A DNA stretch of 64,000 bases from Halobaculum sp. XH14 (GTDB lineage Archaea > Halobacteriota > Halobacteria > Halobacteriales > Haloferacaceae), in the NCBI RefSeq assembly GCF_032116555.1, contig NZ_CP134950.1, forward strand, positions 1 through 64,000, given 5' to 3'. Below the pieces are notes generated by a model that was not told where the DNA came from, did no database searches, and was given only the letters and a program-made list of their open reading frames with translations. Within the stretch, counting starts at the first letter, position 1. Every line of letters begins with the position of its first letter. Below are positions 1 through 64,000 of this stretch, in pieces. A program made the translations under genes and the position numbers.

Positions 1-7
1 CTAATCA

Positions 8-244
8 ATTCACCTAATATTCTATCTGGTGGGTGGTTCTCGGGAGGCTCCACGAAAGTCCTGTATTAACGCCCTACTGTCCTACTTGGGTGTATTATGT
101 GATAACCTAATCTGAATTTATAATCTGAATGTAGTGCCTCCTGGTGGGTGGATGGATTCTCTAAAACCATTATCAACATACATTGGGTGGGGTAATTGGA
201 TCTATTGATTAGGTAAGTAAATTATGTGGATGAATTAGGTGAAT
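8..244. repeat. Iteron-like repeat region upstream of parA
   Basis: AT-rich stretch without a gene. ATTCACCTAAT at 8-18 is the exact reverse complement of ATTAGGTGAAT at 234-244, and the match extends to 16 of 18 bases. Shorter copies of the same word lie at 105-112 (ACCTAATC) and 207-214 (GATTAGGT). A second word, CTGGTGGGTGG, occurs near 27-37 and 141-151, with a related G-rich run near 184-192. Repeats of this sort beside parA are typical of plasmid origins or partition centromeres. No replication initiator gene is visible in the window, so a centromere (parS-like) role is at least as likely as an origin. Confidence 0.5.
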
Positions 245-267
245 GGGTTAGCCGTATGTCTGACGTA

Positions 268-277
268 CCTTTATTAT
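268..277 (+). promoter_or_regulatory. TATA-box promoter of parA
   Basis: CTTTATTAT lies about 28 bases before the ATG at 302, the spacing expected of a haloarchaeal TATA box driving a leaderless transcript. This is the main reason for choosing the start at 302 rather than the longer in-frame extension to 239. Confidence 0.45.
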
Positions 278-301
278 GCGAACGACCGATGTGGAGAACA
301 C

Positions 302-1213
302 ATGCCCATCACCTATACCATCTACTCGGAATCAGGGGGAATCCACAAAACAACGTGGACAGCGAACCTCGCCGAGGCTCACGCTCGACAGGGATTCGAT
401 GTCCTCGTCATCGATCTCGACCACCAGGCCGCCAATCTCACCTACCTCTTCGATGTTGAGGAGGGGCGTGACGATCCCGAGGCAGACAATCTCGTCCGAC
501 ACGTCCTCGGACGACCCGACGGTGACTTCGAGGACCTCATTCGCAGCACCGACGAGGGAGTCGACGTCCTCCCGGCGCACGATATGCTCGAGGAATTCAC
601 CGAACTTCTCCTCCAACGTGAACGCTTCGAGGAGAATATGGGCGACGAATTCAACCGGTACGAGCAGCTCTATAACGTCCTCTGGGAGGAGAACAACGTC
701 CAGGACGACTACGACGTCGTCATCATCGACCCGAACGCTCGTGCTGAGATTATGCTGTATAACGCCATCTATGCCACTCGAACACTCGTATCACCGAGTA
801 AACCCGCTGGAAAGGGCAACAAGAGCCTCGAAGGGCTCGCAGGGCTCTTAGAGAGTATGAGTGAGAACCTGGGGATCGACGTCGGCGTCGCCGCAGTCAT
901 CCTCTCGGGTGCCGGTACAACCAGCACACACAACCGCTACATCGAAGAAATGGAAGATGAATACGGTATCGCCGCGACGATTGGCGAGCGACAAAGTATG
1001 ATGGACGAGATGTGGGATGCCCAAGGCACGGCGTTCAAAGTCGTCGAGGAAGCGTGGCACAACGGGGAGGCGGGAACCCGTCGCCTCCGCGAGCGCGAAG
1101 TCGAGACGCTCGAGACCATTCTCGATATTGCCAGCTACCTCACCGATGAGTTCGGCGTCGAACCCCCTCAGGAGCCGGAACTCAACATTGAGGACGCGGA
1201 GGTGATGTCCTAA
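302..1213 (+). CDS. parA: ParA-family partition ATPase with deviant Walker A
   Basis: About 303 residues. The N-terminus shows the ParA/MinD layout: a P-loop near residues 9-17 (ESGGIHKTT), a Walker A' aspartate motif (VLVIDLD) and a later VVIIDPNA strand. It probably segregates the replicon by ATP-dependent binding to DNA. The P-loop is odd: the signature lysine before GG is replaced (S) and the second glycine is replaced by H, while the KTT core is kept. The stop overlaps the start of the next gene (TAATG), so the two are translationally coupled. The start at 302 is chosen because of the TATA box at 268-277. Orphan plasmid ParA proteins in haloarchaea have this size. Confidence 0.8.
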   Translation: MPITYTIYSESGGIHKTTWTANLAEAHARQGFDVLVIDLDHQAANLTYLFDVEEGRDDPEADNLVRHVLGRPDGDFEDLIRSTDEGVDVLPAHDMLEEFTELLLQRERFEENMGDEFNRYEQLYNVLWEENNVQDDYDVVIIDPNARAEIMLYNAIYATRTLVSPSKPAGKGNKSLEGLAGLLESMSENLGIDVGVAAVILSGAGTTSTHNRYIEEMEDEYGIAATIGERQSMMDEMWDAQGTAFKVVEEAWHNGEAGTRRLREREVETLETILDIASYLTDEFGVEPPQEPELNIEDAEVMS

Positions 1214-1719
1214 TGGCGGGGTTGAAGAAGGGAACTGGGAGCCTCGATTTCGACGAGGAGTCGGACGAGGAGCCCGAAGAGACGGACGAGACCGAAGCAT
1301 CCGAATCGGAGAGGGAGGAGAGAGCAGCAGAGACGGAGACGCAACCCGACGCACCGACGGAATCCGATCCGACCACAAAGCCCCCATCTTCGGAGGAAAT
1401 GCCACAGGAAGAGACCCAATCACAGGCGGTGACACCGTCCCAGTCGGGCGATTTCGATCTGGATGACCTTCCGTACCTCGTGCAACGGCAGATGCGCGGT
1501 GCGTCGGTGAACGCGGACCGAACCAAGCAACTGCTGCTCGAGGTTCGTCCCTTTGTCAAAGAGGGTGAAGAGGACTTCTTGAACGACCTGCAAGACCTCG
1601 TTGATGGTCCTGTGTACAAGGGTGACGCGCGCGAAGCTGCGATGGTAGTCGCACAGGAACACCCCGAACTCGTCGCCGAGACACTCCGTGAGTGGGGAAT
1701 CGAATATCTGGATAAATAA
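1213..1719 (+). CDS. Acidic ParA-partner protein, unknown family
   Basis: 168 residues. The first ~75 residues are a low-complexity acidic segment rich in Glu, Asp, Ser and Thr. The C-terminal ~90 residues look folded and alpha-helical, starting around LDDLPYLVQRQMRGASVN. The start codon overlaps the parA stop (TAATG), and no other gene follows in the operon. Position and size suggest the DNA-binding or adaptor partner of ParA, in the role of ParB. No ParB nuclease or helix-turn-helix motif is recognisable, so the function is inferred from context only. Confidence 0.6.
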   Translation: MAGLKKGTGSLDFDEESDEEPEETDETEASESEREERAAETETQPDAPTESDPTTKPPSSEEMPQEETQSQAVTPSQSGDFDLDDLPYLVQRQMRGASVNADRTKQLLLEVRPFVKEGEEDFLNDLQDLVDGPVYKGDAREAAMVVAQEHPELVAETLREWGIEYLDK

Positions 1720-1819
1720 CCCGCAAGCGTCGAGATTCGCGCTCTCCTCTCTCCCCTAGATCCTCCTCGGAAGTTTGACTGCGACAAATCGGTATACAGC
1801 AGCTGCAGCACCGGCTGAG

Positions 1820-3076
1820 TCACTCGTCGACCGGGTGGGAAGTTGGCTCGTCGCCGGCGTCGTGTTGACCTCGCAGCTCTTGATCGTGCTCGGCGAAGGC
1901 GGCTTCAGCGCGTTCAGCCAGCTCACCCGCCTCAATGTGCGAGTAATGCTCGCGAACGATCTCTTCGGAGTTGTCTAGGTATCGGGCCGCCTCGGCGTGA
2001 CCGTACGCCCGGACGAGCACCTCACCGACACCACGACGAGCGCCGTGTGGAGCTAGATACCCGTGTTTATCGTCGAGGTCGATGTCCGCGTCCGCCGTGA
2101 GTCGTTTTAGGACCTCGCGAGCGCCGTGCGTCGTTAATGCAGGCGGTTCGATACCATAGTCAGCAAGCAGTTCGAGAGGTGACGCCTCGCCGTCATTCAC
2201 TTTCTCTGTGCGAATAGACTCGACTTCAGCCGGGTCATATCTTCGGGCGGTCATCGTCTGGGCAAACGTCTCCACCAGTGTCGGGTAGTCCAGGGTCGGG
2301 AACACCGGCCACTCCTCGCTTGACGCGTCTGTGATGCGCTTCAGCCGCTCCAGTGGAGGAACAGCAGGGTCTGGTAGCGGTCGGTCATCCCATTTCCCCG
2401 TTTTTCCGAGCACCTGGATGTTGTTGTCCTCGAACGAGACATCCGACCACCGCAATCCATCACGTCCGCGCCGATCGTCGTTTCCATCGGCGAGGACCTC
2501 GGCGCCGCGAACCCCTGTGAAGCAAAGGATGTAGACGAGTGCCCGATCACGAGTCGCCTTGATCGCCGTTTGGCGGTCCTCCGCGACAGCGTCGATGGCA
2601 TCGTGTGCTTGTTTGTTCACATACTCCAGGAGACGTGCTCGATGCTCGGCCGACCAGGCCTGTTGTTCTCCGCTCTTCCGACCTGTATCCTCGGGGAGTG
2701 GCTCTTTCGCCCGGCGTCGCTGGGCGATGTTCCCCGAGAGATAGCCTTCGCGAGCCGCCCAACCGCAAAATCCGGAGACGTGAGCGTAGTAATTCTGTAC
2801 CGTGCCCTCGGTCCACCCCTGCCGAGCAAGATACCGCGCGTACTCACGAAGATCACCGACGGACAGCTCCTCAAACGTCACCGATGACGACGAACGATCC
2901 TCCGCAAGAAATTCGATGAGCCGATTCACCTCGCGTTCAGCATGTCGTCGATACTGTCCGCTCTCGCCGTTGCGCCCCTTCCCCTTGTCCGAGAGGTAAT
3001 CTTCGAGAACATCGACGAGAGGTACCGCTGCGCCGCGTTCGTCACCTGAGTGCGAATGCTTCTCGTCGGAACTCAT
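1820..3076 (-). CDS. Tyrosine recombinase / phage-type integrase
   Basis: 418 residues, full length for a XerC/XerD-like recombinase. An N-terminal SAM-like core-binding domain (about residues 20-130) is followed by the catalytic domain. Catalytic residues are visible: Arg in TGVRGAEVL, His-x-x-Arg in APHGARRGVGE, and the nucleophile Tyr in VREHYSHIEAG. It cuts and rejoins DNA at a specific core site. The C-terminal tail is acidic and repetitive. It is transcribed away from a perfect inverted repeat at 3236-3263 that has the form of a recombinase core site. It probably serves element integration or plasmid multimer resolution. A damaged relative lies at 3367-4273. Confidence 0.9.
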   Translation of the reverse strand: MSSDEKHSHSGDERGAAVPLVDVLEDYLSDKGKGRNGESGQYRRHAEREVNRLIEFLAEDRSSSSVTFEELSVGDLREYARYLARQGWTEGTVQNYYAHVSGFCGWAAREGYLSGNIAQRRRAKEPLPEDTGRKSGEQQAWSAEHRARLLEYVNKQAHDAIDAVAEDRQTAIKATRDRALVYILCFTGVRGAEVLADGNDDRRGRDGLRWSDVSFEDNNIQVLGKTGKWDDRPLPDPAVPPLERLKRITDASSEEWPVFPTLDYPTLVETFAQTMTARRYDPAEVESIRTEKVNDGEASPLELLADYGIEPPALTTHGAREVLKRLTADADIDLDDKHGYLAPHGARRGVGEVLVRAYGHAEAARYLDNSEEIVREHYSHIEAGELAERAEAAFAEHDQELRGQHDAGDEPTSHPVDE

Positions 3077-3235
3077 CGCGATCCCTCGCTGTAGTCAAAT
3101 TCGGGTGGGGTTGGTTCTCGGGAACGAGCCGACAGGCGCCGATATCGCGCAGGGCCGTTCTGAGTGGTTGTATCCCGGGGTTTGAGCGGAGGCATTGGGT
3201 TCGCTGTGGCAGACGGCGGCCACCCCCTTGAATCT

Positions 3236-3263
3236 GTTTACGTTTATCGCACTAAACGTAAAC
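3236..3263. repeat. Perfect 10-8-10 inverted repeat, candidate recombination site
   Basis: GTTTACGTTT (3236-3245), an 8-base spacer (atcgcact) and AAACGTAAAC (3254-3263) form a perfect inverted repeat. It lies in the 290-base gap (3077-3366) between the intact recombinase and the recombinase remnant; nothing else is seen in that gap except an AT-rich stretch near 3340. Two 10-11 base arms around a 6-8 base spacer is the geometry of tyrosine-recombinase core sites (XerCD dif, phage att). It could instead be an operator or a hairpin in the recombinase leader. Confidence 0.5.
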
Positions 3264-3366
3264 GCTCTACTGGCTCGATTTGAATCTCTAAACCGGCGAT
3301 AAACACGTCCAAACCCAAGAATGCGCCATTTTAGCCAACTCATAAATTATATACCGCTATACAAAT

Positions 3367-4273
3367 TTGTGGTGTGGCTGGTGCGTCAACGAGGGCTATC
3401 TCGAGGCGCATTACGCGCAGCGGGCGAGTGCGATGGCGCCACTGCCGGAGGACGACGGCCGCAAGCCCGGCGACCAGCAGCTGGACGTCCGAACAGCGCC
3501 ACGTCGACGAACGGGCCCGCGACGCCGTCGAGGTGTACACGACACTCCCGGAGGAAACTGACCCCCTCGACAAGCAGCGAGGACGCTACGCGGCGCTGAA
3601 GGCGGCTCGTGACCGAGCTCTGGTGTTCGTTCTCGCGTACACCGCCGTTCGGGTCGGGGAACTCCTACGGGATCCGAACGACCCGCGTCGGCGCGGCGTC
3701 CGCTGGGAGGACCTCTCGCTCGACGACGGGAGTATGGACGTCTACCGGAAGAAACAGCAGTGGGACGCCGCCAGTCTCCCCGACCCGGTAATCTCTCCGC
3801 TGCGAAGCTATCGCCAGCTGATGGACCCGCCGACGGAGCGCTGGCCGGTGTTTCCGACATTCGACCAACGGACGCTCGCAGAGCTCGTCCAGGAAGAACT
3901 AGCCGAACGAGGGGAACGCCCAGAATCGATTACCGAGCGTCGTGAAAAGTACGCTCGCGACCTTCTCTTGACACTTGAGGGGGATATCCGGCCGCCGTCG
4001 ATCACGACGGATGGCGCACGATCGAATCTTCAACGGCTCTCAGAGGCCGCAGAGATTGACATCGACCATCCGAAACACGATTATCTTGCCCCGCACGGTG
4101 GTCGCCGAGGGATGGGTGAGGTGCTTGTCCGCGCGTTTGGGTACACTGTCGCTGCTCGGTACTTAGACAACTCTGAGGAGATGGTTCGTGAGCGCTATTC
4201 GCATATTGAGGCAGGCGAGCTAGGGGACGTTGCAACTGAGGCGCTCGAGAAGATCGATAGTGTACCGCAGTAA
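3367..4273 (+). pseudogene. N-terminally truncated, frameshifted tyrosine recombinase
   Basis: Two frames together encode a relative of the recombinase at 1820-3076. Frame one (3367 to about 3485) reads CGWCVNEGYLEAHYAQRAS and PLPEDDGRKPGDQQ, matching CGWAAREGYLSGNIAQRRR and PLPEDTGRKSGEQQ of the intact copy. Similarity then continues one frame over, from WTSEQRHVDERA to the end, including TAVRVGELL, APHGGRRGMGE and the nucleophile VRERYSHIEAG. The first ~110 residues of the core-binding domain are missing, and the break lies where AT-rich sequence begins near 3340-3365. All catalytic residues survive, so an open frame of up to 299 residues could still make a partial protein, but it lacks a proper N-terminal domain. 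Confidence 0.8.
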
Positions 4274-4305
4274 CTTATTTCGAGTGTGGGGGGAGACCGT
4301 CGCGT

Positions 4306-4959
4306 TCACACTGCTTCGACGGTAAACAGCGTGTCGTCGCTGAGGACAGTCTGTACCCGGCGGTGCCAGGCGTCAGCGAAGGCCTCTCGGTGCTGGTGGC
4401 TTGCCGATTCGTCGAGAATCCCCTGGAGGTTCCCGATTGCGGGTCCACCGTCAGGAACGTCGCTGACGTGGTAGGTCACTTCGACGGTCTCGTCTGTGTC
4501 GGTTCGCCGGAACCGGAACGTCGGCTCCGCCGTGTCCGGGTCGAACGCGTCGAAGACGAGAAGGTCGCGGCGGCCGCCGTAGCCGCCGGCGAGCCCGCTG
4601 AATCCGTCGTCTTCGGTCGCGCCAGTGACGTACGAGATGATGCGGCTCATCACGCCGTACGCAGCATCGTCCTGCGGGCCGGCCGCCTGTACCTCGATTT
4701 CGCTCCGAACTGGATAGTCGTCGGAATACAGGGCGTCGAGCCCGAACTGGACGATTCGGTAGGCGCCCGAGGCAGTCGGGCAGGAGTGCCCGGCCTCTTT
4801 CACCGCGTCCGCGTACGTGATGACGAACGGGTCGCCCGGTTCGAGGACGCCGAGGGCTTCCGCGACGGGGTCACGGATCTCGATCGGGTCGACCTCGTAG
4901 TCGACCTGCCAGTCGGTACCAGTGGGAGTCGCGTCAGTCGAAGTTGAATTAGTTGTCAT
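4306..4959 (-). CDS. FmdE-like domain protein
   Basis: 217 residues, soluble and acidic. After a Thr/Ser-rich leader comes GHSCPTASGAYRI near residues 68-80, then PVRSEIEVQAAG, the His-x-Cys-Pro pattern of the FmdE family (named after subunit E of formylmethanofuran dehydrogenase; proteins of this family bind metals such as zinc). The C-terminal half contains a conserved-looking segment with FRFRRTDTDETVEVTYHV. It lies 12 bases after the P1B ATPase in the same direction, so it probably belongs to the chaperone-ATPase-FmdE operon and may buffer or sense the metal. No enzymatic role is claimed. Confidence 0.65.
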   Translation of the reverse strand: MTTNSTSTDATPTGTDWQVDYEVDPIEIRDPVAEALGVLEPGDPFVITYADAVKEAGHSCPTASGAYRIVQFGLDALYSDDYPVRSEIEVQAAGPQDDAAYGVMSRIISYVTGATEDDGFSGLAGGYGGRRDLLVFDAFDPDTAEPTFRFRRTDTDETVEVTYHVSDVPDGGPAIGNLQGILDESASHQHREAFADAWHRRVQTVLSDDTLFTVEAV

Positions 4960-4971
4960 TGGTTGTGGTGG

Positions 4972-6891
4972 TTAGTGTCGGAGCAGTCGCATCCCGTTGA
5001 GGATAACGAGGAGAACGCTGGCCTCGTGGACCAGCATCCCAGCGGCGAGCGTAACGTAGCTCGTGAGCACGCCCGCGAGCAGGACAGTCACGGTCAGCAC
5101 CGCGAGCCCGACGTTCTCGAGGACGTTCCAGCGCGTCGCCTTGCTCAGTTTGACCGCGTACGGGATGCGTTCGAGGTCGTCGGCCATCAGCGCCATGTCC
5201 GCCGTCTCGATGGCGGTGTCCGTGCCGGCTGCGCCCATCGCAATACCGACGTCGGCGGTCGCCAGCGACGGCGCGTCGTTGATGCCGTCGCCGACCATCG
5301 CGACGACGTGGCCGTCGGACTGGTATTCTTCGATGACGGTCTGTTTGTCCTCGGGGAGGAGTTCGGCGCGGTAGTCGTCGATGCCCACCTCCCCTGCGAC
5401 GGCAGCTGCCGTCCGCTCGTTGTCGCCGGTGAGCATCACGGTCTGGATGCTGGCATCCTGCAGCGCCGCAACGACGCCAGGAGCGACCTCTCGGAGTTCG
5501 TCGCGCATGGCGATCACGCCGATGACGCTGCCGTCCCGCACGACGTGGACGGCCGTCTCACCACGCTCCTCACGGTTACGGACGTACTCGGCGACATGAG
5601 CCGGAACGTCGATGCCGCGGTCGTCGAGCAACGCCCGGTTACCAACGACGAGCTCCTGACCGTCTGCGTGGGCGACGACACCTTTCCCGGCGACCACGTC
5701 GAAGTCATCCGGATCTGGAACCGACCGGCGTTCGGCGTTCGCGTCGTCGGAATGGGCGACCGCCGCTCCGCCATCGGTTGCGGCGGTCGGACGGTCGCGT
5801 GCTGCGTCGACGATGGCGTCGGCGAGGTGATGTTCGCTCTTCTTCTCGGCGGTCGCCGCGAGCGAGAGGACCTCGTCGTCGGCGACGCCGAACCCCTCGA
5901 CGTCCGCGACGGTGGTCTCGCCCTTCGTGAGCGTCCCCGTCTTGTCGAAGGCGACGAGGTCGATTTTGCCGGAGCGCTCGAGGTGTTCACCGCCCTTCAT
6001 CAGCACGCCAGACCGAGCGGCGTTACCGATAGCCGAGACGATGCTGACCGGCGGTCCGATGACCAGCGCACCCGGACAGCCGATAACCAGCAGGGTCAAC
6101 GACAGGATCGCATTCTGTGTGACCGCGTATGCGCCGATCGCCAGCACGATGACGCCGGGCGTGTAGTACTTCGCGAACCGGTCGATGAGATTCTCCGTTG
6201 GCGACTGCGCCTCCTGGGCCTTCTCGACGCGGCGGATGATGCGTTCGAGCGTCGTATCCGAGCCCGCACCCGTCGTTCGGACTTCAAGCGCCCCTTCTTG
6301 GTTGACCGTCCCGGCGTAGACTTCGTCGCCGTAGGCCTTGTGGACGGGGGCGCTCTCGCCGGTGACTGGCGCCTGGTTGATGGCACTCTCGCCGTCGACG
6401 ACGGTCCCATCGACCGGAATCTTCCCACCCGGCTTCACGAGGACGACTTCACCCTCCTCGACGTCGTGAGCAGGTACTTCTTGGAGGTCTCCGTCGCGGC
6501 GTACTGTGGCCGTGTCGGGCGTCATCTCCAGGAGTTCCTGGAGGGCCGTCCGGGTCTTCCGCATTGTCCGGCCTTCCAGGTAGCTGCCGAGGCTGAACAG
6601 GAAGACGACGGCGGCAGCTTCCCAGTATTCGCCGATGACGATGGCACCAATGGCCGCCAAGGTCACGAGCGTCTTGATGCCGAGTGTTCGGTTGGTGACC
6701 TCGTAGTAGGCGGTCTTGGCGATGTCGTAGCCGCCGATGATCGCCGCGAGGATGAGAATACCGGCACTCGCTGTATTGAAGCCGGTGAAGTGGCCGAGGC
6801 TCCAGCCGGCACCGTAGAGCAGGCCGCTGGACGCCGTAACGATGGCCTTCCGGTTCTTCCGGTAGTACTGGGTGATCGTTTGTGCGTTCAT
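4972..6891 (-). CDS. P1B-type heavy-metal ATPase with CPG motif
   Basis: 639 residues, with no N-terminal metal-binding domain. Order of motifs: paired membrane helices, TGES actuator loop, the transmembrane metal motif CPG at about 272-274, phosphorylation site DKTGTLTKG near residue 316, a SEHH in place of the usual SEHP, TGDN, GDGINDAPSLATADVGIAM, and two C-terminal helices. It pumps a soft-metal cation out of the cytoplasm using ATP. CPG replaces CPC of Cu/Zn/Cd pumps and is known in a subgroup of P1B ATPases; substrate cannot be assigned (Zn, Cd or Cu are possible). The chaperone gene ends 4 bases upstream, and the FmdE-like gene follows. Confidence 0.92.
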   Translation of the reverse strand: MNAQTITQYYRKNRKAIVTASSGLLYGAGWSLGHFTGFNTASAGILILAAIIGGYDIAKTAYYEVTNRTLGIKTLVTLAAIGAIVIGEYWEAAAVVFLFSLGSYLEGRTMRKTRTALQELLEMTPDTATVRRDGDLQEVPAHDVEEGEVVLVKPGGKIPVDGTVVDGESAINQAPVTGESAPVHKAYGDEVYAGTVNQEGALEVRTTGAGSDTTLERIIRRVEKAQEAQSPTENLIDRFAKYYTPGVIVLAIGAYAVTQNAILSLTLLVIGCPGALVIGPPVSIVSAIGNAARSGVLMKGGEHLERSGKIDLVAFDKTGTLTKGETTVADVEGFGVADDEVLSLAATAEKKSEHHLADAIVDAARDRPTAATDGGAAVAHSDDANAERRSVPDPDDFDVVAGKGVVAHADGQELVVGNRALLDDRGIDVPAHVAEYVRNREERGETAVHVVRDGSVIGVIAMRDELREVAPGVVAALQDASIQTVMLTGDNERTAAAVAGEVGIDDYRAELLPEDKQTVIEEYQSDGHVVAMVGDGINDAPSLATADVGIAMGAAGTDTAIETADMALMADDLERIPYAVKLSKATRWNVLENVGLAVLTVTVLLAGVLTSYVTLAAGMLVHEASVLLVILNGMRLLRH

Positions 6892-6895
6892 TGGT

Positions 6896-7111
6896 CTAGG
6901 CGGGCTGGGGCGTGTAGCCCTGGTTTTCGATGGCCTGTGCGAAGGCGTCGGGGTCAGCGACGTTGTCGTCGTACTCGATCTCGACCCGGCCGGTCGTGTA
7001 GTGGACTTCCACGTTCTGGACGCCGTTGACGTTCGAGAGGGCGCGTTCGACGGTGCTCGCGCAGGTCGGGCAGTCGAAGTCCATCACGCGGAGTTGGGTT
7101 GTCTCGTTCAT
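6896..7111 (-). CDS. HMA-domain metallochaperone
   Basis: 71 residues, a single heavy-metal-associated ferredoxin-like domain. The metal site is MDFDCPTCASTVE near residues 10-22 (CxxC), followed by the expected pattern of valines and a C-terminal GYTPQPA end. The start at 7111 (MNETTQLRV) is preferred over an upstream ATG because the extension adds only basic, unaligned residues. It lies 4 bases before the P1B ATPase, which lacks its own HMA domain, so it probably delivers the metal to that pump. First gene of the operon; its promoter is in the AT-rich stretch 7139-7184 shared with the divergent regulator. Confidence 0.88.
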   Translation of the reverse strand: MNETTQLRVMDFDCPTCASTVERALSNVNGVQNVEVHYTTGRVEIEYDDNVADPDAFAQAIENQGYTPQPA

Positions 7112-7309
7112 CACAGTTCTACGTAGCACCCGGACTGCCATATATATTTTTTAGATGATATGTTTGAATAGGAATATGGGGCGTTGGAACAGTCAAACGA
7201 GTCGTATAGGACTTCTCCACGCTCCGACCACAGGATCAGCCACCCGGCCGAATCGTTCGACAGCCGTATGCTCCGCTACCTTTTCCCGCGCGTGTCTCGC
7301 AGTCCCACT

Positions 7310-7834
7310 ATGAGCAGTTCCGGCGCCGACCACCATCTCGACGACATCGCGATCAGGGATACCCGCGTCTCGGACGCCATCGACGAACCGATGCGGGCGA
7401 TGATCCTCGACATACTGGCCGATGAGGCACGGACGGCAGGCGAGGTTCACGACCGACTTACCGAGCGAGGGATCGAGCGGACCGAAAACACCGTTCGGCA
7501 CCACATCAACGAACTCCGCGATTCCGGGCTCGTAGACGTCGTCCGCTTTGAGGAGGGGCGTGGCGGCACGACGAAGTACTACCACGCGAACACGATCGTC
7601 CTCTCGTACTCACTACCGGGTTCGGCTGATGCCGCCGTGGAGGAGATGACGGATGCTATCCAGCCGCAGGTCACGGAGGCACTGAACCATCTCACGGAGG
7701 AGTACGAGGAATCTATCGAGGAGATCACAACGGAGATGCAGCCGTGTGACCACTGTCGGAACCAGAAGTACGAGACGTACGTCCTGCTGACCGTCCTGCG
7801 GCGAGCGTTCGTCCGCGCTCAGCGGGAATCGTAA
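7310..7834 (+). CDS. ArsR-like winged-helix metalloregulator
   Basis: 174 residues from the ATG at 7310 (MSSSGADHHLDD); an upstream in-frame ATG at 7184 would add a poorly conserved-looking leader. Residues ~15-85 form a winged helix-turn-helix with MRAMILDILADEARTAGEV and a recognition helix around NTVRHHINELRDSGLV, then a wing with GGTTKYYH. The C-terminal half carries CDHC (CxxC) within MQPCDHCRNQKYE and is alpha-helical, fitting a dimerising metal-sensing domain. It is divergent from the chaperone-ATPase operon across about 200 bases, so it most likely represses that operon until metal binds. Confidence 0.8.
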   Translation: MSSSGADHHLDDIAIRDTRVSDAIDEPMRAMILDILADEARTAGEVHDRLTERGIERTENTVRHHINELRDSGLVDVVRFEEGRGGTTKYYHANTIVLSYSLPGSADAAVEEMTDAIQPQVTEALNHLTEEYEESIEEITTEMQPCDHCRNQKYETYVLLTVLRRAFVRAQRES

Positions 7835-8044
7835 GCGACGCCAGTGACTCATAACGATATTTACTGACTCGGTCCATGGTGAGAGACTCCGTTGTTGTTG
7901 GATCTTCTGGTCACCCCATTCAGGACCCGTGTTCCCCGTGTCGCGCACGATCACCCGGGTGAAACGAATTGGCAGATGAAATCGCACGCCGTGAAGAGAA
8001 CGTTAACAGCGTCGATATCGTCGAAACACGAGTGATTGGGGGCG

Positions 8045-8338
8045 TTAATCGTTGTCGAGTTCGGAACCCGCGTCTCCTTCGGCGAAGATTCGCCGGGAGA
8101 TGATCGTTCCGTCAGAGATGGAATCAGGTTCGTCACGGCGGACGAAGCGTTTCTTGAGAACGTCGTAGGCGAACAGACTCGCACCGATGATAACGAAGCC
8201 CCAGTGGTAGCCTCCGACGTAGATCGTCCTGTCGACGCCGTCGCCACTGCCCGGGAGATTTCCAACGCATCCGGAGAGACCTGCGGTGCCGGCTCCGAGC
8301 GCAGTGAGAAACTCGCGTCGCTGTACTGTCGAGGACAT
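8045..8338 (-). CDS. Small Tat lipoprotein, possible oxidase-subunit remnant
   Basis: 97 residues. The N-terminus has a twin-arginine motif (QRREFLTALGAG) and a lipobox (LSGC) at about 21-24, so it should be exported folded and lipid-anchored outside the cell. Following DRTIYVGGYHWGFVII recalls the start of a cytochrome-oxidase-subunit-II-type cupredoxin, but no CuA ligands follow and the protein ends after a short basic then acidic tail. It may be a truncated cupredoxin or a separate small family. It lies 9 bases downstream of the SHOCT gene in the same direction. Confidence 0.6.
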   Translation of the reverse strand: MSSTVQRREFLTALGAGTAGLSGCVGNLPGSGDGVDRTIYVGGYHWGFVIIGASLFAYDVLKKRFVRRDEPDSISDGTIISRRIFAEGDAGSELDND

Positions 8339-8347
8339 GATTGCAGA

Positions 8348-8716
8348 CTACTGCGACTCCTCGCGGGTGAGTTTCGCACGCCGTTCCTCGAACTCCTCGT
8401 CGGAGAGGTCGCCACGAGCGTACGCCACTCGGAGTTCCTCGAGTGCTCTATCGCTGGTCAGCGACGACCCGACACCACCGACGAGGCCGCGATAGAGGAG
8501 GTAGCCGATGCCGACGAGGACAACGAGCCAGACGAGCATCATTCCGATACCCCACAGCGGTGAGAGGCCGCCGGCCATGCCACCACCCCACCACCAGCCC
8601 ATCATGCCCATCATCGGCATCGCGAACACCATCATCAACAGCGGGAACAGGACGATCACCGCGAGGACGATCAGGACGATGCGGAGCAGGCCGTCGGACG
8701 TGCGCTCTTTTGACAT
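8348..8716 (-). CDS. Met-rich membrane protein with SHOCT domain
   Basis: 122 residues. Two membrane helices flank a Met/Gly/Trp-rich segment (MPMMGMMGWWWGGGMAGG) that lies near the membrane surface. The C-terminal ~30 residues are a SHOCT (short C-terminal) domain, ALEELRVAYARGDLSDEEFE. SHOCT domains are thought to mediate oligomerisation; their role is not settled. Clustered methionines commonly bind Cu(I) or Ag(I), which fits the metal genes around it, but that is inference. First gene of a pair with the lipoprotein 8045-8338. Related copies: 11850-12602, 13054-13407, 13923-14276 and 52598-52993. Confidence 0.8.
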   Translation of the reverse strand: MSKERTSDGLLRIVLIVLAVIVLFPLLMMVFAMPMMGMMGWWWGGGMAGGLSPLWGIGMMLVWLVVLVGIGYLLYRGLVGGVGSSLTSDRALEELRVAYARGDLSDEEFEERRAKLTREESQ

Positions 8717-8842
8717 AGTGAACCACTACGGACTTCGTTGGCTGCATTCATAAAGTTGGACGGCCAGTACTGCTCCGTTGGTGGTTCCTAGGTTGGGTGG
8801 CGGCTAATACGTCGCTCTGTGTCTTGCTTGGGGCGAATCCAC

Positions 8843-9064
8843 TCAGCAGCAGTCGGGGTCGTCGGGCGACCACTCACACGCGTTGCCAGTCGTCAAGTTG
8901 TTTTCGTCAACGTAGGTCGAGAGACACGCGTAGTTGCAGAAGTAGGTCGGCGACCCGCAGTCGTCGGTACAGTCGCGCACACAGATCGGGTCGTGGTCGA
9001 AGATACGCGACCTGCAGTAGGCGCACGTCTCATCAACGTTGGGGAGTTCGACGGTCGTAGACAT
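8843..9064 (-). CDS. Small cysteine-rich zinc-ribbon-like protein
   Basis: 73 residues from the ATG at 9064 (MSTTVELPNVDE). Ten cysteines: DETCAYCRSRIF, ICVRDCTDDCGS, YFCNYACLSTY and a terminal DPDCC. The paired CxxC patterns indicate at least one zinc (or other metal) site. The YFCNYACLSTYV part resembles the TRASH/MYM-type segment found in metal-trafficking proteins. The longer reading to 9112 adds basic unlikely residues. It is one of two cysteine-rich mini-genes in tandem (next is 9164-9328). Function unknown; a metal-binding or protein-docking role is likely. Confidence 0.7.
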   Translation of the reverse strand: MSTTVELPNVDETCAYCRSRIFDHDPICVRDCTDDCGSPTYFCNYACLSTYVDENNLTTGNACEWSPDDPDCC

Positions 9065-9121
9065 ACCTGTGCTACGGGCACGAGTCAAAAACGCATTTCG
9101 CCAGCTGACCATCGATATACT

Positions 9122-9142
9122 CCGCCTCCGGGCTGAAGGCGG
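9122..9142. terminator. Small hairpin between two zinc-finger genes
   Basis: CCGCCT (9122-9127) and AGGCGG (9137-9142) form a 6-base GC stem with a 9-base loop in the gap between the two cysteine-rich mini-genes. No T-tract follows on the strand of the genes, so termination is only a guess. Confidence 0.25.
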
Positions 9143-9163
9143 TGTGTGAGTGACAAGGAACGA

Positions 9164-9328
9164 CTAGAACTCGATCGCTCCGATCATCGGCTCGCCGACA
9201 CACTTCGGGCAGACATCGGTGTCGTATTCCGCCATACAGTGTCGGTGGCAGGAGATCCCGCAGTGCTCGCAGACGAACACCTCATCGTCGCGAGCGCATT
9301 CCGAGTCACAGATGTAGCACTGATCCAT
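9164..9328 (-). CDS. 54-residue RING/PHD-like zinc-finger mini-protein
   Basis: A short open frame from the ATG at 9328 to a TAG at 9164-9166. The protein begins MDQCYICDSECARDDEVFVC and continues with CEHCGISCHRHC and DVCPKC. Eight or more Cys plus two His in the order CxxC, CxxC, CxxxCHRHC, CxxC match a cross-brace RING/PHD-like or double zinc-ribbon fold. It is unlikely to be chance: nearly every cysteine sits in a CxxC pair. It lies ~100 bases upstream of the zinc-ribbon gene 8843-9064 in the same direction. Similar tiny zinc-finger proteins are common in haloarchaea and often act in protein-protein contacts. Confidence 0.75.
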   Translation of the reverse strand: MDQCYICDSECARDDEVFVCEHCGISCHRHCMAEYDTDVCPKCVGEPMIGAIEF

Positions 9329-9566
9329 GGATACTCGAACCCTGACTTGAAAACCGCATCAACACTATGTTCGGGGCCTGATAGATGTCTGATTTTCATG
9401 ACGGCTACCGACCAAGTCTACTCCTGTTTGGAGACAAAAGGAATGCCAAATCGTTGGCTATCCATTGCTCTCTTCGTGATACAACCCGATCTCAGGGTAA
9501 TTTGACGGGGTTAACTTTCGATTCTTAACAACAATTCGATTGAATGAGTAGAACGTCTTTCCACGT

Positions 9567-10292
9567 ATGGAAATGACCACGGCGCCCACGGAGACGGTCG
9601 ATGGTAGCAAGACGCTCGTTCGAGGCAACGTTCTCGAGAAAACCTACGGGTCACGACTTCCGTTGGGACGGTCGACGCCCGTTCTCACCGGTGCGGATAT
9701 CGAGGTCCGTGCCGGCGAGATCGTCGGCATCGTCGGCGAGAATGGGTCGGGCAAGTCCACGCTGATGAAGATTCTCGTCGGGGTTCTCGACCACGACGCG
9801 GGCACGGTCGAACGGTATGGAACCGTCGGATGGTGTCCGCAGGAACCCCTGCTCTACGATCGGTTGACCGTCTCTGAAACCTTCCGGCTCTTCGGCGCCG
9901 GGTACGGGATGAGTCGCGAGGAGATCGACGCGGCGAAGCAAAGACTGGCGGACGAACTCGACTTCGAGCAGTACCTTGACTACCGGGTCGACCAGCTTAG
10001 CGGTGGGAACCGACAGAAGGTCAACCTCAGCATCGCGTTGATGCACGACCCGGACGTTCTCATGCTCGACGAACCCTACACCGGGTTCGACTGGGAGACT
10101 TACCTGCGATTCTGGGACATGGCACAGGACCTCGCGGACGACGGCACTGCCGTCGTCATGATCTCTCACCTCATCGAGGAACGGAGTCGCCTCGACCGCG
10201 TCTTCGAGGTGCGGAACGGACTGGTTCACGACGTGACCGACGACGAAACTGAGAGCGAACTCCGAAGCGACCGGGAGGGAGACGATGAATAG
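9567..10292 (+). CDS. ABC transporter ATP-binding protein
   Basis: 241 residues. Walker A GENGSGKST near residues 57-65, Q-loop GWCPQEPLLY, signature LSGGNRQKVNLS, Walker B VLMLDEPYTGFD and the switch His in MISHLIEE are all present. It powers export of an unknown substrate with the two permeases that follow, overlapping the first by 8 bases (ATG at 10285 inside the end of this gene). The set ATPase plus two six-helix ABC-2-like permeases resembles drug or natural-product exporters (DrrAB-like). The start could also be the second ATG two codons later. An AT-rich promoter lies at about 9500-9550. Confidence 0.9.
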   Translation: MEMTTAPTETVDGSKTLVRGNVLEKTYGSRLPLGRSTPVLTGADIEVRAGEIVGIVGENGSGKSTLMKILVGVLDHDAGTVERYGTVGWCPQEPLLYDRLTVSETFRLFGAGYGMSREEIDAAKQRLADELDFEQYLDYRVDQLSGGNRQKVNLSIALMHDPDVLMLDEPYTGFDWETYLRFWDMAQDLADDGTAVVMISHLIEERSRLDRVFEVRNGLVHDVTDDETESELRSDREGDDE

Positions 10293-11022
10293 GTTCGCCG
10301 TGGGCATTCGATCAAACGTTAGGACGTTCCTCAGGACGCCCCTGAACGTGGTCCTCGCGCTGGTGCTGCCGCTCGTGGTCATCGAGGGGTGGGGACAGGC
10401 GATGGCGGGGCTACCGCCGATGCCGACCATCGAGGCGATTCCGCTCGATCTCGGGCGCGTCCTCGGCGCAATCTTCGGCGTCGCCATCATCGCTGGGCTG
10501 ATGGGTCTGGTCCAGATGATCAGTGCCCGGGAGGCCGACCGACGGCTCGTCCAGACCGGGTACTCGCCGAGGACGTTACTTGCGACGCGGCTGGCGACTC
10601 TCGCGGGTGTCACGATTGTCGTCGCGGGGGTGAACTTCGGGGTCCTCTGGCTGACCGTCGAACCCGAGGCACCGCTGCTCGTGTTCGCGTTCCTCGCGCT
10701 CGCGGGCGTCGTCTACGCCTTCCTCGGTGCGCTCGTCGGCGCAGTGCTTCCGCGGCTGTTCGAGGGGTCGCTCGTCGTCGTGTTCCTCGCGATGATGGAC
10801 GCGTTCCTCAGTGGCGACAGCCCGCTCGCCGCGGATGTCCCCGACTTCGTCCAGTACTTCCCGCTGTATCATCCGAAAGAACTTCTCCAGTCGGCCGTCT
10901 TCGACGGCACGTTCGCGGCGGGCGACCTCGCCTTCGTTGGCGGATACGTTCTCGTGTTGCTCGTCCTCGTGACTGCCGTATTCGGTGCGACGATGCGCAC
11001 GTCTGGGGGGTGGTCAGCGTGA
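10285..11022 (+). CDS. ABC-2-type transporter permease
   Basis: 245 residues, about six membrane helices, beginning with a cytoplasmic amphipathic segment (FAVGIRSNVRTFLRTPLNVV). The loop READRRLVQTGYSPRTLLATR after the second helix is typical of ABC-2 permeases. It overlaps both the ATPase (8 bases) and the second permease (GTGA overlap at 11019-11022), so all three are one operon. It forms the membrane channel together with the next gene. Confidence 0.85.
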   Translation: MNRFAVGIRSNVRTFLRTPLNVVLALVLPLVVIEGWGQAMAGLPPMPTIEAIPLDLGRVLGAIFGVAIIAGLMGLVQMISAREADRRLVQTGYSPRTLLATRLATLAGVTIVVAGVNFGVLWLTVEPEAPLLVFAFLALAGVVYAFLGALVGAVLPRLFEGSLVVVFLAMMDAFLSGDSPLAADVPDFVQYFPLYHPKELLQSAVFDGTFAAGDLAFVGGYVLVLLVLVTAVFGATMRTSGGWSA

Positions 11023-11771
11023 ATCGAACGGCCACGGCGTTCGGTATCGGGCTCCGGGAACACGCCCGTAACTACGTCCTCGTGGCGCTCCTGGTGATTC
11101 TCCCAGTGTCGTTCATCACGCTCGCCTTTGCGGTCACCCAGGACGTCCAAATGCCGGTCCGGACGCTCGTCGACGGCGAGACGACGACCGTGATGCGAGG
11201 GATGCCCGAGGTCCATGGCGTGATCATGACACCGATCACGAGCTCGTTTATCGCTGGCTTGGCCGGCCTGTTCCTGATGCGCGAGGCGAGAGATACGGAC
11301 GGCCGCCTCGCGGTCGTCGGCTATCGCGCCCGCGAGGTTATCGCCGCACGGTTCGGCGTCCTCGCCGTGATCACGCTTGTCGTTGTCGGCGTTTCCGTGG
11401 GCGTGATGCTCGTTGACTTCCAGCCCGAACAGCTGTGGTGGTTCGTCGCCGCGATGGTCATCCTTTCAGTTACCTACGGACTTATTGGGATGCTCGTCGG
11501 CGCCGTCTTCAACCGTCTGGCCGGCCTGTGGATCATGTTGATCCTCCCGATGATCGACATCGGTCTCTTCCAGGACCCGCTGTTCGTCCAGTCGGAACCC
11601 GAGTGGTGGATGAAACTCTTCCCAGGGTATCATCCTGTCCGGGTGATGGTCGATACCGGACTCACGACGGACCTCGATACTGCTATGTCGCTCGGTTGGG
11701 GATTCGGCTACCTCCTCGTCGTCGGACTCCTCGCTATTTGGGTGTACTACCGAGGAACTCGAGCGACGTGA
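11019..11771 (+). CDS. ABC-2-type transporter permease, second subunit
   Basis: 250 residues from a GTG start at 11019 that overlaps the preceding TGA. Six membrane helices. It is a paralogue of the preceding permease: REARDTDGRLAVVGYRAREV here corresponds to READRRLVQTGYSPRTLL there, and both have a late FPxYHP segment (LFPGYHPVRVM; YFPLYHPKELL). A large extracytoplasmic loop follows the first helix (TQDVQMPVRTLVDGETT). The heterodimer with the first permease probably exports a lipophilic compound. The 78 bases to the next, convergent gene show no clear terminator. Confidence 0.85.
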   Translation: MNRTATAFGIGLREHARNYVLVALLVILPVSFITLAFAVTQDVQMPVRTLVDGETTTVMRGMPEVHGVIMTPITSSFIAGLAGLFLMREARDTDGRLAVVGYRAREVIAARFGVLAVITLVVVGVSVGVMLVDFQPEQLWWFVAAMVILSVTYGLIGMLVGAVFNRLAGLWIMLILPMIDIGLFQDPLFVQSEPEWWMKLFPGYHPVRVMVDTGLTTDLDTAMSLGWGFGYLLVVGLLAIWVYYRGTRAT

Positions 11772-11849
11772 CGACGCAATCGAAAGAGGGCAACCTCCGC
11801 AGACGGACGAATTTACAGACGTCTCCCCGAAGGGGTTTGTTGACTCACC

Positions 11850-12602
11850 TCACAGGGAACGGTCGTCTTGCCTGTCCTCCAACCGTTCACGACGCTGCTG
11901 GAACTCTTCTTCGTCGATCTCACCTCGTGCGTAACGGCGTTGGAGGGTTTCCATCGCAGACGTATCACTCCGGGAAGGAGCGTCACCTCGACCCAGTGCC
12001 CAGTAGAGGAGTCCACCGATCAGTCCCAGCATTCCGAGTGCCCCGCCGACGAACGGGACGCCGCCCCATCCGCCCCTCGAGCCACCCATCATGCCCCCTC
12101 CGCCGGGCCCCATCATGCCGCTATCGGTGCTCCCGCTTCCGTCGACGTCCGAGCCGATGGCCACGGCGCCGTTCTGAACAATCGTCTCGCTGTCGGGGAC
12201 CTCGCCGTCCGGTATCGGGCTGTCTTCAGCTGGACCGCCAGGGCTACCAACGACGATGCGACCGACCATGCCGACCGTCTTGTGCGGGATGCAGTAGTAG
12301 TCGTACGTGCCTGGCTCTTCGAACGTGTGCTCGAAGCTCCCCTGCGAGATGGTCCCGCTGTCGAATGCGCTGGCGTCGGATGGAATCCGGTCCTCGTAGG
12401 CGGTCGCCGAGTGGGCTCCGGCCGCTAGCTCGAAGCGAACGGTCGTGCCGGGTTCGACGTGGAGTCCGATCGGGTCGAAGTAGTTGTTGCCCATCTTCAC
12501 GACGGGCGTCTCCTGTGCGGCGACTGGTTGGGTGAATCCCGCACTCGCGACTGTGCCAGCACCGAGCGCTCCCAGGAACTGGCGTCTACTGTAGTCTGTC
12601 AT
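11850..12602 (-). CDS. Cupredoxin (halocyanin-like) fused to SHOCT domain
   Basis: 250 residues from the ATG at 12602. A Tat signal (SRRQFLGALGAG, ending PVAAQ) sends it outside. Residues ~35-135 form a plastocyanin/halocyanin-type cupredoxin with copper ligands His in GAHSATAY and Cys/His/Met in YYCIPHKTVGM. A Gly/Met linker (GMMGPGGGGMMGG) leads to one membrane helix (VGGALGMLGLIGGLLYWALG) and a C-terminal SHOCT domain (AMETLQRRYARGEIDEEEFQ). So a blue-copper electron carrier is tied to the same SHOCT module seen in neighbouring membrane proteins. It precedes the operon partner genes going leftwards and follows the thioredoxin-like gene by 19 bases. Confidence 0.85.
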   Translation of the reverse strand: MTDYSRRQFLGALGAGTVASAGFTQPVAAQETPVVKMGNNYFDPIGLHVEPGTTVRFELAAGAHSATAYEDRIPSDASAFDSGTISQGSFEHTFEEPGTYDYYCIPHKTVGMVGRIVVGSPGGPAEDSPIPDGEVPDSETIVQNGAVAIGSDVDGSGSTDSGMMGPGGGGMMGGSRGGWGGVPFVGGALGMLGLIGGLLYWALGRGDAPSRSDTSAMETLQRRYARGEIDEEEFQQRRERLEDRQDDRSL

Positions 12603-12621
12603 TGTAGCTGGTTGGCTTCTG

Positions 12622-12930
12622 TTATCCACGGATGATGCTGGCGAGCCGGTTCGCGAGTCCGGGCGATTGCTGGCCGGCGCTCTCGATGGCAGCCTCCAAT
12701 TCGTCCCGGTCGACGATGCCGATGAACTCGGCCGTCTGTTCCCCGTTCGCATACACGAGCGTCGTTGGCGTCTTTCGGACACCGTACTCTTCGGCCGTCT
12801 CCAGATCGGTCTGAATGTCGACCTCCCGGAACTTGACACCCGGATACGCATCTTCGAGGCCCTCGTTTTTCTCTCGTTGCGTTGCGCACGCTCCACAGGT
12901 CTCCTGCGTGAACAGGATAACTTCCGTCAT
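12622..12930 (-). CDS. Thioredoxin-like protein with CGAC motif
   Basis: 102 residues with no signal peptide, a compact thioredoxin fold. The active site is ETCGACATQ (CxxC, near residues 12-15), the cis-proline is in RKTPTTLVYANG, and a short C-terminal extension follows. It reduces disulfides or resolves thiol-metal adducts in the cytoplasm. It starts the run thioredoxin, cupredoxin-SHOCT (19 bases apart, same direction), which suggests a job in redox maintenance of a copper-binding partner or in detoxification of thiol-reactive metals. Confidence 0.85.
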   Translation of the reverse strand: MTEVILFTQETCGACATQREKNEGLEDAYPGVKFREVDIQTDLETAEEYGVRKTPTTLVYANGEQTAEFIGIVDRDELEAAIESAGQQSPGLANRLASIIRG

Positions 12931-13053
12931 AGTAGCTAGTATGGTCTTGTGCCTTTAGCACATTTCTATTTACATCCGAAAGCTGTGAGGGTCACAGATT
13001 CCGGATTCCAAGGGGGCGGACGTGAGTAACGCCGGAGGTTGGTGGTCGGACCG

Positions 13054-13407
13054 TCACTCCGAGCGTTCGAGCTTGTTCCGACGCGCCTCGAACTCTTCCT
13101 CGGTGAGATCTCCGCGGGCGTATGCCATACGCAGCTCCTCCATTGCGGGATTCCGCGACGACTGCGATGCCGTCACGCGACGGAAGACGAGATATCCGCC
13201 ACCAAGCAGGAGGAGGAGGAAGACCAGCTGGACGAGCATCCCGACGAGTGGCCACCAGCCACTGGTCGTCCCGTATCCACCCATCATTCCACCGTATCCC
13301 ATCATCCCGCCGAATCCCATCCCCATCGTGAGCAAGGGGAGGACAATGATCGCCCCGAGGATGAGGAGGACGATGGTTGTGGTGTCGAGTTGGTTTGATG
13401 ATGTCAT
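13054..13407 (-). CDS. Met-rich membrane protein with SHOCT domain
   Basis: 117 residues. First helix TTIVLLILGAIIVLPLLTMG, then a glycine/methionine/tyrosine loop (GFGGMMGYGGMMGGYG), second helix WWPLVGMLVQLVFLLLLLGG, and a C-terminal SHOCT domain AMEELRMAYARGDLTEEEFE. Same plan as 8348-8716. It lies 3 bases downstream of the DUF302 gene, forming a two-gene operon. A Cu(I)- or Ag(I)-binding role for the MMG loops is inferred. Confidence 0.8.
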   Translation of the reverse strand: MTSSNQLDTTTIVLLILGAIIVLPLLTMGMGFGGMMGYGGMMGGYGTTSGWWPLVGMLVQLVFLLLLLGGGYLVFRRVTASQSSRNPAMEELRMAYARGDLTEEEFEARRNKLERSE

Positions 13408-13410
13408 GGT

Positions 13411-13827
13411 TCAGATTTCCGTCGATGATTCGAGTTCGTCCGCGACACTGACGAGAACGCGTTCGAACCGGTCGTGGACCTCGTTCGCGATCGAGTCGAG
13501 TGCCTCGTTGTCGGCGATGCCGACGAGCTGTTGTGGGTCGACGGCACTCACCATGACCTCGCCGTCGTCGGTTTCGTAGACGATGACGTTACACGGGAGG
13601 AGTGCGCCGAGTTCGATCTCTTCGTTCAGGCCCTCGTGTGCCAGCCCCGGGTTGCACGCACCGAGGATGCGGTACTGTCGAAACTCCTCGCCGAGTTTCT
13701 CCTCGAGCGTCGCTTGGACGTCGATGTCACAGAGGACGCCGAATCCTTCGTCTTTGAGCGCCGCAATCGTCGTGTCGACGACGTCGTCGAACTCACCGGT
13801 GACTGAAGTCTGTATTGTGTATTCCAT
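13411..13827 (-). CDS. DUF302-family protein
   Basis: 138 residues, soluble. It shows the DUF302 pattern: MEYTIQTSVTGEFDDVVDTT, a central YRILGACNPGLAHEGL with a single Cys, and a LLPCNVIVYETDDGEVMVS strand. DUF302 proteins are small alpha/beta proteins that often sit beside sulfur, redox or metal genes; their activity is not established. The two cysteines (GACNP and LLPCNV) are the typical conserved ones. It is the first gene of an operon with the SHOCT protein 13054-13407. Confidence 0.85.
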   Translation of the reverse strand: MEYTIQTSVTGEFDDVVDTTIAALKDEGFGVLCDIDVQATLEEKLGEEFRQYRILGACNPGLAHEGLNEEIELGALLPCNVIVYETDDGEVMVSAVDPQQLVGIADNEALDSIANEVHDRFERVLVSVADELESSTEI

Positions 13828-13922
13828 GAAGTATCATACCCCGTCTACGGGGTTAACGGTTGGGTGCCGCAACGGCGAGCGTTGGAAGTGTGGTGCACCG
13901 GTTGGAACAGCAGCGGTTCCGG

Positions 13923-14276
13923 TCATCCGGTACGTTCGAGCTGTTTTCGCTGTCGATCGAATTCGTCGTCCGAGAGCTCCCCGCGGGCGTAGCGCTCACG
14001 GAGTACCGACAGCGACTGCTCTTCGGTCCCACCGGATCCTCGGTTGAGGAGCGCATAGACGAGGTAGAGCGGGACGGCGATGAGGAGCCCCATCCAGAGG
14101 AGACCCCAGAGCCCCATCGCTCCGCCGAAGAGGCCCCAGTCACCCCCCATCATGCCGCCGCCGTAGCTCCCGCCGCCGTGGGCAGCAGCTGTTCCAGTCG
14201 CTGCGACCAGCAGTGGGACGGCGAGTAGCGCGAATCGACGAGCAGTGCGTCCGATGTGTGTAGTGAGTTGCGTCAT
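13923..14276 (-). CDS. Met/Gly-rich membrane protein with SHOCT domain
   Basis: 117 residues. An N-terminal hydrophobic signal (FALLAVPLLVAATGTAAAHGGG) may be cleaved after AAA. A SYGGGMMGGDWGLFGGAMG loop follows, then a membrane helix (WGLLWMGLLIAVPLYLVYALL) and a SHOCT domain (SVLRERYARGELSDDEFDRQ). Same family plan as the two SHOCT proteins nearby. It lies 58 bases after the small Met/His-rich secreted protein, in the same direction. Confidence 0.8.
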   Translation of the reverse strand: MTQLTTHIGRTARRFALLAVPLLVAATGTAAAHGGGSYGGGMMGGDWGLFGGAMGLWGLLWMGLLIAVPLYLVYALLNRGSGGTEEQSLSVLRERYARGELSDDEFDRQRKQLERTG

Positions 14277-14333
14277 TATCTTGCGTTGGTGAATCGTGGT
14301 ATTCGGTCGAAGCGATCGAAACGGTCAGGGCCG

Positions 14334-14630
14334 TCAGCAGTGGCCCTGTCCGTACATCCCGCCGTTGTAGTCGTCGTCAGCCATGTCCTGGGCCATCTCG
14401 TCGACGGTCACACCCATGTGCGACTCCATCCACTCGACGCTACCCGGGCCCATGTGCTCAGTCATCTGCGCCTCCATCCAGGCCGCCCAGTCATCGGCGG
14501 TAGCATTGTCAGTGGGTGCACCGTCTGTGGTCGTGTCGGTGCCGTGTGCGCTGACCACGGGAGCGGCGAACGCGAGTCCGACGATCGCGAGCGCCACGAG
14601 CAGCCAGCCGCCGAGTTTGAAGTTGGTCAT
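14334..14630 (-). CDS. Small secreted Met/His-rich protein
   Basis: 98 residues. Signal peptide with a cut near VSAHG. The mature part is acidic and holds many Met, His and Trp: WMEAQMTEHMGPGS, WMESHMGVTVDEMAQDM and a terminal MYGQGHC. The spacing Met-x3-Met and Met/His pairs suggests an extracytoplasmic soft-metal sponge. No known domain is recognised. It is the first gene upstream of the SHOCT protein 13923-14276, with a candidate operator at 14701-14714. Confidence 0.65.
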   Translation of the reverse strand: MTNFKLGGWLLVALAIVGLAFAAPVVSAHGTDTTTDGAPTDNATADDWAAWMEAQMTEHMGPGSVEWMESHMGVTVDEMAQDMADDDYNGGMYGQGHC

Positions 14631-14700
14631 TGTCTTTCTCCTCGGTTAGTCGTAGAACCGCTCGGGAGTTATCTACGTGGGTGTGAATTCGCGTAGGAGA

Positions 14701-14714
14701 ACGTTCGAGAACGT
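14701..14714. promoter_or_regulatory. Candidate operator, ACGTTC-GA-GAACGT
   Basis: Perfect inverted repeat ACGTTC (14701-14706), GA, GAACGT (14709-14714), with further half-sites GCGTTC near 14722 and GAACGTTC near 14748-14755. It is about 70 bases upstream of the secreted Met-rich gene at 14630, in the 325-base gap before the divergent DUF4396 gene. Repeated half-sites in a divergent promoter suggest a regulator binding site. Nothing else is seen in the gap. Confidence 0.4.
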
Positions 14715-14955
14715 GTATAGGGCGTTCTAATCGTTTTTCAGGATGTGGAACGTTCATCCCCATCGAATTCACCGGACCTGGGCGGCCGCCTCGAATGTCT
14801 CCAGTTCGCGGCGGGGCCGACTCTGACGGTGGGGCTTGCTTTGGAATGTTAACCACAACTCCCGAAAGTATTCCTCCCCTATCAGTGCCTGTACCGGGCC
14901 ATCGATTGGCTGACGGGAGTATCCTGCTCCGTACCGCGCACCACTTCCAGTGACC

Positions 14956-15699
14956 ATGCCACTCAACGGACTCCTCACACAAATCGAACACGCGCTCGCA
15001 CCGGTTCGTCACGTCATGAAACCGATTTTGTCGGACCCGCTCGTGATGGGTGTCTGGGCACTGTTCGTCGTCGCGTCCGTGGGCACCCTCTGGTGGGACA
15101 TCCGCGAGCGGAATCAGGCGCTGCCATCGCTGATGAAAGGCGTCTGGACGCTGGTCGTCCTCTACTCCGGACCGTTCGGCCTGGCCATCTACTGGTACTC
15201 CGGCCGCAGCCAGATCAGCAACGACTCGCTGTGGCGGCGTGGCTTCCGCTCGACCGCTCATTGCTATTCGGGATGTGGTGCCGGTGAAGTTCTCGGGTTC
15301 GCGCTCCTCGCGGGCCTGCTCGCACTCCAGAGTACCCTCCTCGTCGCTGCAGGAACGTTCGCGCTCGCGTACCTGTTCGGCTACGCCCTGACAGTCGGCC
15401 CACTGATGCAGGAGGGCGTCGGCTTCGGCGAGGCGATGCTCGACGCCCTCTACAGCGAAACGCCGAGCATCACCATCATGGAAATCGCTGCTATCGGGAC
15501 GGACCTGCTGATCGCCAGTCAGGCCCATATCTCTGATCTCCTGTTCTGGGGAGCGCTGGCGTTTTCGCTATCAGTCGGGTTCGTCTTTGCGTACCCGGTC
15601 AACGCCATCCTCGTCTACTTCGGCGTGAAGGAGGGCATGAAGAACCCCGCCGAGATGGGGCAGAGCCAATCGCGCGGACAGGCACAGGCCGCCGATTAG
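14956..15699 (+). CDS. DUF4396-family membrane protein
   Basis: 247 residues, about seven membrane helices. The diagnostic segment is RSTAHCYSGCGAGEVLGF near residues 100-117, with HCxxGCGxG, which defines DUF4396. A Trp-rich YSGPFGLAIYWYSGR segment precedes it. The Cys/His pair lies at a membrane boundary and may bind a metal; family function is not known, though members often sit with copper or mercury genes. The ATG at 14956 is preferred to a GTG two codons earlier. No partner follows closely in the same direction. Confidence 0.8.
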   Translation: MPLNGLLTQIEHALAPVRHVMKPILSDPLVMGVWALFVVASVGTLWWDIRERNQALPSLMKGVWTLVVLYSGPFGLAIYWYSGRSQISNDSLWRRGFRSTAHCYSGCGAGEVLGFALLAGLLALQSTLLVAAGTFALAYLFGYALTVGPLMQEGVGFGEAMLDALYSETPSITIMEIAAIGTDLLIASQAHISDLLFWGALAFSLSVGFVFAYPVNAILVYFGVKEGMKNPAEMGQSQSRGQAQAAD

Positions 15700-15748
15700 C
15701 TCCCTAACCCAGTCTTCGAGACAGGAAAGAGATCGACTTGGCTAGTGA

Positions 15749-15910
15749 TTATCGAGCGAGGCGGCTTCTGAGAGTCGTCAGCAATCCGGATTGATTTCTC
15801 GTCGTCTGTTCCGCAGCGCGCGACTCGGATTTGTCAGTCTCCTCCGCGTCCTCGTCGAGCCTCGCCGCTTCGTAGTCCGCAATCATATGAGCGACGTGGC
15901 GGTTACACAT
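15749..15910 (-). CDS. Small hypothetical protein with MCNRHVAH N-terminus
   Basis: 53 residues, found between DUF4396 and the membrane regulator. It starts MCNRHVAHMIADYEAARL and ends with a basic stretch (LLTTLRSRLAR), with an acidic middle. The Cys-x2-His-x2-His start might bind a metal. The frame has haloarchaeal codon use, but there is no independent proof of expression. The rest of the 15700-15963 gap shows no feature. Confidence 0.4.
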   Translation of the reverse strand: MCNRHVAHMIADYEAARLDEDAEETDKSESRAAEQTTRNQSGLLTTLRSRLAR

Positions 15911-15963
15911 GTGAGAGGATACGACGTCCAGCTACAAAACTGTTCGACAGGTGCTAGCAGATG

Positions 15964-16566
15964 CTAGCTCTGCGTCTGCTTCAAGTCGTCACTCGGATAA
16001 ATCCGGTATGTCCGCCCCTGACGTTCGCGGTATAGCAGGCCACGCTTCTCGAGTGCGCTGACCGTCTGGCTCACCTTGCTCTTCGAGAAATCCGACCGAT
16101 CCCGGAGTTCGATTTGCGTGATGCCCGGCGAGGAGAGAACCGGTTCGAGGATGCGGCGTTCGTCGTCCGGCAACAGGTCCAGTACGCGGGCCCGAGGCTG
16201 AGTTTCTGGATTGATGCCGTTACCTGGTTGAGCGGTCTGGGTCGACGGTTCGGATTCGAATTCAGAGCGTTCCTGGTCGATTTGATCCGAGACATCGCTC
16301 CCTTGTCGATCGACCGCCTCCGTGCTGGTGACGTCGTCGCGAACCATCAGATATCCCCCGCCGATGACGACCGAGACGAGGATGGTTCCGAGGACGTACC
16401 AGAGCGGATTCGTGCCGTGAACTGCTCCCATCGAGGTTCCCATCATCGACCCCATCTGCTCGAACGCTTGCTGTTGCTGGTACGCTTGCCAGCTGAGTAC
16501 ACCGCCGATGATGAGGACAGCAGCGACCAGGCCACCGACTACCGTATCGGCTCGCCGTCGATTCAT
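15964..16566 (-). CDS. Membrane-anchored winged-helix regulator
   Basis: 200 residues from the ATG at 16566 (MNRRRADTVVGG); another ATG nine codons upstream is possible. Two membrane helices (VVGGLVAAVLIIGGVLSW and LWYVLGTILVSVVIGGGYL) are linked by a Met-rich loop, QMGSMMGTSMGAVHG, that should face outside. An acidic linker leads to a C-terminal MarR-like helix-turn-helix (TQIELRDRSDFSKSKVSQTV) with a basic wing (YRERQGRTYRIYP). A Met-rich external sensor loop joined to a cytoplasmic DNA-binding domain would be a one-component membrane sensor for copper or silver; that role is inferred. Confidence 0.75.
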   Translation of the reverse strand: MNRRRADTVVGGLVAAVLIIGGVLSWQAYQQQQAFEQMGSMMGTSMGAVHGTNPLWYVLGTILVSVVIGGGYLMVRDDVTSTEAVDRQGSDVSDQIDQERSEFESEPSTQTAQPGNGINPETQPRARVLDLLPDDERRILEPVLSSPGITQIELRDRSDFSKSKVSQTVSALEKRGLLYRERQGRTYRIYPSDDLKQTQS

Positions 16567-16608
16567 CCATCCCGCCTCGGTGTGTCGTGGCATCCGTTCA
16601 TGAGTGAC

Positions 16609-16804
16609 AGTTGGCGAGACATTGCTGTAGCAGTTGTGATTGGTCTTGGCGGACTTATTGAGAGGCACTTTTCAACTGGCACAGATAATTATCTTACAAG
16701 TCGGTTTCGTAGTGACACTGGTTGTCGCGGCCGGTATGCTTCCCGTACTGTACACGCTTCGGTGGGCCGTAGTTCGTCCCTGTTCCTTATGTGTACAGGG
16801 ATGA
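16609..16804 (+). pseudogene. Frameshifted remnant of small ArsR-linked membrane protein
   Basis: Two frames encode a degraded copy of the 91-residue membrane protein at 54051-54326. Frame one (about 16618-16662) reads VIGLGGLIER, matching [11 protein letters not shown]. Similarity then shifts frame: GTFQLAQIIILQVGFVVTL and AAGMLPVLYTL match [18 protein letters not shown] and [11 protein letters not shown]. The end (RPCSLCVQG) is not shared. The N-terminal third is not recognisable. This occupies much of the 334-base gap 16567-16900, which also holds the promoter of the membrane regulator and an operator-like repeat. Confidence 0.6.
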
Positions 16805-16876
16805 CAGAGCTATCAACTGGCGGATAGCGACCGGACGTGAGGCATCCACGGTGACCTGCCAATACTAAGATATTTC

Positions 16877-16895
16877 CCGGTATGAATCGTACCGG
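16877..16895. promoter_or_regulatory. Operator-like inverted repeat before CBS gene
   Basis: CCGGTA (16877-16882), a 7-base spacer and TACCGG (16890-16895) form a perfect inverted repeat ending 5 bases before the ATG at 16901. In a leaderless gene this covers the transcription start, where a repressor would block initiation. An AT-rich AAGATATTT just upstream may be the TATA element. Confidence 0.45.
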
Positions 16896-16900
16896 CTAGT

Positions 16901-17401
16901 ATGGGAACTAGGCCCACGGACCTCCGGATGGATATCGGGCGAATCGCAGATGAGTCGGTTGCCCGTGTCGCCCCCGATGCCACGGTCGCCGAGATCGCGC
17001 ACACGATGATCTCCCAATCGCGGTGTGCGAGGTATGTAGTGGTGGAAGAGGCCGATCAGCTCGCCGGGATCATCACTGACCGGGACCTGATCGCCGACCT
17101 ACTCACCGAGGAGAGTGAGTTCAGTGTGCTCGCTGCCGAGACGAGCGGAGACAACATACGAGCTAATGACATAATGACGCGTGACCCTCTCACCGTATCA
17201 GCAGATGCTGAGATCCCAAAAGTGCTCAGACAAATGAACGATGCTGGTGCTCGACACGTTCCGGTCATTGAAGACGAGAGCGTCGTCGGCATGATCACCT
17301 TGGATGATCTAATTACGCACGTCGCAGGCGAGAGCGCACATGTTTCAGCACAGATGGATAACGTAGCGGGTATCATCCGCACGGAGTCCACGCACGATTG
17401 A
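16901..17401 (+). CDS. Tandem CBS-domain protein
   Basis: 166 residues consisting of two CBS domains (about residues 12-75 and 88-150). The repeats are recognisable from VAPDATVAEIAHTM ... GIITDRDLI and LTVSADAEIPKVLRQM ... VGMITLDDLI. Such pairs form a Bateman module that binds adenine nucleotides and senses energy or redox state. It is a stand-alone protein here, convergent with the UPF0718/YHS permease. A perfect inverted repeat precedes the start. Confidence 0.9.
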   Translation: MGTRPTDLRMDIGRIADESVARVAPDATVAEIAHTMISQSRCARYVVVEEADQLAGIITDRDLIADLLTEESEFSVLAAETSGDNIRANDIMTRDPLTVSADAEIPKVLRQMNDAGARHVPVIEDESVVGMITLDDLITHVAGESAHVSAQMDNVAGIIRTESTHD

Positions 17402-17427
17402 AACACACATTTGGTGTCTCAGAGCGC

Positions 17428-18831
17428 CTAGTGATGCTCATGGCTCTGGGAACCTCCAGATCCTGAGACTTGCGGGTGCTGATGTGCAAATTCGGATGGG
17501 TGCTTCTCGAATGATCGCTTGCAGGCGTTCGAGCAGAAGTAGTACGTCTCACCGTCGTGGGTGAGACTCGGCCCGCTGTCGTCGGTTCGCATCCCACAGA
17601 CGGGGTCGCGGTACGGACCGGGCGCGCCGAGGCCTCTCCGGTAGACGTAGAGGAGAAATCCTGTGAGTGCAAACGCGATGATGTTGAGGTAGAAGGTGTA
17701 GTTGAATTCGAAGTACGTCTGTTCGGATGCCGTCTGCCCGCCGGCCAGATCCGGAACGATACCCAGCGCGTCGAACAGTTCTTCCATAAGAAAGCCCGTG
17801 AAGGCCATGGTCACGAAGAAGATGCCGAGGATGTACAGCATCACTTTCCAGCCGTAGTACTTCCGGTAGACGTTCAGGACGGGGACGGTGATGAGGTCGG
17901 CATAGACGAACGCGATGACGCCCGCGAAGCTGATTCCGCCGCCCCAGAGGGCGACGGCGAACGGGACGTTACCCATGCTGCCGACGAAGCTGATGACGGC
18001 GATGGTGACACCCATAATCGCGTTCTCGGCGCTCACGAGCAGCCCGTCGCCCTGGATGAACAGGGTGTTCCAGACCCACTGGGGGACGAACACGATGACG
18101 AATCCCGAGATGAGAAAACCCGCGATGACATCTTTCCAGATCATCGACCATTCTTTGCGGTACTGGTTCCCGATCTTGTACCAGCCACCCCACGAAAGGA
18201 GTTCGTCGCGCCACCCGCCGCTGCTAGCGGCCTCCTGTTGATAAGTCTCCATGCATCCTTCCGAACAGAACTTCAACGTCTCGCCGCCATCGGTCGTGAT
18301 CGAGTACTCGTCTTTGCCCTCCATTCCACACGTCGGATCCTCGGTGACGCCATGTTCCTGATCGTGCCGGTTCAGTTCCTGTCGAACCTCCTCAAAGAGA
18401 TTCTCCGGGAGGGTCAGATGGACGAGGAGTGCCATGACGGCGATGAGGATGACGCCTCCGAGGAGTTCTGCAACCAGAAACTCCCAGCCAAGCAGGATGA
18501 GGATCATCAGCCCGAGCTCGACGATGAGGTTCGTCGAGGCGAACATGAATGCGAGGAAATTCACCGTGTGCGCTCCCTTCTTGAACAGCCCCTTCCCGAT
18601 GGCGACCGCACCGAAGCTACACCCACTGCTCGCAGCGCCGAACACTGTTGCCTTCGTGAGACCACTCAGGTTTCCCTCTCCGAGCACCTGTGCCATTCGC
18701 TCTTTGGAGACGTAGACCTGGACGAGACTCGTGATGACGAGCCCCATGATGATGGCCCAAGCTGCTGTCCAGAGGAAGCCGACGCCGATCCGTAGCGACT
18801 CGAGAATTCCGTCGACGAGGGCGGCTTGCAT
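17428..18831 (-). CDS. UPF0718-family permease with two YHS/TRASH-like domains
   Basis: 467 residues from the ATG at 18831 (MQAALVDGI). Two groups of membrane helices carry the UPF0718 (DUF318, ArsP-like) hallmarks: GAASSGCSFGAVAIGKGLFK in the first, SFVGSMGNVPFAVALWGGG in the second. A cytoplasmic YHS-like cysteine domain lies in the middle (EDPTCGMEGKDEYS ... FCSEGCMETY), and a second at the C-terminus (RDPVCGMRTDDSG ... YYFCSNACKRSF), followed by a His-rich tail. It probably exports or channels a metal or metalloid species, the Cys domains binding it first. A related protein lies at 26009-27343, and a C-terminal fragment of a close homologue at 51792-51980. Confidence 0.85.
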   Translation of the reverse strand: MQAALVDGILESLRIGVGFLWTAAWAIIMGLVITSLVQVYVSKERMAQVLGEGNLSGLTKATVFGAASSGCSFGAVAIGKGLFKKGAHTVNFLAFMFASTNLIVELGLMILILLGWEFLVAELLGGVILIAVMALLVHLTLPENLFEEVRQELNRHDQEHGVTEDPTCGMEGKDEYSITTDGGETLKFCSEGCMETYQQEAASSGGWRDELLSWGGWYKIGNQYRKEWSMIWKDVIAGFLISGFVIVFVPQWVWNTLFIQGDGLLVSAENAIMGVTIAVISFVGSMGNVPFAVALWGGGISFAGVIAFVYADLITVPVLNVYRKYYGWKVMLYILGIFFVTMAFTGFLMEELFDALGIVPDLAGGQTASEQTYFEFNYTFYLNIIAFALTGFLLYVYRRGLGAPGPYRDPVCGMRTDDSGPSLTHDGETYYFCSNACKRSFEKHPSEFAHQHPQVSGSGGSQSHEHH

Positions 18832-19153
18832 ATATAGACTATCACAGCCATCTACTTTGTTAATTGCGCTTAGGAAACGGTGGTGTTTCGACGGAGTAAT
18901 TCTTGGATTCAAAAGTACCTATGGCTATTAGCTGTGGTCAACCCCGCGAGAACTGCGTTCGCGCTCAATAGTGGCTGCGCGTCACTGATTCGGTTCGCTG
19001 GCTGTTGTTCGTTCTTTTGACATAGAAGTCTAACCAAGATGAGCGTTGTACTGCTGTTTCTCCCACCATATTCCCGTGCCATGTCTCCAGAGTGACTCTC
19101 CCTTTCGAATTGTAAGAGAAACCCGATTGAATGAGGGGAGCGTATCTCTAGTT
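18832..19153. other. Divergent intergenic region
   Basis: About 320 bases between the YHS permease and the divergent small membrane protein. An AT-rich element (TTAATTG near 18861-18868) may serve the permease promoter. No open frame, hairpin or repeat stands out. Confidence 0.4.
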
Positions 19154-19453
19154 ATGAGCACGACGACCACTCATCAGGACACGTACGATCCGGAATCCAC
19201 GACCAGTGTGATGCGCCTCAATGCGCTGGCCCTGGCGGGCGCAGCAGCAGTCGTCTCTGCCATCGTGATGCTCCTCCTCGGTGTCTTCGGAGCGATCGGC
19301 GTCTACGAGGGAGCTGTCGAGGCGATGGAGCAGTGGCACCTGTTCTTCGAGCCGACCGTCGTCGGAACGGTAGCTGGCATGGTCGAAGCAGCGGTGATCA
19401 GCTTCGCCCTTGCGTATGCTCTCGCCTGGCTGTACAATACCCTCGCACGGTAA
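19154..19453 (+). CDS. Small two-helix membrane protein
   Basis: 99 residues from the ATG at 19154 (MSTTTTHQDTY). Two membrane helices: ALAGAAAVVSAIVMLLLGVFG and a C-terminal one ending FALAYALAWLYNTLAR. The EPTVVGTVAGMVEAAVISF part recalls the holin-like / DUF5676 family of small membrane proteins, but I am not certain. It lies 16 bases before a universal-stress gene in the same direction, and probably forms an operon with it. Function unknown. Confidence 0.7.
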   Translation: MSTTTTHQDTYDPESTTSVMRLNALALAGAAAVVSAIVMLLLGVFGAIGVYEGAVEAMEQWHLFFEPTVVGTVAGMVEAAVISFALAYALAWLYNTLAR

Positions 19454-19469
19454 CTCGGAGAATCAAACC

Positions 19470-20375
19470 ATGTACACAGATATTCTCATCCCAACCGATG
19501 GCAGCGAAAACGTCGAGCCGGCAATCCAGTACGGACTTGATCTCGCTCGTCGATACGACGCAACCGTCCACGCGCTCCACGTCGTCGATAGTTCGCCGAT
19601 CGAACGAAAGCTGGATCTGACCGCGCTGGAAACCGATCTGGAGACACTCCCGGACACATGGTATGAGGCTGGCGATGCCGCCACCCAGCAGATCGCAACT
19701 CGAGCTGCAGAACATGGCCTCGATGCGATGACTGAGGTTCGCCGTGGCATTCCAGCACGCGAGATCGCGTCCTACATCACTGATACCGGGATCGACCTCG
19801 TCTGTATGGGAACCAGAGGACACACTGGTCTCGACCGAGTCCTGCTCGGCAGTGTAACGACCCGAATCGTACGTACTGTCGATATCCCCGTCCTCAGTGT
19901 CAAATCGAAGCTGACGGAGGCGCTATCAGAATCCGAGATTCAGGGAGGCTTTGAGAATATTCTCGTCCCAACTGACGGGAGTAAGCCCGCACGAGAGGCA
20001 GTCACGCACGCTCTTGATTTGGCTCGGACGTACGATGCGACGCTCCATGCCCTCTACGTAGTGGACAGAGGTGCCTACGCGTCTCGTCCGGGATGGACGT
20101 GGGACGAACTGCAACAAGTACTGGAGCAAAACGGAGAGACTGTCGTCGAAGATGTCCAGTCCCGGACAGCTGCCGACGGTATCTCAGTCGCTGCTGAGAT
20201 CACACACGGCGTTCCTCATCAGGCAATAGAGGAATACTGCAATCAACATGGGATCGATATCGTCGTGATGGGCACACATGGACGGTCTGGCCTTACACGA
20301 CAGCTCATCGGGAGCGTAACTGAACGAGTTCTCCGAAGCTCGGACGTGCCGGTTCTTACCATTCGGGGTGTATAG
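19470..20375 (+). CDS. Tandem universal stress protein
   Basis: 301 residues made of two Usp domains. Each starts with an ILxPTDGS motif (ILIPTDGSENV at ~5; ILVPTDGSKPA at ~158) and ends with the ATP-binding signature GTRGHTGLDRVLLGSVTTR and GTHGRSGLTRQLIGSVTER. Both carry G-x2-G-x9-GS(S/T/V), so ATP binding is expected. The start at 19470 (MYTDILIP) follows the small membrane gene by 16 bases. Usp proteins help cells survive stress; in metal islands they are common passengers. Confidence 0.92.
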   Translation: MYTDILIPTDGSENVEPAIQYGLDLARRYDATVHALHVVDSSPIERKLDLTALETDLETLPDTWYEAGDAATQQIATRAAEHGLDAMTEVRRGIPAREIASYITDTGIDLVCMGTRGHTGLDRVLLGSVTTRIVRTVDIPVLSVKSKLTEALSESEIQGGFENILVPTDGSKPAREAVTHALDLARTYDATLHALYVVDRGAYASRPGWTWDELQQVLEQNGETVVEDVQSRTAADGISVAAEITHGVPHQAIEEYCNQHGIDIVVMGTHGRSGLTRQLIGSVTERVLRSSDVPVLTIRGV

Positions 20376-20437
20376 AGCGTATGCACCTACCTCCTGACGG
20401 GACCACGATTAAGCCATCCCTCACCATATCATAATCC

Positions 20438-23218
20438 ATGTCAAACCCTAACCCATTTGACGCTGTTCGTCAATTCGAGTTCGGTGGGTCGTCTTATCGG
20501 ATGGCGGACCTCACCGCTCTCGAGGAAGCGGGCCTTTGCGAACTGGATCGGCTTCCAGTCAGCATCCGAGTGCTCCTTGAATCTGTCCTCCGGAACGTCG
20601 ACGGTGACACCATCACCGCCGACGACGTTCGGCACGTCGCGTCGTGGCAGCCCGACGTCCCGGACGTCGAACTCCCGTTCACTCCCTCACGAGTCGTCCT
20701 CCAGGACCTCACTGGTGTCCCTGCCGTCGTCGACCTCGCAGCGCTCCGATCAGCGGTTGACCGGAAAGGCAAGGACCCCGCGATCGTCGAGCCAGAGATT
20801 CCAATTGACCTCGTGATCGACCACAGCGTCCAGGTCGACTATTTCGGCTCCGAGGACGCCTACGAGAAGAACGTCGAACTGGAGTACGAGCGCAACGGCG
20901 AGCGGTATCGAGCGCTGAAATGGGCGCAGCAGGCCTTCGACGACTTCCGCGTCGTCCCACCGGGAACGGGAATCGTCCACCAGGTCAATCTCGAATACCT
21001 CGGACAGGTCGTTCACGCCCGCGAACAAGGTGGGGACGACTGGCTGCTCCCGGATACGCTCGTCGGCACGGACAGTCACACGCCGATGATCGGCGGCATC
21101 GGCGTCGTCGGCTGGGGCGTCGGCGGCATCGAAGCCGAAGCCGCCATGCTCGGCCAGCCCATCACGATGAAACTGCCCGAGGTCGTCGGCGTCCGCCTCA
21201 CCGGCGAACTCCCCGAAGGGGCGACTGCGACCGACCTCGTACTTCACGTCACTGAACAGCTTCGCGAGGTCGGTGTCGTCGATCGGTTCGTCGAGTTCTT
21301 CGGCCCGGGCGTGTCGAACCTGACTGTTCCGGATCGGGCGACCATCGCGAACATGGCACCCGAACAGGGCTCGACCATCAGTATGTTCCCCGTCGACGAG
21401 GCGACACTCGACTACCTCGAACTCACGGGCCGTGACGAGGAGCACATCGACCTCGTTCGTGAATATCTCGACGCACAGGGACTGTTCGGTGAACAGAACC
21501 CCGAGTACACCGAAACGGTCGAACTCGACCTCTCGACGATCACGCCGAGTCTCGCAGGACCGAAGCGGCCCCAGGATCGCGTCCCGATGGACGACATGAA
21601 GACGCACTTCAGGGGGCTGGTCCACGGCGAATTCGAGGACGAACTCGACGAGGTCGACGAGGACGCACTCACCCGATGGCTCGGTGAAAGCAGTGCGCCC
21701 GACACCGATCGACCTGACCCCGACCTTCCGGGACCGGATGTTGGCGACCTCACCAAACGAGTCGAAGTCGATGTGAACGGTGAGACGACCGAAATCGGCC
21801 ACGGAAGCGTCGTGGTGAGCGCCATCACCAGTTGTACGAACACCTCGAATCCGTCCGTGATGCTCGCGGCGGGCCTCCTCGCTCGCAACGCTGTTGAGCG
21901 TGGGCTCGACGTCCCTGCGTACGTCAAGACGAGTCTGGCCCCGGGCAGTCGCGTGGTCACCGAATATCTCGAAGCGTCGGGACTGCTCCCGTACCTCGAG
22001 GACCTCGGCTACAACGTCGTCGGCTACGGCTGTACGACCTGTATCGGCAACGCCGGGCCGCTCCCCGAGCCCATCGAGCGCGCAATCGATGCCGAGGACC
22101 TCTGGACGACGAGCATTCTCTCGGGCAATCGCAACTTTGAGGCACGCATCCATCCGAAAGTGCGAGCGAACTATCTCGCCAGTCCGCCGCTCGTGGTCGC
22201 CTACGGCCTTGCTGGTCGGATGGATATCGACCTCGAACGTGACCCGCTCGGAACAGATGACAACGGCAATCCGGTGTATCTCTCGGATATCTGGCCTGAC
22301 GCCGACGAGATCCACGCGGCGGTTCACGACAGCGTCGACTCGTCGATGTTCGAGGAGAAGTACGCGGAGGTGTTCGAGGGGGACGAGCGCTGGGAAGCGC
22401 TCGATGCACCCACCGGTGATGTCTACGGGTGGGACGATTCTTCGACGTACATCCGCGAACCGCCCTTTTTCAAGGATTTCCCGCTGGAGCAACCGGGCGT
22501 CGCGGATATCGAGGACGCTCGGACGCTCATGTTGCTCGGTGACACGGTTACGACCGACCACATCAGTCCAGCGGGACCGTTTTCTCGCGAGCAGCCGGCC
22601 GGGGAGTGGCTCGTCGAACAGGGCATCGAACCCCACGAGTTCAACACGTACGGCGCTCGCCGGGGCAACCACGAGGTAATGATGCGCGGCACCTTCGCCA
22701 ACGTCCGTATCGAGAACGAGATGCTCGACGACGTCGAGGGTGGTTACACGATTCACCAGCCAACGGAAGAACAGACGACCGTCTTCGAAGCGAGCCGCCG
22801 CTATCGCGAGGACGACACGCCGCTGGTCGTGTTCGCCGGCGAGGAACTCGGCACCGGGTCGAGCCGCGACTGGGCCGCAAAGGGGACTGACCTCCTGGGC
22901 GTTCGAGCGACCATCGCCGAGAGCTACGAGCGTATCTTTCGTGACAACCTCGTCGGCATGGGTGTCCTCCCACTCCAGTTCGCCGACGGTGACTCGTGGG
23001 AGTCGCTCGGCCTCGACGGTTCGGAACGAATCGCGATTCACGGGCTCGACGACGGCCTAGACGTGAACGACAATCTCACAGTCGTTGCAGAACGTACCGA
23101 TGGTTCAACCGTCGAATTCCCGGTTACGGCACAGGTCGGGACGCCCGCAGCCGTTCGATACGTCGAAAATGGCGGAATCCTTCATCTGGTGCTCCGCCGA
23201 TTGCTTACCGTGGAGTAG
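20438..23218 (+). CDS. acnA: Aconitate hydratase (AcnA type)
   Basis: 926 residues, the usual length of an AcnA/IRP1-type aconitase. It interconverts citrate and isocitrate in the TCA cycle with a [4Fe-4S] cluster. Cluster cysteines are in ITSCTNTSNPSVM and GYGCTTCIGNAGPLPEP. Substrate segments TDSHTPMIGGIGVVGWGVGG and GNRNFEARIHPKVRANYLASP, and the swivel-domain serine motif AGEELGTGSSRDWAAKG, are all present. The gene looks intact and monocistronic, 62 bases after the Usp gene. A TCA enzyme on an accessory, metal-resistance-rich segment is unusual; copper destroys such clusters, so a spare copy may be useful (inference). Confidence 0.95.
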   Translation: MSNPNPFDAVRQFEFGGSSYRMADLTALEEAGLCELDRLPVSIRVLLESVLRNVDGDTITADDVRHVASWQPDVPDVELPFTPSRVVLQDLTGVPAVVDLAALRSAVDRKGKDPAIVEPEIPIDLVIDHSVQVDYFGSEDAYEKNVELEYERNGERYRALKWAQQAFDDFRVVPPGTGIVHQVNLEYLGQVVHAREQGGDDWLLPDTLVGTDSHTPMIGGIGVVGWGVGGIEAEAAMLGQPITMKLPEVVGVRLTGELPEGATATDLVLHVTEQLREVGVVDRFVEFFGPGVSNLTVPDRATIANMAPEQGSTISMFPVDEATLDYLELTGRDEEHIDLVREYLDAQGLFGEQNPEYTETVELDLSTITPSLAGPKRPQDRVPMDDMKTHFRGLVHGEFEDELDEVDEDALTRWLGESSAPDTDRPDPDLPGPDVGDLTKRVEVDVNGETTEIGHGSVVVSAITSCTNTSNPSVMLAAGLLARNAVERGLDVPAYVKTSLAPGSRVVTEYLEASGLLPYLEDLGYNVVGYGCTTCIGNAGPLPEPIERAIDAEDLWTTSILSGNRNFEARIHPKVRANYLASPPLVVAYGLAGRMDIDLERDPLGTDDNGNPVYLSDIWPDADEIHAAVHDSVDSSMFEEKYAEVFEGDERWEALDAPTGDVYGWDDSSTYIREPPFFKDFPLEQPGVADIEDARTLMLLGDTVTTDHISPAGPFSREQPAGEWLVEQGIEPHEFNTYGARRGNHEVMMRGTFANVRIENEMLDDVEGGYTIHQPTEEQTTVFEASRRYREDDTPLVVFAGEELGTGSSRDWAAKGTDLLGVRATIAESYERIFRDNLVGMGVLPLQFADGDSWESLGLDGSERIAIHGLDDGLDVNDNLTVVAERTDGSTVEFPVTAQVGTPAAVRYVENGGILHLVLRRLLTVE

Positions 23219-23243
23219 CAAGTAGCAACCAAAGTGACAAATA

Positions 23244-24497
23244 ATGTTGAATGCATTATCTTTACGATCTGAGGGTTTCTCCCTTCGCTCACAGCCGCCG
23301 TCAGAACCGTCCCCGCGAATCCAAAGCGTGGCAGTAATCGGTGGGGCAGTCGGCGGCCTCGCCGCTGCTGAAGGCTTTTCCAAGCGAGGGTTCGAAGTAG
23401 ACCTTTTTGAACGCCAGTCGTACGATGACAAACGAGTCAACTGCGGGGAAGCGATGACGGCCGTCTCTAAGATTCCACTCAGTTCGACGCCAACGAATGG
23501 GTTCGTCAATGCTCTTCCGGAGTTACGTGTAGAGATCTACGACGGAACGGCATCCCGAAGACAGCGCACCGGAGAGGGAACGTTCCCGGCCTCCGATACG
23601 TACATCACTGACAGAAACGTCGTCGAACGGCGATGGGCCGAACGCCTCGCTGAAAAGGGCGTTTCGATTCACGAGAACCACCAGATCACGAAGGCGAAGT
23701 TCCGGACGTTGGCCGACGAATACGACCTCTTGGTTGACGCGACTGGCCAACCGTCGATCACCAGCAAGATTCGAGGGAGAACGGACGAGTACGCGGGTCG
23801 GATGATCGCCATTAACGCTGACGTGGAGGGCGACTTTTCGGATCTCTACCCGAATAGCCAGATCATTCTTGAGGGCTATACCGGGTACGCGTGGGCGTTC
23901 TCGAAATCGCCCGAGCGGGCCAACGTCGGCATCGGGTGGACCGAGAGCGAACGCCCAGCCGATTACATGGCCGAATTTGTGGCGGCATGCGAACGAAACG
24001 GCTGGCCGATGCCATCTCGGAGTCAGACGAATATTGCTATCATTCCCGAAGGACCGAGTCTCGATCCTGCGCTGACCTATCTACCTGAGTGGCCCGTCGT
24101 TCGCGTCGGGGATGCGGCTGGAATCGCGAATCGGCTGACCGGGAAAGGGATCTCGCAAGCAATTCAGTCGTCGTATCTCGCAGCCAAGTTGACGGCGGAG
24201 GGAAGTCTACAGGAGTATCCAGACCGACTCTATCGGATGATGAAAGGAGAGTACCTGCTCGCCCGAATTATGCGGCACCTCGTCGAGACTCGTCAGATGA
24301 CCGTTCTCGGTGATGCCGTCCAAGTGGTGTCTGGAATCGACATTGAAGACATCGATCGATCCCCACGGGCGGTTCTCCGTCGCTTCTTGCGGCATCCACG
24401 GGTGGCTGCTCGGATTTTCTCCAACCCGGCTGTAATCAAGCAGACGTATGCCGCCGTCACAGACGCTTGGGAATACGATACTATTCAGCCGGTATGA
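23244..24497 (+). CDS. FAD-dependent geranylgeranyl-reductase-like oxidoreductase
   Basis: 417 residues. The FAD Rossmann motif VAVIGGAVGGLAAAEGFSKR (GxGxxG-like, residues ~29-48) is followed by an acidic residue in VDLFERQ, and the second FAD motif is VRVGDAAGIANRLTGKGIS. Cys in RVNCGEAM matches the catalytic-region cysteine of the geranylgeranyl reductase family, which saturates isoprenoid chains of archaeal lipids or quinones. The first ~28 residues look like a non-conserved extension, and an internal start is possible. It lies 25 bases after aconitase. A halogenase- or hydroxylase-like role cannot be excluded. Confidence 0.8.
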   Translation: MLNALSLRSEGFSLRSQPPSEPSPRIQSVAVIGGAVGGLAAAEGFSKRGFEVDLFERQSYDDKRVNCGEAMTAVSKIPLSSTPTNGFVNALPELRVEIYDGTASRRQRTGEGTFPASDTYITDRNVVERRWAERLAEKGVSIHENHQITKAKFRTLADEYDLLVDATGQPSITSKIRGRTDEYAGRMIAINADVEGDFSDLYPNSQIILEGYTGYAWAFSKSPERANVGIGWTESERPADYMAEFVAACERNGWPMPSRSQTNIAIIPEGPSLDPALTYLPEWPVVRVGDAAGIANRLTGKGISQAIQSSYLAAKLTAEGSLQEYPDRLYRMMKGEYLLARIMRHLVETRQMTVLGDAVQVVSGIDIEDIDRSPRAVLRRFLRHPRVAARIFSNPAVIKQTYAAVTDAWEYDTIQPV

Positions 24498-24560
24498 CGG
24501 TATCGGGGAGATCACCCCGAAAAGGGCGCTCTATTCCGGTCTGGCGAGATCCCACCGCGA

Positions 24561-24568
24561 TTTTATAA
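24561..24568 (+). promoter_or_regulatory. TATA box of the DoxX gene
   Basis: TTTTATAA lies about 30 bases before the ATG at 24595, consistent with a haloarchaeal promoter giving a leaderless or nearly leaderless mRNA. The 97-base gap holds nothing else. Confidence 0.5.
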
Positions 24569-24594
24569 CCCTTTGCCGGGAATAGGCACACGAT

Positions 24595-25149
24595 ATGGGA
24601 TCTCAAGAAGTTCAATTAGAAAGTACAATTGGGGGATTCACCGCAAGCGGTCGACTACACACGTTGAGTGTCTGGTTTATTTTCGGGCTTCGGTTGATGA
24701 TGGGACTGGCGTTCTTCCAGAGTGGTCTCGACAAGGTCCTCTCGGGGAGTTTTAGTGCCGGTGGATATCTCACCGGGGCCGTTCCGAACCGCGGGAGCCC
24801 ACTTGCTGATCTGTTCGTAGCGATGGGGAACACGCCGTGGTTCGTCGACTTCGTGAACGTCGCAGTACCGTGGGGAGAGCTGCTTATCGGGCTCGGGTTG
24901 TTGTTCGGTGCCCTCACTCGACTCGCTGCGTTCTGGGGGGCATTTATGATGCTCATGTTCTATTTCGGCAACTGGGATGTCGCACATGGCTACATCAACG
25001 GGGATTTCGCGTACATGCTCGTTTTCCTCTCAGTCGCCGCGTTCGGAGCGGGACGGATCCTCGGTCTCGATGCGTATATCGAACAGTATGAGGTCGGCGG
25101 AGTGCCGCTCGTCGAACGGTATCCATGGACTCGATATCTACTCGGGTAA
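24595..25149 (+). CDS. DoxX-family membrane protein
   Basis: 184 residues with four membrane helices. The DoxX pattern is clear: FGLRLMMGLAFFQSGLDKV near residues 33-51, WGELLIGLGLLFGALTRLAA and an amphipathic C-terminal tail with GGVPLVERYPWTRYLLG. DoxX-like proteins act in electron transfer to quinone or in redox stress, but the biochemical role here is not shown. A close paralogue (53022-53582) has the same length and tail. The next gene starts 7 bases on (GTG at 25156), so the pair is an operon. Confidence 0.9.
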   Translation: MGSQEVQLESTIGGFTASGRLHTLSVWFIFGLRLMMGLAFFQSGLDKVLSGSFSAGGYLTGAVPNRGSPLADLFVAMGNTPWFVDFVNVAVPWGELLIGLGLLFGALTRLAAFWGAFMMLMFYFGNWDVAHGYINGDFAYMLVFLSVAAFGAGRILGLDAYIEQYEVGGVPLVERYPWTRYLLG

Positions 25150-25155
25150 GTAAGC

Positions 25156-25836
25156 GTGTCATCAATAGATCCCACTATTACGAATCCCGGTGCTTGGGGC
25201 CTCGCGATTATCTTCATTGTCGTAGTTTCTTGGTTCTTCTATCGGTACTTCGCTCCTGATAGCTGGCGGGAGTGGGTCGGCGCAGGAGTGGTACAGGCGT
25301 TCATCATTGCATTATATGCGGAGATGTATGGGTTTCCACTGACGATCTATCTGCTGGTCCGGTTTTTCGGTCTGGATCGCGAGTACGTCAGTACCAATCT
25401 CTGGTCCACACTGATCGGGTTTGGCGAGACGGGTATGTTCGTATCAATGCTCCTCGGCTACGCTGTGGCGTTTGTCGGCATCGGCCTGTTTGCTCAGGGA
25501 TGGCGACAAGTCTATCATGCCCGGCAGGACGACCGACTGGTCACAGACGGGCTTTACAGGTACGTCCGTCACCCACAATACACCGGCCTGTTCATCGCCC
25601 TGTTCGGCGAGGGCATCATTCACTGGCCGACGATCTTCTCTGTCGCTCTATTTCCGCTCGTCGTTGTGATTTTTACGTGGCTTGCACGGAGGGAAGAGCA
25701 TGATATGGTCGATACATTCGGTGATGACTACCGCACTTATCAGCGTAAGGTACCGATGTTTATCCCTCGATGGGAGCAGTGGCGCGATCTCGTTGCTGAA
25801 TCTCGTAGTAGCAGTGACGATTTCAAAGACCCGTGA
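25156..25836 (+). CDS. Isoprenylcysteine-carboxyl-methyltransferase-like protein
   Basis: 226 residues from a GTG start 7 bases after doxX. Five or so membrane helices. The ICMT/PEMT signature lies at the end: DGLYRYVRHPQYTGLFIALF, followed by RREEHDMVDTFGDDYRTYQ. Such enzymes use S-adenosylmethionine to methylate lipids or lipid-linked cysteines in the membrane. Many prokaryotic members have no proven substrate. A second, more distant member is at 47308-47937. The 172-base gap after it shows no further feature. Confidence 0.85.
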   Translation: MSSIDPTITNPGAWGLAIIFIVVVSWFFYRYFAPDSWREWVGAGVVQAFIIALYAEMYGFPLTIYLLVRFFGLDREYVSTNLWSTLIGFGETGMFVSMLLGYAVAFVGIGLFAQGWRQVYHARQDDRLVTDGLYRYVRHPQYTGLFIALFGEGIIHWPTIFSVALFPLVVVIFTWLARREEHDMVDTFGDDYRTYQRKVPMFIPRWEQWRDLVAESRSSSDDFKDP

Positions 25837-26008
25837 CTTCGGTGAGGGCGATCTGGAATGAATGGTGTTCGTATCGAAACTGTGTTCGCGAGGTGGACGG
25901 GAGGTCAGGGACCAATAGCCCGAAATCGTAGATGTTCCTTGACCGAGTCGTCGAATTATCGATCGACGAAATCGTTATTGTAAAGTACGTGAGCAGGTGG
26001 ACGGCCCG

Positions 26009-27343
26009 TCAGTCCGTCGTAGCCGCGTACTCTTCGCCACCGCGTTCCCCGCCGGCGACCGAATCTTGGTTATGGAGCCAGTAGAGGAACGCAAAGAACG
26101 CAGTCGCGAGGACGTTCAACACCAGCTTGTAGTTGAGCTCGATGGATACCTCGGCGATTTGGGCAGAGGCCCGCGACGGGATGAGTCCCAACCCTAGGAA
26201 CAGGAAGTGAACCACGAACCCGACGATAACGGCGCTGATGAAGATCATCAGACTGAGTACCGCCGCGAACGTCGTCCCGTAGTACTCGTCGTAGGCCTTC
26301 ATGATGGGTGGGACGATGAGATCCGCGAAGATGTACGAGAGAACCGACCCGAAGGGAAGTCCGCGGGTCCAGAGGACGGTCCCGAACGGGACGTTGCCGA
26401 CCGAGCAAACGAAGGTGACGACGCCGATGATCGCACCGAGCGCGGCCGTCCAGAGGACGTACACCGGCAAGCCGAACACGGCGCCGGAGAAGACGCTCGT
26501 CCAGACGGACTCGGGGATGAAGCCCGCGATGAGCCCAGCGAAGATGAAGCCGATAGCGATTTCATCCCAGAGCATCGCCCACTCCTTCCACTGTTTGTCA
26601 GCGAGCCCCTTCCACCCCGACCAGGACGTCGCTTTCTCCCGAATCGAGGTATTCGCTTCCTTCGGGTCGAAGCTGTCCTTGCAGGATTGCGAACAGAAGT
26701 AGTACGTCTGCCCATCATGCTCGATGGAGTGGTCGGTCTCCTCGGGGTCGACCTCCATCCCACAGACGGGATCCTGTACGGTAATACCCTCCTCATCGGT
26801 GACGTTCTTGCGTGCTTCGTCGAGAATCTCGTCGGGTACGAGGTAGACGAAGCCGACCGACATCAGGCCGATGAGGAGCAGGCCACCGATCACGTCGGCG
26901 AGCAGGAACTCCCAGCCGAGCAGCAGCCAGATGACGATCCCGATCTCGATGACGAGATTCGTCGAGGCGAACTGGAACGCGGCCAGTGCCGCTGCCGCGG
27001 ACGCGCCCTTCTTGTAGAGGTTTTTCGCGGTGGCGATGGCCGAGTACGAGCACGACGAGGAGACGAACCCGAAGAACGTGGCGAGTCCAATCTCTCGTGG
27101 GCCGTGGCCTTCGAGTAGCTCCGAAATTTGTTGGGTCGAGACCCACGCCTCGACGCCGCCGGCGATGGCGAAGCCGATCACGAGTGCCCACCAGGTAATC
27201 CAGGCCATCGCGGCGGTCGTCGTCGCAGCTTGGCGGGTGCTCTCCACGAAGAATCGCCCGAGTGGTTGGTTAGTCGTTACGACACCTATGAGGACGGTGA
27301 CTACGCCGATAACCGAGAGGATCACGTAATCTGATCTGTCCAT
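26009..27343 (-). CDS. UPF0718-family permease with central YHS domain
   Basis: 444 residues, a relative of 17428-18831. Hallmarks: FGFVSSSCSYSAIATAKNLY in the first helical block, TFVCSVGNVPFGTVLWTRG in the second, and a central YHS domain (VQDPVCGMEVDPEETD ... YYFCSQSCKDSFDP). The C-terminal YHS domain of the other copy is missing; a short loop with HNQDSVAGGERGGEE ends the protein. First-block CS and second-block CSVGN place cysteines in the membrane path, consistent with transport of a soft metal or metalloid. It is monocistronic; the 180 bases before the next (divergent) gene hold its promoter. Confidence 0.85.
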   Translation of the reverse strand: MDRSDYVILSVIGVVTVLIGVVTTNQPLGRFFVESTRQAATTTAAMAWITWWALVIGFAIAGGVEAWVSTQQISELLEGHGPREIGLATFFGFVSSSCSYSAIATAKNLYKKGASAAAALAAFQFASTNLVIEIGIVIWLLLGWEFLLADVIGGLLLIGLMSVGFVYLVPDEILDEARKNVTDEEGITVQDPVCGMEVDPEETDHSIEHDGQTYYFCSQSCKDSFDPKEANTSIREKATSWSGWKGLADKQWKEWAMLWDEIAIGFIFAGLIAGFIPESVWTSVFSGAVFGLPVYVLWTAALGAIIGVVTFVCSVGNVPFGTVLWTRGLPFGSVLSYIFADLIVPPIMKAYDEYYGTTFAAVLSLMIFISAVIVGFVVHFLFLGLGLIPSRASAQIAEVSIELNYKLVLNVLATAFFAFLYWLHNQDSVAGGERGGEEYAATTD

Positions 27344-27524
27344 TGTCTTGGTGGCCTACATCTAGGGTCTCCTCCCCTAATGCGATTGTGGCTACATCTG
27401 TGGGATATATCGTGTATTATTTTTTGGAGACCGGCGTCACAACCCTAGCAGAATTTGGAATCCAGGAATGGGACACCTCAGGTGAGGAGTAATTGACTTG
27501 TGGCTGGCTGGAGAGGGTAGCCGT

Positions 27525-27824
27525 ATGCTCACGTCCCTCAGCGAACTTCTCGTAACGGGTACCATTCTCGCGAGCACCGCGTACACGGTGAGTAAAACGC
27601 CCGCTATCTGGCACCAGTACGAGGGAATATATGGTCTCCTTCTCGTTGGAGTACCGCTCGTTGGGCTGCTGTTCGGGATCGCCCATCTCGGGATGCTCAC
27701 GCCGCTTCCGCATAGCCTGCTCGCTGCAGTGGAAACCGGAGCTCTCCTCGGTGTCGTAGTCGTACTCGGCGCACTCGGGTACATTCACCCGCGACTTGGG
27801 TATTCTGGGGGAAAATCCCGATGA
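27525..27824 (+). CDS. Small hypothetical membrane protein
   Basis: 99 residues from the ATG at 27525 (MLTSLSELL); an upstream ATG at 27498 is possible. Three membrane helices, with a short basic end (RLGYSGGKSR). No family recognised. Its stop overlaps the next start (ATGA at 27821-27824), so the two small membrane proteins are co-translated and may form one complex. Confidence 0.65.
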   Translation: MLTSLSELLVTGTILASTAYTVSKTPAIWHQYEGIYGLLLVGVPLVGLLFGIAHLGMLTPLPHSLLAAVETGALLGVVVVLGALGYIHPRLGYSGGKSR

Positions 27825-28120
27825 CTGCGCTCCTCTTTTCGTTACTCTCGGCAGTCGTCGCTGGTGGGCTTGCGTTCCTTTGTTACATCCTGCTCTACGG
27901 GGACACCGTGCTGGTGATTCAGCGGCCGTTCTTTTTCAGAATCGGCGTTGGGGCGCTCTGCGCTGCCGTCCTCGGGGCAAGTACAGTAGTGGTCGGCTGG
28001 GTTCCGACGCATCTTCTTCACGCTGTCTTCGCAGTGTCAGTCGCTGCGGCGATCCGGGCAGTCCATAACGGTCTCCATCCGGACACTGAAACGTGGTTCT
28101 ACTCGCTCTTCGGAACCTGA
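27821..28120 (+). CDS. Small hypothetical membrane protein
   Basis: 99 residues, three membrane helices: LLFSLLSAVVAGGLAFLCYI, FRIGVGALCAAVLGASTVVV and HLLHAVFAVSVAAAI. A short hydrophilic tail (DTETWFYSLFGT) ends it. It overlaps the previous gene by four bases. No family recognised; same length and topology as its partner suggest a heterodimer. Confidence 0.65.
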   Translation: MTALLFSLLSAVVAGGLAFLCYILLYGDTVLVIQRPFFFRIGVGALCAAVLGASTVVVGWVPTHLLHAVFAVSVAAAIRAVHNGLHPDTETWFYSLFGT

Positions 28121-28211
28121 GCATCAAAGCAAACGATTTCTACTCCCAGACTGTGGTGGTTTGGATTCGTAACGACAAGAAGTCTAAAGATGGCACCCCA
28201 ACGGAGAGACG

Positions 28212-29510
28212 ATGAGCGAGAAGTTGGGCCTTCTCGGTACAGTCTCGATTGCGCTCGGTGGTATGATTGGTGGTGGAATCTTCGCCGTACTTGGCGTGGT
28301 TGCAGAAATGTCGGGGCCTGCTGCGTGGCTCGCGTTTACCGGCGGCGGTGTCGTCGCGTTCTGCGCTGGCTACTCGTACGTTCGTCTCCAGCGGCTTGGC
28401 GATGTATCCGGCGGTTCGGTCAGTTTTTTACAGGAGTTCGGTGAGTCGACGACGGTCGCTGGGATGGTCGGTTGGACGCTTCTGTTCGGCTATATCGGGT
28501 CGATGGGTATGTACGCGTTCGCATTCGGTAGTTTCGCGACGAAACTCCTCGGCGTCGAAACCGTACTCGGGATTCCACTCCGTCCCGTTGTGTCGGTTCT
28601 CAGCGTCCTGGGGTTTGTACTGCTGAACGTCCTTGGTGCCCGAGCGAGTGGCGTGACCGAGGTGCTCCTCGTCGCGGCAAAGGCCGGGATTCTCCTCATT
28701 TTTGGTGTGTGGGGGTTCTATTTTGGAGCGCGGACAGAACAGCTGACGACCGGGTTCTCCTCCGTCGCGACGGGCGGGTTACTCATGTCCGCTGCCCTCT
28801 CGTTCGTCGCCTTTCAGGGCTGGCAGCTACTCTTTTACGACGAGGGGAGTCTTCGAAACGCTCGGACGACCATCCCGCAGGCAATCTATCTTTCAATCCC
28901 CGCGTCCCTCGGGCTGTACGTCCTCGTGGCAGTCGTCACGACGGGTCTGCTTCAGCCCGAAACGATCGCCGCGAACCCCGAGGTGTCACTCGCCATCGCG
29001 GCCGAACCGTTCATGGGGCAAATGGGGTTCATCCTCATTTCCGTGGCGGCGCTGTTCTCGACTGGGAGCGCGATCAACGCCACGCTGTTCTCGGCGGCCC
29101 ACTTTGCGACGGGAATGCTTGAAGACGACCTACTTCCCGATCGGATCGGAGACACCGATGCCGACGGTGCTCCTACGCGAACACTTCTCGTCTTGGGCTT
29201 GATAACAGCCGCGTTCACCGCCTACGGTAGTCTTCAAGGAATCACGTCGTTCGCGTCGCTTGCGTTCATCACCGTCTTTGGGTTGATGAGTTTCCTCGCG
29301 TTCCGGCATCGAGAGGGCCTTCGCACAGGTATCCTCCCCGTCGTCGGCGGGGTTGGTGCAGTACTGTTCTTCCCTTCGTTAGCGTATCACCTTGCCGTGA
29401 TGGAACCCGCCGTTTTTAGTGTGGTTCTTGTTGTGACGGTCGTCCTCCTAGGACTGGAAATCCTCTACTTCGAGCGAGAGACTATTCGCTCCGAAATCGA
29501 TGGCATATGA
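28212..29510 (+). CDS. APC-superfamily amino acid permease
   Basis: 432 residues with about 12 membrane helices. The first-helix signature LGTVSIALGGMIGGGIFAVLG is that of the amino acid-polyamine-organocation family, with the unwound GGMIGGGIF region that binds the amino acid. The later LLNVLGARASGVTEVLLVA is also typical. It imports (or exchanges) an amino acid, substrate unknown. Single gene, with an AT-rich upstream (TTCTACTCC to TCTAAAG near 28140-28185). Confidence 0.9.
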   Translation: MSEKLGLLGTVSIALGGMIGGGIFAVLGVVAEMSGPAAWLAFTGGGVVAFCAGYSYVRLQRLGDVSGGSVSFLQEFGESTTVAGMVGWTLLFGYIGSMGMYAFAFGSFATKLLGVETVLGIPLRPVVSVLSVLGFVLLNVLGARASGVTEVLLVAAKAGILLIFGVWGFYFGARTEQLTTGFSSVATGGLLMSAALSFVAFQGWQLLFYDEGSLRNARTTIPQAIYLSIPASLGLYVLVAVVTTGLLQPETIAANPEVSLAIAAEPFMGQMGFILISVAALFSTGSAINATLFSAAHFATGMLEDDLLPDRIGDTDADGAPTRTLLVLGLITAAFTAYGSLQGITSFASLAFITVFGLMSFLAFRHREGLRTGILPVVGGVGAVLFFPSLAYHLAVMEPAVFSVVLVVTVVLLGLEILYFERETIRSEIDGI

Positions 29511-29566
29511 CGCTGACGGTGTCGCAGTCCTTGAACGATTAAATAGCTTGGGCAGTATTGTTGAGT

Positions 29567-30070
29567 GTGCTCTTTTGGGTCCACGCTGCAGTCGCGTATC
29601 TCGTTTACCGAGGCATTTCTGGTGATTCTACTGACCGAAGTGACGATGCCCCGATTATTGCCCTGTTCGGGGGTGCGTTGCTCCCGGATATCGTCGACAA
29701 ACCACTCGCGTTTGTACTTCCATCGCTCCCGAGTCGGTCGGTCGCACACTCGGTGTTTACTGCGGCACTCGTCGTCCTGATCGTCCTCTACGTCACGAAA
29801 CACAGAGACCAGTGGGAGGTCGGCGCGGCGTACGCGCTCGGATATGGATCACACCTCGCTGCGGACCTCATTGATTACCTGTTCGTCCCCGAGGAGACTC
29901 TACTGTTTCTGTTCTGGCCGGTCGTGACTGACTATCACCACGTCGAGACGATTGGAGACCTGCTCGCGCTGGTTAGACCCACCCCGTACGTCGTCGGCCA
30001 GACTATTGTCACATTGCTCGCAGTTGCGCTCTGGTTCGGAGCTGGCAAACCGGACACATTCACCGAATGA
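29567..30070 (+). CDS. Membrane-bound metal-dependent hydrolase-like (DUF457)
   Basis: 167 residues from a GTG at 29567 (VLFWVHAAVAYLVYR), chosen because TTAAATA near 29539-29545 sits at TATA distance; a TTG three codons upstream is the alternative. Four membrane helices. Conserved features: FWVHAAVAYL at the start, FGGALLPDIVDKPLAF, SRSVAHSVF and GYGSHLAADLIDYL, with His/Asp residues at membrane borders, as in the YdjM/DUF457 family of predicted inner-membrane metal-dependent hydrolases. Substrate unknown. Confidence 0.75.
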   Translation: MLFWVHAAVAYLVYRGISGDSTDRSDDAPIIALFGGALLPDIVDKPLAFVLPSLPSRSVAHSVFTAALVVLIVLYVTKHRDQWEVGAAYALGYGSHLAADLIDYLFVPEETLLFLFWPVVTDYHHVETIGDLLALVRPTPYVVGQTIVTLLAVALWFGAGKPDTFTE

Positions 30071-30109
30071 GCCGGCGTTCTTATCCGTGTCGTATGCTTC
30101 CATCCGTCG

Positions 30110-30688
30110 TCACGCTGTGCGTGAGCGTGGAACGGTCCAGAGCATATTGTCGATCTTGAGCGAAAGCGTCTCGATTTCGTTCTCGATGTCATCGAATCGG
30201 TCGCACGGAATATAGACCGATGGATACGTACTCATCGAGTATACTTCCGTGTCGAACTCCGCCCTGAACAGTTCCATAGTCTCTCCGTTGGATCGGATGC
30301 TAGTAAACCGGTAGGTGTCCGCCGGTGCAAGACCAGTCCGCGATTCGACACTGGTCACGTGGGTCGGTTCGCCATCGTCAAGGTCGAAGGCCTCCCGACA
30401 GGCCTGCTCGAACCGCGACTCAATCCCTTCCGTGACGTGGTTGACGTATCCGACCGACGCTCCCCACGTGAGCAACCCCATTAGCACCCCTCCGACCGAA
30501 AATAGTGCCGCAGTACCGAGACCGTCTCGCCCGAGAACGAACGAGCCGGGGATCATGAACGCGTTCCCCAGCGCGAAACCGAACACCCAGATACCGCCGA
30601 TCGTTGCCAGCGGGTGCCAGGCCGAACGCCAGAATATCCTAGAAATAACGCCCTCCGGTACGGCGTTTGAGCGCATCGGCGACTCCAT
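30110..30688 (-). CDS. Hypothetical membrane protein
   Basis: 192 residues from the ATG at 30688 (MESPMRSNAVPEG). Two N-terminal membrane helices (WHPLATIGGIWVFGFALGNAF and AALFSVGGVLMGLLTWGASV) precede a soluble C-terminal domain of about 110 residues containing an R/E-rich segment and IPCDRFDDIENEIETL. No family recognised. It is divergent from 30740-31048 across only 51 bases, with ACATATAG near 30708 as a shared AT-rich promoter element. Confidence 0.6.
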   Translation of the reverse strand: MESPMRSNAVPEGVISRIFWRSAWHPLATIGGIWVFGFALGNAFMIPGSFVLGRDGLGTAALFSVGGVLMGLLTWGASVGYVNHVTEGIESRFEQACREAFDLDDGEPTHVTSVESRTGLAPADTYRFTSIRSNGETMELFRAEFDTEVYSMSTYPSVYIPCDRFDDIENEIETLSLKIDNMLWTVPRSRTA

Positions 30689-30739
30689 AGTGTTAGATAC
30701 TCCCAAACATACATATAGTTTCTCCGGAGAGAACGAGGT

Positions 30740-31048
30740 ATGTTCGGGGAGTTCGGTTACGTCACGACGGCTCTGTTCGCTCTCATCGTCGGGTCGGTTG
30801 CCGGAACAATGGCTATCCTCACTTGGGACGTCTTTCGCGAATCCACGTTTGGAACGGCAATCATCGTCCTCGTAGTCGTATTTTCGATATTCACCCTCCA
30901 TCACGTCTTCTTGCTGAGTGTGGAGCCACGACTCGCTGAGTCTCGGTTGTACCAAGCGCTCCTGAACACCGTCGTCGTGATCTTCGTCGGGTTAGTGATT
31001 CGTCATCGAAACCGCCTCCAAGCGACAACGGGGGGATCTCGAACGTGA
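30740..31048 (+). CDS. Small hypothetical membrane protein
   Basis: 102 residues with three membrane helices (TTALFALIVGSVAGTMAILTW; GTAIIVLVVVFSIFTLHHVFL; ALLNTVVVIFVGLVI) and a basic tail. His pair in LHHVFLL sits inside helix two. It overlaps the next gene by four bases (GTGA), a membrane protein with a winged helix, so the two probably form a membrane regulatory pair. No known family recognised. Confidence 0.65.
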   Translation: MFGEFGYVTTALFALIVGSVAGTMAILTWDVFRESTFGTAIIVLVVVFSIFTLHHVFLLSVEPRLAESRLYQALLNTVVVIFVGLVIRHRNRLQATTGGSRT

Positions 31049-31635
31049 TTGATATACTCGGTCTCTACAACATCGTCACTGGTGTCGCCGCGGGAGCTGG
31101 CTTGTTGTATCTCCTCTCCGAACAGCATTTCGTCCACCAACACCAGCGGTTCGTCGTCGTGATGCTTGCGGGACTTCTTCTCTACGTAGCGGTTTCACCT
31201 ATCGTGAACGCCGTCGCACCGCATCTAACGCATCTGATCCATATCTTCGCCGGACTGCTGATCATTTGGGGGTTGTACAGCCCTCTCCACAACGATTTAC
31301 GAACCAATCAGTGGGATTCCCTTCTCTTTCGTAATCCACAATCGGTTCGGAAGTCCGACGAGTGGATGACGCCGATGGACGACGAAATTCTCCAGGTATT
31401 CCACTCGACACAGCTCGTACTCTCCCCGTCGATTATCTCACGGAATATTCACCGGAGCCGAGATGAGGTCAACCGGCGTCTTCGGACGTTAGAGAAACAC
31501 GGCTTCGTCTCAAGGGTTGATCGCGGACGATACAAGCTCACGTCACAGGCGGAACGGTATCTACACGGAGGGGCATACGAACCCATCTTCCAGAAGAAAG
31601 AAAATATATCTGATACGTCGGGTCAAGAGTTGTAA
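31045..31635 (+). CDS. Membrane protein with C-terminal winged helix
   Basis: 196 residues from a GTG overlapping the previous stop. Three membrane helices in the first ~85 residues (GVAAGAGLLYLLSEQHFVH; FVVVMLAGLLLYVAVSPIV; LIHIFAGLLIIWGLY), then a cytoplasmic domain containing a winged helix-turn-helix (MTPMDDEILQVFHSTQLVLS ... RSRDEVNRRLRTLEKHGFV, wing RVDRGRYKLT). The C-terminal domain resembles PhiH1-repressor-like haloarchaeal DNA-binding domains. A membrane-tethered transcription factor just upstream of the cytochrome oxidase operon; the 135 bases after it contain that operon's promoter. It may control the oxidase (inference). Confidence 0.7.
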   Translation: MIDILGLYNIVTGVAAGAGLLYLLSEQHFVHQHQRFVVVMLAGLLLYVAVSPIVNAVAPHLTHLIHIFAGLLIIWGLYSPLHNDLRTNQWDSLLFRNPQSVRKSDEWMTPMDDEILQVFHSTQLVLSPSIISRNIHRSRDEVNRRLRTLEKHGFVSRVDRGRYKLTSQAERYLHGGAYEPIFQKKENISDTSGQEL

Positions 31636-31707
31636 TCGACAGATAGAGGCGCCCCACATGAATTAATGTGTGACCGTATCGGCCAGTAGTATCATCTGAA
31701 AGGTCAT

Positions 31708-31720
31708 TATATTATATTAC
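31708..31720 (+). promoter_or_regulatory. AT-rich promoter of the oxidase operon
   Basis: TTATATTATATTA lies some 50-60 bases before the preferred GTG at 31771, and about 12-24 before an in-frame ATG at 31732. It is the only strong TATA-like element in the gap, and probably drives the cupredoxin-cox1-cox2-cox3-ctaB operon. Confidence 0.45.
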
Positions 31721-31770
31721 CCCACACGAGAATGGGCTGCCCATGTCAGTACGACTCATGGGTGATTGGC

Positions 31771-32538
31771 GTGGCTAACGAGATAGATCGTCGTCGTTTC
31801 TTGCGACGTGCTGGCACTGCCGGAGCGATAGGAATGATGTCATTCGCTGGTTGTCTCCAATCGCAGATGACCGAGGGTTCCATCGGTGCGAACATGCAGC
31901 CGATGATGCAGATGGGGTTCGAGGCGATGGTGGGATCACCGGCGATGGATGAGTATCCGGCTGAGCCGAACGACGAGGGGTTCGTGGATGTTGCGATGAT
32001 CGCCTACGATGACGACACGAACAACTATCACTTCATGCCGCACGTGGTGTGGGTGGAGCCCGGAACAACGGTTCGTTGGGCGCACACCGCCAAAGGCATC
32101 TCTGAACGACGGACACACTCTGCGACAGCCATCACGCCTGACCTTATGGCAGGCTATCCGCGGTTGATTCCTGAAAACGGAGCCTCGTTCGACTCCGGGT
32201 TGCTTCCAGGCAGTCACGACAGCGAGTTCGACGCGGTGGGCGAGACCGAACTCATACGATATGGACCATATACCCACACGTTCGAGGAGAAGGGGGTCTA
32301 CTTCTATCTCTGTCAGCCCCACTACGGGGTTAGTGGGATGGCCGGCGCCGTTGTGGTCGGGGAACTCTGGGAAGAGAACCAAGGCGAGGGCTGGTCACCC
32401 GGCATGACCGCTGACCTCTCGCCCATCGTTGAGGCAGACCCAGTCAACGGGCCCGTAATCAAGGAGAAAATCGAGGGCGATCTCCGAACCATGGTACGTC
32501 ACGGTGAGGAGGGCGGCGAAGGCGGAGGTGGACACTGA
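31771..32538 (+). CDS. Tat-exported cupredoxin lipoprotein of the oxidase operon
   Basis: 255 residues from GTG at 31771, so that the Tat motif (DRRRFLRRAG) is near the N-terminus; an ATG at 31732 would add 13 residues. Lipobox FAGC follows. The mature protein has a Met-rich start (NMQPMMQMGFEAM), then a halocyanin-like domain: WVEPGTTVRWAHT, SATAITPDL, GPYTHTFEEKG and the ligand loop YLCQPHYGVSGMAG (Cys, His, Met). It probably carries electrons to, or copper into, the oxidase encoded next. Its stop overlaps the cox1 start (TGATG). Confidence 0.85.
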   Translation: MANEIDRRRFLRRAGTAGAIGMMSFAGCLQSQMTEGSIGANMQPMMQMGFEAMVGSPAMDEYPAEPNDEGFVDVAMIAYDDDTNNYHFMPHVVWVEPGTTVRWAHTAKGISERRTHSATAITPDLMAGYPRLIPENGASFDSGLLPGSHDSEFDAVGETELIRYGPYTHTFEEKGVYFYLCQPHYGVSGMAGAVVVGELWEENQGEGWSPGMTADLSPIVEADPVNGPVIKEKIEGDLRTMVRHGEEGGEGGGGH

Positions 32539-34271
32539 TGACAGAACACGCTACGGACGGCGGTGGGAGCGACTACGACGACCACGACGGCCACCACGGC
32601 CCGTCTGGATGGCGGTACTGGCTGTATACGACCGATCACGAAGTCATCGGCATCATCTACCTCTGGAACGCGCTGTTCTTCTTCGCGGTTGGCGGGCTGG
32701 CAGCACTGGTGTTTCGGACGGAACTGGCACTCTCCCCTGCCAACGCGATTCTCAACTCCGCGGGGTACAACAGCCTCCTCACGCTCCACGGATTGACGAT
32801 GGTCTTCTTCGTCATTCCGCCGCTGACAGGGGCATTCCAGAATTACCTCATCCCTCACTGGGTTGGAGCCGAGGAGATGGCCTATCCGCGCTGGAACGCG
32901 CTCGGTGCATGGTCAATCACCGCGGGTGGGCTGCTCCTCTGGCTCCCGCTGTTCACAAACGCCCTCGGACTCACAGGGCTCCCAGCGAACGGTGGGTGGT
33001 TCCAATACCCACCACTCACGACGATGCTCAACTCGTCGGGGATCGACGCGGAGATTGTCGGACTCACGCTGCTTCTGGGCGGCGGCTCGATCCCCGGCGG
33101 CATCAACTTCTTCGTCACCGTCGTGAACGAGCGACGGCCGGATCTCGGGTGGTTCGACATTCCGATGGCCTGCTGGGCGATCGGTATCATCACGCCCGCA
33201 CTCGGATTCTATACGTTCCCGTGGGTCGTCACCGCACTCAACCTGAACTTCCTCGAACGGGCGCTTGAGATGACGTTCTACAACGCCCGAACTGGGGGCG
33301 CACCCTTACTCTACCAGTGGATATGGTGGACATTTGGTCACCCGGAGGTGTACATCCTCGTTATCCCCGGTATGGGGATCGCAATGGAGATCATCGGCCG
33401 GTTCAGCGAGCGCCCCATCTTCGGGAACAAGTGGGTCATCGTCAGCTTTGTGACGCTCTCACTGTTCTCCGCGGGCGTGTGGGCTCACCACATGTTCACC
33501 ACCGGACTTGGGGCCTCTCGGTACGCCTTCATGGTGTTCTCGATGGTCATCGCCCTCACGTTCAGCCTCTATCTCTTCAGCGCTCTCGCAACGATGTACA
33601 AGGGACGGGTTCATCTCACGACACCGATGCTGTTCTCTATCGGGCTTCTCGTTGGACTCGTCTACTCCGGGATGGAGGGCCTTCAGCTTGGTCAGCCCGC
33701 GTTGGACCAGAAGCTCCATTCGACGTACTTCGTCGTCGGGCACTTCCACTTCACACTCTTCATGGTCGGCGTTATGGGCCTCCTCGCGGGCGTGTACTAC
33801 TGGTATCCACTCATCACTGGGCGGATGTACAATTCCCTCGCCGGCAAGTACCACGCAGTCACGACGCTGGGAGGACTTCCACTATTGTTCTTCCTGATGG
33901 CCCGGCTGGGCGAACTCGGGATGATGCGGCGCTACGCGACCTACACCTACATGCCGGAACTCCAGTTCTGGCATATACTGACCACCGGAGCCGCGTTCTT
34001 CGTCGCCTCCGGACAGCTTGTGTTCTTCGTCAATATGCTCTGGAGTCTTCGATATGGAGAACAGGTCGATAACCCGTGGGAAGACGTCCTCTCAGGACAG
34101 AATATGCCCTCTCCCGAGTGGGACGGCTTCCCGCACCACGCGCCGACGCCGGAGAACGTCTACGACGACATTCCCGATGATGCCGTTGACGTTGACCTTG
34201 ACGACGATTCTGGGACGGTCGTGTCGGATGGTGGCGTCGGCGTCAATCTCGGAGGTGATAACGATGAGTGA
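32538..34271 (+). CDS. coxA: Cytochrome c/quinol oxidase subunit I
   Basis: 577 residues with 12 membrane helices. It reduces O2 to water and pumps protons. Heme and CuB ligands are visible: His in TLHGLTMVFFV, HPEVY in WWTFGHPEVYILVIPGMG (His-Tyr cross-link pair), HH in VWAHHMFTTG and the HFHF pair in FVVGHFHFTLF. The N-terminus is Asp/His-rich (DYDDHDGHHGPSG), and an acidic C-terminal tail of about 60 residues extends beyond the usual end. It overlaps cox2 by 8 bases. The classical order cox1-cox2-cox3-ctaB follows, all closely coupled. Confidence 0.95.
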   Translation: MTEHATDGGGSDYDDHDGHHGPSGWRYWLYTTDHEVIGIIYLWNALFFFAVGGLAALVFRTELALSPANAILNSAGYNSLLTLHGLTMVFFVIPPLTGAFQNYLIPHWVGAEEMAYPRWNALGAWSITAGGLLLWLPLFTNALGLTGLPANGGWFQYPPLTTMLNSSGIDAEIVGLTLLLGGGSIPGGINFFVTVVNERRPDLGWFDIPMACWAIGIITPALGFYTFPWVVTALNLNFLERALEMTFYNARTGGAPLLYQWIWWTFGHPEVYILVIPGMGIAMEIIGRFSERPIFGNKWVIVSFVTLSLFSAGVWAHHMFTTGLGASRYAFMVFSMVIALTFSLYLFSALATMYKGRVHLTTPMLFSIGLLVGLVYSGMEGLQLGQPALDQKLHSTYFVVGHFHFTLFMVGVMGLLAGVYYWYPLITGRMYNSLAGKYHAVTTLGGLPLLFFLMARLGELGMMRRYATYTYMPELQFWHILTTGAAFFVASGQLVFFVNMLWSLRYGEQVDNPWEDVLSGQNMPSPEWDGFPHHAPTPENVYDDIPDDAVDVDLDDDSGTVVSDGGVGVNLGGDNDE

Positions 34272-35148
34272 CGCGGACGACGACGTTACCGTGCCGGACG
34301 ACAGCTCATACGGCACGCTCTCGGGAGCATTCTGGGCGCTTGTCATCGCGTTCGGACTCGGGCTGTTCTTCTATGACTTCGGGGTCGTTACGCTCGAAGA
34401 GGTCGCCAACGGTCAACCCATCGGAATCATCCACAACTTCCGTGTGACGATGTCCGTCATCGCGATGGTTGGTGGCGGGGGGTTCGTCGCTGTGACTGGT
34501 TGGTTCGTCTATCGATACGCCGCTCCACGCCGTGAAACTGCCGCGAAACTCCGTCCCGGCAGTGGTCGCTACACGTTCAGCGTGTGGAGTCTGGGCATCG
34601 CCTTCTTGGTACTGATGACCGTCTTCATGGGGGCGGGCGCGCTCGCACAGACCGACCAAGCCGCCGACCCGACCACACAGGCCGGAACGGACCGCGTCCT
34701 CGAGATGGACATCACCGCAGGACAGTGGTTCTTCCGGTACGACGTTGCTGGCGTCCCGTTCACGCAGGGGAATCACGTCGTCCTGCCTGCGGACACCGTG
34801 ATTAAATTCAGAATCACATCAGCCGACGTGATTCACTCCTTCGCAATTCAGGAACTCGGCGTGAAAAAAGACGCCATGCCGGGACAAGTCAACTCGGCGT
34901 GGTTCTCCGTTGAAGGGGTTGAGGGAGAACGGACCATCACGGTAAATGGAACTGAAATCCCCGCCGATACATATCAGGTCACGTGTGCCGAACTCTGTGG
35001 AAAGGGCCATTCGCAGATGGTCTCACAGGTGTTCGTCGTCTCGCCAGAGGACTACCGGACGTGGGTGGAGGCCAACGGTGGGACAGTTCCGGAGAGTTTC
35101 GAGGCTAGCGAAGGCGGCCACGGTGAGGAAGAGGAAGGAGGCCACTAA
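34264..35148 (+). CDS. coxB: Cytochrome oxidase subunit II with CuA site
   Basis: 294 residues from the ATG at 34264. Two to three N-terminal membrane helices precede an extracytoplasmic cupredoxin domain. CuA ligands: His in DVIHSFAI, then Cys-x3-Cys-x3-His-x2-Met in CAELCGKGHSQM. This site receives electrons from a blue-copper or cytochrome donor, probably the halocyanin-type proteins encoded nearby. The C-terminus is Glu/Gly/His-rich (GGHGEEEEGGH). cox3 starts 2 bases after the stop. Confidence 0.95.
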   Translation: MSDADDDVTVPDDSSYGTLSGAFWALVIAFGLGLFFYDFGVVTLEEVANGQPIGIIHNFRVTMSVIAMVGGGGFVAVTGWFVYRYAAPRRETAAKLRPGSGRYTFSVWSLGIAFLVLMTVFMGAGALAQTDQAADPTTQAGTDRVLEMDITAGQWFFRYDVAGVPFTQGNHVVLPADTVIKFRITSADVIHSFAIQELGVKKDAMPGQVNSAWFSVEGVEGERTITVNGTEIPADTYQVTCAELCGKGHSQMVSQVFVVSPEDYRTWVEANGGTVPESFEASEGGHGEEEEGGH

Positions 35149-35150
35149 CC

Positions 35151-35966
35151 ATGTCAAACGAAGATATGTCTGATCGACCCGGTGAACCGGTTCGCCGAGG
35201 GGAGGGAGCCGAGGGCTTCCCCCACGGTAGCAAGTACCCGCTGTTCGTCGCCCTGGGCATGTTCTTCACGGGGCTCGGGCTTTCGATGTTCACCGTGGCG
35301 CTGGTCATCGGGATTCCGGTCCTGATATACGGTATGTGGGGTTGGACGAAGGAATACACGATTGAGGAGTTTGAGACGGGTGTTGTTCCGGCGCAAAAAC
35401 GTCAGCTGCTCGGGTTCAAGTCCGGCTACATCTCGATGTTGCTGGTCATACTCGGCGAGTTGATAATTTTTGCCTCGCTGTTCGTCGTCTGGTTTTACCT
35501 CAAGGCGACGCGTGGGCCGTTCCCTCCCGAGGGAATGCCGGGACCAGATCTGATGCTTGGAATCGTGATGACGGTCCTGCTACTCGCGGCCAGCGTCGCT
35601 CTTGGCTACGGCCGCTACGCTATCGCACGAGATGAGCGGGCGCCATTCAACTGGGGACTCGCGCTCTCGATGGTGTTCGGTGTGGCGTATCTCGTGGTGT
35701 TCGCGCTTGACTGGATGAATATGGCTGCTGGCGGCGCAGTTCCCTCTCAGGGTCCGTATCCAGCTGCCTACTACGTGCTGACAGGGACACACGCGGCTCA
35801 CCTCTTAGCAGGCCTGGTGTTGAGTGGCATTATCGCCTACAGGGCGTGGGGGCGAGATCACTTCAGTTCGAACCGTCACCTCATGGTCAAGACGACGGAG
35901 GCGTATTGGCACTTCCTCACCTTCCTTTCCATTCTCATTCTGGCCTTCGTCTACTTCCCGGGGTGA
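35151..35966 (+). CDS. coxC: Cytochrome oxidase subunit III
   Basis: 271 residues with seven membrane helices. Subunit III hallmarks: FKSGYISMLLVILGELIIFASLF and the end WHFLTFLSILILAFVYFPG, with HAAHLLAGLVL in between. It stabilises the oxidase. The N-terminal 40 residues include a hydrophobic hairpin not found in short forms. It lies 2 bases after cox2 and 4 bases before ctaB. Confidence 0.9.
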   Translation: MSNEDMSDRPGEPVRRGEGAEGFPHGSKYPLFVALGMFFTGLGLSMFTVALVIGIPVLIYGMWGWTKEYTIEEFETGVVPAQKRQLLGFKSGYISMLLVILGELIIFASLFVVWFYLKATRGPFPPEGMPGPDLMLGIVMTVLLLAASVALGYGRYAIARDERAPFNWGLALSMVFGVAYLVVFALDWMNMAAGGAVPSQGPYPAAYYVLTGTHAAHLLAGLVLSGIIAYRAWGRDHFSSNRHLMVKTTEAYWHFLTFLSILILAFVYFPG

Positions 35967-35970
35967 GCGT

Positions 35971-37446
35971 ATGCCAGCCCACACCGATTCTGTCGACCGG
36001 CGTACGACTGACGCCCTGTTCACGCTCGTGCTCGGCGTCTACGCACTTATGCTGGCTGGGGCGACGACTGCCGTGACGGGGGCGTCTGCCGCGTGTCCGA
36101 CCTTGCCTGCCTGTGATGGGCTGACCTTCGAAGAGGGAATATCCGCGCTCGTAATCGTTGTTCTCTCTCACCGGGTGCTCGCACTGATCGTCGGCCTCGG
36201 TCTGCTTTGGCTCACGTGGCATGTCCGTGGCGACAGCGTCGCCAAGGGAGTGCGCCGCCCCATCATCGCTGCCGTCACACTCTACCCGGTTCAAGTCGCG
36301 GTCGGAGCACTGGCTGTAGGAGCAGACACGTCGGTTTCGGTCAGCGGGGCGCATCTGGTTGTTGCCGTGGCCATCTTCGGCGCATTGACGGTCGCGCTGG
36401 CACGGCAGTTAACCGACGTCTCGGACGAGTCCGATATTCCGAACGCCGGTGTGTTCGACCGCCATGACGGTGTCGAAGCGGAGATGGCTGGTGACGATCT
36501 ATCCATCTCCGCGGCCGAACCGGGCTCTGCTCGCGGGCCGAGCGCTTCGAGTAAGTCGACGCGGATGGGCGTTCGTTCGCTGTTTCCGGGACGTTCGTGG
36601 GAGTATCTCCGGATGACCAAGCCCCGGCTGATGTGGCTGCTTTGTCTCGTTGCACTCGCGGCGATGCTACTGGCCGGGGGACGCACCGTTCCGATGGACC
36701 GCATCGCGTGGACGCTCCTCGGTGGTGTGCTGGCGGTCGGTGCGAGCGGTGTGTTCAACAACGTTCTCGAACGCGATGTCGACGAGCAGATGAATCGGAC
36801 GGCGGACCGCCCCCTCGTGGAACAGCGGGTCTCGGTCCGGCGTGCGACGGCTTTCGGGATTGTGCTCGCGTTCGCCTCGCTGGGGGTGTTAGCAGCCCGC
36901 GTCAATCTCCTCGCAGCGCTGCTCGGTCTGCTGGCGATCCTATCCTACAGCGTTGGCTACACCATCCTGTTGAAACCGAACACCACCCAGAACATCGTCA
37001 TCGGCGGCGCAGTCGGGGCGTTTCCCGCACTCATCGGGTGGAGTGCCGTCAGAGGTTCGATCGGGTTCGAGATTCTCCTGTTGAGCGTGGTCATCTTCCT
37101 GTGGACGCCCGCTCACTTCTACAATCTCGCACTTATGTACAAGGAGGAATACGCAACTGCCGGGTTCCCCATGTTGCCCGTCGTGCGGGGCGAGGAGACA
37201 ACCCGACGACATATTGTGCTGTACCTCGCGGCGACGATGGTTGCGGTCGCGTTCCTGGGTGCGTTGACGGCCCTCGACTGGCTGTTCGCCGTGAGCGCCG
37301 TCGTCGCCGGCGCCGTCTTCCTCTGGTTCGTCGTCCGACTCTGTCGTCGCAAAACCGATCGGGCGGCCAGGAACGCGTTCGTCTCGGCGAACGCGTATCT
37401 CGGTGTGCTTCTTGTGGCCATCGTGGTAGACTCCATCTTCGTGTGA
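35971..37446 (+). CDS. ctaB: CtaA-like / protoheme IX farnesyltransferase (CtaB) fusion
   Basis: 491 residues from the ATG at 35971. Residues ~1-150 form four membrane helices with a VTGASAACPTLPAC cysteine pair and LSHRVLALIVG, as in half of the heme A synthase (CtaA/Cox15). Residues ~200-491 are CtaB: LRMTKPRLMWLLCL, the prenyl-diphosphate-binding motif NNVLERDVDEQMNRTADRP and the second aspartate-like region YKEEYATAGFPMLPV. CtaB adds a farnesyl group to heme B to give heme O, as needed by the oxidase. The fusion is recurrent in haloarchaea. The operon ends here. Confidence 0.9.
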   Translation: MPAHTDSVDRRTTDALFTLVLGVYALMLAGATTAVTGASAACPTLPACDGLTFEEGISALVIVVLSHRVLALIVGLGLLWLTWHVRGDSVAKGVRRPIIAAVTLYPVQVAVGALAVGADTSVSVSGAHLVVAVAIFGALTVALARQLTDVSDESDIPNAGVFDRHDGVEAEMAGDDLSISAAEPGSARGPSASSKSTRMGVRSLFPGRSWEYLRMTKPRLMWLLCLVALAAMLLAGGRTVPMDRIAWTLLGGVLAVGASGVFNNVLERDVDEQMNRTADRPLVEQRVSVRRATAFGIVLAFASLGVLAARVNLLAALLGLLAILSYSVGYTILLKPNTTQNIVIGGAVGAFPALIGWSAVRGSIGFEILLLSVVIFLWTPAHFYNLALMYKEEYATAGFPMLPVVRGEETTRRHIVLYLAATMVAVAFLGALTALDWLFAVSAVVAGAVFLWFVVRLCRRKTDRAARNAFVSANAYLGVLLVAIVVDSIFV

Positions 37447-37484
37447 GCATTACGGGCGGTGTCCCTGTCCGTTGTCCTCAACAG

Positions 37485-38186
37485 TCACCCGTCGCCGGCG
37501 GGTACCCAGCGGGTGAGCCTCGCTCCGAGTTCGTCGCTCCAGTACAGCATCCCGACTGTCGCCACGAATACGAGCGTCGAGAGGTCCCATGAGAGCCACG
37601 CAATCGTGCTGAATGTGGAGGCGCCGAGTAACGGCACGAGTAGCGAGAAGGAACAGCCGACGCACGAAACGAGACCGAACACCCCGGAGAGGGCGCCCTT
37701 CGTCGCGTCGAGTAGCCGAGCGTACAGGAGGTACGCAATCGAAAGGTACCCCACGAGTTTGAACGGGACGATGACCGTTTGTACCAACGTATTTCTGAAT
37801 ACGATGATTGGCCCCCAGCCAGGAGTGACCCAGGAAATACGAAACTCCGCTCCGGAACCGAGGTGTTGGAACAATCCGAGCTGAAGTAACCCACCGAGCG
37901 TCAGCAGTACGAACAGATATATTCCCGTTATGGACGCCGCCGAAGCGCGTACACCGAATCGACGAGCGGATGGGCGTGTCCGGGAAATTGCGAGTGCTCC
38001 GAGATTGATCCAGACGAATGGATATACCACATACCTCGGTTCAGTCACGGACGTTTGGGTAACGAGGAAATACCCCCAGACCACCGCTAACTCGACCCCC
38101 AAGACCGCCCCCCAGCGGACGATATCGCTACTCTCGATGCCAAAACGAACACGGATCTCGTCCAGATATTCCGTTGCTGTACTCAT
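37485..38186 (-). CDS. Haloarchaeal membrane protein near oxidase genes
   Basis: 233 residues, six to seven membrane helices. A notable segment is FGLVSCVGCSFSLLVPLLG near residues 170-188, with a Cys-x2-Cys in a membrane helix; YVVYPFVWINLGALAI is another conserved-looking stretch. I do not recognise the family with certainty. It is convergent with the ctaB operon (38 bases apart) and lies downstream of a halocyanin on the same strand. A role in copper delivery to the oxidase is only a guess. Confidence 0.65.
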   Translation of the reverse strand: MSTATEYLDEIRVRFGIESSDIVRWGAVLGVELAVVWGYFLVTQTSVTEPRYVVYPFVWINLGALAISRTRPSARRFGVRASAASITGIYLFVLLTLGGLLQLGLFQHLGSGAEFRISWVTPGWGPIIVFRNTLVQTVIVPFKLVGYLSIAYLLYARLLDATKGALSGVFGLVSCVGCSFSLLVPLLGASTFSTIAWLSWDLSTLVFVATVGMLYWSDELGARLTRWVPAGDG

Positions 38187-38267
38187 CAGTTCAGCTTTCG
38201 GTACTGTGTATTATACACCGTACTCAATAAGCGTTGTTCGCCCATTTGTCTCGCCTACCCGATTTGT

Positions 38268-38693
38268 TCATTCCACGACGACACGACCAATCATCCTGTT
38301 CTCCTCGTGTGGCAAGCAAAAATATCGGTACGTTCCTGGGATATCGAACGTGTGGCTATATGTCTCACCTCGTTCGAGAAATCCTCTCGACGACGTGCTC
38401 TGTCGGACAGCCCGTTCGGATTCGTAGCCACCGCTGGCGAAATACGCCGCCTCCTCTGGCAGCGACTCTTCGTATGCTGATGCCGTATGGGGAGCAGGAC
38501 TCTTGTTCTCCCAGGTAACTTGCTGGCCGGGTTCGATTGTGATCTCAACAGGATCGAACCGAAGGTCACTCGTCATCGTGACTATTGGCTCCGGCGGGCC
38601 TCCCCCTCCGAGGCAGCCAGCAATTCCGGCCATCCCGGCAGTTAGCACACCCCCGCTCCGACGAAGCACCGTTCGTCGTGAGCAGCAATTCAT
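38268..38693 (-). CDS. Halocyanin-like blue-copper lipoprotein
   Basis: 141 residues. Twin-arginine start (SRRTVLRRSGG) and lipobox IAGC near residue 26 anchor it outside. One cupredoxin domain: EPGQQVTWENKSPAPHTAS gives the first His, and YFCLPHEENRMIG gives Cys, His and Met. It is a small electron carrier, probably for the terminal oxidase nearby. Its ATG shares one base with the stop of the DUF1405 gene, so the two are co-transcribed. Confidence 0.88.
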   Translation of the reverse strand: MNCCSRRTVLRRSGGVLTAGMAGIAGCLGGGGPPEPIVTMTSDLRFDPVEITIEPGQQVTWENKSPAPHTASAYEESLPEEAAYFASGGYESERAVRQSTSSRGFLERGETYSHTFDIPGTYRYFCLPHEENRMIGRVVVE

Positions 38694-39394
38694 TAGTCCA
38701 GCCCTCGTTTGGAGGGATCACCGCTCGGTTCGAGTTTCTTTATTCGCGTCGCTAGTGCCAGAAACGTCGCGGCAAGCGTCAGCGTCACTGCCGCGGCCGC
38801 TGCGAAGTCGTGGGCTTGCCCCGAGTGATCAATGATTCCGTTGACGAGTTCGGCCCGCAGGAACGTGTGATGGAACTCCCCAACGAGCGGCGCAAAGTAA
38901 TCCACGATGTCATTAAGCCCGTACCAGACGGTGGCGACGGCGACCGCACTGACTGAGAACTCGGCGTAGCGATAAATCAGGAACGACTGCAGACTCATCG
39001 CGAGATGGCTCACGATGAGAAACCAGTAGAGCCAGGGTTCGATATCGCCCGCCCCGTTGAGAACCAGCTGGACGAACGGCGTCCAGAGCCCGAGTTTGAT
39101 GTTTCCGAAGAAGGCGAGCATATGGAGCCACTCGACGTCGTAGTCCAGTTTCCACGCGGCGAGACTAAGCGCGACGAACAGCGTCGCAGCGGGGCTGTCG
39201 GGGACGAACGGCCACATCACTATCGGGGTTTGGGCGAGCTGGAAGCGGTAGTACCAGAACCCGAACGCAGTCCCGGCCAGATTAATCGCGACGATGGCCC
39301 ACGCGTACCGAAGTGCGAGGTCCTCGACGCGCCGGGGGAGCGGGGCGAGGTAGCTGGGCAGTCGATTCGTTGTCGCTGTAGGTACGGACGTCAT
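38693..39394 (-). CDS. DUF1405-family membrane protein
   Basis: 233 residues with about six membrane helices. DUF1405 marks: NLAGTAFGFWYYRFQL, MWPFVPDSPAATLFVALSL, FGNIKLGLWTPFVQL and YGLNDIVDYF. The family is found in archaea and firmicutes, often beside cytochrome genes; its function is unknown. It is followed directly (1-base overlap) by the halocyanin gene. Confidence 0.85.
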   Translation of the reverse strand: MTSVPTATTNRLPSYLAPLPRRVEDLALRYAWAIVAINLAGTAFGFWYYRFQLAQTPIVMWPFVPDSPAATLFVALSLAAWKLDYDVEWLHMLAFFGNIKLGLWTPFVQLVLNGAGDIEPWLYWFLIVSHLAMSLQSFLIYRYAEFSVSAVAVATVWYGLNDIVDYFAPLVGEFHHTFLRAELVNGIIDHSGQAHDFAAAAAVTLTLAATFLALATRIKKLEPSGDPSKRGLD

Positions 39395-39407
39395 TCGTCT
39401 CGCCGAA

Positions 39408-39878
39408 TTACATCCCTGAGCTGTCGTTTCGCCGGTTCATCATGATGATCCCACTGAACAACATCAGGACTGCGAGCGCGACCATTCCGAGGTCCCAGGC
39501 CATCCCGGCGGTCATCGTCGAGCCCATGCCACCGCTCATCCCGCCATCCATTCCGCCGTTCATACCGGACTCCATCCCGCCACCCATTCCCCAGTTCATA
39601 CTCCCGGTAACACCGACCAGTGCCTGGTTGAGCAACATCACGAGCGAGTAGCCGATCATCAGGGGACCACTCGCGTTCCCGAGCCGACTCGCGTAGGGCG
39701 TCAGCAGGACGACGCCGTGGACGACCACGACGACGCCGAGGAGTGCCATAAGGAGCCCGCTGTTCGAGCTCATCATCCCGCTGCCGGTTGTCGCGGAGAG
39801 CAGCGAGTAGACTCCCGAAACAAGTGCGATTGCCGCGCTGTACTGCCGTATCGTATCGCTCGTGTTCATCGTCTCCAT
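39408..39878 (-). CDS. Met/Gly-rich membrane protein
   Basis: 156 residues from the ATG at 39878 (a second ATG follows three codons later). Four membrane helices are interrupted by a striking repeat GMGGGMESGMNGGMDGGMSG, about ten Met in 30 residues, predicted to face outside. The repeat resembles copper-binding Mets motifs. No known domain is recognised. It lies 2 bases after the DUF63 gene and 13 before DUF1405, in a five-gene operon (wHTH, DUF63, this, DUF1405, halocyanin). Confidence 0.7.
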   Translation of the reverse strand: METMNTSDTIRQYSAAIALVSGVYSLLSATTGSGMMSSNSGLLMALLGVVVVVHGVVLLTPYASRLGNASGPLMIGYSLVMLLNQALVGVTGSMNWGMGGGMESGMNGGMDGGMSGGMGSTMTAGMAWDLGMVALAVLMLFSGIIMMNRRNDSSGM

Positions 39879-39880
39879 TG

Positions 39881-40882
39881 TCAGACCCCGAGCATCATTC
39901 GAAGGGATCCACGGACGCCCATTGGGAGTCCGATCGCCCCGATGAAGAACGTCATGAGCCACCACCACGTGTGATTCATCTCGTCTTTCACGTCTGCGAG
40001 GTACCACACGATGCCACCGGTTACGAGGAGTTTGAGAACGAATGTTGACCCCGAGAATCCAGTCGCTTGATACACGAGATTCGTAACGACCAGCTTGGGG
40101 GAATAGCCGAGGAAGGTCACGCCGACGAGATTCTGCGCAGCGTCCCACATCTGCCCGAAAACGGCCAACAGGAACAGCGGATGGCGGAGATGTGCAATAT
40201 CGACGAGGCTCGCCCCCCAGTAGTAGAGCGCGGTCACGCCGAGGGCGATCCCCGTCGTCGCAACAGGAACCCACAGGCGGAATGTCGCTGCCGTCGAGAG
40301 TCCATACCAGAGTGCCCACCCGACGGCTCCAATCGCCCAGACCGACCCGACGAGACCGACGATCGACGGGATGGACCCGATATTCCGATTGCGAGCGAGT
40401 GCGCCGACGCCGAGTGCGAGGACGGTGACGGCGGTAACGACGAAGTAGATCGAGGGCGTGATGAACCACACTGCGTAGTCGCCGAGCAGTCCGATATCCT
40501 CGAGGGCGCGCATCGCCCCGCCGGCGACGATGATTGGGGCGAACCCGTACGCGAGCCGCGCATCGAACGTGACATCGAGGTAGTCGAGATATGCCCGGAG
40601 TCCTGGGAGACTGTACACGACGGCCGCGAGATAGGCCACCGTGTTCACGGTGTTGTATCCGCGGACGGCCTGTATTCCCTTGTGTGTGACTGGCTGGCCG
40701 GCAGCGTCGGCGACGACCGGGCCCCAGAGATACTGCCAGACGAACCGGTCGTAGACGAGCGACGGGAACGCGAGGAGTGCGGCACCGACGAGGACGACCG
40801 GGGCAAGCAGATACAGCGCCCACCATTCTCGGGTGCCGGTGTCGGGGAGGACGGTTTCGACGCGCCCCGCAACGGTACTCAC
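39881..40882 (-). CDS. DUF63-family membrane protein
   Basis: 333 residues with about eight to nine membrane helices. DUF63 pattern: VYDRFVWQYLWGPVVADA near the N-terminus, GYNTVNTVAYLAAVV and ALEDIGLLGDYAVWFITPSIYF. The family is restricted to euryarchaea and its activity is unknown. The start overlaps the small winged-helix gene by four bases. Confidence 0.85.
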   Translation of the reverse strand: MSTVAGRVETVLPDTGTREWWALYLLAPVVLVGAALLAFPSLVYDRFVWQYLWGPVVADAAGQPVTHKGIQAVRGYNTVNTVAYLAAVVYSLPGLRAYLDYLDVTFDARLAYGFAPIIVAGGAMRALEDIGLLGDYAVWFITPSIYFVVTAVTVLALGVGALARNRNIGSIPSIVGLVGSVWAIGAVGWALWYGLSTAATFRLWVPVATTGIALGVTALYYWGASLVDIAHLRHPLFLLAVFGQMWDAAQNLVGVTFLGYSPKLVVTNLVYQATGFSGSTFVLKLLVTGGIVWYLADVKDEMNHTWWWLMTFFIGAIGLPMGVRGSLRMMLGV

Positions 40883-41103
40883 GATTCGCTCACCTCAATT
40901 CGCCACGTTGTGCTCTTCGAGCGCCCCCACTGTTCGAGCGACACGTCGGTGAGGTCGTCTTGGAGCTGGCTCAGATACTGTGCGACGGCTTTCGGTGACC
41001 CATCGAGGTCGCTGGCGATATCCCGAGCCCGAAGGTACGTGGGCTCAGTATCGGCGTTCTCGACGAGATACGCGTGTACCATGCGGCGGGAAATAGATGA
41101 CAT
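40879..41103 (-). CDS. Small winged-helix protein (DUF7123-like)
   Basis: 74 residues, compact winged-helix fold: TYLRARDIASDLDGSPKAVA (helix-turn-helix) then a strand-rich end WGRSKSTTWRIEVS. Similar small proteins are widespread in haloarchaea (I recall the label DUF7123, from memory). It is the first gene of the operon with DUF63, Met-rich protein, DUF1405 and halocyanin, and 19 bases downstream of copA, so readthrough from copA is possible. It may regulate this operon. Confidence 0.7.
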   Translation of the reverse strand: MSSISRRMVHAYLVENADTEPTYLRARDIASDLDGSPKAVAQYLSQLQDDLTDVSLEQWGRSKSTTWRIEVSES

Positions 41104-41122
41104 GAGTCGAGGGCAGTAGTGT

Positions 41123-43729
41123 TCAGCGGAGTTTCCCGAGCAGTTTGTAGTCGTGATCTGGGGTGTACCGCCGGAACAGCAGGCTGTTCGACAGCACCGA
41201 CACGCTGGAGAACGCCATCGCGCCCGCGGCGAGCACGGGTTGCAGGAGACCGAGTGACGCGAGCGGGATCATCGCCGTGTTGTAGCCGAGCGCCCAGACG
41301 AGGTTCTGCTTGATCTTCGCGAGCGTCGCGTCCGAGATGCGGATCGCTTTCACGACGTCGACTGGGTCGTCGCGCATCAACGTGACGTCCGCGGCCTCGA
41401 TGGCGACGTCAGTACCCGAGCCGATGGCCGTTCCAACATACGCGACGGCAAGGGCGGGCGCGTCGTTGACGCCGTCACCGACCATCATCGCCTGCCGCCC
41501 CTCGTCCTGGATGGACTCGACGGCGTCGGACTTGTCCTCGGGGAGGACCTCCGCGCGGACGTTCTCGGGGTCGATGCCGACCTGTTCGGCGACGGCGCGG
41601 GCGGTACGCTCGTTGTCGCCGGTGATCATCATCACGTCGACGCCGCGCTCCTGGAGCTGACTCACCGCGTCTTTCGCGCTCTCCTTGATCGTGTCGGCGT
41701 CCGCGACCACACCCACGAGTTCGCCCTCGTAGGCGACGAGCATCGCCGTCTTCCCCTCGTTCTCGAGGCGCTCCATCGTGTCCTGCGCGGGCGACGGGTT
41801 GATTCCGTTGTCACGGAGGAGCTTCCGATTTCCGACCAGGACCTCGCTGTCACCGACGGTCGCTTGGATGCCGTGGCCGGGGACGTTCTCGAAGTCGTCC
41901 GGGTCGGTCACGTCGATCCCCCGCTCTTCGGCGCCGTCGACAATGGCACGGGCAAGCGGGTGTTCGCTCGCATGTTCGGCCGTGGCCGCGAGCCGCAGGA
42001 CATCCTCCTCACCGAGACGGTCACGAGCGGTCAGTTGGCCACCATCGGCAGCAGTATCGCCGCCATCCGTGAGCGGCTGTCCGTCACCGTCGAACACGAC
42101 GACGTCGGTCAGTTCCATCTCACCTTTCGTGAGCGTCCCAGTCTTGTCGAAGACGACCGTATCGACGTCCTTCGCGCGTTCGAGGATGTCACCACCCTTG
42201 AACAGCACGCCATTTTGTGCGCCGATAGTCGTCCCAACCATCGTCGCGGCGGGCGTCGCCAGCCCCAGCGCGCAGGGACAGGCGATGAGCACCGCGGAGG
42301 CGAAGACGATAACGGCGAACTCGAAGACCGAGACGGCCCCACCTGCGACGGCTGGCCCGCCGGCGACGAGGCCCCACAGCGGGAGCCACTCGACGAAGCC
42401 GGCGAGCACCTCGGGGAACAGGAACCACACCAGCCCCCAGAAGACTGCGTTCCCGATGACCGCCGGCACGAAGTACGCAGAGATGCGGTCCGCAAGATTC
42501 TGGATGTCGGGCTGGCGCGACTGCGCCTCCTTGACCGTCTGCACGATCTGCTGGAGTGCCGTGTCCTCGCCGACCTTCGTCGCCTCCACGACGAGCACGC
42601 CGTTCTCGTTGATGGTGGAGCCGACGACCTCGTCGCCCTCGCTTTTCTCGACGGGGACGGATTCTCCGGTGACCATCGACTCGTCGACCGCCGACTGGCC
42701 GTCGATGACCACGCCGTCCGTCGGGATTTTCTCGCCGGGTCGGACCTTCATCCGGTCGCCGACCTCGACGTCTTCCAGCGGAATTTCCTCCTCGTTGCCG
42801 TCCTCGTCGACGACGGTGGCCGTCTCGGCTTCCATCTCCAGCAGTTTGCGGAGTGCTTCGCCGGCCTGGCCCTTCGAGCGGGCTTCGAGGTAGTTCCCGA
42901 GCGTGATGAACACGAGGATGAGCGCTGCGGTGTCGAAGTACAGGCCGCCCGCGATGAGCCCGGAGAGGACGGCGACGGAGTAGACGTACGCGGTGGTCGA
43001 GCCCAGCGCGATCAGCACGTCCATGTTGGCGCGCTTGTTGTTCACCAGCGCATTGTACGAGTTCTTGTAGAACGGCCAGCCGAGCACCAGCTGAACGGGC
43101 GTCGCCAGCAAGAACTCGACCCAGCCGAACTCGACACCAAAGACCGTCTCCGGGACGACCCCGCCGCCGAGGAGGTACTTCTCTAGCAGGAAGAAGAGAA
43201 GCGGAGCGGCGAGTACCGCACCAAACAGGGTCAGTCGAAGCTGTTTGCGGATCTCAGCCTGTCGCGCGGCGTCGCGCGCGTCCTCACCGGAGTCGCCGTC
43301 GGCGCTGTCCTCTCGGACGGGCGAGTAGCCCGCGCTCTCGATGGCATCGTAGAGTGCATCCAGCGACGTGTCCGCGGGGTTGTACCGGACTTGGGCTTCG
43401 TCGGTGGCGAAGTTCGCCTCGGCCGCGATGACACCTGGTGTGTTCTCTAGGGCAGTCTCATTGGTCTGTACACAGTTGGCACAGGTCATATCGGAGATGC
43501 CGATTGTCACGGTGTCAGACACCGCACCGTACCCGGCATCTTCGATGGCCTCGAATATCTCTTCGAGCGATACCTCGTCAGGGTCGTACTCGACGGAGCC
43601 CTCGTCAGTGGCGAAGTTCGCGTTCGCCTCGACAACGCCGTCGAGGGACTCGAGCGCATCGCCAACTGTCGCCGAGCAGTTAGCACAGGTCATCCCTGTG
43701 ATGTCGAGATGTGCAGTTCGCGTTCCCAT
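41123..43729 (-). CDS. copA: Copper-exporting P1B-1 ATPase CopA
   Basis: 868 residues. Two N-terminal HMA domains, each with a CxxC ([11 protein letters not shown] at ~12-22; [11 protein letters not shown] at ~81-91). Then eight helices with the metal motif CPC in [61 protein letters not shown] and [16 protein letters not shown]. It pumps Cu(I) (and Ag(I)) out of the cytoplasm. The acidic linker after HMA2 is haloarchaeal. The regulator 43891-44481 is upstream in the same direction with 161 bases between; the HMA chaperone 44615-44812 is divergent. Confidence 0.96.
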
Positions 43730-43890
43730 TCCTGTCCTATACTACGTGGTCCTTCCTTAGTGCAGTTACTGTTTCGAGACTAGGGCTTTAGACTGGTGTA
43801 GAATTTAGATTCAAAGGTCTACTTCCATTTCACCGCCGAAGGATGCCAATGTCGACCCCATCGACTCGGAGCGGAAACCGCGACTACAGC

Positions 43891-44481
43891 TTAGGCCCCT
43901 TCTTCGAGACGCTGATACTGGTCTTCGAAGCGACTACGGCACGACGGACAACAGAAGTGATAGACATCATCGTCGATTCGAACGGATTCGCCCTCGCTAT
44001 CGACCGTATTCCCACACTCGGCACATGTGATTGCGAACTCAGTGCCGTCGAGTGAGGGCGTCCATTCGAGGTCATCGACGAGCGTCACCGAGTAGTCCGT
44101 CGATGGCGCATCTTCGAGGAGGCTATTGATCCACCGTCGAACGTTCTGCCCCTCCGCACGGCCGTAGAACCAGATTTTCCCCTCGGCAGTGACGAAGAGA
44201 TGTTCGATACCCTCCGCATCCTGGAGTCGGCTTCGAAGTGGCTCGATGGCCGATGTGTCGTTTTCAAACTGGACGAACACCGGAACGCCAGCTCGCAGCT
44301 GTGCCCGGTTCACGTCGATGGTGAAGCCGTTGATGATGTCGGCTTCCTCTAACCGTTTCACACGGTCCGAGACGGCTGGACCCGAGAGATCCACCTCCTC
44401 ACCGATACTGCTGAACGGGCGCCGTGCATCCTCTGCCAGTAACGAGAGGATCTCCATGTCTGTCTCGTCTAAATCACGCAT
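43891..44481 (-). CDS. Lrp/AsnC-type regulator with TRASH domain (copper sensor)
   Basis: 196 residues from the ATG at 44481 (MRDLDETDMEIL). N-terminal AsnC-like helix-turn-helix (residues ~5-60: FSSIGEEVDLSGPAVSDRVK), a middle ligand-type domain, and a C-terminal TRASH domain with CAECGNTVDS ... FCCPSCRSRF (Cys-x2-Cys, Cys-Cys-x2-Cys). The same architecture in Halobacterium (VNG1179C) controls a copper ATPase and chaperone, so this is the likely copper-responsive regulator of copA and the divergent chaperone. It is upstream of copA on the same strand. Confidence 0.9.
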   Translation of the reverse strand: MRDLDETDMEILSLLAEDARRPFSSIGEEVDLSGPAVSDRVKRLEEADIINGFTIDVNRAQLRAGVPVFVQFENDTSAIEPLRSRLQDAEGIEHLFVTAEGKIWFYGRAEGQNVRRWINSLLEDAPSTDYSVTLVDDLEWTPSLDGTEFAITCAECGNTVDSEGESVRIDDDVYHFCCPSCRSRFEDQYQRLEEGA

Positions 44482-44530
44482 ATCTACGCATAGAACCCCC
44501 GCATCACAAGACTGTTTCCCAGCGTGAGAT

Positions 44531-44573
44531 TTCGAATGCCATTTTCCAATACCGGATAGACTTTGGATTCGAA
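44531..44573. promoter_or_regulatory. Paired TTCGAA sites in the copper divergent promoter
   Basis: TTCGAA occurs at 44531-44536 (in GATTTCGAATGC) and at 44568-44573 (in GGATTCGAAGC), 37 bases apart, in the 133-base gap between the TRASH regulator and the HMA chaperone. A similar CTTTGAATCTAAA lies upstream of copA near 43806-43820 on the other strand. These may be binding sites of the copper regulator. Confidence 0.35.
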
Positions 44574-44614
44574 GCAGAAAATGACAAAGAGGTCCCTCTC
44601 GTATGTATCTGTGT

Positions 44615-44812
44615 ATGTCGACGACCATCACCGTTGAGGGAATGACCTGCGGCCACTGTGAACAGACCGTCGAAGACGCGCTTCGAGAAGTGAGCGGCGT
44701 GACCGACGCGAACGCTGATAGAGAAGCTGAACAGGCGAGCGTCGATGGCGATGCTGACGTCACGGCACTCGTCCAGGCCGTCGAGGACGCTGGATACACC
44801 GCCTCCGCCTGA
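44615..44812 (+). CDS. Copper chaperone, HMA domain (CopZ-like)
   Basis: 65 residues from the ATG at 44615 (MSTTITVEG). Single HMA domain with GMTCGHCEQTVEDAL (CxxC near residues 12-15), ending AGYTASA. The acidic composition is haloarchaeal. It should bind Cu(I) in the cytoplasm and hand it to CopA or CopB. It is divergent from the TRASH regulator and lies 123 bases before the CopB-like ATPase in the same direction. Confidence 0.9.
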   Translation: MSTTITVEGMTCGHCEQTVEDALREVSGVTDANADREAEQASVDGDADVTALVQAVEDAGYTASA

Positions 44813-44935
44813 GAACCACCGGAACGCACGCCACCGACCGCCCCGCCGTTCTCGTTCGTTGCCGACCCTTTCGATGGCACCGCGCTGTATCAGGGTCTGG
44901 ACAGCATAATAAGGGACGGCACCAAAACCCACGCC

Positions 44936-47311
44936 ATGAGCAACAATCCAGACCACGAGACCTCCGAAAATCCCTCTAAAGAGGGCCACACCTCACATCA
45001 ATCCGAAGGACCCGTCTACTGTTGTCGAATTTGCCGATTAAAAGCAGAGTCGGAACCACGAGCATCAGCCCACGCGTCATCAGAGCAGCATTCCCACTCT
45101 CCTGAGCACGAAGCACAACCTACGGCGGATGAGGCCCCCACGGAATCAGAACCCCCGGACGAACACGCGCAACACGAGCACGATGCCGAACACGCGCACC
45201 GCCCCGCTGCGGCCGAGCACGCTCACTCTACAGAAGCAGAGCACGTACACGACGAGCACGACCATGGTGGTAACGCCCACGAGAAGGGACACAGGGGTGG
45301 AAACGGGGACCACAGCGATCACACGGATCACTCAGGCCACGAGGCAATGTTCAGGCGACGATTCTGGGTGTCGCTCGCGCTCTCGGTGCCAGTCCTCATC
45401 TTTAGCGAATTCATTCAGGACGTCTTCGGCTATACGGCCCCTACGTTCCCCGGGAGTGCGTGGATAACGCCGGCACTTGCGGTCGTGATCTTCGCATACG
45501 GTGGTGTGCCCTTCCTCTCGATGGCCCGGACGGAACTGAAAAACCGCGAGCCGGGCATGATGATGCTCATCTCGCTGGCGATCTCGGTCGCGTTCGTCTA
45601 CTCGGTTGCGAGTCTGTTTCTCGAAGGGACGACACCGTTTTTCTGGGAACTCGTCACGCTGATCGACATCATGCTGCTGGGCCACTGGGTGGAGATGCGG
45701 TCGGTCCGAGCAGCCTCAGGGGCGCTCGACGAATTGGCGAAACTCATGCCCGACACTGCCGAGCGCATCACAGAGAGTGGGGATACCGAGGAAGTGCCTG
45801 TCTCCGAACTCGGCGAGGACGACATCGTGCTCGTTCGCCCGGGCGCGAGCGTGCCTGCCGACGGCGAAGTCGTCGAGGGCGAGTCGTCCGTTGACGAGTC
45901 GATGATTACCGGCGAATCCAGACCAGTCGGGAAAGAGCCCGGATCAGAGGTGGTCGCCGGAACGGTCAATCAGGACGGGAGCCTCCGCGTCAAAATCACG
46001 AAGACTGGCGACGAGACGGCGCTTGCGGGCATCATGCGACTCGTCGAAGAGGCCCAACAATCCAAATCTCGGACCCAGTTGCTCGCCGACAAGGCAGCTG
46101 GCTGGCTGTTCTACGTGGCACTCGGCGTCGCGGCGATTACGGCCGTCGCGTGGGTCGTCGCCACCGGGTACAATATCACCGTCCTCGAGCGTGTCGTGAC
46201 GGTCCTGGTTATCGCGTGTCCACACGCACTCGGCCTGGCCGTTCCACTGGTTGTCGCAATCAACACCTCGACGGCTGCCAAGAACGGGATGCTCATCCGC
46301 GACCGCATTGCCATGGAGGAATCCCGCAACCTAGACACGGTGATGTTCGACAAGACCGGGACCCTCACGAAGGGCGAACAGGGCGTCGTCGGTGTCGAGA
46401 CGGCGGGTGACTGGAGTGAAGAGCGAGCGTTCGAAGTCGCCGCTGGTGTCGAGGGTGACTCCGAGCACATGATTGCTCGCGCCATCCGGGACGCCGCCGA
46501 GGAACGGAACGTCCAGCGAGCGAGCGTTTCGAACTTCGAGAACTTCCGCGGTCTCGGCGTCAGAGCCACTGTGGACGGCGAGACGGTGCATATCGGTGGA
46601 CCGAACCTGATTGAGAAATTCGGTATCGAGCGGCCCAACGAAATCGCTGCCTTCGCGGAGGAAGCTGGCTCGAACGCAGAGACGGTTATCTACCTGGTTC
46701 ACGACGAATCCGAAGTCGTCGCAGCATTTGCGCTGGCGGACGTTATTCGGGAAGAAAGTCGGCAGGCCATCGAGGCGCTACACGCGATGGACATCGAGGT
46801 GGCGATGCTGACCGGTGACTCGGAGGACGTCGCACGGGCTGTCTCGGAGGAACTCGGTATCGACCAGTACTTCGCGGAGGTACTCCCCGACGAAAAGGAC
46901 ACGAAAGTCGAAGCGCTCCAGTCCGAGGGGAAACTAGTCGCGATGGTCGGCGACGGCGTCAACGACGCGCCAGCACTCACGCGAGCTGACGTCGGTATTG
47001 CCATCGGTTCAGGGACCGACGTCGCCATCGAGTCTGGCGATATCATCCTCGTCGACAATAATCCGCTGGACGTGGTGCGGCTCATCAAGCTCTCGAAGGC
47101 GAGTTACCGGAAGATGCAGGAGAATCTCGTCTGGGCGACCGGCTACAACGTTTTCGCGCTCCCACTCGCTGCCGGAGTCCTCGCACCGATCGGCATCCTG
47201 CTGTCGCCGGCCATCGGTGCCGTGTTCATGTCGCTGTCGACGATCATCGTCGCTATCAACGCCCGTCGTCTCCGCAGCGCCGATATTTCCGTGCCCGACA
47301 TTGGTGCGTGA
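44936..47311 (+). CDS. copB: P1B-3 type copper ATPase (CopB-like, CPH)
   Basis: 791 residues. The N-terminal ~135 residues are a metal-binding tail: a YCCRICRLK zinc-ribbon-like cysteine triplet, then a long His/Glu/Asp run with about 30 histidines. The core has TGES, the CPH motif in [40 protein letters not shown] in place of [38 protein letters not shown] defines the CopB group, which transports Cu(II) or Cu(I)/Ag(I). No HMA domain. The stop overlaps the GTG of the next gene (GTGA). A headless copy lies at 54310-55128. Confidence 0.95.
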
Positions 47312-47937
47312 TCCCTATGGCACTCCAGGCGACACAGACATTGTTCAGCGTCGGTCTCCTATCTGGGGGACTCCTACTGGGTGGCCTCCTTGCTACCATC
47401 GTCAGTCCAACATTCCAGTTCTGGCCGCACGGAACGCGGAACTGGACATTCTGGGTGAGCTGGAGTGCGTGGATGCTATACGGTGTTGGTCTGGTCGGCG
47501 TTGCATACCTCGACTGGTGGCACTGGTACGAACCACCGGTGGTGGTGCAACTCGTCTGTGTGCTTGTTTTCGTAGCAGGCACAGCGCTGTCCATCTGGGC
47601 GATGTGGACACTCGGATTCTGGGAGAGCAGTGGTCTCGAAGGCCACCTTCAAACTGAGGGACCGTATCGCTTCTCTCGCAATCCACAGTACGTGGGGTTC
47701 ATCGCCATGCTCGCCAGCGGAGGCCTCCTCGCAGGTTCGATTCAAACGGTCATTCTCGCCATCGGTGGAATCGTGTGGTTCCTGCTCGCACCACTCGCCG
47801 AAGAGCCGTGGCTCCGCGAGCAGTACGGCGACGCCTACGAGGAATATCTCAGATCGGTGCCGCGGTTCCTCGGCCGAACGCACCGCGAACCACCGCAGCA
47901 GGAACAGACCGACCGAACGAAGGGAGGGAACCAATGA
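47308..47937 (+). CDS. Isoprenylcysteine-methyltransferase-like membrane protein
   Basis: 209 residues from a GTG overlapping the copB stop, or 206 from an ATG at 47317. Four to five membrane helices and the C-terminal ICMT signature [20 protein letters not shown] ... [20 protein letters not shown]. Members are S-adenosylmethionine-dependent membrane methyltransferases with mostly unknown substrates; some sit with metal-resistance genes. The next gene overlaps by four bases, placing it in an operon copB-ICMT-AstE-methyltransferase. Confidence 0.85.
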
Positions 47938-49079
47938 CCAGTGATTCACCACACCAGATCGAAGTCGGGGGTAGGACGATTCCATCCGGTGAGAAGTCTC
48001 AGTTCCGGTATGCCGTCGCGACAACGTTTCACGACGACGCGATTGAACTGCCAGTCACTGTCGTCAATGGTGACCAAGCGGGACCGACAGTCTGCTTGAC
48101 AGCCGCAGTTCACGGCGACGAACTCAACGGGGTCAAGATCATCCAAGAGGTCGCAGCCGAGTACGAACCGAGTGATCTTCACGGGACGCTTGTCTGCCTC
48201 CACGTACTGAATGTCCCAGGATTTCTGGCCCAGCAACGGTACATCCCGATCTATGACGAAGATCTCAACCGCTCGTTCCCTGGCAGTGCTCGAAGTACGC
48301 TAGCAAAACGGCTCGCAAACACGATTTACGAGGAGTTCATCTCGAAGTGTGACATCGGGCTTGACTTCCACACGTCGACGCGCAACCGCACGACGATGTA
48401 CCACGTCCGCGCAGATATGCGCGACCCGGCTGTGGAACGACTCGCCCGCGCGTTCGGCACGAGCGTCATCCTCGACGGCGAGGGTTCACGAGGGACACTC
48501 CGACGCGTGGCCTGTCAGGACGGTATCCCCACGGTCACGGTTGAGATGGGGCGCGCCCATCGATTCCAGACCGCGCACCTCGACCGAGCGCTCCACTGTG
48601 TCGCGAGCGTCCTCGCCGAACACGAGGTCCTTCCCAACCAACCGGTGTCCTGGCCCGGGTGGACGCGCGTGGTCGCCCGCGACGGTGAGAAAACGTGGCT
48701 CCGTGCCGAAACTGGGGGGCTCGTCGAGATGGAGTGGGGCCCGCACCCTCTCGTTGAGGAAGACGAGCCGCTGTTCACGATTTCCGACCACTTCAAGAAC
48801 GACATCGAGACGATTCGCGCTCCATCGACCGGCATCGTTGTCGGTGTCCTCGAAAATGCAGTGGCGTACCCGGGCCACCCGCTGTGTCACTTCGTGAGCG
48901 TTGACGAGGGAACCGCCGACATCATTCGCGACGACATTGAGCGGGGCGTGTTCGACGTCTACCGTGAAGGTGGATTCCAATGGCCCGAACCTCGCTGGTA
49001 CGCCCACCACGAACACGAAACTGATTCAACACACTCTGAAAACACTCATGACACTGAACGAGAGAATAGAGACGACTGA
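47934..49079 (+). CDS. Succinylglutamate desuccinylase/aspartoacylase-family zinc hydrolase
   Basis: 381 residues from the ATG at 47934 (ATGA overlap). Zinc-carboxypeptidase-like fold of the AstE/AspA family: zinc ligands His and Glu in AAVHGDELNG and His in LDFHTSTRNR, an Arg-containing DEDLNRSFPG loop, and the catalytic Glu in TVTVEMGRAH. The C-terminal beta domain (APSTGIVVGVLENAVAYPG) is typical. It removes an acyl group from an amide; substrate unknown. A His/Glu-rich tail ends the protein. The following methyltransferase gene starts inside its last 32 bases. Confidence 0.88.
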   Translation: MTSDSPHQIEVGGRTIPSGEKSQFRYAVATTFHDDAIELPVTVVNGDQAGPTVCLTAAVHGDELNGVKIIQEVAAEYEPSDLHGTLVCLHVLNVPGFLAQQRYIPIYDEDLNRSFPGSARSTLAKRLANTIYEEFISKCDIGLDFHTSTRNRTTMYHVRADMRDPAVERLARAFGTSVILDGEGSRGTLRRVACQDGIPTVTVEMGRAHRFQTAHLDRALHCVASVLAEHEVLPNQPVSWPGWTRVVARDGEKTWLRAETGGLVEMEWGPHPLVEEDEPLFTISDHFKNDIETIRAPSTGIVVGVLENAVAYPGHPLCHFVSVDEGTADIIRDDIERGVFDVYREGGFQWPEPRWYAHHEHETDSTHSENTHDTERENRDD

Positions 49080-49734
49080 GCCGTCTCATCCGATATTCGC
49101 GCGGCTGTATGATCCGGTGATGAAACCGGCAGAGAGAACCGTGCTTGCCGAACACCGCCGCTATCTCGTGGATGATATCGCCGGGGCGGTTCTGGACCTT
49201 GGTGCGGGGACAGGTGCGATGTTTCCGCACGTTAGAGAAGCAGCTGCTGACAGCGGAACTGTCACACTGTTCGCGATTGAGCCAGACCCACATATGCGCC
49301 GGAAAGCGCTCGAACGAGCACGCGACCTCGGGCTTGAAATCGAGATCGAAAGCGCCGGTGCAGAAGCACTCCCGTTCGCTGACGATTCCTTCGATGTCGT
49401 CATCGCGTCACTCGTGTTCTGTACCATCCCCGATTTTGATGCCACACTCTCCGAGGTGGCCCGGGTACTGAAGCCAGGTGGTGAGTTCCGGTTTCTCGAG
49501 CACGTCCGCGGGGAAGGCGCCGTGGGTATCGCCCACGACGTACTCGCGCCCGCATGGCACACCGTCGCTGGCGGGTGTCACCTGAATCGTGAGACGGACG
49601 AAATATTTCGAGACGACGATCGATTCGAACTCGTAGATTACACACGGCTGGAGGACATCCCGCGGATCGTTCCAATCGTCCGTGGGACGCTCAAACGCCG
49701 ACGTATGGGTTCGATTCTTTCTCGTTTCGTGTGA
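49048..49734 (+). CDS. Class I SAM-dependent methyltransferase
   Basis: 228 residues from the ATG at 49048, overlapping the hydrolase by 32 bases. SAM motif I is GAVLDLGAGTGAMFPHV near residues 46-62; an acidic residue follows in FAIEPDPHM; motif IV is DDSFDVVIASLVFC. The layout matches small phospholipid- or quinone-type methyltransferases (UbiE/PmtA-like). Last gene of the copB-ICMT-AstE operon; convergent with the next methyltransferase. Confidence 0.85.
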   Translation: MTLNERIETTEPSHPIFARLYDPVMKPAERTVLAEHRRYLVDDIAGAVLDLGAGTGAMFPHVREAAADSGTVTLFAIEPDPHMRRKALERARDLGLEIEIESAGAEALPFADDSFDVVIASLVFCTIPDFDATLSEVARVLKPGGEFRFLEHVRGEGAVGIAHDVLAPAWHTVAGGCHLNRETDEIFRDDDRFELVDYTRLEDIPRIVPIVRGTLKRRRMGSILSRFV

Positions 49735-49743
49735 GTAACCACG

Positions 49744-50625
49744 TCAGAGCGGCTTCGCTTTCGCAACGAGGATGACGTGCTGCAGGAACGGCAACGCACG
49801 GTGCGCGGCCCTCACCTGTTCGGTAATCGCCGTTGGATCGAGGTCATACGCTCGTAACAGTCGTTCGATGAGCGACCGAATCGGACTCCCGAGAAGCTGA
49901 AGGTACAGCGTCGTCCACTTCCGAAACCGCCCGACGCTGTGGTTCGTGATGTTCTCGACAGTCTTGAGTTCGAGATTCGCGTCTTCGAGACCGGCCGTGT
50001 ACTGCTCGACCGCCCCTATTGACGGCATGTCCCACGCGTCTGCAAACGAGTCGACGAACCTCCGTTCTGTCTCAGTTACGTCGGACTGCACCACGAGGTC
50101 GGAGAGGACGAGAACTCCCTCCGGTTCGAGAACATCCGCGACCGCGGCGAAGACGCTGTTCCGGTCGGGGAGATAAACGAGGGCATCGATGGCTGTGCAC
50201 GCGGTAAACGAGTCCGTCGCGAACGGAAGCTGTGTGGCGTCGCCGCCGACGAAATCGGTTTCGACGCACTTCCCGCGTGCGTTCTCGGTTGCCCGCTTGA
50301 GGTTGTACGGAACGAGATCCAGTCCAGTAACTCGGAAGCCGAATCGGTCGGCGAGGTGGATCGCCGGCCCCCCTCGGCCACAACCGACATCGAGGAGACG
50401 AACTCCGTCCGTTGCGGATAGATGTGACGAGACTCTCGATCCGACTTCCGTGACGAGTCGACGCTGACTCGATCCGACAATATGTGGCTGGTACCACTCC
50501 GAATAGCCGAGATTGAGGAACTCGTCAGTGTCGAGCAGGAGATCGAAGGCCCGCCAGATGTCGGCTCGTTCACCGCGGTAGGAGAACTGATCGGTGATTC
50601 GGTTGCGTAGAGTACTCTGATCCAT
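49744..50625 (-). CDS. Class I SAM-dependent methyltransferase
   Basis: 293 residues. SAM motif I is RLLDVGCGRGGPAIHLADRFG near residues 75-95, with an acidic end in GLDLVPYNL and a later DSFTACTAIDALVYL. It resembles sterol/MPBQ-type or natural-product methyltransferases (UbiE-like). It is 7 bases after a small Cys-containing gene and convergent with the other methyltransferase (9 bases). Substrate unknown; a lipid is likely in view of the neighbours. Confidence 0.85.
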   Translation of the reverse strand: MDQSTLRNRITDQFSYRGERADIWRAFDLLLDTDEFLNLGYSEWYQPHIVGSSQRRLVTEVGSRVSSHLSATDGVRLLDVGCGRGGPAIHLADRFGFRVTGLDLVPYNLKRATENARGKCVETDFVGGDATQLPFATDSFTACTAIDALVYLPDRNSVFAAVADVLEPEGVLVLSDLVVQSDVTETERRFVDSFADAWDMPSIGAVEQYTAGLEDANLELKTVENITNHSVGRFRKWTTLYLQLLGSPIRSLIERLLRAYDLDPTAITEQVRAAHRALPFLQHVILVAKAKPL

Positions 50626-50632
50626 CGGTCAC

Positions 50633-51004
50633 CTATTCGAGTTCGGAAACCTCTGAATAGCAGTACTCAGATTCGTCGCAGTACGCGAGGTCGGTACACC
50701 CGCGAGGACGCTGGTAGTCGATTCCCTTGTGCCGTCGGAGATACGTCACGTATCCATCGTCGATACGGTCGAGGATGTCATGACAAATCCACTTCTCCCC
50801 AAACCAGTTGGCACCCAAATTCCGATACGGACAGAGAAAGATCGTCCGCTCGACTGAATCGACCTGTGGTGTCTCGACGATCCGGACGCCGACGAGGCGG
50901 TACGCCACGCGGAGGCGCTTGACGACCGAATCCGGTGTGTTTGCGCCGACGAAGAGAACATACGCGATCACGTATCCGATATCGTGGAGGAGTCGTCTAA
51001 TCAT
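50633..51004 (-). CDS. Hypothetical protein with conserved cysteines
   Basis: 123 residues. The first ~20 residues are hydrophobic. The C-terminal half has five cysteines (FLCPYRNLG, KWICHDILDR, RPRGCTDLAYCDE, YCYSE), spaced as in an iron-sulfur or zinc site. No family recognised. It lies 7 bases upstream of the methyltransferase 49744-50625 in one operon, so a joint enzyme or partner role is likely. Confidence 0.6.
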   Translation of the reverse strand: MIRRLLHDIGYVIAYVLFVGANTPDSVVKRLRVAYRLVGVRIVETPQVDSVERTIFLCPYRNLGANWFGEKWICHDILDRIDDGYVTYLRRHKGIDYQRPRGCTDLAYCDESEYCYSEVSELE

Positions 51005-51063
51005 CGTTCAGACCATCGTCTGCCGTCCCAAAGAATCTTGACCAGTTTCACTCGATCAGGCTC

Positions 51064-51558
51064 CTATATTTCGGCGTACACCTCATCCGTCTTCCCGTCA
51101 CCGAGTGCGTAGACGATGAACGAGTCGGACTTGGACCCGCCCATTCCCGGCGACCCGGCCGGCATTCCGGGCAGCGCGATGCCGTCGATGGCCGGCTCTT
51201 CGTCGAGTAGCGTGGCGATAACCTCGGCAGGGACGTGTCCTTCGACGACGTATTCGTCGAGAACGAGCGTGTGACAACTCTGTAGTTCCGTGGGAATGTT
51301 GTGTTGCTGCTTGAGGGTAGTCACGTCCTCAGCCTCGGTTTCTTGGAGCGTCGTGTCGAGGTACTCCCGCAAGTACGACGCGTACTGTCCGCAACAGCTG
51401 CAGCCTGGCGAGCTGAACTGTTGGGCGTTCGTCACTGACAGCGTCCCCTCGATTGCCCACTGGTCCTCACTTGGCGACCCCAGACAGCCGGCGACTCCGA
51501 GTGCGACGGTCGTCCCGCCGACCCGGAGTAGTCCACGGCGCGTCACATTCCGCTTCAT
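51064..51558 (-). CDS. DUF411 metal-binding lipoprotein
   Basis: 164 residues. Tat-like basic start (NVTRRGLLRVGG), lipobox VAGC, then the DUF411 domain: SSPGCSCCGQYASYLREYL (CxCC cluster), ELQSCHTLVLDEYVVEGHVP and GIALPGMPAGSPGMGG (Met-rich end). DUF411 proteins occur in copper and silver resistance loci and probably bind the metal in the periplasm-like space. It is a single gene in the metal context of this window. The 158-base gap after it is without a feature. Confidence 0.88.
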   Translation of the reverse strand: MKRNVTRRGLLRVGGTTVALGVAGCLGSPSEDQWAIEGTLSVTNAQQFSSPGCSCCGQYASYLREYLDTTLQETEAEDVTTLKQQHNIPTELQSCHTLVLDEYVVEGHVPAEVIATLLDEEPAIDGIALPGMPAGSPGMGGSKSDSFIVYALGDGKTDEVYAEI

Positions 51559-51716
51559 ACGTACTTCAGTTTGTCAGCAGGTATCTACAGTACGCCGACC
51601 TTTCCTGCGTATTGAGAACGGATGCAAACACGGCGGAGGGTATTAACCTTCGTTTTGCCCCAGAGACTGAGAAGATAACTACGCAGTACGTCCCACTTGA
51701 TCCTATGAATTGGTCG

Positions 51717-51785
51717 TCAGGGGTTCGGCGCATAGAGCGCGTACAGGATAGAAAGCATTTCCGCTGCCGCGACTAGTGCAGCCAC
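51717..51785 (-). pseudogene. C-terminal remnant of small ArsR-linked membrane protein
   Basis: The minus strand ends [19 protein letters not shown] then APNP and a stop at 51717-51719, nearly identical in protein to the end of the intact gene 54051-54326 ([22 protein letters not shown]). Only the last ~23 residues are present; no start or promoter remains. Its 5' side abuts the plus-strand fragment at 51792-51980, so the joint lies at about 51786-51791. Confidence 0.75.
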
Positions 51786-51791
51786 GAGACA

Positions 51792-51980
51792 GGCCTCGGC
51801 GCGCCCGGTCCGTACCGCGACCCCGTCTGTGGCATGCGGACTGACGACAGCAAGCCATCGGCGACGCACGACGGCGAGACGTACTACTTCTGCTCGCAGA
51901 CCTGCAAGGAGACCTTCGGGGAGAACTCGGACGAAAACGCCACCGGGCATCCGATGGTGATGGAGGGGCACGACCACTGA
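51792..51980 (+). pseudogene. C-terminal YHS-domain remnant of a UPF0718 permease
   Basis: The plus strand reads GLGAPGPYRDPVCGMRTDDS then YYFCSQTCKETF, and ends with a Met/His tail (HPMVMEGHDH). It matches the C-terminus of the permease at 17428-18831, and the first 40 or so bases are almost identical. No start codon, promoter or membrane part remains, so it is a fragment of a second, close homologue. It lies back-to-back with the fragment at 51717-51785, as expected if a deletion removed the 5' ends of two divergent genes. Confidence 0.8.
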
Positions 51981-52133
51981 CGGACAGCTCGTTGATGGTT
52001 CACAGTATCGAGTGAGTCCGTCCGTCGTGCTTGGACACATCCGCTGACGCGGCCATACTGAACCCGCTACCGTGACTCTTGAGCGGAGAGAATTGGAAGT
52101 CAATTTATGATACCGCCTTCGAATTCCGACTGA

Positions 52134-52583
52134 ATGTACGACCGAATTCTCCTGTCGACCGATGGAACTGTCGCGTCTGAAGATGCTGAAACGCACGCGA
52201 TCGAGCTCGCAGCCGCTCACAACGCGGTCCTTCACGTGCTCTACGTCGTTGACGAGGATGTCGTGACTGCCTACAGCGGGGACGAGTACGTCGACGAGGC
52301 CGAAGGTCCCGAACACGGGCTCGAAGAACACGGCGAGGAGACGCTTTCGGAACTCCGACGTCGAGCCGTAGAGACCGATGTCGATGTCGAGACGACGATG
52401 CAACATGGCCGCCCCGCTGAGACCATCGTGAATCACGCAGACGACTGTGACGCCGATCTCCTCGTGCTCGGTACCAAACGCCGGCCGGACGAATATCGGG
52501 CGTTGCTCGGCAGTGTCACCGACCGCGTCCTTCGGCTGACGACGCGTCCGGCAACCGTCGTGAAAACCGAAGTCAGCGAGTAG
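52134..52583 (+). CDS. Universal stress protein
   Basis: 149 residues, one Usp domain. It starts MYDRILLSTDGTVASED and ends with the ATP-binding loop LGTKRRPDEYRALLGSVTDR, where the usual G-x2-G-x9-GS is altered to KRRPDEYRALLGS. The N-terminal alpha/beta core is regular. TTTATGA near 52105 is a TATA-like element. Convergent with the SHOCT gene 15 bases on. Confidence 0.85.
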   Translation: MYDRILLSTDGTVASEDAETHAIELAAAHNAVLHVLYVVDEDVVTAYSGDEYVDEAEGPEHGLEEHGEETLSELRRRAVETDVDVETTMQHGRPAETIVNHADDCDADLLVLGTKRRPDEYRALLGSVTDRVLRLTTRPATVVKTEVSE

Positions 52584-52597
52584 GGAACGACCGTCCG

Positions 52598-52993
52598 CTA
52601 CCGTCCATCATCTGGTGTGAGACGGGCGCGACGGCGGTCGAACTCCTCGTCGTCGATCTCGCCACGGGCGTACCGCTCTTGGAGGACGGCGAGTGCGCTA
52701 TCCTCGGCGGGGCCGTTCGATTGCGACCGCGTCCCCAGCCAGTAGATGAAACCGAGGGGGACGGCGACGAGGAGTGCCATCCACAGGAGACCGAACAGCA
52801 TCATCCCCCAGCCCCAGCTATCCCATCCGGCCATGTGGCCGTCGTTCCACATGCCGTCGTGCCAGCTCCACATCATTGCATCTGGGACGGTCGCGTGCGT
52901 GAGCGCCATTCCGGCGACAACGGCCAGAGCCAGCGCTCCGGCGACGATGAGTCCCAGAGAACGAATTCCGCGTGCTTGAATTGGATTTTGCAT
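52598..52993 (-). CDS. Met/Trp/His-rich membrane protein with SHOCT domain
   Basis: 131 residues. N-terminal helix (SLGLIVAGALALAVVAGMALTH) possibly a signal; a loop MMWSWHDGMWNDGHMAGWDS with many Met, Trp and His; second helix WGMMLFGLLWMALLVAVPLG; and the SHOCT domain ALAVLQERYARGEIDDEEFD. This is the fifth SHOCT protein of the window and the richest in aromatic plus Met residues. It is 28 bases after doxX in the same direction, so the two probably share a transcript. Confidence 0.8.
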   Translation of the reverse strand: MQNPIQARGIRSLGLIVAGALALAVVAGMALTHATVPDAMMWSWHDGMWNDGHMAGWDSWGWGMMLFGLLWMALLVAVPLGFIYWLGTRSQSNGPAEDSALAVLQERYARGEIDDEEFDRRRARLTPDDGR

Positions 52994-53021
52994 TGTTGTA
53001 CTCCCAAAGGTCTCGGCGTGG

Positions 53022-53582
53022 TTAGCCGAGGATGTATTCGAGGGCGGGGTAGCGCTCGACGAGCGTCTCGCCGCCGACGTCGTAGTTCTCGATGTACTGG
53101 TCGAGGCCCAGAATGCGGCCCGCGGCGAACGCGGCGACCGCGAGGAACACGAGCATGTACGCGAAGTCCCCGTTGATCACGCCGTGGGCGACCTCCCAGT
53201 TCCCGAAGTAGAACATGAGCATCATGAGCGCGCCGAAGAACGCCGCGAGGCGGACGAACGCACCGACGAGCAGCCCAAGACCGATGAACAACTCACCGTA
53301 CGGGACTGCGACGTTGGCGAACTCGACGAACCACGGCGTCGAACCCATCCACGCGAACAGGCCCGCAAGCGGGTTGCCGTTCGTCGCGGCAACGTTCGAC
53401 AGGTAGCCGCCGGCCGCGAACTCGCCGGTGATCTTGGTGAACCCGGAGTACGCGAACGCGTAGCCCATCATGAGACGGAGCGCGAGCACGAACCACGCGC
53501 TGAGGCTGTGGACTTTCCCGCCGACGGTCAGGCCGCCGACTTTGCTCTCGAGCTGGTTCATGCCGGAGTCGAGTGTGGACAT
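53022..53582 (-). CDS. DoxX-family membrane protein (paralogue)
   Basis: 186 residues, clearly paralogous to 24595-25149: LALRLMMGYAFAYSGFTKI, YGELFIGLGLLVGAFVRLAA and a tail GGETLVERYPALEYILG. Four membrane helices. This copy is followed by a SHOCT gene instead of the ICMT-like gene that follows the other. It is transcribed divergently from the winged-helix gene 53697-54047, which may repress it. Confidence 0.9.
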   Translation of the reverse strand: MSTLDSGMNQLESKVGGLTVGGKVHSLSAWFVLALRLMMGYAFAYSGFTKITGEFAAGGYLSNVAATNGNPLAGLFAWMGSTPWFVEFANVAVPYGELFIGLGLLVGAFVRLAAFFGALMMLMFYFGNWEVAHGVINGDFAYMLVFLAVAAFAAGRILGLDQYIENYDVGGETLVERYPALEYILG

Positions 53583-53696
53583 AATTATTGCACCTTCAAC
53601 TATCAGTAGGCGAGGAGAGACGATATAATAGCGAGCTGTCGTGCTGAGTCAGAAAACCGGGGGGCTATATTACCCTCCTGTGGCGATTAGAGGAGT

Positions 53697-54047
53697 GTGA
53701 CTGAGGAGGCTGACCCGTCGGAGGTCTTCGCGACACTCGACGACGAGTACGCCCGCGACATCCTCGTGGCGACGAAGACCGACCGACTCTCCGCGAAGGA
53801 ACTCAGCGAGGAATGCGACATGTCACGTCCAACCGTCTCACGCCGTGTCACCCGCCTCGTCGAGCAGGGCCTCCTTGAGGAGTACACGCATGTCGACCCC
53901 GGCGGACGGCACTACAGCGAGTACGAGGCGCGACTCGAGCGTGTCGAAGTCCTCCTGCAGGCGGAGGGCTTCGACGTGCAGATCGACGTCCGGCCGGACC
54001 CCGCCGACCGGATCACGTCCATCTTCGAGGAAATGCGGGGAGACTGA
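53697..54047 (+). CDS. ArsR/MarR-like winged-helix regulator
   Basis: 116 residues from GTG at 53697 ([18 protein letters not shown]). Winged helix with [20 protein letters not shown] as helix-turn-helix and a wing around [18 protein letters not shown]. Typical of haloarchaeal ArsR-type regulators that are co-transcribed with a small membrane protein. That partner starts 3 bases after the stop (54051). Likely controls the divergent DoxX-SHOCT pair and its own operon. Confidence 0.85.
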
Positions 54048-54050
54048 CTC

Positions 54051-54309
54051 ATGGAACACACGTTATTCGTCATCGGCAAGCTGTTCACGACCGTATTGGC
54101 CCTCGTCATCGCCTATCAGGCCTATCGCGGATACCAGCGCCATCGCACGCAGTTGCTTCTGTACGTCGCCGCCGGCTTCGCGCTGGTCGGGCTGGGCGGC
54201 CTTCTCGAAGGTGTTCTCTTCGAACTCCTCCAAGTGTCGATCTTCGAAGCAGGATTCGTCGCAGCACTCGTCACCGCCGCCGGGATGCTATCTATCCTCT
54301 ACGCCCTGT

Positions 54310-54326
<17 letters not shown>
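54051..54326 (+). CDS. Small three-helix membrane protein (DUF7521-like)
   Basis: 91 residues with three membrane helices: [37 protein letters not shown] and [21 protein letters not shown] believe this is the haloarchaeal family labelled DUF7521, nearly always beside an ArsR-type regulator as here (3 bases after it); the name is from memory. Remnants of relatives are at 16609-16804 and 51717-51785. An 8-base perfect hairpin (54312-54337) lies over its stop codon. Confidence 0.75.
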
Positions 54327-55128
<802 letters not shown>

Positions 55129-55315
55129 AACGCTCCCGATCGGTTTTGGAGCTCCTTTCAATTAAGTTCGGTTGGTGGACAGCAAATGGCGACACTGCGT
55201 AATTTCGGTGGGTATCGCTATGCAGTCACCGGTTCCACAGTTTTCCCGAAGGGTGCATAGTTCGGTATACACAGACGCTTCCTCTGATGGGCTACATTGC
55301 TGCGCCAGCACTAGG

Positions 55316-55321
55316 TTTATA
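55316..55321 (+). promoter_or_regulatory. TATA box of 34-residue gene
   Basis: TTTATA within AGGTTTATACC is centred 27 bases before the ATG at 55346, the exact spacing for a leaderless haloarchaeal gene. The preceding stretch 55129-55310 shows no other feature. Confidence 0.55.
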
Positions 55322-55345
55322 CCGTTAGACGGGTTTCTTTCTAGT

Positions 55346-55450
55346 ATGAGCCTCGAAGAGACGGTTGACTACCTCGCCGAGGAACTCGACCTCGAGCGAA
55401 GTGAACACGTCCGTGAGGTTGGTCAGTCAGTCGCCGAACTTCGCGACTGA
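55346..55450 (+). CDS. 34-residue acidic helical mini-protein
   Basis: Short frame MSLEETVDYLAEELDLERSE to VREVGQSVAELRD. It is predicted to be one or two amphipathic helices with regular leucine/valine spacing. A good TATA box at leaderless distance supports expression. The stop codon ends exactly where the stop of the convergent Fic-like gene begins (55451). It might be an antitoxin-like partner or a dimerising mini-protein; no family recognised. Confidence 0.55.
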   Translation: MSLEETVDYLAEELDLERSEHVREVGQSVAELRD

Positions 55451-56338
55451 TCAGAACATTTCTCTGAAGTCCCGTTCGACCAGTCCGTTCTCCAGATACG
55501 TGATGAACTCTTGTTTCGTTGGTCCTTGACGGTCGAGCAGATCGTCCTGTTCTGCTCGTTCGAGAACTGCCTGCGCGAAGTCCGTACAGTGGGATTCGTG
55601 CTGCTCAGCGTACTTCGAAAGCGCTTCTTGCCAGTGCATATCCAGCTCGAACTCGGCTAATCGGATTTGGATCCCGTCTTTCCGTTCGACGAGGTCGATG
55701 TCCAACTCTTCGAGCTGCTTGAAACGGAGGTTGTTCCGGCGGACAGTAGTGAGCCGTTTGGAATCGACGATATAGGGATCGACCCACTCTCGCCAGGAAT
55801 CGTCGTCGACGTGCGTTCGTGGCATCTCAAAGTCCGAGTCCACACTCTCAATACAGAACTGCAGCATCGCGATGCCAGTTCGATGATTCGCATTCGGGAG
55901 GGAATGTCGGAGGATCAAATTCGACATCACCTCTCCAGCGACGGTCGGCAGTGGTGCTCCCCAGGAGACGTGATTGAGTGCCTGCTGGATCTTTTGTGGT
56001 TCGAACTTCTTGTAGAGCCGAAACTCATCCTCCTCTCGAACATCGACAGCTGCTTCGAGCAATTCTACTAATCGGAATGCGACAACTTGCCCAGCACGGG
56101 GGAGGTCACGAATACGGTCGCTCAGCCATTCCTGATCGAAGTCGACCTCTTGGGCTGATTCAATCTCTGAATCGCCTTCGTAGAGCACATAGACTGGAGT
56201 TTCGAAGGGATACCCGATGAGCTTTGTCGACTCGTCGGATTGCTCTCGCTGAGACAGGATTTCTGCCACCGATGCCGAGCTAAATTTGAGGGAGAAATTC
56301 TCGGCCTGTGGGTGGTGATAGAAGACGAGCCGAGCCAT
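55451..56338 (-). CDS. Fic/Doc-like domain protein
   Basis: 295 residues. The core near residues 150-165 is RHSLPNANHRTGIAML, which matches the Fic/Doc active-site pattern HxFx(D/E)GNxRT with Ser-Leu in place of the usual Pro-Phe and Ala in place of Gly (HSLPNANHRT). Fic enzymes transfer AMP or phosphate to proteins; Doc-type toxins phosphorylate elongation factor Tu. The invariant His, Asn and Arg are kept. A charged N-terminal domain and an acidic helical C-terminal part (FAQAVLERAEQDDLLDRQG) flank it. It may be a toxin with an unseen inhibitor, or a regulatory Fic protein. Confidence 0.7.
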   Translation of the reverse strand: MARLVFYHHPQAENFSLKFSSASVAEILSQREQSDESTKLIGYPFETPVYVLYEGDSEIESAQEVDFDQEWLSDRIRDLPRAGQVVAFRLVELLEAAVDVREEDEFRLYKKFEPQKIQQALNHVSWGAPLPTVAGEVMSNLILRHSLPNANHRTGIAMLQFCIESVDSDFEMPRTHVDDDSWREWVDPYIVDSKRLTTVRRNNLRFKQLEELDIDLVERKDGIQIRLAEFELDMHWQEALSKYAEQHESHCTDFAQAVLERAEQDDLLDRQGPTKQEFITYLENGLVERDFREMF

Positions 56339-56391
56339 CTTACTGTGGATTCGTGGGAAGTAGGTAAAGCAGTCCCGCTTTTATAATGATT

Positions 56392-56688
56392 CTACGACGT
56401 AGTGGGTGCGTTCACATCTTCTAAATACTGACTTTCCCACTCACGTCGCGCCTCGATTTCCCGCAATCCGCGTTGCGTGACCGTGTACACGTTCGTCCGC
56501 TTGTCGAGTTCACCCTTCTCCAGCAGTCCTTTGTTGACGAGATCGTCGAGATTCGGATATAGGCGGCCATGATTGATCTCCTGCTCGTAATAGTCGTCGA
56601 GTTCGTCCTTGATTGCGAGCCCATGAGGTTCCTCGAGCCCGGTGGTTACGTACAAGATATCCCGCTGGAACCCAGTCAGATCGTGCAT
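56392..56688 (-). CDS. PadR-family transcriptional regulator
   Basis: 98 residues, a single winged-helix domain: LTGFQRDILYVTTGLEEPHG, LDDYYEQEINHGRLYPNLDD (recognition helix with GRLYP) and a wing RTNVYTVTQRGLREIE. This is the standard haloarchaeal PadR-like repressor, small and dimeric. It is 53 bases upstream of the Fic-like gene, same direction, so it may regulate that gene. The 134-base gap to the divergent histone-fold gene holds the promoters. Confidence 0.88.
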   Translation of the reverse strand: MHDLTGFQRDILYVTTGLEEPHGLAIKDELDDYYEQEINHGRLYPNLDDLVNKGLLEKGELDKRTNVYTVTQRGLREIEARREWESQYLEDVNAPTTS

Positions 56689-56789
56689 CTGTCTGTTCCC
56701 TATTTTTGAGGGGTGGCATATGTTCTCTCTGGTACTCAGAGGCGAATTCGGCGTAACTGGTCAGGAAGACTACGTGAGAACTTCGAACC

Positions 56790-56795
56790 TTTATA
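56790..56795 (+). promoter_or_regulatory. TATA box of histone-fold gene
   Basis: TTTATA in CCTTTATATGG lies about 30 bases before the ATG at 56823. It supports a nearly leaderless transcript starting at the histone-fold mini-gene. Confidence 0.5.
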
Positions 56796-56822
56796 TGGTG
56801 GACAGGAGAAATCCGCGATGGA

Positions 56823-56990
56823 ATGTCTGACCTAATCGTCAAAGCAGCCGTGAAGGACGCACTTTCGGACCACAACGTCTCGGCAGATTTCTACGACGCC
56901 CTCAACGAAGAGGTCGCCGAACTGCTCGACGACGCCGCAGAGCGTGCCGAGGCCAACGACCGGAAGACGGTTCAGCCCCGCGACCTGTAG
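56823..56990 (+). CDS. 55-residue histone-fold protein (DUF1931-like)
   Basis: Frame from ATG at 56823 to TAG at 56988-56990: MSDLIVKAAVKDALSDHNVS ... YDALNEEVAELLDDAAERAE and an end RKTVQPRDL. The central long helix and the TVQPRDL end are the histone-fold hallmarks of the haloarchaeal DUF1931 family. Such proteins are single-domain and form dimers; DNA binding is likely but not proven. An ideally placed TATA box precedes it. It lies 75 bases upstream of xseA. Confidence 0.75.
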   Translation: MSDLIVKAAVKDALSDHNVSADFYDALNEEVAELLDDAAERAEANDRKTVQPRDL

Positions 56991-57065
56991 GCCTGCGTAA
57001 CGCAGCCAACCCCGGCACTCGAACGTAGCTTTTTGAGGTTCCTGTTCAGAAGTTAGGAAACGGAG

Positions 57066-58118
57066 ATGGCGGACGCACCGGATACCGAACGGCAGGCGGT
57101 CGAACCCGATGCGAGAGAGGTCCTTAGCGTGTCCCAGCTGAACGACCGGATCGCGTCGGTCGTCCAGGACACGCCTGCCCTCAACGGCGTCCGCTGTATC
57201 GGGGAGGTCACTGACCTCCACAAGAACAGCACGGCGCTCTACTTCACGCTCACCGACGGTGAGGCCGAGCTCCCCTGTATGATCTGGGCGAACCGTTACC
57301 GGGAGATGGACGCCGACCTCGAGGACGGGACCGAAGTCATCCTCGAGGGCGATATCGACTACTGGGTCGAGGGTGGGAAGATCGACCTCAAACCGTGGGA
57401 GGTGATCGTCGTCGGCGACGGCGACCAAGCGGCTGCCGTCGAGCGACTGCGAAGCGAACTCGAAGAGCGTGGCTGGTTCGACGACGAGCAGAAACAGTAA
57501 CCGCCGGCGTTCCCGGAGCGGGTCGGTGTCGCGACCTCGCTGCAGGGCGATGCCCGCTACGACATTCAGAGTGCGATCCACGAGCAGGACCCCACCGTCG
57601 ACATCCTGGTGAAGGATGCAACTGTCCAGGGGTCGGAGGCGCCGACGTCCATCGCGAACGGCATTCACCATCTCGACCGCTCGGAGGACGTCGACGCGAT
57701 CATCGTCGGCCGCGGTGGTGGGAGCGATTCGAACCTCCAGGCGTTCAACACCGAGCGGGTCGCGGAGGCGATTTTCACGGCAAACACGCCGATCGTGACC
57801 GCTATCGGCCACACTGACGATCGGTTGATCGCGGACCGGGTTGCGGATATGGCCGCGATCACGCCGACGGCCGCCGGCGAGTACATCGTGAAGTCCCGGA
57901 ATGACTTCCTCGCCAGCGAGATCGAGCCGTTGGAGCAACAGCTTGAGACCGCCTACGAAACCTTCGAACAGGAGCACGAACACGAACAGGAACTGACCGA
58001 GGCAGTCGAGGAGGCGACCGCCCCCCAGGGCCTTCAGCCAGTCTATTACAAGGCCGCGATTGCTGTCCTCCTCCTGCTGTTGCTGGTCATCACCGCCCTC
58101 TGGCTAGGAGTGATCTGA
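57066..58118 (+). pseudogene. xseA: Exonuclease VII large subunit split by in-frame TAA
   Basis: The frame from 57066 gives an N-terminal OB-fold (SVSQLNDRIASVVQDTP, AELPCMIWANRYREMD) that ends at a TAA at 57498-57500. The same frame goes on without any shift through PAFPERVGVATSLQGDARYD, IIVGRGGGSDSNLQAFNTER and AIGHTDDRLIADRVADMAAI to TGA at 58116-58118. The two parts together make a normal ~350-residue haloarchaeal XseA with a coiled C-terminus and a terminal membrane helix. One base change would restore the frame. No start codon follows the stop soon enough to make a natural second part. XseA/XseB degrade single-stranded DNA. Confidence 0.8.
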
Positions 58119-58120
58119 GA

Positions 58121-58303
58121 ATGCCGAAAGACCCCGACATCAAACGGCGGATGGACCGCGTTGAGGAGATTATTGACCAGCTCGATGCGGACGAGGTGTC
58201 GCTCGAGGACGGCCGTGAACTCTACGACGAGGGTCAGGAACTGCTTGGTGAAATCCGGGGGCGGCTCCAAGACGGAGACGGCGAGGTTATCGAAATCGGG
58301 TGA
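58121..58303 (+). CDS. xseB: Exonuclease VII small subunit
   Basis: 60 residues, helical coiled protein: RRMDRVEEIIDQLDADEVSL and LEDGRELYDEGQELLGEIRG. This is the XseB pattern, with E(D/E)xxxLYxxGxxL as hallmark. It starts 2 bases after the large-subunit stop and so is co-transcribed. The subunit is intact even though its partner carries a premature stop. Confidence 0.88.
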   Translation: MPKDPDIKRRMDRVEEIIDQLDADEVSLEDGRELYDEGQELLGEIRGRLQDGDGEVIEIG

Positions 58304-58334
58304 TCGTCGCGATAGTCGTCAAACCGTCAGAGAC

Positions 58335-58376
58335 TTAACCAACACTCCATCGGAAAGACGGTGTTCTGTTGGTTAA
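58335..58376. repeat. Perfect inverted repeat TTAACCAACA / TGTTGGTTAA
   Basis: TTAACCAACA (58335-58344) and TGTTGGTTAA (58367-58376) are exact inverted copies separated by 22 bases, which contain a second partial pairing (ACTCCATC with GACGGTGT). It lies 32 bases after xseB, in the 150-base gap before the next gene. It can be a transcription terminator stem, an operator, or a recombination boundary: the gene set changes from decayed resistance genes to the secretion-like cluster here. Confidence 0.5.
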
Positions 58377-58454
58377 ATTTGTGGCTGCTCCGATTCCACC
58401 TGTAGGCTTAACTACGAGGTTCCTCGATTTCTAAACGTGCGATACTAAGCCACG

Positions 58455-58829
58455 ATGTTACACGAGACAGTGCTTGTTTTCGGTGTCTATCTGGTGACCT
58501 GTGGCATCGCCTGGGCACTCCACGAATCGGCCCACTATGCGGTTCATAGTCTCTACGCGGAGTCTGTCACATTCGGATTGAATCGTCGAGGCCCATACGT
58601 CAACGCTATCTATGAACCGGATGCCCCCACGCTTGCGATTCGAGTCGGATCAATTGCCCCAACACTTCTCTTTACCCCACTCGTTGCGCTCGGTATCGCC
58701 AGCTATCACTCGATGTATTCACTTCCGCAGTTGGATCCGGTGGGATGGTCGTTGGTTATTGTTCCCCTCGTTATATTGGTCTTTCCGACGAGTAGTGATC
58801 TCCAATCATGTCTCAAAGCGGCGTGCTAG
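58455..58829 (+). CDS. Membrane protein with HExxH motif
   Basis: 124 residues, three to four membrane helices. HESAHYAVH near residues 28-36 is a zinc-metalloprotease-like HExxH in the first helix after the start, as in M50-type or DUF3267 membrane peptidases. The second metal site usual for M50 proteins (NxDG-like) is not visible; PTSSDLQSCL near the end may play that part. The end is short, so it could be truncated. Function uncertain. Confidence 0.55.
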   Translation: MLHETVLVFGVYLVTCGIAWALHESAHYAVHSLYAESVTFGLNRRGPYVNAIYEPDAPTLAIRVGSIAPTLLFTPLVALGIASYHSMYSLPQLDPVGWSLVIVPLVILVFPTSSDLQSCLKAAC

Positions 58830-58923
58830 CTGTCTTGTACTGGGGAGAAAAGAACTCGGGAGTTATATAATCTAAATTATAGATATGGGATAACCGTTAA
58901 TATTTAGTAGATTTGGCGCAAGT

Positions 58924-59223
58924 ATGTGCAAATGTAACATGGCGCAAGCCAGTCCCCGCAGTAACCACTCCGAAGCTGACTCGGATGACCAGCCCTCCGT
59001 GTCTGTTGAGGCGTGGTTAGCGGCGATCAGTAGAGAACTGGATCCCGCCGAGTGTGAGGATCTCTCCGAACTCGGCATCTACTCGATCCATGAACACAGC
59101 AGCGCCCGCACGATTACCCTTCCCGAAGATGCAGACGAGTTCGGCGACGCGACGACGGTGAAACAGTATTATTTCGAGGGTGGGGATTGCCCACTTCTCA
59201 TCGTTGCCCCGTTGCAGGTCTAA
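58924..59223 (+). CDS. Small acidic hypothetical protein
   Basis: 99 residues (or 94 from an ATG at 58939, MAQASPRSN). No membrane segment. The centre (SVEAWLAAISRELDPAECED) looks helical and the end strand-rich (TVKQYYFEGGDCPLLIVAP). No family recognised. It is convergent with a small ribbon-helix-helix-like gene, 23 bases apart. Confidence 0.5.
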   Translation: MCKCNMAQASPRSNHSEADSDDQPSVSVEAWLAAISRELDPAECEDLSELGIYSIHEHSSARTITLPEDADEFGDATTVKQYYFEGGDCPLLIVAPLQV

Positions 59224-59246
59224 GTCGTCCCACCCCTTGTGACGGC

Positions 59247-59453
59247 TCAGGAACAGCTGGTGTCGTCTTCCTTGTGATCGGAGTAGAACTGGATCAGATA
59301 TTGAAACCGAGCTGTATCGCTCGTGAAAGAGTCGAGTTCCTCCTGTAGCCACTCATATTTCCTCTGTGGGATTCGCATATTAATCCGCGCGACATTGTCA
59401 TCGACATCGGAGCCGGAGCTGCCGGTGCTGGGTGCTGTGTCGGCGTCTGACAT
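59247..59453 (-). CDS. Small ribbon-helix-helix-like protein
   Basis: 68 residues. After a Ser/Asp-rich start, the part VARINMRIPQRKYEWLQEEL then DSFTSDTARFQYLIQF resembles a ribbon-helix-helix DNA-binding fold (strand, helix, helix). Such proteins often repress their own operon or conjugation genes. It is divergent from the pilin-like gene 59644-60015 across 190 bases, which hold promoters for both. The identification is by pattern only. Confidence 0.55.
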   Translation of the reverse strand: MSDADTAPSTGSSGSDVDDNVARINMRIPQRKYEWLQEELDSFTSDTARFQYLIQFYSDHKEDDTSCS

Positions 59454-59643
59454 TGGTTGAATTCAGGCTATGCGGTCGCATATATCCCTGTAGAATGGAA
59501 ACTGCTCTAGAGAACTTGGAGAACTTTGAACCACTCCAAATACATTCAAATTTTCTAACTTCTTTTGGTCGTTCTCCACATTCCCACAAACGATGTGTGC
59601 TCAGGTCCCCTCCGGCGAGACGCGGGCCCGTACTGAGGCATCG

Positions 59644-60015
59644 ATGTCCACAATTCGTATCATCCACAGGTCAATCGGCCCGATTCTACTGGCGCTCCTC
59701 CCGCTGATCCTGTTCGTGGGAACGGCGGCCGCCCAGTCGAATCCCGGAAGCGCCTTCTGTGATTCCAATATGGCCGACACCATTCAGAACATCTTCACTG
59801 TCATCCAGTTCGGCGGGCCACTCATCGGCGGCGTCCTCGCGCTCGGCGCGACCGTGGCAATCCCATTCACCCGCCGGTCGGACTGGAAGAAGGAGATGAA
59901 ATCGGTTCGGAATCAGGGACTGCTGTGGGGCGTGATAGTTGCGCCCCTCGGGACGGAGATCGTCCAGTTCATCCTGAACAACATCGTCGTCGGTGCCACA
60001 AGCTGTGGATTCTAA
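59644..60015 (+). CDS. Signal-peptide-bearing two-helix protein, VirB2-like
   Basis: 123 residues from the ATG at 59644 (MSTIRIIHRS). An N-terminal signal (LLALLPLILFVGTAAAQ) is followed by a CDSNMADTIQ loop and two membrane helices (FTVIQFGGPLIGGVLALGAT; LLWGVIVAPLGTEIVQFIL) with a basic loop (TRRSDWKKEMK) between them. Size, signal and helix-loop-helix are those of VirB2/TrbC-type conjugation pilins. A terminal TSCGF contains a Cys. It overlaps the next gene by 23 bases, in one operon to the window end. Confidence 0.65.
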   Translation: MSTIRIIHRSIGPILLALLPLILFVGTAAAQSNPGSAFCDSNMADTIQNIFTVIQFGGPLIGGVLALGATVAIPFTRRSDWKKEMKSVRNQGLLWGVIVAPLGTEIVQFILNNIVVGATSCGF

Positions 60016-61696
60016 CCCCGCCACAGGATTCGCACTCGTCATGTCCGCCATCCTCGTCGCCTCAACAGCCGCCGTTCCGACGAGAGCCCATCCCCAGACC
60101 AGTACTGATCACGGCGTCCCGGAGGAGACCTTTCACAAACTGTGGTCAGGGGATCAGGACCGCGCGACAGACGGCGCGAATTTGAGCGACGGGTCAGCCA
60201 TGGAGCAGCTGGCCAACGGGACCGATATCCCCCTCGACTCACCACCACGTGCTGTCGAGCAATGGAACCGCGGGGACCTCAAAGAGTTCCCTGCGACAAA
60301 CAGCTCCGTGTCGGTTTATCCGCCAGATGCCGAGTTGACGAACGGTCGGTTCATCCGGGAGGCGTACACCGAGATCTTCGCTGTCCAGCCGTCGACACGA
60401 GCTCGACTCTCACCCTCGCGGCAACCTCTGTACGTTGCGCCCGAGGGGACGCTACTCGGAACCGTCGACTACCGCGTGGCGGTCCCGACAGACGATACCT
60501 CCGGAGACCGTCGCGTCTACTGGAGTCTCGAGAGTCATCAGATCGAAGCGACGAAACTCCTCGTCGACGGCGACGAGGAGACGAGAGGCGGAGGCTCTCA
60601 CACGCCAGCGCTGTCGTACTCCTTGGAGGGGTACGCCGGCGAGAAGCACCAGCTCAGACTCCAGGCGAACATCTCGGTTCAGCTTCGCAAGGAGGTCGAA
60701 GTCTGTACCGCTCACAACGACGAGGGCGACTGTACCTCCTGGGAGAGTTCAGTTTCGTACCCCACCGAGAGCGTCACGGTCACTGACTCCATCGAGGTCA
60801 CGAAATACGACCTCGCGGTCTCCGGGTTCATCGCCGAATATCCCAATGGCGATCTCGGACTCGTCGTGTACAAGAACCAGCCGTGGCTCGGCTACCAGCT
60901 TCCGAATGGGGATGTCCGAGGTGTCTGGCGGTTCTATTCGGCCCGCGACAAGGACTGGGATACGCTGGTCTACAGTTCGGACGATGGACAACGAACTGTC
61001 CATTCACCACTCCACCCACTCCAAGTGAATGCGTATCCCATCGAGACAGGACCGACGCCGTCGCCCCGGCGGAACATGACAATTCTGGACGTGTATGGCA
61101 CGTCGACATCGCCGCCAACGCTCCCCTCGAACGTCCACTTGGATGTCCTCAGGGGACCATACACGGCCAGCTACGGAATCGCGACGCGAGCCGCGACCGA
61201 CAAGTGGCCCGAGAGTGTTCGTGCCTGGGGGCTTGTCAGAGGAGTCGGGGCAGAGCGACCGACTGATGCGTTCGCTCGGATACAGATCTTCGAGAGTAAC
61301 CTTACCTTGGAGGTGGTGAATCAGAGCGAGGACACGGTCACCGTTCGCGTCACTCTCCGAAATGCGAAGACCGGTGCGCCCATTAACACCGCCAAGCGGG
61401 GCGGATACGTCGTCGTCAATGGGGAGCGATTGAATACGTCCGGCAATGGAACCGTCATGACGACCATCGCACGTCCACCAGGTGGTGTTTCTGCTCGGTA
61501 TGAGCCCGGTCACTGGTGGCTTAACCCACCGGGCTATACCGGTGACTCAGACACCGTCCTGCTACAAGGGACTGTGCTCCAGTTCGTGTCGACACTGTTC
61601 CGTATCGGGGTTCCCGTCTCGTTGTTCCTTCTAGCGGTTTTCTTCGTCGATCGCATTACCGGCTGGCGGATTTGGCCCCCATGGAGGTCACCATGA
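59993..61696 (+). CDS. Large secreted protein with C-terminal membrane anchor
   Basis: 567 residues from GTG at 59993; an ATG at 60041 would give 551. A signal sequence (VMSAILVASTAAVPTRA) is followed by ~500 residues of extracytoplasmic, beta-rich sequence with many N-glycosylation sequons (NGT, NSS, NIS, NMT), a Cys pair in VEVCTAHNDEGDCTSWE and a single C-terminal helix (GVPVSLFLLAVFFVDRI). It resembles surface proteins in haloarchaeal conjugation-like loci. Its stop overlaps the next ATG (ATGA). No precise family is recognised. Confidence 0.65.
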   Translation: MPQAVDSNPATGFALVMSAILVASTAAVPTRAHPQTSTDHGVPEETFHKLWSGDQDRATDGANLSDGSAMEQLANGTDIPLDSPPRAVEQWNRGDLKEFPATNSSVSVYPPDAELTNGRFIREAYTEIFAVQPSTRARLSPSRQPLYVAPEGTLLGTVDYRVAVPTDDTSGDRRVYWSLESHQIEATKLLVDGDEETRGGGSHTPALSYSLEGYAGEKHQLRLQANISVQLRKEVEVCTAHNDEGDCTSWESSVSYPTESVTVTDSIEVTKYDLAVSGFIAEYPNGDLGLVVYKNQPWLGYQLPNGDVRGVWRFYSARDKDWDTLVYSSDDGQRTVHSPLHPLQVNAYPIETGPTPSPRRNMTILDVYGTSTSPPTLPSNVHLDVLRGPYTASYGIATRAATDKWPESVRAWGLVRGVGAERPTDAFARIQIFESNLTLEVVNQSEDTVTVRVTLRNAKTGAPINTAKRGGYVVVNGERLNTSGNGTVMTTIARPPGGVSARYEPGHWWLNPPGYTGDSDTVLLQGTVLQFVSTLFRIGVPVSLFLLAVFFVDRITGWRIWPPWRSP

Positions 61697-62595
61697 TGTT
61701 CAGAGATCAGCATGAACCCAATAACCGAGAGCTCGAACGCTCCATTAGCCGACGCCGTCTCTTGACCTGGTCTGGCACAGCTCTACTTTCGGGCATCGCC
61801 GGGTGTTCGAGTACAGACAGTCCCGGCAACGGGACGGGTTCGCCGGCGGGATCACCGTCACCGCCCGTCGATTCCGTTTTCGAGGACGTCGGATTTGCTG
61901 GCCCCAATCTCGTCGTGACCCTAGCTGAGGATCACGATGTCGACCGGCTCAATCTGATCGCCCCGGATGGAAGCACATTCAGACAAACAGCGGTTGCCGA
62001 AGGAGCGACGACAGCAGAACTTCAGATCCTCTTCAAATCCGGCGGGTCCTACGATACTGGTGAATACGAATTGGTGGCCGTCAAGGGCGAATCTACCGAC
62101 TCGATGGCGATCGAACTCCGTCCGGAGATCAACGTTGTTGATGTCGAACCGGAACTTGACGAAGACGACCGGAACAGTACCGGCCGGCTATTCGTCACGG
62201 TCGAGAATACGGGCTCTGGACCAACGTGGGTCTACAACATCGGGTTCCGAAACGCCCCCTATGCGAACGCCCCAGATGTAATTGAGGGCAATGGTGTCGT
62301 TGATACGAAGTTTGAACGTCCTCAGGACCCCCAAGAAGAGTTCCTTCAGCCCAATGAGGAACAGAGATTCCTGAAAGGACGAGGGGTGCTGATCATCAGC
62401 GATGACGATGCAGTTTCGTGTGAGGGAGGCACTGTCGAGATAACCATTGTCGTCCAAACCCCACACGAGGATATTGAACAGCCGATTCGCGCTGGCCTAT
62501 CTGGTGGGTACCATATCGATGACCAGGCCGCCATTCAGCATCCCTGCAAGAACATCGACATTGTGCTACTGAGTGGAGGTGGTGACGATGCGTAG
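61693..62595 (+). CDS. Tat lipoprotein of secretion-like cluster
   Basis: 300 residues from the ATG at 61693 (ATGA overlap). Twin-arginine motif SISRRRLLTWSG, lipobox IAGC, then a Gly/Ser/Pro-rich linker (PGNGTGSPAGSPSPP) and a two-part beta domain with many Asp. It should be a lipid-anchored outer-face protein. No known family. It lies between the surface protein and the VirB6-like membrane protein, overlapping both (4 and 8 bases). Confidence 0.7.
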   Translation: MMFRDQHEPNNRELERSISRRRLLTWSGTALLSGIAGCSSTDSPGNGTGSPAGSPSPPVDSVFEDVGFAGPNLVVTLAEDHDVDRLNLIAPDGSTFRQTAVAEGATTAELQILFKSGGSYDTGEYELVAVKGESTDSMAIELRPEINVVDVEPELDEDDRNSTGRLFVTVENTGSGPTWVYNIGFRNAPYANAPDVIEGNGVVDTKFERPQDPQEEFLQPNEEQRFLKGRGVLIISDDDAVSCEGGTVEITIVVQTPHEDIEQPIRAGLSGGYHIDDQAAIQHPCKNIDIVLLSGGGDDA

Positions 62596-63946
62596 TGTTC
62601 GTCGACGAATGCTCTCCGCCGTCGCGGAACTCGTCGGGATCCTTGCTCTCGGATCAGTTCCGGTAGCTGCACAGAGTAACGGAGGGGTCGGTGGTGCCCT
62701 CGGTGATATCATTATCGGGGCGATCCAGGAATTGCTCCGAATTCTGTTTAGCCCCATCCGGACTGTTATCGAGAATCACGGCGATGCGGTTCTGCGAACT
62801 GTCGTAGGAACCCCGCATCCCGATTCTGTGTTCAGCGCTCCCTCGAACGGTGCCTGGCCCAGAATCTACGATTTCTATTGGGAGACGATGATCCCGCTCA
62901 CCCTCACGCTGTATGGACTCTCTATCGGAATTGTGATTTTCCTCGAGTCGACGAGCCACCTGTTCAACGGCTACCACCGCTCAAAGCTCAAGAAGCGGGC
63001 CTTCTCAGGCCTGCTTGGTATCCTGTCATGGTGGTGGATCACAGCTCTCTCACTCCGATTTATGGACGCTTTGGCGGGATTCCTTGTGCCCTCCGTCTCG
63101 AATATCACGCTCTTCCAGACCTTGTCATTCTCGACGATGGGGGTCCTCGGCATAATCGTCGCCCTGTCGGCGAACTTCATCCTGTTCGTCCTCATCGGTC
63201 TGATCTATCTCGCTCGCCACCTCGCACTCTACCTGTTCGTCTTTCTGATGCCACTGCTCATTGTCTTCTGGATCCCTGGAGTCGGTCCCTTCACCTTGGT
63301 TTCGAAGTTCATGAAGAAGCTGGCCGGCTTCTACGTGCCGTTCTTGTTTATGACGGTTCCAGTAGCCATTCTGTTCCGCCTTGGTGACATCCTCGGGACG
63401 AGTTTCGGTGTCTCTGCCGGCGGGTTCGGAGCGTGGCTGACGGCACTCATCATCCCGCTGGCTGCGGTAGCGTCGCCGTTCATACTCTTCTGGCAGGCGG
63501 GAGCCCTGTTCTTCGTCGCCGATCGGGCGGCACGACACGTTTCCGCACAGAAGGCCCGGGGAAGGCTGTCGAGAGGCCGGGAACGGGTACAGTCGGCGAA
63601 GCAGGGCGGGAAGAACTTCGTGCGAGGAATGCGCGACGAGCCAGCCGTCAAGAGTGGCGGGCAGTACGTGTTGGGCTCCGGTGACTCTAGAGCGCACGCT
63701 ACCGGACAGCGGCTCAACACGACCGGGTCCCGTCTTCGCGACGCGATTACGGACGGCGTCGAAGACAGTGACCGAGGCGGTTCCGGTGGCGACGGTGATG
63801 GCTCTACCGCCAGTGCCGGCTCTCGTGAGGATGACGGCGACAACGAAGGAAGTGGAGGGACCGAGCGAGACGACGCTCTCCGCGATCCCCCGTCCCAGAG
63901 ACAGGAGCGGGAGTCGAGAGACGATCCGCCTCGATACATTCAGTAA
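62588..63946 (+). CDS. Multi-helix TrbL/VirB6-like membrane protein
   Basis: 452 residues from the ATG at 62588. Signal-like start (LVGILALGSVPVAAQS), then five to six long membrane helices (for example TLTLYGLSIGIVIFLEST; LLGILSWWWITALSLRFMD; ALSANFILFVLIGLIYLA; FLMPLLIVFWIPGVGPF), and a 130-residue hydrophilic, Gly/Ser/Asp/Arg-rich C-terminus. Topology and neighbours (VirB2-like, surface, lipoprotein) match the VirB6/TrbL channel protein of type IV secretion systems. It overlaps the lipoprotein by 8 bases. Confidence 0.75.
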   Translation: MRSVRRRMLSAVAELVGILALGSVPVAAQSNGGVGGALGDIIIGAIQELLRILFSPIRTVIENHGDAVLRTVVGTPHPDSVFSAPSNGAWPRIYDFYWETMIPLTLTLYGLSIGIVIFLESTSHLFNGYHRSKLKKRAFSGLLGILSWWWITALSLRFMDALAGFLVPSVSNITLFQTLSFSTMGVLGIIVALSANFILFVLIGLIYLARHLALYLFVFLMPLLIVFWIPGVGPFTLVSKFMKKLAGFYVPFLFMTVPVAILFRLGDILGTSFGVSAGGFGAWLTALIIPLAAVASPFILFWQAGALFFVADRAARHVSAQKARGRLSRGRERVQSAKQGGKNFVRGMRDEPAVKSGGQYVLGSGDSRAHATGQRLNTTGSRLRDAITDGVEDSDRGGSGGDGDGSTASAGSREDDGDNEGSGGTERDDALRDPPSQRQERESRDDPPRYIQ

Positions 63947-63949
63947 ACC

Positions 63950-64000
63950 ATGAGCTCAGCAACTGACCCCGAAAAACGAATTCCGAAGTCGCTCGGTACC
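63950..64000 (+). CDS. Start of next secretion-cluster gene (cut by window end)
   Basis: An ATG at 63950, three bases after the VirB6-like stop, opens a frame MSSATDPEKRIPKSLGT that runs to the window end. In comparable haloarchaeal loci a small PrgI/VirB3-like membrane protein or the VirB4-type ATPase follows here, so this may be its N-terminus. The 17 residues alone do not prove it. Confidence 0.55.
   Translation, partial: MSSATDPEKRIPKSLGT

Follow-up and report, generated by a model that had tools for sequence, protein, structure and literature searches.

A palindromic 11-6-11 site beside a haloarchaeal plasmid tyrosine recombinase: the predicted core of an Xer-like recombination system

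The recombinase module and its palindrome

The window (the whole stretch of 64,000 nucleotides analysed) contains a short palindrome and a tyrosine recombinase gene, both located on contig C2 (158,620 bp, plasmid-like) of a three-contig haloarchaeal genome. They belong to a module with the order parA, small gene, recombinase (int, on the minus strand), core palindrome and AT-rich element (Table 1). Leader-like ORFs occupy the same position in other int subfamilies, while the int-proximal box, which is probably an arm or promoter region, is retained even where int is more than 1 kb distant. Next to the AT-rich element lies the remnant of a second recombinase, of a sister subfamily (type B, the window core being type A), which has no core of its own. 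On the 3' side of this remnant, positions 4306-7141 encode a hypothetical protein, a cation P-type ATPase and a heavy-metal-associated protein with the gene order of Haloarcula pNG600, suggesting that this segment came from a type-B plasmid. The orientation of int relative to parA is opposite in type-A and type-B loci. Moreover, some type-B modules (L033 and L058, read in detail, and L023 and L053, by spacing) have at least one gene between core and int, including a possible winged-helix regulator, with the core and its flanking box unchanged.

Table 1. Position of the features of the recombinase module in the window
Feature	Position	Strand	Remarks
ParA-type partition ATPase	302..1213	+	
Small protein directly after parA, putative partition partner	1213..1719	+	
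Plasmid-encoded tyrosine recombinase (int)	1820..3076	-	Phage_int_SAM_5 and Phage_integrase domains
Short leader ORF	3073..3195	-	40 codons plus stop; stop overlaps the int start (ATGA); direct sequence reading
Int-proximal conserved box, AGATTCAAG...GCCGCCGTC...AGCGAA..ATG	3193..3235	-	Flank alignment, all arm types
Core recombination site (predicted), 11-6-11	3236..3263	.	Left arm 3236-3246, spacer 3247-3252 (TCGCAC), right arm 3253-3263
Outer AT-rich accessory element (putative), GTATAGCGGTATATAATTTATG	3341..3362	-	Starts 99 bp ahead of the core when read along int; identical to the family consensus (0 mismatches)
Recombinase remnant	about 3365-4273	+	5'-truncated, frameshifted type B (sister-subfamily) copy, joined just outside the AT-rich element

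The core reads GTTTACGTTTA-TCGCAC-TAAACGTAAAC. An earlier note on this DNA had described it as a perfect 10-8-10 inverted repeat, and GTTTACGTTT-N8-AAACGTAAAC is found exactly there; the geometry, however, is 11-6-11, since the A..T at both edges of the spacer also pair, giving arms of 11 bp and a spacer of 6 bp. This eleventh pair is invariant among the 22 related site types compared. Two inverted 11-bp arms around a 6-bp spacer are the layout of dif-type sites. The distances given in the same note also hold: 159 bases (160 as noted) to the recombinase start, and about 104 to the recombinase remnant.

Allowing up to 3 mismatches, the 28-bp palindrome has no other match in the window, and chance matches in 100 dinucleotide shuffles amounted to 0.00. 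A search of the host genome (3.68 Mb) for the same 28 bases, proposed in the earlier note, gave this single copy with up to 2 mismatches allowed, and the inner 18 bases, CGTTTATCGCACTAAACG, are confined to this locus genome-wide at up to 3. Core plus spacer did not recur anywhere else in the genome, chromosome included, with up to 3 mismatches allowed. That the genome has just one copy, and the chromosome no further one, makes recombination between plasmids, or resolution, more likely than integration into the chromosome.

The Pfam domains of the window recombinase score above their cut-offs, which places it among the tyrosine recombinases (Phage_integrase). Residues R189, K224, H343, R346 and Y377 are conserved across homologues. 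Asn368 occupies the sixth catalytic position, normally His or Trp; nearly every homologue has Asn there (motif YLDNSE), a substitution which counts against a crossover site. The predicted fold (mean pLDDT 76.6, moderate confidence) best matches archaeal XerA (top), Cre and XerD, with lambda Int also matched, although an int profile search against PDB sequences gave no matches.

Conservation, co-variation and natural exchange at the core

Orthologues of int with 76-84% identity, encoded on plasmids of Halorarius, archaeon DL31, Haloplanus, Salinigranum and Salinirubellus, have the same core in the same place. A 316-bp query around the core matched these five, with a weaker match in Halarchaeum, and the homology begins at the outer edge of the core. 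The earlier note had made its reading depend on conservation of the site near homologous recombinases: the core is indeed kept beside the orthologues, and the search of related plasmids which it proposed found the core upstream of the int orthologue there. More widely, 80 homologous loci were drawn from 84,980 genomes, and in 72 of them an 11-6-11 palindrome (...TTA-N6-TAA...) occurs near int, nearly always exactly once, no core being detectable by the palindrome scan at about a tenth of the 80. The position of the core is also retained in loci with int more than 1 kb away. Judged from sequence comparison, the palindrome almost certainly belongs to a family of recombination sites that is widespread on haloarchaeal plasmids and apparently has not been described before.

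The arms differ between subfamilies: GTTTACGTTTA is that of type A (the window core), GGTCGTGATTA of B, ACGTACTCTTA of C, ACACTTGATTA of D, ACGCACGCTTA of E and GGGTGTGATTA of F. Exact type-A arms were not found in the 292 other genomes searched, so that this subfamily is rare there. Across the 22 site types, 97.1% of the arm cells are paired and all 8 variable pairs are doubly substituted; the covariation of the arms is 0.688, as against 0.236 when shuffled and at most 0.149 when slid. Furthermore, the more two int proteins have diverged, the more their arms mismatch (Spearman 0.78, Mantel p 0.0005), with no such relation for spacer mismatches (0.06, p 0.18). Such co-evolution of arms and int, with the spacer left out, is expected of a recombinase which recognises the arms and needs only the length and local homology of the spacer. 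The idea that the spacer serves as an identity tag differing between plasmids of one cell, to which early loci had pointed, found no support, as 2 of 54 pairs shared a spacer when 2.5 were expected (p 0.54).

The evidence for crossovers comes from type-B cores, whose arms differ from those of the window core and whose recombinase is about 50% identical. The Halorientalis marina plasmid unnamed3 (NZ_CP095490.1, 558,567 bp; contig G408:C4) contains three direct type-B cores, spaced by 113,253 and 113,254 bp and flanked as X-core-R1, Y-core-R1 and Y-core-R2. From the core onward, cores 1 and 2 share right flanks of 99.8-100% identity; the left flanks shared by cores 2 and 3 show 99.9% identity as far as the core. 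On this sequence pattern, unnamed3 reads as a plasmid Y-core-R1 integrated in tandem, at the core, into a plasmid X-core-R2, with a direct repeat of 113,254 bp. The tandem copy could in part be due to the assembly of free and integrated forms existing side by side; in either case, the join falls on the core. The spacer is CTCTGA at the first junction and CCTGAA at the other two, a difference not expected from simple strand exchange. A Y-core-R1 / Y-core-R2 pair was also found in Halorientalis persicus.

In a set of 74 type-B sites, one allele cluster accounts for the int-side flank of 52, and the outer flank falls into some 40 clusters. There are 116 pairs of sites sharing the int-side flank and differing in the outer flank, and in 115 of them the switch maps to the core, although the pairs are not independent and the conserved arms blur its exact position: 69 switches fall in the 10 bp outside the core, 10 in the left arm and 36 in the spacer. 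In the reverse class, with the same outer flank (25 pairs), the switch is more scattered and one locus is dominant.

Several different cores may also occur on one contig, as for the three in G151:C2 (368,639 bp). Apparent double sites in G412, G180 and G290 were discarded as contig-end overlaps, in the case of G290 from site positions and contig size. On contig G301:C5, two same-spacer type-B cores (L097, at about 124.9 kb, and L098, at about 164.9 kb) lie inverted and 40 kb apart, with no recombinase within about 3 kb; this pair is possibly an invertible segment or a defective element.

The AT-rich outer element

The AT-rich element GTATAGCGATATACGATTTATA has a single match in the window. When the element was searched from 22 to 221 bp upstream of the cores, 96 distinct cores were found to have it on their outer side, at distances of 87-90, 97-101, 108-110 or 120 bp and nothing else, with more than one turn class within each of the arm lineages B, D and E. 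When 47 loci had previously been tested for phase, R was about 0.91 with a period of 10.25-10.5 bp, the relatedness of the loci making formal p-values optimistic. Spacing by whole turns of DNA implies a phased accessory complex, and the 96 cores thus share with cer and psi a one-sided accessory sequence in helical phase.

The spacing rule was used as a prediction on the other plasmid of the genome (contig C3), whose recombinase is 41% identical to that of the window and where the palindrome scan had given no site. An AT-element match at C3:70947 is followed, 100 bp further, by a 10-of-11 core, ACTCGGTTGTA-ATCGAA-TACAACCAAGT; five other, weaker matches in the genome have no such core at the expected spacing. 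At this locus (L094, G000:C3) the core, at 7049-7076 of L094, falls inside the longest possible int ORF (6995-8305), so that int probably starts further downstream. As some of the weaker matches precede genes, the AT element may resemble or act as a promoter; it is similar to haloarchaeal promoters, and part of its conservation could be regulatory.

A DDE transposase of about 560 aa (DUF772/DDE_Tnp_1) ends 206-211 bp outside the AT element at 29 of the 96 cores, in a single orientation. Its copies (loci L155, L164, L012, L035, L069, L009, L002 and others) are mostly 72-84% identical to a reference copy, with the end motif TAGTCTCAxC mostly 18-20 bp away, and more distantly related transposases lie at 222-239 bp. 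The exact inverted left end of the neighbouring transposase was looked for and not found. This DDE element looks like an insertion sequence targeting recombination sites.

Interpretation and relation to known systems

The palindrome is very probably the core crossover site of the adjacent, plasmid-encoded, Xer-like tyrosine recombinase system. The earlier note had proposed a crossover or dif-like site, and the conservation beside orthologues, the co-variation of arms and int and the type-B crossovers at the core support that reading; the phased outer element and the int-proximal box do not figure in that note. We infer that two recombinase monomers would bind the 11-bp arms of one core and cut the strands where the arms meet the 6-bp spacer, and that two cores would then recombine, most likely with four monomers synapsing the two sites at the core. 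In a plasmid dimer, recombination between two direct cores would restore monomers, as at a plasmid dif/cer site beside a parA partition module, and multimer resolution is the likely main role of the core. The same reaction between two plasmids would give cointegrates; plasmid fusion, flank exchange and multi-core contigs would show, from the sequences compared, a cost or benefit of it. A probable function of the AT element is to bind an accessory protein, which would wrap or bend the DNA, set the direction and favour dimer resolution, as in cer/psi. Finally, the overlap of the leader ORF stop with the int start and the conserved box between core and int suggest that int bound at the core also autoregulates.

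Such autoregulation is compatible with a crossover site. That the palindrome is only an operator, at which int or another dimeric regulator represses the int operon with no DNA exchange, is improbable: it is indeed placed immediately ahead of the leader ORF and int, the AT element is promoter-like, and constant arms with variable spacers are also typical of operator palindromes, but the alleles of the flanks change over precisely at the core, where a natural cointegrate is joined as well, the arms track the recombinase and the core stays in place with int more than 1 kb away. The neighbouring recombinase, together with a few related cores on chromosome-sized contigs, might point to the attP of an element integrating into the host chromosome. 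This is hardly probable, given that core plus spacer has no second genomic copy (up to 3 mismatches) that could serve as attB or as attL/attR, that loci have one core each and no attL/attR pairs, and that the cores go with parA and complete plasmids.

The association with parA raises the idea of a centromere (parS) for the neighbouring ParA system, as in this and many other plasmids parA and its small partner gene are found within 3 kb. However, the same type-B core occurs beside ParA proteins 28% to 99% identical to that of pNG600, or with none detected nearby, int being constant, and there is a single site and not an array, so that a centromere is extremely improbable. A site of inversion, flipping gene orientation in phase variation, would agree with the opposite orientations of int relative to parA in type-A and type-B loci and with the genome holding two inverted, same-spacer type-B cores about 40 kb apart; it is nevertheless just as remote, since the single core on the plasmid and in the whole genome has no inversion partner.

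Going beyond the crossover site itself, a joint reading can be put forward tentatively: haloarchaeal plasmids would carry a broad family of self-contained Xer-like modules with distinct arms, in which the phased accessory element and an archaeal protein act as a topological filter for multimer resolution, the cores being hotspots of plasmid fusion and half-exchange which build megaplasmids, and the DDE insertion sequence homing to the accessory element. Both the resolution of archaeal plasmid multimers and the origin of haloarchaeal megaplasmids by fusion are poorly known, and a 28-bp core with a phased accessory element and its recombinase makes these questions directly testable. In addition, the arm types, each with a matching recombinase, could supply orthogonal recombination tools working at high salt.

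Among known systems, P1 Cre-loxP and other plasmid-encoded tyrosine resolvases likewise have a plasmid-encoded recombinase with its own palindromic site, and the predicted fold matches Cre. The loxP site is 13-8-13 and is not known to have an accessory site, whereas the present one is 11-6-11 with a phased accessory element, its arms reaching inward to 11 bp through the invariant pair and not outward. In cer (ColE1) and psi (pSC101), the core has accessory DNA on one side and accessory proteins enforce resolution. PepA, ArgR and ArcA are named as partners (PMC2958812). The present family resembles cer and psi in its one-sided accessory DNA, and differs in its plasmid-encoded recombinase and in having just one AT-rich motif, at 87-120 bp, as accessory element.

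Dimer resolution of archaeal chromosomes by XerA/dif has been described (Cortez et al. 2010, PMC2958812), and the dif sites of Thermococcales are not adjacent to xerA (PMC2958812). With Xer/dif (bacterial XerCD-dif and archaeal XerA-dif), the present system has in common the 11-6-11 core, the single copy per replicon and the tyrosine recombinase. In contrast to a chromosomal Xer with a terminus site, recombinase and core lie on C2; the enzyme is plasmid-encoded, adjoins its own site and belongs to a different family, and the arms vary by subfamily, with TTA-N6-TAA as the inner bases. The SNJ2-type and pR1SE-type integrases are also tyrosine recombinases of haloarchaeal mobile elements, integration activity with helper genes having been proven for that of SNJ2 (PMC8371274). 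In the open-access texts searched on archaeal XerA/dif and virus or plasmid integrases, no description of a core site for the present recombinase family was found. The system is thus Xer-like in geometry and probably in role, and it is set apart by its plasmid-encoded enzyme, its linked site and its distinct accessory element.
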